A DNA stretch of 5,369 nucleotides from an uncultured Nitrosopumilaceae archaeon (GTDB lineage Archaea > Thermoproteota > Nitrososphaeria > Nitrososphaerales > Nitrosopumilaceae): contig CALFHG010000254.1 in NCBI GenBank assembly GCA_937875805.1, positions 1 to 5,369 on the forward strand. Reading direction: 5' to 3'. Each line of letters begins with the position of its first letter. Position 1 is the first letter of the stretch. The notes under the pieces are model-generated. The model was not told where the DNA came from. It worked only from the letters and a program-made list of their open reading frames with translations, and did no database searches. Shown here in pieces: positions 1 through 5,369 of the stretch. Position numbers and translations under genes: made by a program.

Positions 1-84
1 CTACCAAAAGTATTGATTCATGCAGAAGCAATGGAAAAAAAATACATTGAACTCAGAGAACTCACATGCCCTGATGATGACTGA
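1..84 (+). CDS. C-terminal end of an unidentified protein (5' truncated)
   Basis: Frame 1 is open from the window edge to a TGA at 82-84 and encodes 27 residues ending in ELRELTCPDDD. The helix-like, charged tail with an acidic end is typical of a soluble protein terminus, but it is too short for me to assign a family. Codon use (AAA, GAA, ATT preferred) matches the genes downstream. The stop lies 36 bases before the ferredoxin gene, and the box A of that gene sits in this gap, so the two are probably not obligatorily co-transcribed. Confidence 0.6.
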   Translation, partial: LPKVLIHAEAMEKKYIELRELTCPDDD

Positions 85-91
85 TAACCTT

Positions 92-99
92 TTTAAATA
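92..99 (+). promoter_or_regulatory. TATA box (box A) of the ferredoxin gene
   Basis: TTTAAATA is centred about 25 bases upstream of the ATG at 121. This matches the archaeal TATA-to-start-site distance if transcription begins at or next to the start codon, giving a leaderless mRNA. No purine-rich Shine-Dalgarno motif lies between the box and the ATG. Confidence 0.6.
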
Positions 100-120
100 A
101 AATCAAGTTACTCAAATCAC

Positions 121-1071
121 ATGTCTTTACTTCTTAAAGACCGAGTATGGTCAATGGAAACTGCCACTGCAAAACGTGGTGTTTATCCTTTACATGGATT
201 CAAACTTGGACTATACAGATTACCAATTAAATTAGAAGAACCTGGTGAGATACGATCTGTTCATGACGGTCTCAAAAAGGCATTTGAAATGGACATGTAT
301 GCCGATAGGATTTACGCCACATATCGTTGGAAAGAACAAAACATGGATGATCCTGATGCCAAAGGATACGAGGAAGTTGACTTGTCAGTTACAGTTGAAA
401 TTGTCACTGGTGAAGTTGGAGATATTATTTATCAAATTTTTCCAATTGAAAAATTCGGTGATCCTAATTGGGTTAAAGATTATAGAAAGAAAGCAGACCA
501 TTTTGCTAAATTAGTTATTGATACAATTTTACGAAATACTATTTTAGCAGACAAAATGATTTCACATCTTGTTAAATCTGAAAAAATTTCTGAAGTTGCA
601 GCCATTCAAAAACTAGAAGAACTAACTCCTCTTGCAAAAATTGTTCTTGGTGCCAAACTAAAACCAGTTGAGGCAAAAGAAGATGAAGAAGGAGAAGAAG
701 ATGATGATTCATTTGAAATTCCTGACGGGGCAAAACCTGGTCCAATTGATGTTAATTACAAATCAAAAATGAAATCAACTGCAGCATATGATGCTATGGG
801 ATATTCAATCAAAACTTGGGGAAGAAAGGGTACAAGCAACGGTATCATGGGAGTTTGGGGAGAATTTGTTTCAGTAGATTATGATATTTGTATTGCAGAT
901 GGCGGGTGTCTTGAGGCTTGTCCTGTAGGTGTATACGAATGGTTTGATACACCTGGCAATCCTGCTTCAGAACAAAAACCATTAATGTCAAAAGAACCTG
1001 ATTGTATTTTCTGTCTTGCATGTGAGGGTGTATGTCCTCCACAAGCAATCAAAATTTACGAGCAAAAATAA
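121..1071 (+). CDS. Ferredoxin-domain protein, zinc-ferredoxin-like, with a novel N-terminal domain
   Basis: This is a probable soluble electron carrier. Residues about 205-316 resemble the archaeal (Sulfolobus/Thermoplasma) zinc-containing ferredoxin. Cluster-binding motif one is C257-x2-D260-x2-C263-x3-C267-P and motif two is C295-x2-C298-x2-C301-x3-C305-P. Asp in the second position of motif one is the family signature for a [3Fe-4S] cluster beside a [4Fe-4S] cluster. The GVYEWFDTPGNPASE segment between the motifs is also family-typical. However, residues 205-316 contain no histidine: the position of Sulfolobus His34 is Trp246 and that of Asp76 is Leu288, so the zinc site is evidently lost. 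Residues 1-180 form a domain I do not recognise, joined by an acidic linker (184-196, E/D-rich). The protein is about three times the usual ferredoxin length. ATG 121 is chosen because it fits the TATA spacing; Met12 is a weaker alternative. The gene has its own promoter, and the next gene starts 53 bases after its stop. Confidence 0.9.
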   Translation: MSLLLKDRVWSMETATAKRGVYPLHGFKLGLYRLPIKLEEPGEIRSVHDGLKKAFEMDMYADRIYATYRWKEQNMDDPDAKGYEEVDLSVTVEIVTGEVGDIIYQIFPIEKFGDPNWVKDYRKKADHFAKLVIDTILRNTILADKMISHLVKSEKISEVAAIQKLEELTPLAKIVLGAKLKPVEAKEDEEGEEDDDSFEIPDGAKPGPIDVNYKSKMKSTAAYDAMGYSIKTWGRKGTSNGIMGVWGEFVSVDYDICIADGGCLEACPVGVYEWFDTPGNPASEQKPLMSKEPDCIFCLACEGVCPPQAIKIYEQK

Positions 1072-1087
1072 TTTTAATTTCTTGCAA

Positions 1088-1095
1088 TTTAAATA
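1088..1095 (+). promoter_or_regulatory. TATA box of the glycosyltransferase gene
   Basis: TTTAAATA lies 33 bases centre-to-start before ATG 1125, predicting a transcription start near 1115-1120 and a very short leader. It is identical to the box in front of the ferredoxin gene. The T-rich stretch right after the ferredoxin stop (1072-1082) could end the upstream transcript, so this gene is probably transcribed independently. Confidence 0.5.
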
Positions 1096-1124
1096 ACAAC
1101 TGATAATTCTGTGAAATTAGGGAT

Positions 1125-3182
1125 ATGGCAATCAACCCTTTTACTTCATTTGTATTTGATCTATTCATTTTCTCTGCTATAATTATCACAGCATATACTG
1201 TTAATTTCTATTATCTTGCAATTCTTGCTAGAACTAGAAAAGAACCTTACCCTACTGTTGACTGGGGAACTCCTACAGTTACAATCCAATTACCAATTTA
1301 CAATGAAAAGTATGTTGCAAAACGACTTGTAGATGCTGTTTGTAATTTAGATTATCCAAAAGACAAAATGAGAATAATGGTATGTGATGATTCTGATGAT
1401 GATACTGTTGAATTACTTGGAAATCTAATTGATGATTACAAAAAACAAGGATTTCAAATTGAACATGTGAGACGTGGAACCAGAATAGGGTACAAAGCTG
1501 GTGCTTTAAAACATGCAATGAAAACAACTGATACTGATCTTGTTGCAATCTTTGATGCTGATTTTATTCCTCCGGATTGGTTTCTTAAACGAGCAATACC
1601 TCATTTCTCCTCATCAAAAATAGGACTAGTTCAGTGTAGATGGGGACACGTCAATGAAAATTATTCTACCATTACTCAGGTACAGGCACTCAGTATTGAT
1701 TTTCATTTCCTCGTAGAGCAAAAAGCAAAAAGCAATTCCCATCTTTTCATGAATTTTAATGGTACTGCAGGAATTTGGAGACGTGCTTGTATTGAAGATG
1801 CTGGAGGTTGGCACACTGCTACACTTGTAGAAGACCTTGATCTTAGTTATCGAGCACAAATGAAAGGTTGGAAATGTTTGTTCTTGCCTGACATTGTTGT
1901 AGAAGCTGAATTACCTGCACAAATGAATGGGGCTAAACGGCAACAATTCCGTTGGGCAAAAGGATCAATTCAATGTGCAATCAAATTGCTATCTGATGTT
2001 GCTCTAAAACGTAATGTTGCAATTGAGGCAAAAATTCAGGCATTTATCCAACTCACTCGCCATATTGTTTATCCACTGGTACTGATACAATTTTTGGCAT
2101 TACCTGTGTTGTTAGCAGGACAAGTTAATCTCTATGTGGTAAATGTTCTTCCTGTTTTGACAATTGCACTATATCTTGCAATGGGTCCTGGAGCATTTCT
2201 TATTGTAATACATGGAATGTATGATAAATCATGGAAGTCTAAAGCAAAATTACTTCCAGCATTACTTGTCTATAATGCTGGTATGGCTGTAAACAATACT
2301 GTTGCAGTATTTGATGCAGTTCTTGGCAAGAAAAATGAATTTCATAGAACTCCAAAATATGGAATCGTAACAAAGCAAGATGATTGGAGAAACAAGGCTT
2401 ACAATTTACCTTTTACACAAACAACTCTTTTGGAAATATTTTTTGGTGTATATGGAATAATGGGTATTTTCATTGCCATTTTTTCAAACAATCCTGTGTT
2501 TGTACCAATTATTGCTCTTCAAGCTATTGGCTTTTTCTACATTGCATATCTGAGTATATCCCATACTCGATTTAAAAGAAATAAATCAAGTGATAATCGA
2601 CCAAAAACTAAGAAGGAAAAAATGGCAAATACTGTTTACAAACTTTCCATGATTGGAATACTTGGAATAATTATCTTTGGAGGATATATGGCAATTTCTG
2701 GTTATAATTCTGATATTTATCCTCTTGATAGAATTAGAGGAAATCTTGATGGTATCATGACTTCTTCTGATCCTAATGTAATTCGTAATCATTTAGTGGC
2801 AATTCAGGCTGATTTGGATATCTTGATGGTGAGTTTACCTGAAACTGTTGATTCTGAAGGTAAAGTAATTTCAAGAAACCCTGTTTGGTTGTTTGGCACA
2901 GAATCTACAAATTTCCTTCGAATTCAAAATAACATAAACACGATGCTTGCAGGTATTGATGAAATCTCATCGATTTCAAAAGAAAACTCTGCATATCATA
3001 CTGGAATGCTTGATATCAATGATAGGGCACTAATACTGAAAATCAACATTATGGATGCAACTCCCTACATGTATGTCAGCCTTGCAAATATGATGATGAG
3101 TGCTATTTGGATTGCAGCAATTATTGGAATCTTTGCTGCATTAAAAAGAAAGAAAGAACAACTCAATAAACTTGACGAATAG
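1125..3182 (+). CDS. Membrane glycosyltransferase family 2, cellulose/mannan-synthase-like, with extra C-terminal external domain
   Basis: This is a processive-type GT2 enzyme, expected to use a nucleotide sugar in the cytoplasm and move or attach glycan at the cell membrane. All catalytic signatures are visible: PIYNE (57-61), D88-D89 for the nucleotide, DAD (D144, D146) for the metal, FNGTAG (211-216), the VED variant of the TED base motif (E236, D237) and QQFRW (Q273, R276, W277) of the QxxRW type. Hydrophobic segments lie near 8-34, 312-333, 338-364, 376-398 (perhaps an interface helix before the FHRTPKYG motif), 432-453 and 457-478. After a basic linker (482-498) a further pair of membrane helices (503-525, 652-673) brackets about 125 residues that should face outside, and the tail is basic. 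This last module is not part of standard GT2 enzymes and I do not recognise it. The sugar specificity cannot be read from sequence; cellulose, mannan or another hexose polymer, or an S-layer/lipid glycan, are all possible. Stop TAG is followed by an in-frame TGA. Confidence 0.9.
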   Translation: MAINPFTSFVFDLFIFSAIIITAYTVNFYYLAILARTRKEPYPTVDWGTPTVTIQLPIYNEKYVAKRLVDAVCNLDYPKDKMRIMVCDDSDDDTVELLGNLIDDYKKQGFQIEHVRRGTRIGYKAGALKHAMKTTDTDLVAIFDADFIPPDWFLKRAIPHFSSSKIGLVQCRWGHVNENYSTITQVQALSIDFHFLVEQKAKSNSHLFMNFNGTAGIWRRACIEDAGGWHTATLVEDLDLSYRAQMKGWKCLFLPDIVVEAELPAQMNGAKRQQFRWAKGSIQCAIKLLSDVALKRNVAIEAKIQAFIQLTRHIVYPLVLIQFLALPVLLAGQVNLYVVNVLPVLTIALYLAMGPGAFLIVIHGMYDKSWKSKAKLLPALLVYNAGMAVNNTVAVFDAVLGKKNEFHRTPKYGIVTKQDDWRNKAYNLPFTQTTLLEIFFGVYGIMGIFIAIFSNNPVFVPIIALQAIGFFYIAYLSISHTRFKRNKSSDNRPKTKKEKMANTVYKLSMIGILGIIIFGGYMAISGYNSDIYPLDRIRGNLDGIMTSSDPNVIRNHLVAIQADLDILMVSLPETVDSEGKVISRNPVWLFGTESTNFLRIQNNINTMLAGIDEISSISKENSAYHTGMLDINDRALILKINIMDATPYMYVSLANMMMSAIWIAAIIGIFAALKRKKEQLNKLDE
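3143..3157 (-). terminator. Candidate oligo-T terminator of the coiled-coil gene
   Basis: Read on the minus strand this is TTTCTTTCTTTTT, about 30-45 bases beyond the stop of the coiled-coil gene, and it lies inside the antisense of the glycosyltransferase 3' end. Archaeal RNA polymerase often terminates at such T-rich runs without a hairpin. It also encodes the Lys-rich tail on the other strand, so the base composition has another explanation. Confidence 0.3.
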
Positions 3183-3185
3183 TGA

Positions 3186-4679
3186 TTAAGAAATATTTAG
3201 ATCCTTTCTAATTTCATCTACTGCTCTAATTCCATAAATGTCTCTTACTTGCTGAATTCTAATTGCCTCTTTTAGCATATCTTTGCCTATTGCATTTGTT
3301 AAAATTGAATAGACATCACTGAATCTTACTTCCCATTTGTCTGCGCAATCTAACATTTTGCCTACTGCCCATTGTCTTACTTCGTGAGGTAGTGGAATAT
3401 TTTCTCCAGATTCTATTGAGATTTTATCAAACAAATTTACAATGCCAGCTGTTTGTGATGCCATTTTTTCAATATCTTTTACAACTCCGTATTTTGACTC
3501 TGCATTCATTCTAATATTTGATTGATACTCTGATAGCTTTAACAACGCCATAACTTCTTTTGATGAATTACTAGATGCCTTACTTGTAACTTCTTTGACT
3601 GATTGTAATTCCTGAAATAGTCTTTCAGATTTTTTATGAAATTCAATTGTGGATTCATCTTGTCTCTTTAATGTGTCAGAGACTGATGATATTTTTTGTT
3701 CAATACTGTTTGTTTTATCAAATACATTTTCTTTAAAATTAGAAAAATCATCTTGAACTGATTTTAGTCCTTCTCCAACAAATGCTGTAGAGTCTGCTCT
3801 TTGTACTAGGGCACCAACCTCAGTCTCAATTTTATCTATTTTTCCACCTAGATCTTTGATGGTTTCAATACTCAAATTGTCTACAACATTTGCTTTTGAT
3901 GATATAGCGTTAAATTGTTCTTTGAGACCATCAATTACTCCTCCCAATGAATCAATTTTTGATGCTTTTGATGAAATGGCATCAATTGTAATTTTGATTG
4001 CATCTAATTCTGAATGAAGGTTTGAAGTAGATGATACTCCATCTGAAATTCTTCCAAGTTCTTGTTTGAGACTTTCAATAATTTGAGAACCTGTATCTAA
4101 TTTTGCAGTTTTTCCTGAAATTTCATTTATGGTATTTTTTAAATTATCCATTTCAGATCCAATTTTTAAAAATGAATCTGTCTTTCCAGAAACTTTTCTT
4201 AGATCCTCTCTTACTTCATCAATTCTTTGAGCAATTTTGATAATCATTTGAGAATTATTTTTAATTGAATTCATACTGTCTTCGACTTGTTCTGGTTTTG
4301 ATAATTTTTGTAATTCAGAAATTCTACTGATTTCATTTTCTAATTTGGAAGTCTGGTCGTTAATTTTATTAACTAAATTTGATTGTGATCTGACTTGGTT
4401 TAATCCTGCGTATAATTTTTGAGTATCATCTTCTATAATGTTAATTTGTTTTGATTGTTTTTGAATATGCTCTAATGTGGATGTTAATGCATCAATCATC
4501 CCTTTCATAGAAATTAGAACTTTTTGATTTTCACCAAATATTTTTGACATTACTTTGATCTCTTTTTGTAATGCTTTGTTTGAATCTGAAACTGATGCTA
4601 CCTTTTTTAATATCGCTGAAGGATTAGGCTCTTTTTTTGCCTTTACTGTTATTTTCTTCTTTGTGATTTTGGCAGCCAT
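3186..4679 (-). CDS. Long coiled-coil protein with 24-residue repeats and conserved-looking C-terminal domain
   Basis: The function is unknown. The 497-residue product has four regions. Residues 1-17 are lysine-rich (7 Lys), suggesting contact with nucleic acid or acidic lipid. Residues about 30-80 are a first helical segment. Residues 82-314 are a tandem array of 24-residue coiled-coil repeats with consensus ISxKaxkidxL.. xIdxLKxxi. Residues about 315-420 are further coiled coil, and residues about 425-497 are a compact, less repetitive domain containing PHEVRQWAVGKMLD and IRIQQVRDIYGIRAVDEIR. There is no signal peptide or membrane helix, so it should be cytoplasmic or nucleoid-associated. 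SMC-like or chemotaxis-receptor-like annotations could arise from the coiled coil, but I see no Walker motif, HAMP domain or receptor hairpin tip. The gene is convergent with the glycosyltransferase (three bases between stops) and lies 60 bases downstream of the zinc-finger gene on the same strand. ATG 4679 is the only good start; the next Met is residue 44. Confidence 0.85.
   Translation of the reverse strand: MAAKITKKKITVKAKKEPNPSAILKKVASVSDSNKALQKEIKVMSKIFGENQKVLISMKGMIDALTSTLEHIQKQSKQINIIEDDTQKLYAGLNQVRSQSNLVNKINDQTSKLENEISRISELQKLSKPEQVEDSMNSIKNNSQMIIKIAQRIDEVREDLRKVSGKTDSFLKIGSEMDNLKNTINEISGKTAKLDTGSQIIESLKQELGRISDGVSSTSNLHSELDAIKITIDAISSKASKIDSLGGVIDGLKEQFNAISSKANVVDNLSIETIKDLGGKIDKIETEVGALVQRADSTAFVGEGLKSVQDDFSNFKENVFDKTNSIEQKISSVSDTLKRQDESTIEFHKKSERLFQELQSVKEVTSKASSNSSKEVMALLKLSEYQSNIRMNAESKYGVVKDIEKMASQTAGIVNLFDKISIESGENIPLPHEVRQWAVGKMLDCADKWEVRFSDVYSILTNAIGKDMLKEAIRIQQVRDIYGIRAVDEIRKDLNIS
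3738..4436 (-). repeat. Array of 72-base (24-residue) coding repeats within the coiled-coil gene
   Basis: Copies begin at residues 82, 106, 139, 163, 187, 211, 235, 259 and 291. Five consecutive copies (139-258) are exactly 24 residues each; the 259 copy has one inserted residue, and spacers of 9 and 7 residues separate the outer copies. Shared positions are 1 (I/V/L), 5 (T/A/V/S), 8, 11, 15 (I/M/L/V), 18 (mostly L/I/V) and 22 (mostly I/L/F/V). The strongest pair, starting at residues 235 and 259, also matches at DNA level: TGCTTTTGATGA recurs at 3891 and 3963, exactly 72 bases apart. The array probably grew by duplication of a helical unit. Confidence 0.8.
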
Positions 4680-4693
4680 GTAAAATCATTTAA

Positions 4694-4710
4694 AATTTAA
4701 AGATAAAAAA
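4694..4710 (-). promoter_or_regulatory. AT-rich box A region of the coiled-coil gene
   Basis: On the minus strand this reads TTTTTTATC followed by TTTAAATT, ending about 15 bases before the ATG at 4679. The first half is centred near -27, as expected for a leaderless archaeal transcript; the second half is the better TATA match but is rather close to the start. The T run may also terminate the upstream zinc-finger transcript. Which bases are the true box cannot be decided by eye. Confidence 0.4.
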
Positions 4711-4739
4711 GTTGGGTGTAAAATAAAACATGTAAAGTG

Positions 4740-4847
4740 TTACTTGTTTACCACTGTTGGTTCATGAAGTAACTCATGAAATGTTTTTTCAGCCAAACCG
4801 TTGACTGTTTCAATAAATCCTCTTGGACAATATTCACATTGAATCAT
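4740..4847 (-). CDS. Zinc-finger microprotein, single C2H2-type finger (35 aa)
   Basis: This short gene encodes a protein starting MIQCEYCPRGFIETVNG and ending in TVVNK. It holds one C2H2-type zinc-finger pattern: C4-x2-C7-x16-H24-x3-H28, with Phe11 at the C-x3-F position of classical fingers; the loop is about four residues longer than the classical 12. Almost the entire protein is the finger. Likely roles are binding DNA, RNA or a protein partner as a small regulator; the sequence cannot say which. ATG 4847 is the only in-frame ATG before an upstream in-frame TAG, and a TATA-like box is centred about 26 bases before it, fitting a leaderless message. It lies 60 bases upstream of the coiled-coil gene on the same strand, so read-through could link the two. 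What makes it credible despite its length is the combination of correct metal-ligand spacing, neighbour-like codon use and a well-placed promoter. Confidence 0.7.
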   Translation of the reverse strand: MIQCEYCPRGFIETVNGLAEKTFHELLHEPTVVNK

Positions 4848-4872
4848 ATAGTACGGTATGGTACCGTACTAT
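4848..4872. promoter_or_regulatory. Perfect 25-base palindrome (11+3+11), probable operator
   Basis: The arms are ATAGTACGGTA (4848-4858) and its exact reverse complement (4862-4872) around a TGG centre. The element touches the start codon of the zinc-finger gene on one side and overlaps its TATA-like box on the other. If that mRNA is leaderless the palindrome is not transcribed, so a dimeric DNA-binding protein site is more likely than an RNA hairpin. Binding there would block the polymerase start region. It may be autoregulatory or may serve another repressor; a role in the divergent antiporter gene is less likely, as that start is over 220 bases away. Confidence 0.6.
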
Positions 4873-4877
4873 TAATA
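4870..4877 (-). promoter_or_regulatory. TATA-like box of the zinc-finger gene
   Basis: TATTAATA is centred 26-27 bases upstream of ATG 4847 on the minus strand, the standard archaeal distance for a leaderless transcript. The box is self-complementary, so orientation is inferred from the gene. Its proximal three bases are shared with the palindrome. Confidence 0.5.
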
Positions 4878-5068
4878 CTAAGGTGATTACAAAATAACCA
4901 AGTATACAGTCAGATACCCCAGGTCATATCTCTTCATTTTATTCAGTAGACCTAATCATCATTCTGCATATTGATCACGATGTTTGGGCATAAAGGGGTT
5001 AAATATTTTCAAAACAAATGAGGCTGTATTGAGCCGAGAGTATTTTTCATATTTTTAATTCGTAATCG
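4878..5068. other. Intergenic region without a convincing gene
   Basis: Only very short reading frames (10-16 codons) occur on either strand and none has a recognisable motif. A second TATA-like motif, TTAAATAT at 4999-5006 (+), could give an alternative antiporter transcript with a leader of roughly 65-70 bases. A tiny hairpin (GGCT 5022-5025 with AGCC 5032-5035) followed by T-rich DNA (5042-5057) could be a weak terminator or chance. I see no tRNA, CRISPR or mobile-element feature. Confidence 0.5.
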
Positions 5069-5076
5069 TTTTTAAA
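5069..5076 (+). promoter_or_regulatory. TATA box of the antiporter gene
   Basis: TTTTTAAA is centred about 25 bases before ATG 5097, the same arrangement as for the ferredoxin gene, implying a leaderless mRNA. No Shine-Dalgarno sequence precedes the ATG. Confidence 0.55.
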
Positions 5077-5096
5077 GAAATTTGTTGACTGATGAT

Positions 5097-5369
5097 ATGC
5101 AAAATATTCCACTCCAACTAGATTCTAGTGGAATTCATAGTACCTTTAACAATACTGTAACAAGTCTAATTGAGCAAATAACACCTGAATTACCACACAC
5201 AAGTTTTGTTACTGATTTAGCATTCATTATGATTATTGGTGCAATTGTAACACTTGCTTTTTTCAAAATCAAACAACCATTGATCATAGGTTATCTTTTT
5301 GCAGGGATGTTGATTGGACCTTTTTCTCATTTTTGGTCTTGGGTTTTACCTGAGGGTGGACCTCCTACT
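5097..5369 (+). CDS. Kef-type cation:proton antiporter, CPA2 family (3' truncated)
   Basis: The open frame runs from ATG 5097 to the window end (91 residues, no stop). After about 38 hydrophilic residues it shows a first membrane helix (about 40-56), the segment KIKQPLIIGYLFAGMLIGP (57-75) and the start of a loop. The QPLxIGYLxAGxxIGP segment is the hallmark of the N-terminal second helix of CPA2/Kef-type sodium/proton or potassium/proton exchangers, which sit in the cell membrane and exchange monovalent cations for protons. Full members have some 10-13 helices, often followed by a nucleotide-binding RCK/TrkA-N domain; the ion-binding aspartates of the later helices and any such domain are outside the window. 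The longer-than-usual N-terminus suggests an external extension before the first helix. In-frame TTG codons at 5082 and 5085 are unlikely starts given the TATA spacing. Confidence 0.85.
   Translation, partial: MQNIPLQLDSSGIHSTFNNTVTSLIEQITPELPHTSFVTDLAFIMIIGAIVTLAFFKIKQPLIIGYLFAGMLIGPFSHFWSWVLPEGGPPT
5117..5129. repeat. Short palindrome at the start of the antiporter gene
   Basis: ACTAGA and TCTAGT flank a single T, 20 bases into the coding region. CCACT (5109-5113) and AGTGG (5127-5131) offer an alternative longer-loop pairing. It could be a regulatory site or an mRNA structure close to the 5' end of a leaderless message, but a six-base arm may be coincidence. Confidence 0.25.

What the first reader, a model, noticed from the sequence alone, without database searches (positions are those of the whole stretch)
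3738..4436. Tandem 24-residue repeat coiled coil with a regular stammer
Hydrophobic positions in each repeat fall at 1, 5, 8, 11, 15, 18 and 22, giving spacings 4-3-3-4-3-4-3. That equals three heptads plus a three-residue stammer, seven core layers in 24 residues (3.43 per turn versus 3.5 for plain heptads). About nine copies are detectable, five exactly adjacent at 24 residues. Such a periodic, slightly overwound coiled coil is unusual and suggests a rod or filament of defined length, or a scaffold with repeated binding faces.
Basis: partly seen in the sequence, partly recalled or inferred. Interest (0 to 1): 0.7.

Follow-up and report, generated by a model that had tools for sequence, protein, structure and literature searches.

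The report
Archaeal rod of 24-residue stammer units
A protein found in nearly all sampled genomes of one family of archaea, the relatives of Nitrosopumilus, carries back-to-back 24-residue units whose number differs between species, often by whole units, and these units are predicted to form an unusually tightly wound coiled-coil rod that likely serves as a spacer inside the cell.

Summary
The minus-strand gene (window 3186-4679, 497 aa) has six exactly adjacent 24-residue units at aa 136-279. Hydrophobic residues there repeat every 3.43 residues (24/7), with little signal at 3.5; aa 281-390 is a plain heptad coil. Offset 24 is the strongest self-similarity in 55 of 61 orthologues and in none of 17 control coil stretches. 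Orthologues differ by whole units (+24, +48, +96; -24, -48, -72 beside an 8-residue indel), one through an exact 144-bp duplication; other indel sizes also occur. Among 398 phylum genomes the C-terminal domain is found in 61 of 63 of one family and 0 of 335 others. Database names ('chemotaxis protein', 'SbcCD ATPase') are not supported. I read it as a cytosolic coiled-coil spacer rod between a basic tail and a conserved C-terminal helical domain; oligomeric state and function are inferred. AlphaFold gave helix at low confidence with breaks, so a continuous rod is unproven. New: directly upstream lies an unannotated, conserved 35-aa C2H2-type microprotein behind a palindromic promoter element. 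Papers read describe stammers as strained and rarer than stutters; a regular stammer array would be a new variant.

The parts
3186..4679 (-). Gene of the 497-aa rod protein (ATG at 4679, stop codon ends at 3186)
   Evidence: ORF; orthologues in 61 of 63 sampled genomes of the family
4605..4679 (-). Lysine-rich N-terminal tail, aa 1-25
   Evidence: Approximate net charge +4 or more in 47 of 57 orthologues that could be measured (of 61); +2 to +3 in genus g8; low pLDDT
4302..4604 (-). First coil, aa 26-126; period 3.405-3.42 in aa 61-135
4287..4301 (-). Break between coils, aa 127-131, site of +4/+5 indels
   Evidence: AF2 break, indels
4203..4274 (-). 24-residue unit 1, aa 136-159
4131..4202 (-). 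24-residue unit 2, aa 160-183
4059..4130 (-). 24-residue unit 3, aa 184-207; contains the AF2 break at 194-199
   Evidence: resembles unit 5 (38% aa, 64% nt)
3987..4058 (-). 24-residue unit 4, aa 208-231
   Evidence: resembles unit 2 (33% aa, 53% nt)
3915..3986 (-). 24-residue unit 5, aa 232-255
3843..3914 (-). 24-residue unit 6, aa 256-279; contains the AF2 break at 267-271 and the site of the 8-residue indel
3555..3794 (-). AF2 break aa 296-302 and plain heptad coil aa 303-375 (period 3.505-3.510 in aa 281-390)
3189..3554 (-). Conserved C-terminal helical domain, aa 376-497
   Evidence: AF2 pLDDT 91.5, pTM 0.82; 24-row alignment with 70% mean column identity; no PDB sequence match at E up to 10
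4740..4847 (-). Unannotated 35-aa C2H2-type microprotein gene (C-x2-C-x16-H-x3-H), upstream on the same strand
   Evidence: Found within 600 nt in 132 of 137 loci, duplicates of genomes included; differences by codon position 408/358/1464; 62 of 63 sampled genomes of the family
4848..4872 (.). 25-bp palindrome (11-bp arms, 3-bp spacer) abutting the microprotein start codon, operator-like

Best explanation
The gene encodes a 497-residue protein whose middle holds six adjacent 24-residue units with hydrophobic residues repeating every 3.43 residues, and this stretch is predicted to form an overwound left-handed coiled coil that likely acts as a cytosolic spacer rod of evolvable length. Shown by sequence: the period, the 24/7 pattern, the mostly small residue at the stammer position, the neighbouring heptad coil, and gain and loss of whole units between species. 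Predicted: helix in most of the chain, a compact C-terminal helical domain, no membrane span. Inferred: chains assemble in parallel (probably two or three strands); the strain of one stammer per 24 residues is spread over three heptads or absorbed near the I-S-x-K-T/A motif; each unit adds about 3.5 nm; the basic tail holds a polyanion such as DNA at one end and the C-terminal domain a protein partner at the other. Expression is likely controlled at the palindrome in front of the upstream C2H2-type microprotein gene, with which it probably forms an operon.
For: Period and core. Orthologues: offset 24 is top in 55 of 61, 48 in one more. Whole-unit indels: +48 (L036, L085, P0007, P0042, P0053, P0056), +96 (P0047), +24 (L041, P0075); -24, -48 and -72 beside the 8-residue indel (L051-L053; L056 and L058-L060; L055). 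Tree of 127 rows: 25 changes of zone length, +24 arising twice, +48 three times, +96 once. The L036 duplication is 144 bp at 100% identity. A distant genus (L043) has an array of its own, 62% between neighbouring units, with offset 24 on top. In the heptad zone the commonest large indels are -42 (8 rows) and -35 (3 rows), multiples of 7. Controls: 17 coil stretches, none with 24 on top, periods 3.455-3.55. C-terminal domain. Highest 19-residue hydropathy mean 0.91. Microprotein and palindrome.
Against: The full-length AF2 model has mean pLDDT 68.2 and pTM 0.30, with helix breaks at 127-131, 194-199, 267-271 and 296-302, two of them inside the array. The array region has 11 glycines in 151 residues. 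Not all indels in or at the edge of the array are whole units: -7/-8, +16, -32, -35 (L057), -46, -83 (L054), about -42 to -50 (L048-L050), +112 (P0018, P0020). The most distant orthologue (L061) has offsets 55 and 27 on top, and five of 61 orthologues, L061 included, have 7, 21 or 55 on top. Held-out profiles recover 3 of 6 units, two just above and one just below the best core-pattern-preserving shuffle. One control stretch (L189) has a sizeable offset-24 signal, z 3.7. No oligomer was modelled and there are no functional data. Microprotein and palindrome persist in G366 without the rod gene, so the two need not work together.
Confidence: 0.5

Rival explanations
1. The units are jointed helices: each 24-residue unit is a three-heptad helix ending in a flexible S-G/S-K or glycine turn, and the array folds back on itself or stays jointed instead of forming one continuous overwound coil.
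For: AF2 breaks at 194-199 and 267-271, with ten-residue blocks of pLDDT 44-57 around them; 11 glycines in 151 residues.
Against: AF2 keeps helices of 62 and 67 residues (132-193, 200-266) across most unit borders; the core phase stays coherent at 24/7 over 150 residues; loops would not demand an exact 24-residue spacing in so many species (inference).
Confidence: 0.22
2. It is a self-assembling cytoskeletal filament protein of the FilP/Scy/crescentin kind that helps to shape the cells of this family, the repeats setting lateral register between rods.
For: Coil segments of different period separated by short breaks, as described for Scy, whose C-terminal domain has a 51-residue repeat over 14 turns next to a canonical coil (one passage of PMC3718342); the gene is limited to one family in the sample.
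Against: No relation to those proteins came up in the profile and protein searches made here (one search lists only the best 120 of 1943); unit number varies between close relatives, which would change filament register; a globular C-terminal domain is among the best conserved parts.
Confidence: 0.2
3. It is an ordinary heptad coiled coil, and the 24-residue period is a chance irregularity.
For: Copies are weakly alike (8-38%); aa 281-390 is a heptad coil.
Against: Power at 3.5 is 0.4-1.2 in aa 131-280; 55 of 61 orthologues have offset 24 on top; whole-unit indels; none of 17 control stretches has it on top.
Confidence: 0.03
4. It is a chemotaxis receptor or the coil of an SMC/Rad50/SbcC ATPase, as automatic names in the databases say.
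For: Source names 'chemotaxis protein', 'DNA repair exonuclease SbcCD ATPase subunit', 'chromosome segregation ATPase'; weak profile matches on the coil.
Against: MCP signalling domain 11.1 bits against a cut-off of 34.6; Rad50, SbcC and SMC-type matches 14-37 bits against cut-offs of 300-1087; no stretch hydrophobic enough for a membrane span; no ATPase domain among Pfam matches at E up to 1.
Confidence: 0.02

Closest known systems
Stammers in trimeric coiled coils (designed stalk constructs; human L1ORF1p)
   Same: A three-residue insertion into heptads, with local overwinding and, in L1ORF1p, an extra core layer (Introduction and passages of PMC4786415; passages of PMC5940361). L1ORF1p and trimeric autotransporter chains are among the weak PDB matches of the array profile (6fia E 0.77, 2wpr E 0.025), in a list that also holds unrelated proteins.
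   Different: In the passages read these are localised stammers (10/3) absorbed by a short 3-10 segment; here one stammer recurs every 24 residues for six units, at a fixed place in the unit.
Scy of Streptomyces (CC51 repeat)
   Different: 51 residues over 14 turns is 3.64 per turn, above 3.5; here 24 over 7 is 3.43, below 3.5. No sequence relation shown.
Small zinc-finger microproteins of archaea (recalled, no call)
   Same: The upstream 35-aa protein has two invariant Cys and two invariant His in C2H2 order with invariant Phe and Leu. Weak PDB matches (E 0.037 to 8.3) include several C2H2 fingers, though the best row (E 0.018) is protein A.
   Different: The C-to-H spacing is 16 residues, longer than the classical 12 (recalled); no Pfam zinc-finger match at E up to 10.

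Membership tests
Canonical heptad coiled coil | Core period of 3.5 in the array (aa 131-280) | tested here: not met
   Power at 3.5 is 0.4-1.2, at 24/7 20.8-24.0
Canonical heptad coiled coil | Core period of 3.5 in aa 281-390 | tested here: met
   Peak 3.505-3.510
[quoted passage not shown]
   Positions 1, 4, 8, 11, 14, 18, 21 in 24 residues, by sequence; position 8 mostly small
Stammer-containing coiled coil | Overwound helices or a local 3-10 turn in an oligomer | not testable with these tools
   Only monomer models, without coordinates
Methyl-accepting chemotaxis protein | MCP signalling domain | tested here: not met
   PF00015 at 11.1 bits, cut-off 34.6
Methyl-accepting chemotaxis protein | Transmembrane segments (typical, not universal) | tested here: not met
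   Highest 19-residue hydropathy mean 0.91; the usual cut-off of about 1.6 is recalled
SMC / Rad50 / SbcC | ATPase head domains | tested here: not met
   No ATPase domain among Pfam matches; NCBIfam matches far below their cut-offs
SpiroCoCo coiled-coil proteins (NF047515) | Score above the curated cut-off | tested here: not met
   41.5 bits, cut-off 125
Archaellum proteins FlaD/E (PF04659) | Arch_fla_DE domain | tested here: not met
   Not among Pfam matches at E up to 1; no match in the own genome, which is 88.6% complete
Scy-type CC51 | 51-residue repeat | tested here: not met
   Period is 24
C2H2 zinc finger (upstream microprotein) | Two Cys and two His with conserved Phe and Leu | tested here: met
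   C4, C7, F11, L18, H24, H28 invariant in 26 rows
C2H2 zinc finger (upstream microprotein) | Match to a curated zinc-finger profile | tested here: not met
   Only Fer2_2 at E 0.062, below its cut-off, in Pfam
C2H2 zinc finger (upstream microprotein) | Binds zinc | not testable with these tools
   No experiment

The most novel reading that the evidence does not exclude
This is a natural coiled coil with a regular period below 3.5: a stammer every 24 residues, spread over three heptads, used as a building block. With a 3.6-residue helix each unit turns the supercoil by 120 degrees (140 with 3.63), so in a three-stranded rod every unit would show the same face at the same azimuth about every 3.5 nm: a molecular ruler with in-line binding sites whose length evolution sets by adding or dropping whole units.
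Probability: 0.3. Interest if true: 0.78.

Novelty: new variant of a known kind. Interest (0 to 1): 0.6.

Why it matters
The papers read here describe stammers as strained, destabilising and less frequent than stutters, and the vast majority of known non-heptad coils as lying above 3.5 residues per turn (PMC4786415, PMC5940361). A conserved protein with one stammer per 24 residues, in many species and in several unit numbers, gives a ready natural series for measuring how far left-handed supercoiling can be pushed and whether overwinding can be delocalised. It also marks an uncharacterised, nearly universal gene pair (rod plus C2H2-type microprotein) of one archaeal family.

Tried and rejected

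Limits of counts: the unit profile was trained on the family itself, including the window protein, so its counts are not independent. The 17 controls are coil stretches, chosen by a crude composition filter, from frames of 300 aa or more in loci fetched with SMC and Rad50 profiles from the own genome and six relatives (two of them outside the family); some are versions of one protein. The tree is a quick tree without mixture model on aa 30-123, 136-159 and 340-497 (unit 1 is included); L061 was left out. One search dropped 7 of 142 proteins (one, L062, not of the family) by an N-terminal motif; L027 was put back. N-terminal charges could be measured in 57 of 61, with the start codon uncertain in many. 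Counts over loci (111, 132, 137, 190) include the same genome under two locus names. Of 183 confirmed stretches only the best 80 were kept. Some expanded variants are metagenome contigs, so assembly error in single cases is possible.

Full report
What was checked. The finding lies on the minus strand in an open frame of 497 codons (window 3186-4679). Relatives in named genomes are mostly labelled Nitrosopumilus, Nitrosarchaeum, Nitrosopumilaceae or Thaumarchaeota (80 loci kept of 183 confirmed).

The period is real. Residue autocorrelation has its highest peak at offset 24 (z 6.3 in aa 81-390; 0 of 2000 shuffles reach it), and the best ungapped self-alignment is at offset 24 with score 152 against at most 58 in 500 shuffles. 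When the pattern of hydrophobic residues is kept and only residues within classes are shuffled, offset 24 still has z 3.9 and offset 48 z 5.7 in aa 131-282, but 0.8 and -0.6 in the neighbouring aa 283-375. So the units share more than a core pattern, and they tend to alternate in a 48-residue order (units 2 and 4 alike, units 3 and 5 alike). Single units are only 8-38% identical. Held-out profiles recovered unit 5 (15.3 bits; best of 1000 core-preserving shuffles 15.7) and units 2 and 3 (17.1 and 16.7; best 16.6), and missed units 1, 4 and 6.

The core is 24/7. Hydrophobic power in aa 131-280 peaks at 3.425-3.435 residues, with 20.8-24.0 at 24/7 and 0.4-1.2 at 3.5; aa 281-390 peaks at 3.505-3.510. 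Over the whole aa 25-390 the peak is 3.48-3.485, as the coils differ and slip in phase. In the unit, positions 1, 4, 11, 14, 18 and 21 are I/L/V/M/F in 74-96% of the family on average over the six units, and position 8, the stammer layer, is Thr, Ala, Ser or Val in about 90% of 72 units. The run around it often reads I-S-x-K-T/A, also in distant orthologues whose arrays otherwise differ.

Natural controls. Offset 24 is the top offset in 55 of 61 orthologues, 48 in one, and 7, 21 or 55 in five. Of 17 coil stretches from loci fetched with SMC and Rad50 profiles none has 24 on top; their z at 24 is 3.7 in one and at most 1.8 in the others, and their strongest periods are 3.455-3.55. In the own genome the array profile finds only this gene at E up to 10.

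Unit number evolves. Against the window protein, relatives differ inside the array by +48 (six rows), +96 (P0047, ten exactly adjacent units), +24 (L041, P0075), and by -24, -48 or -72 beside an 8-residue indel near aa 263-276 (L051-L053; L056 and L058-L060; L055). L036 is an exact 144-bp tandem copy. On a tree of 127 rows the length of this zone changes at least 25 times; +24 arises twice, +48 three times and +96 once. Not all events are whole units: -7/-8, +16, -32, -35, -46, -83, about -42 to -50, and +112 also occur in or at the edge of the array. In the heptad zone the commonest large events are -42 (8 rows) and -35 (3 rows), multiples of 7. In a distant genus (L043) three neighbouring units are 62% identical from one to the next, but units in aligned places are 21-42% identical to the window's: the array turned over while the period stayed.

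Distribution and setting. In 398 genomes of the phylum the C-terminal profile finds 61 genomes, all among the 63 of the window's own family; the whole protein finds the same 61 plus one weak coil match. The two genomes without it (G082, G366) keep the ferredoxin-like and glycosyltransferase genes; no rod frame was seen in the stretch read next to them. The glycosyltransferase lies in the same locus in 109 of 111 loci examined; in seven of these the rod gene has the opposite orientation relative to its neighbours.

Upstream microprotein. Directly upstream on the same strand is a 35-codon frame encoding a protein with invariant Cys4, Cys7, Phe11, Leu18, His24 and His28 in 26 rows. It is found within 600 nt in 132 of 137 loci (57 distinct sequences); three of the five misses are locus ends, one (L027, genome G278) has it farther upstream, one (L085) was not found. 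Differences from the window fall at codon positions 1/2/3 as 408/358/1464, duplicates included, the pattern of a translated frame. It occurs in 62 of 63 genomes of the family and, apart from one weak match (G337, E 0.001), in none of the other 335. Its start codon abuts a 25-bp palindrome that overlaps a TATTAATA element; 123 of 132 loci have a palindrome score of 8 or more there, against 2 of 132 shuffles. The strict pattern occurs at one site in each of the 8 genomes, of 21 searched, that have it. This is a usual place for an archaeal operator in front of a leaderless gene (recalled knowledge). In G366 microprotein and palindrome persist without the rod gene, which argues that they have a role of their own, perhaps autoregulation.

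Structure. AF2 on 52 sequences gives helices 20-126, 132-193, 200-266, 272-295 and 303-393 at mean pLDDT 68.2, which supports helix but not a continuous rod; oligomers could not be modelled. The C-terminal 122 residues give pLDDT 91.5, without a clear relative in the PDB.

How it likely works. From the anatomy I infer a parallel oligomeric rod with a basic tail at one end and a conserved helical domain at the other, its middle made of units that add about 3.5 nm each. With a helix of 3.6 residues per turn a 24/7 coil has 72 residues per supercoil turn against 126 for a heptad coil (62 against 98 with 3.63), and a unit turns by 120 (or 140) degrees. PMC4786415 (Introduction read) describes stammers as strained, accommodated by a 3-10 segment, and notes that delocalisation could avoid the distortion; PMC5940361 (passages) reports that removing the stammer of L1ORF1p stabilises its coil and that the construct failed to retrotranspose. 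Repeating the stammer every three heptads would be the delocalised case in nature, if the array is continuous. Shown: period, conservation, unit turnover, gene pair. Inferred: strand number, continuity, what the ends bind, role.

Verdict. Interest 0.6.

Noticed in passing
window 4740-4847 (-): Unannotated, conserved 35-aa C2H2-type microprotein gene in front of the rod gene, present in 62 of 63 sampled genomes of the family.
   Followed up: yes
window 4848-4872: 25-bp palindrome abutting the microprotein start codon; its strict form occurs at one site in each of 8 genomes (of 21 searched) that have it.
   Followed up: partly
L211:2080-2420: G366 keeps microprotein and palindromic promoter but has no rod gene between them and the glycosyltransferase.
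   Followed up: partly
L061: The most distant orthologue (660 aa) has self-similarity at offsets 55 and 27 and a very basic N-terminus instead of the 24-residue array.
   Followed up: no
L037-L040, L048-L050: In one genus the rod gene has the opposite orientation relative to its neighbours; where looked at, the microprotein gene stays upstream of it.
   Followed up: no
G311:C1:1154892-1156894: The glycosyltransferase beside the most distant orthologue is split over two frames, with a TAA stop inside one match.
   Followed up: no
G174:C19:53541-53642: A second, diverged copy of the microprotein elsewhere in one genome (E 1.4e-10).
   Followed up: no
window 121-3182 (+): A 4Fe-4S ferredoxin-like protein and a GT2 glycosyltransferase form a conserved neighbourhood.
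   Followed up: partly
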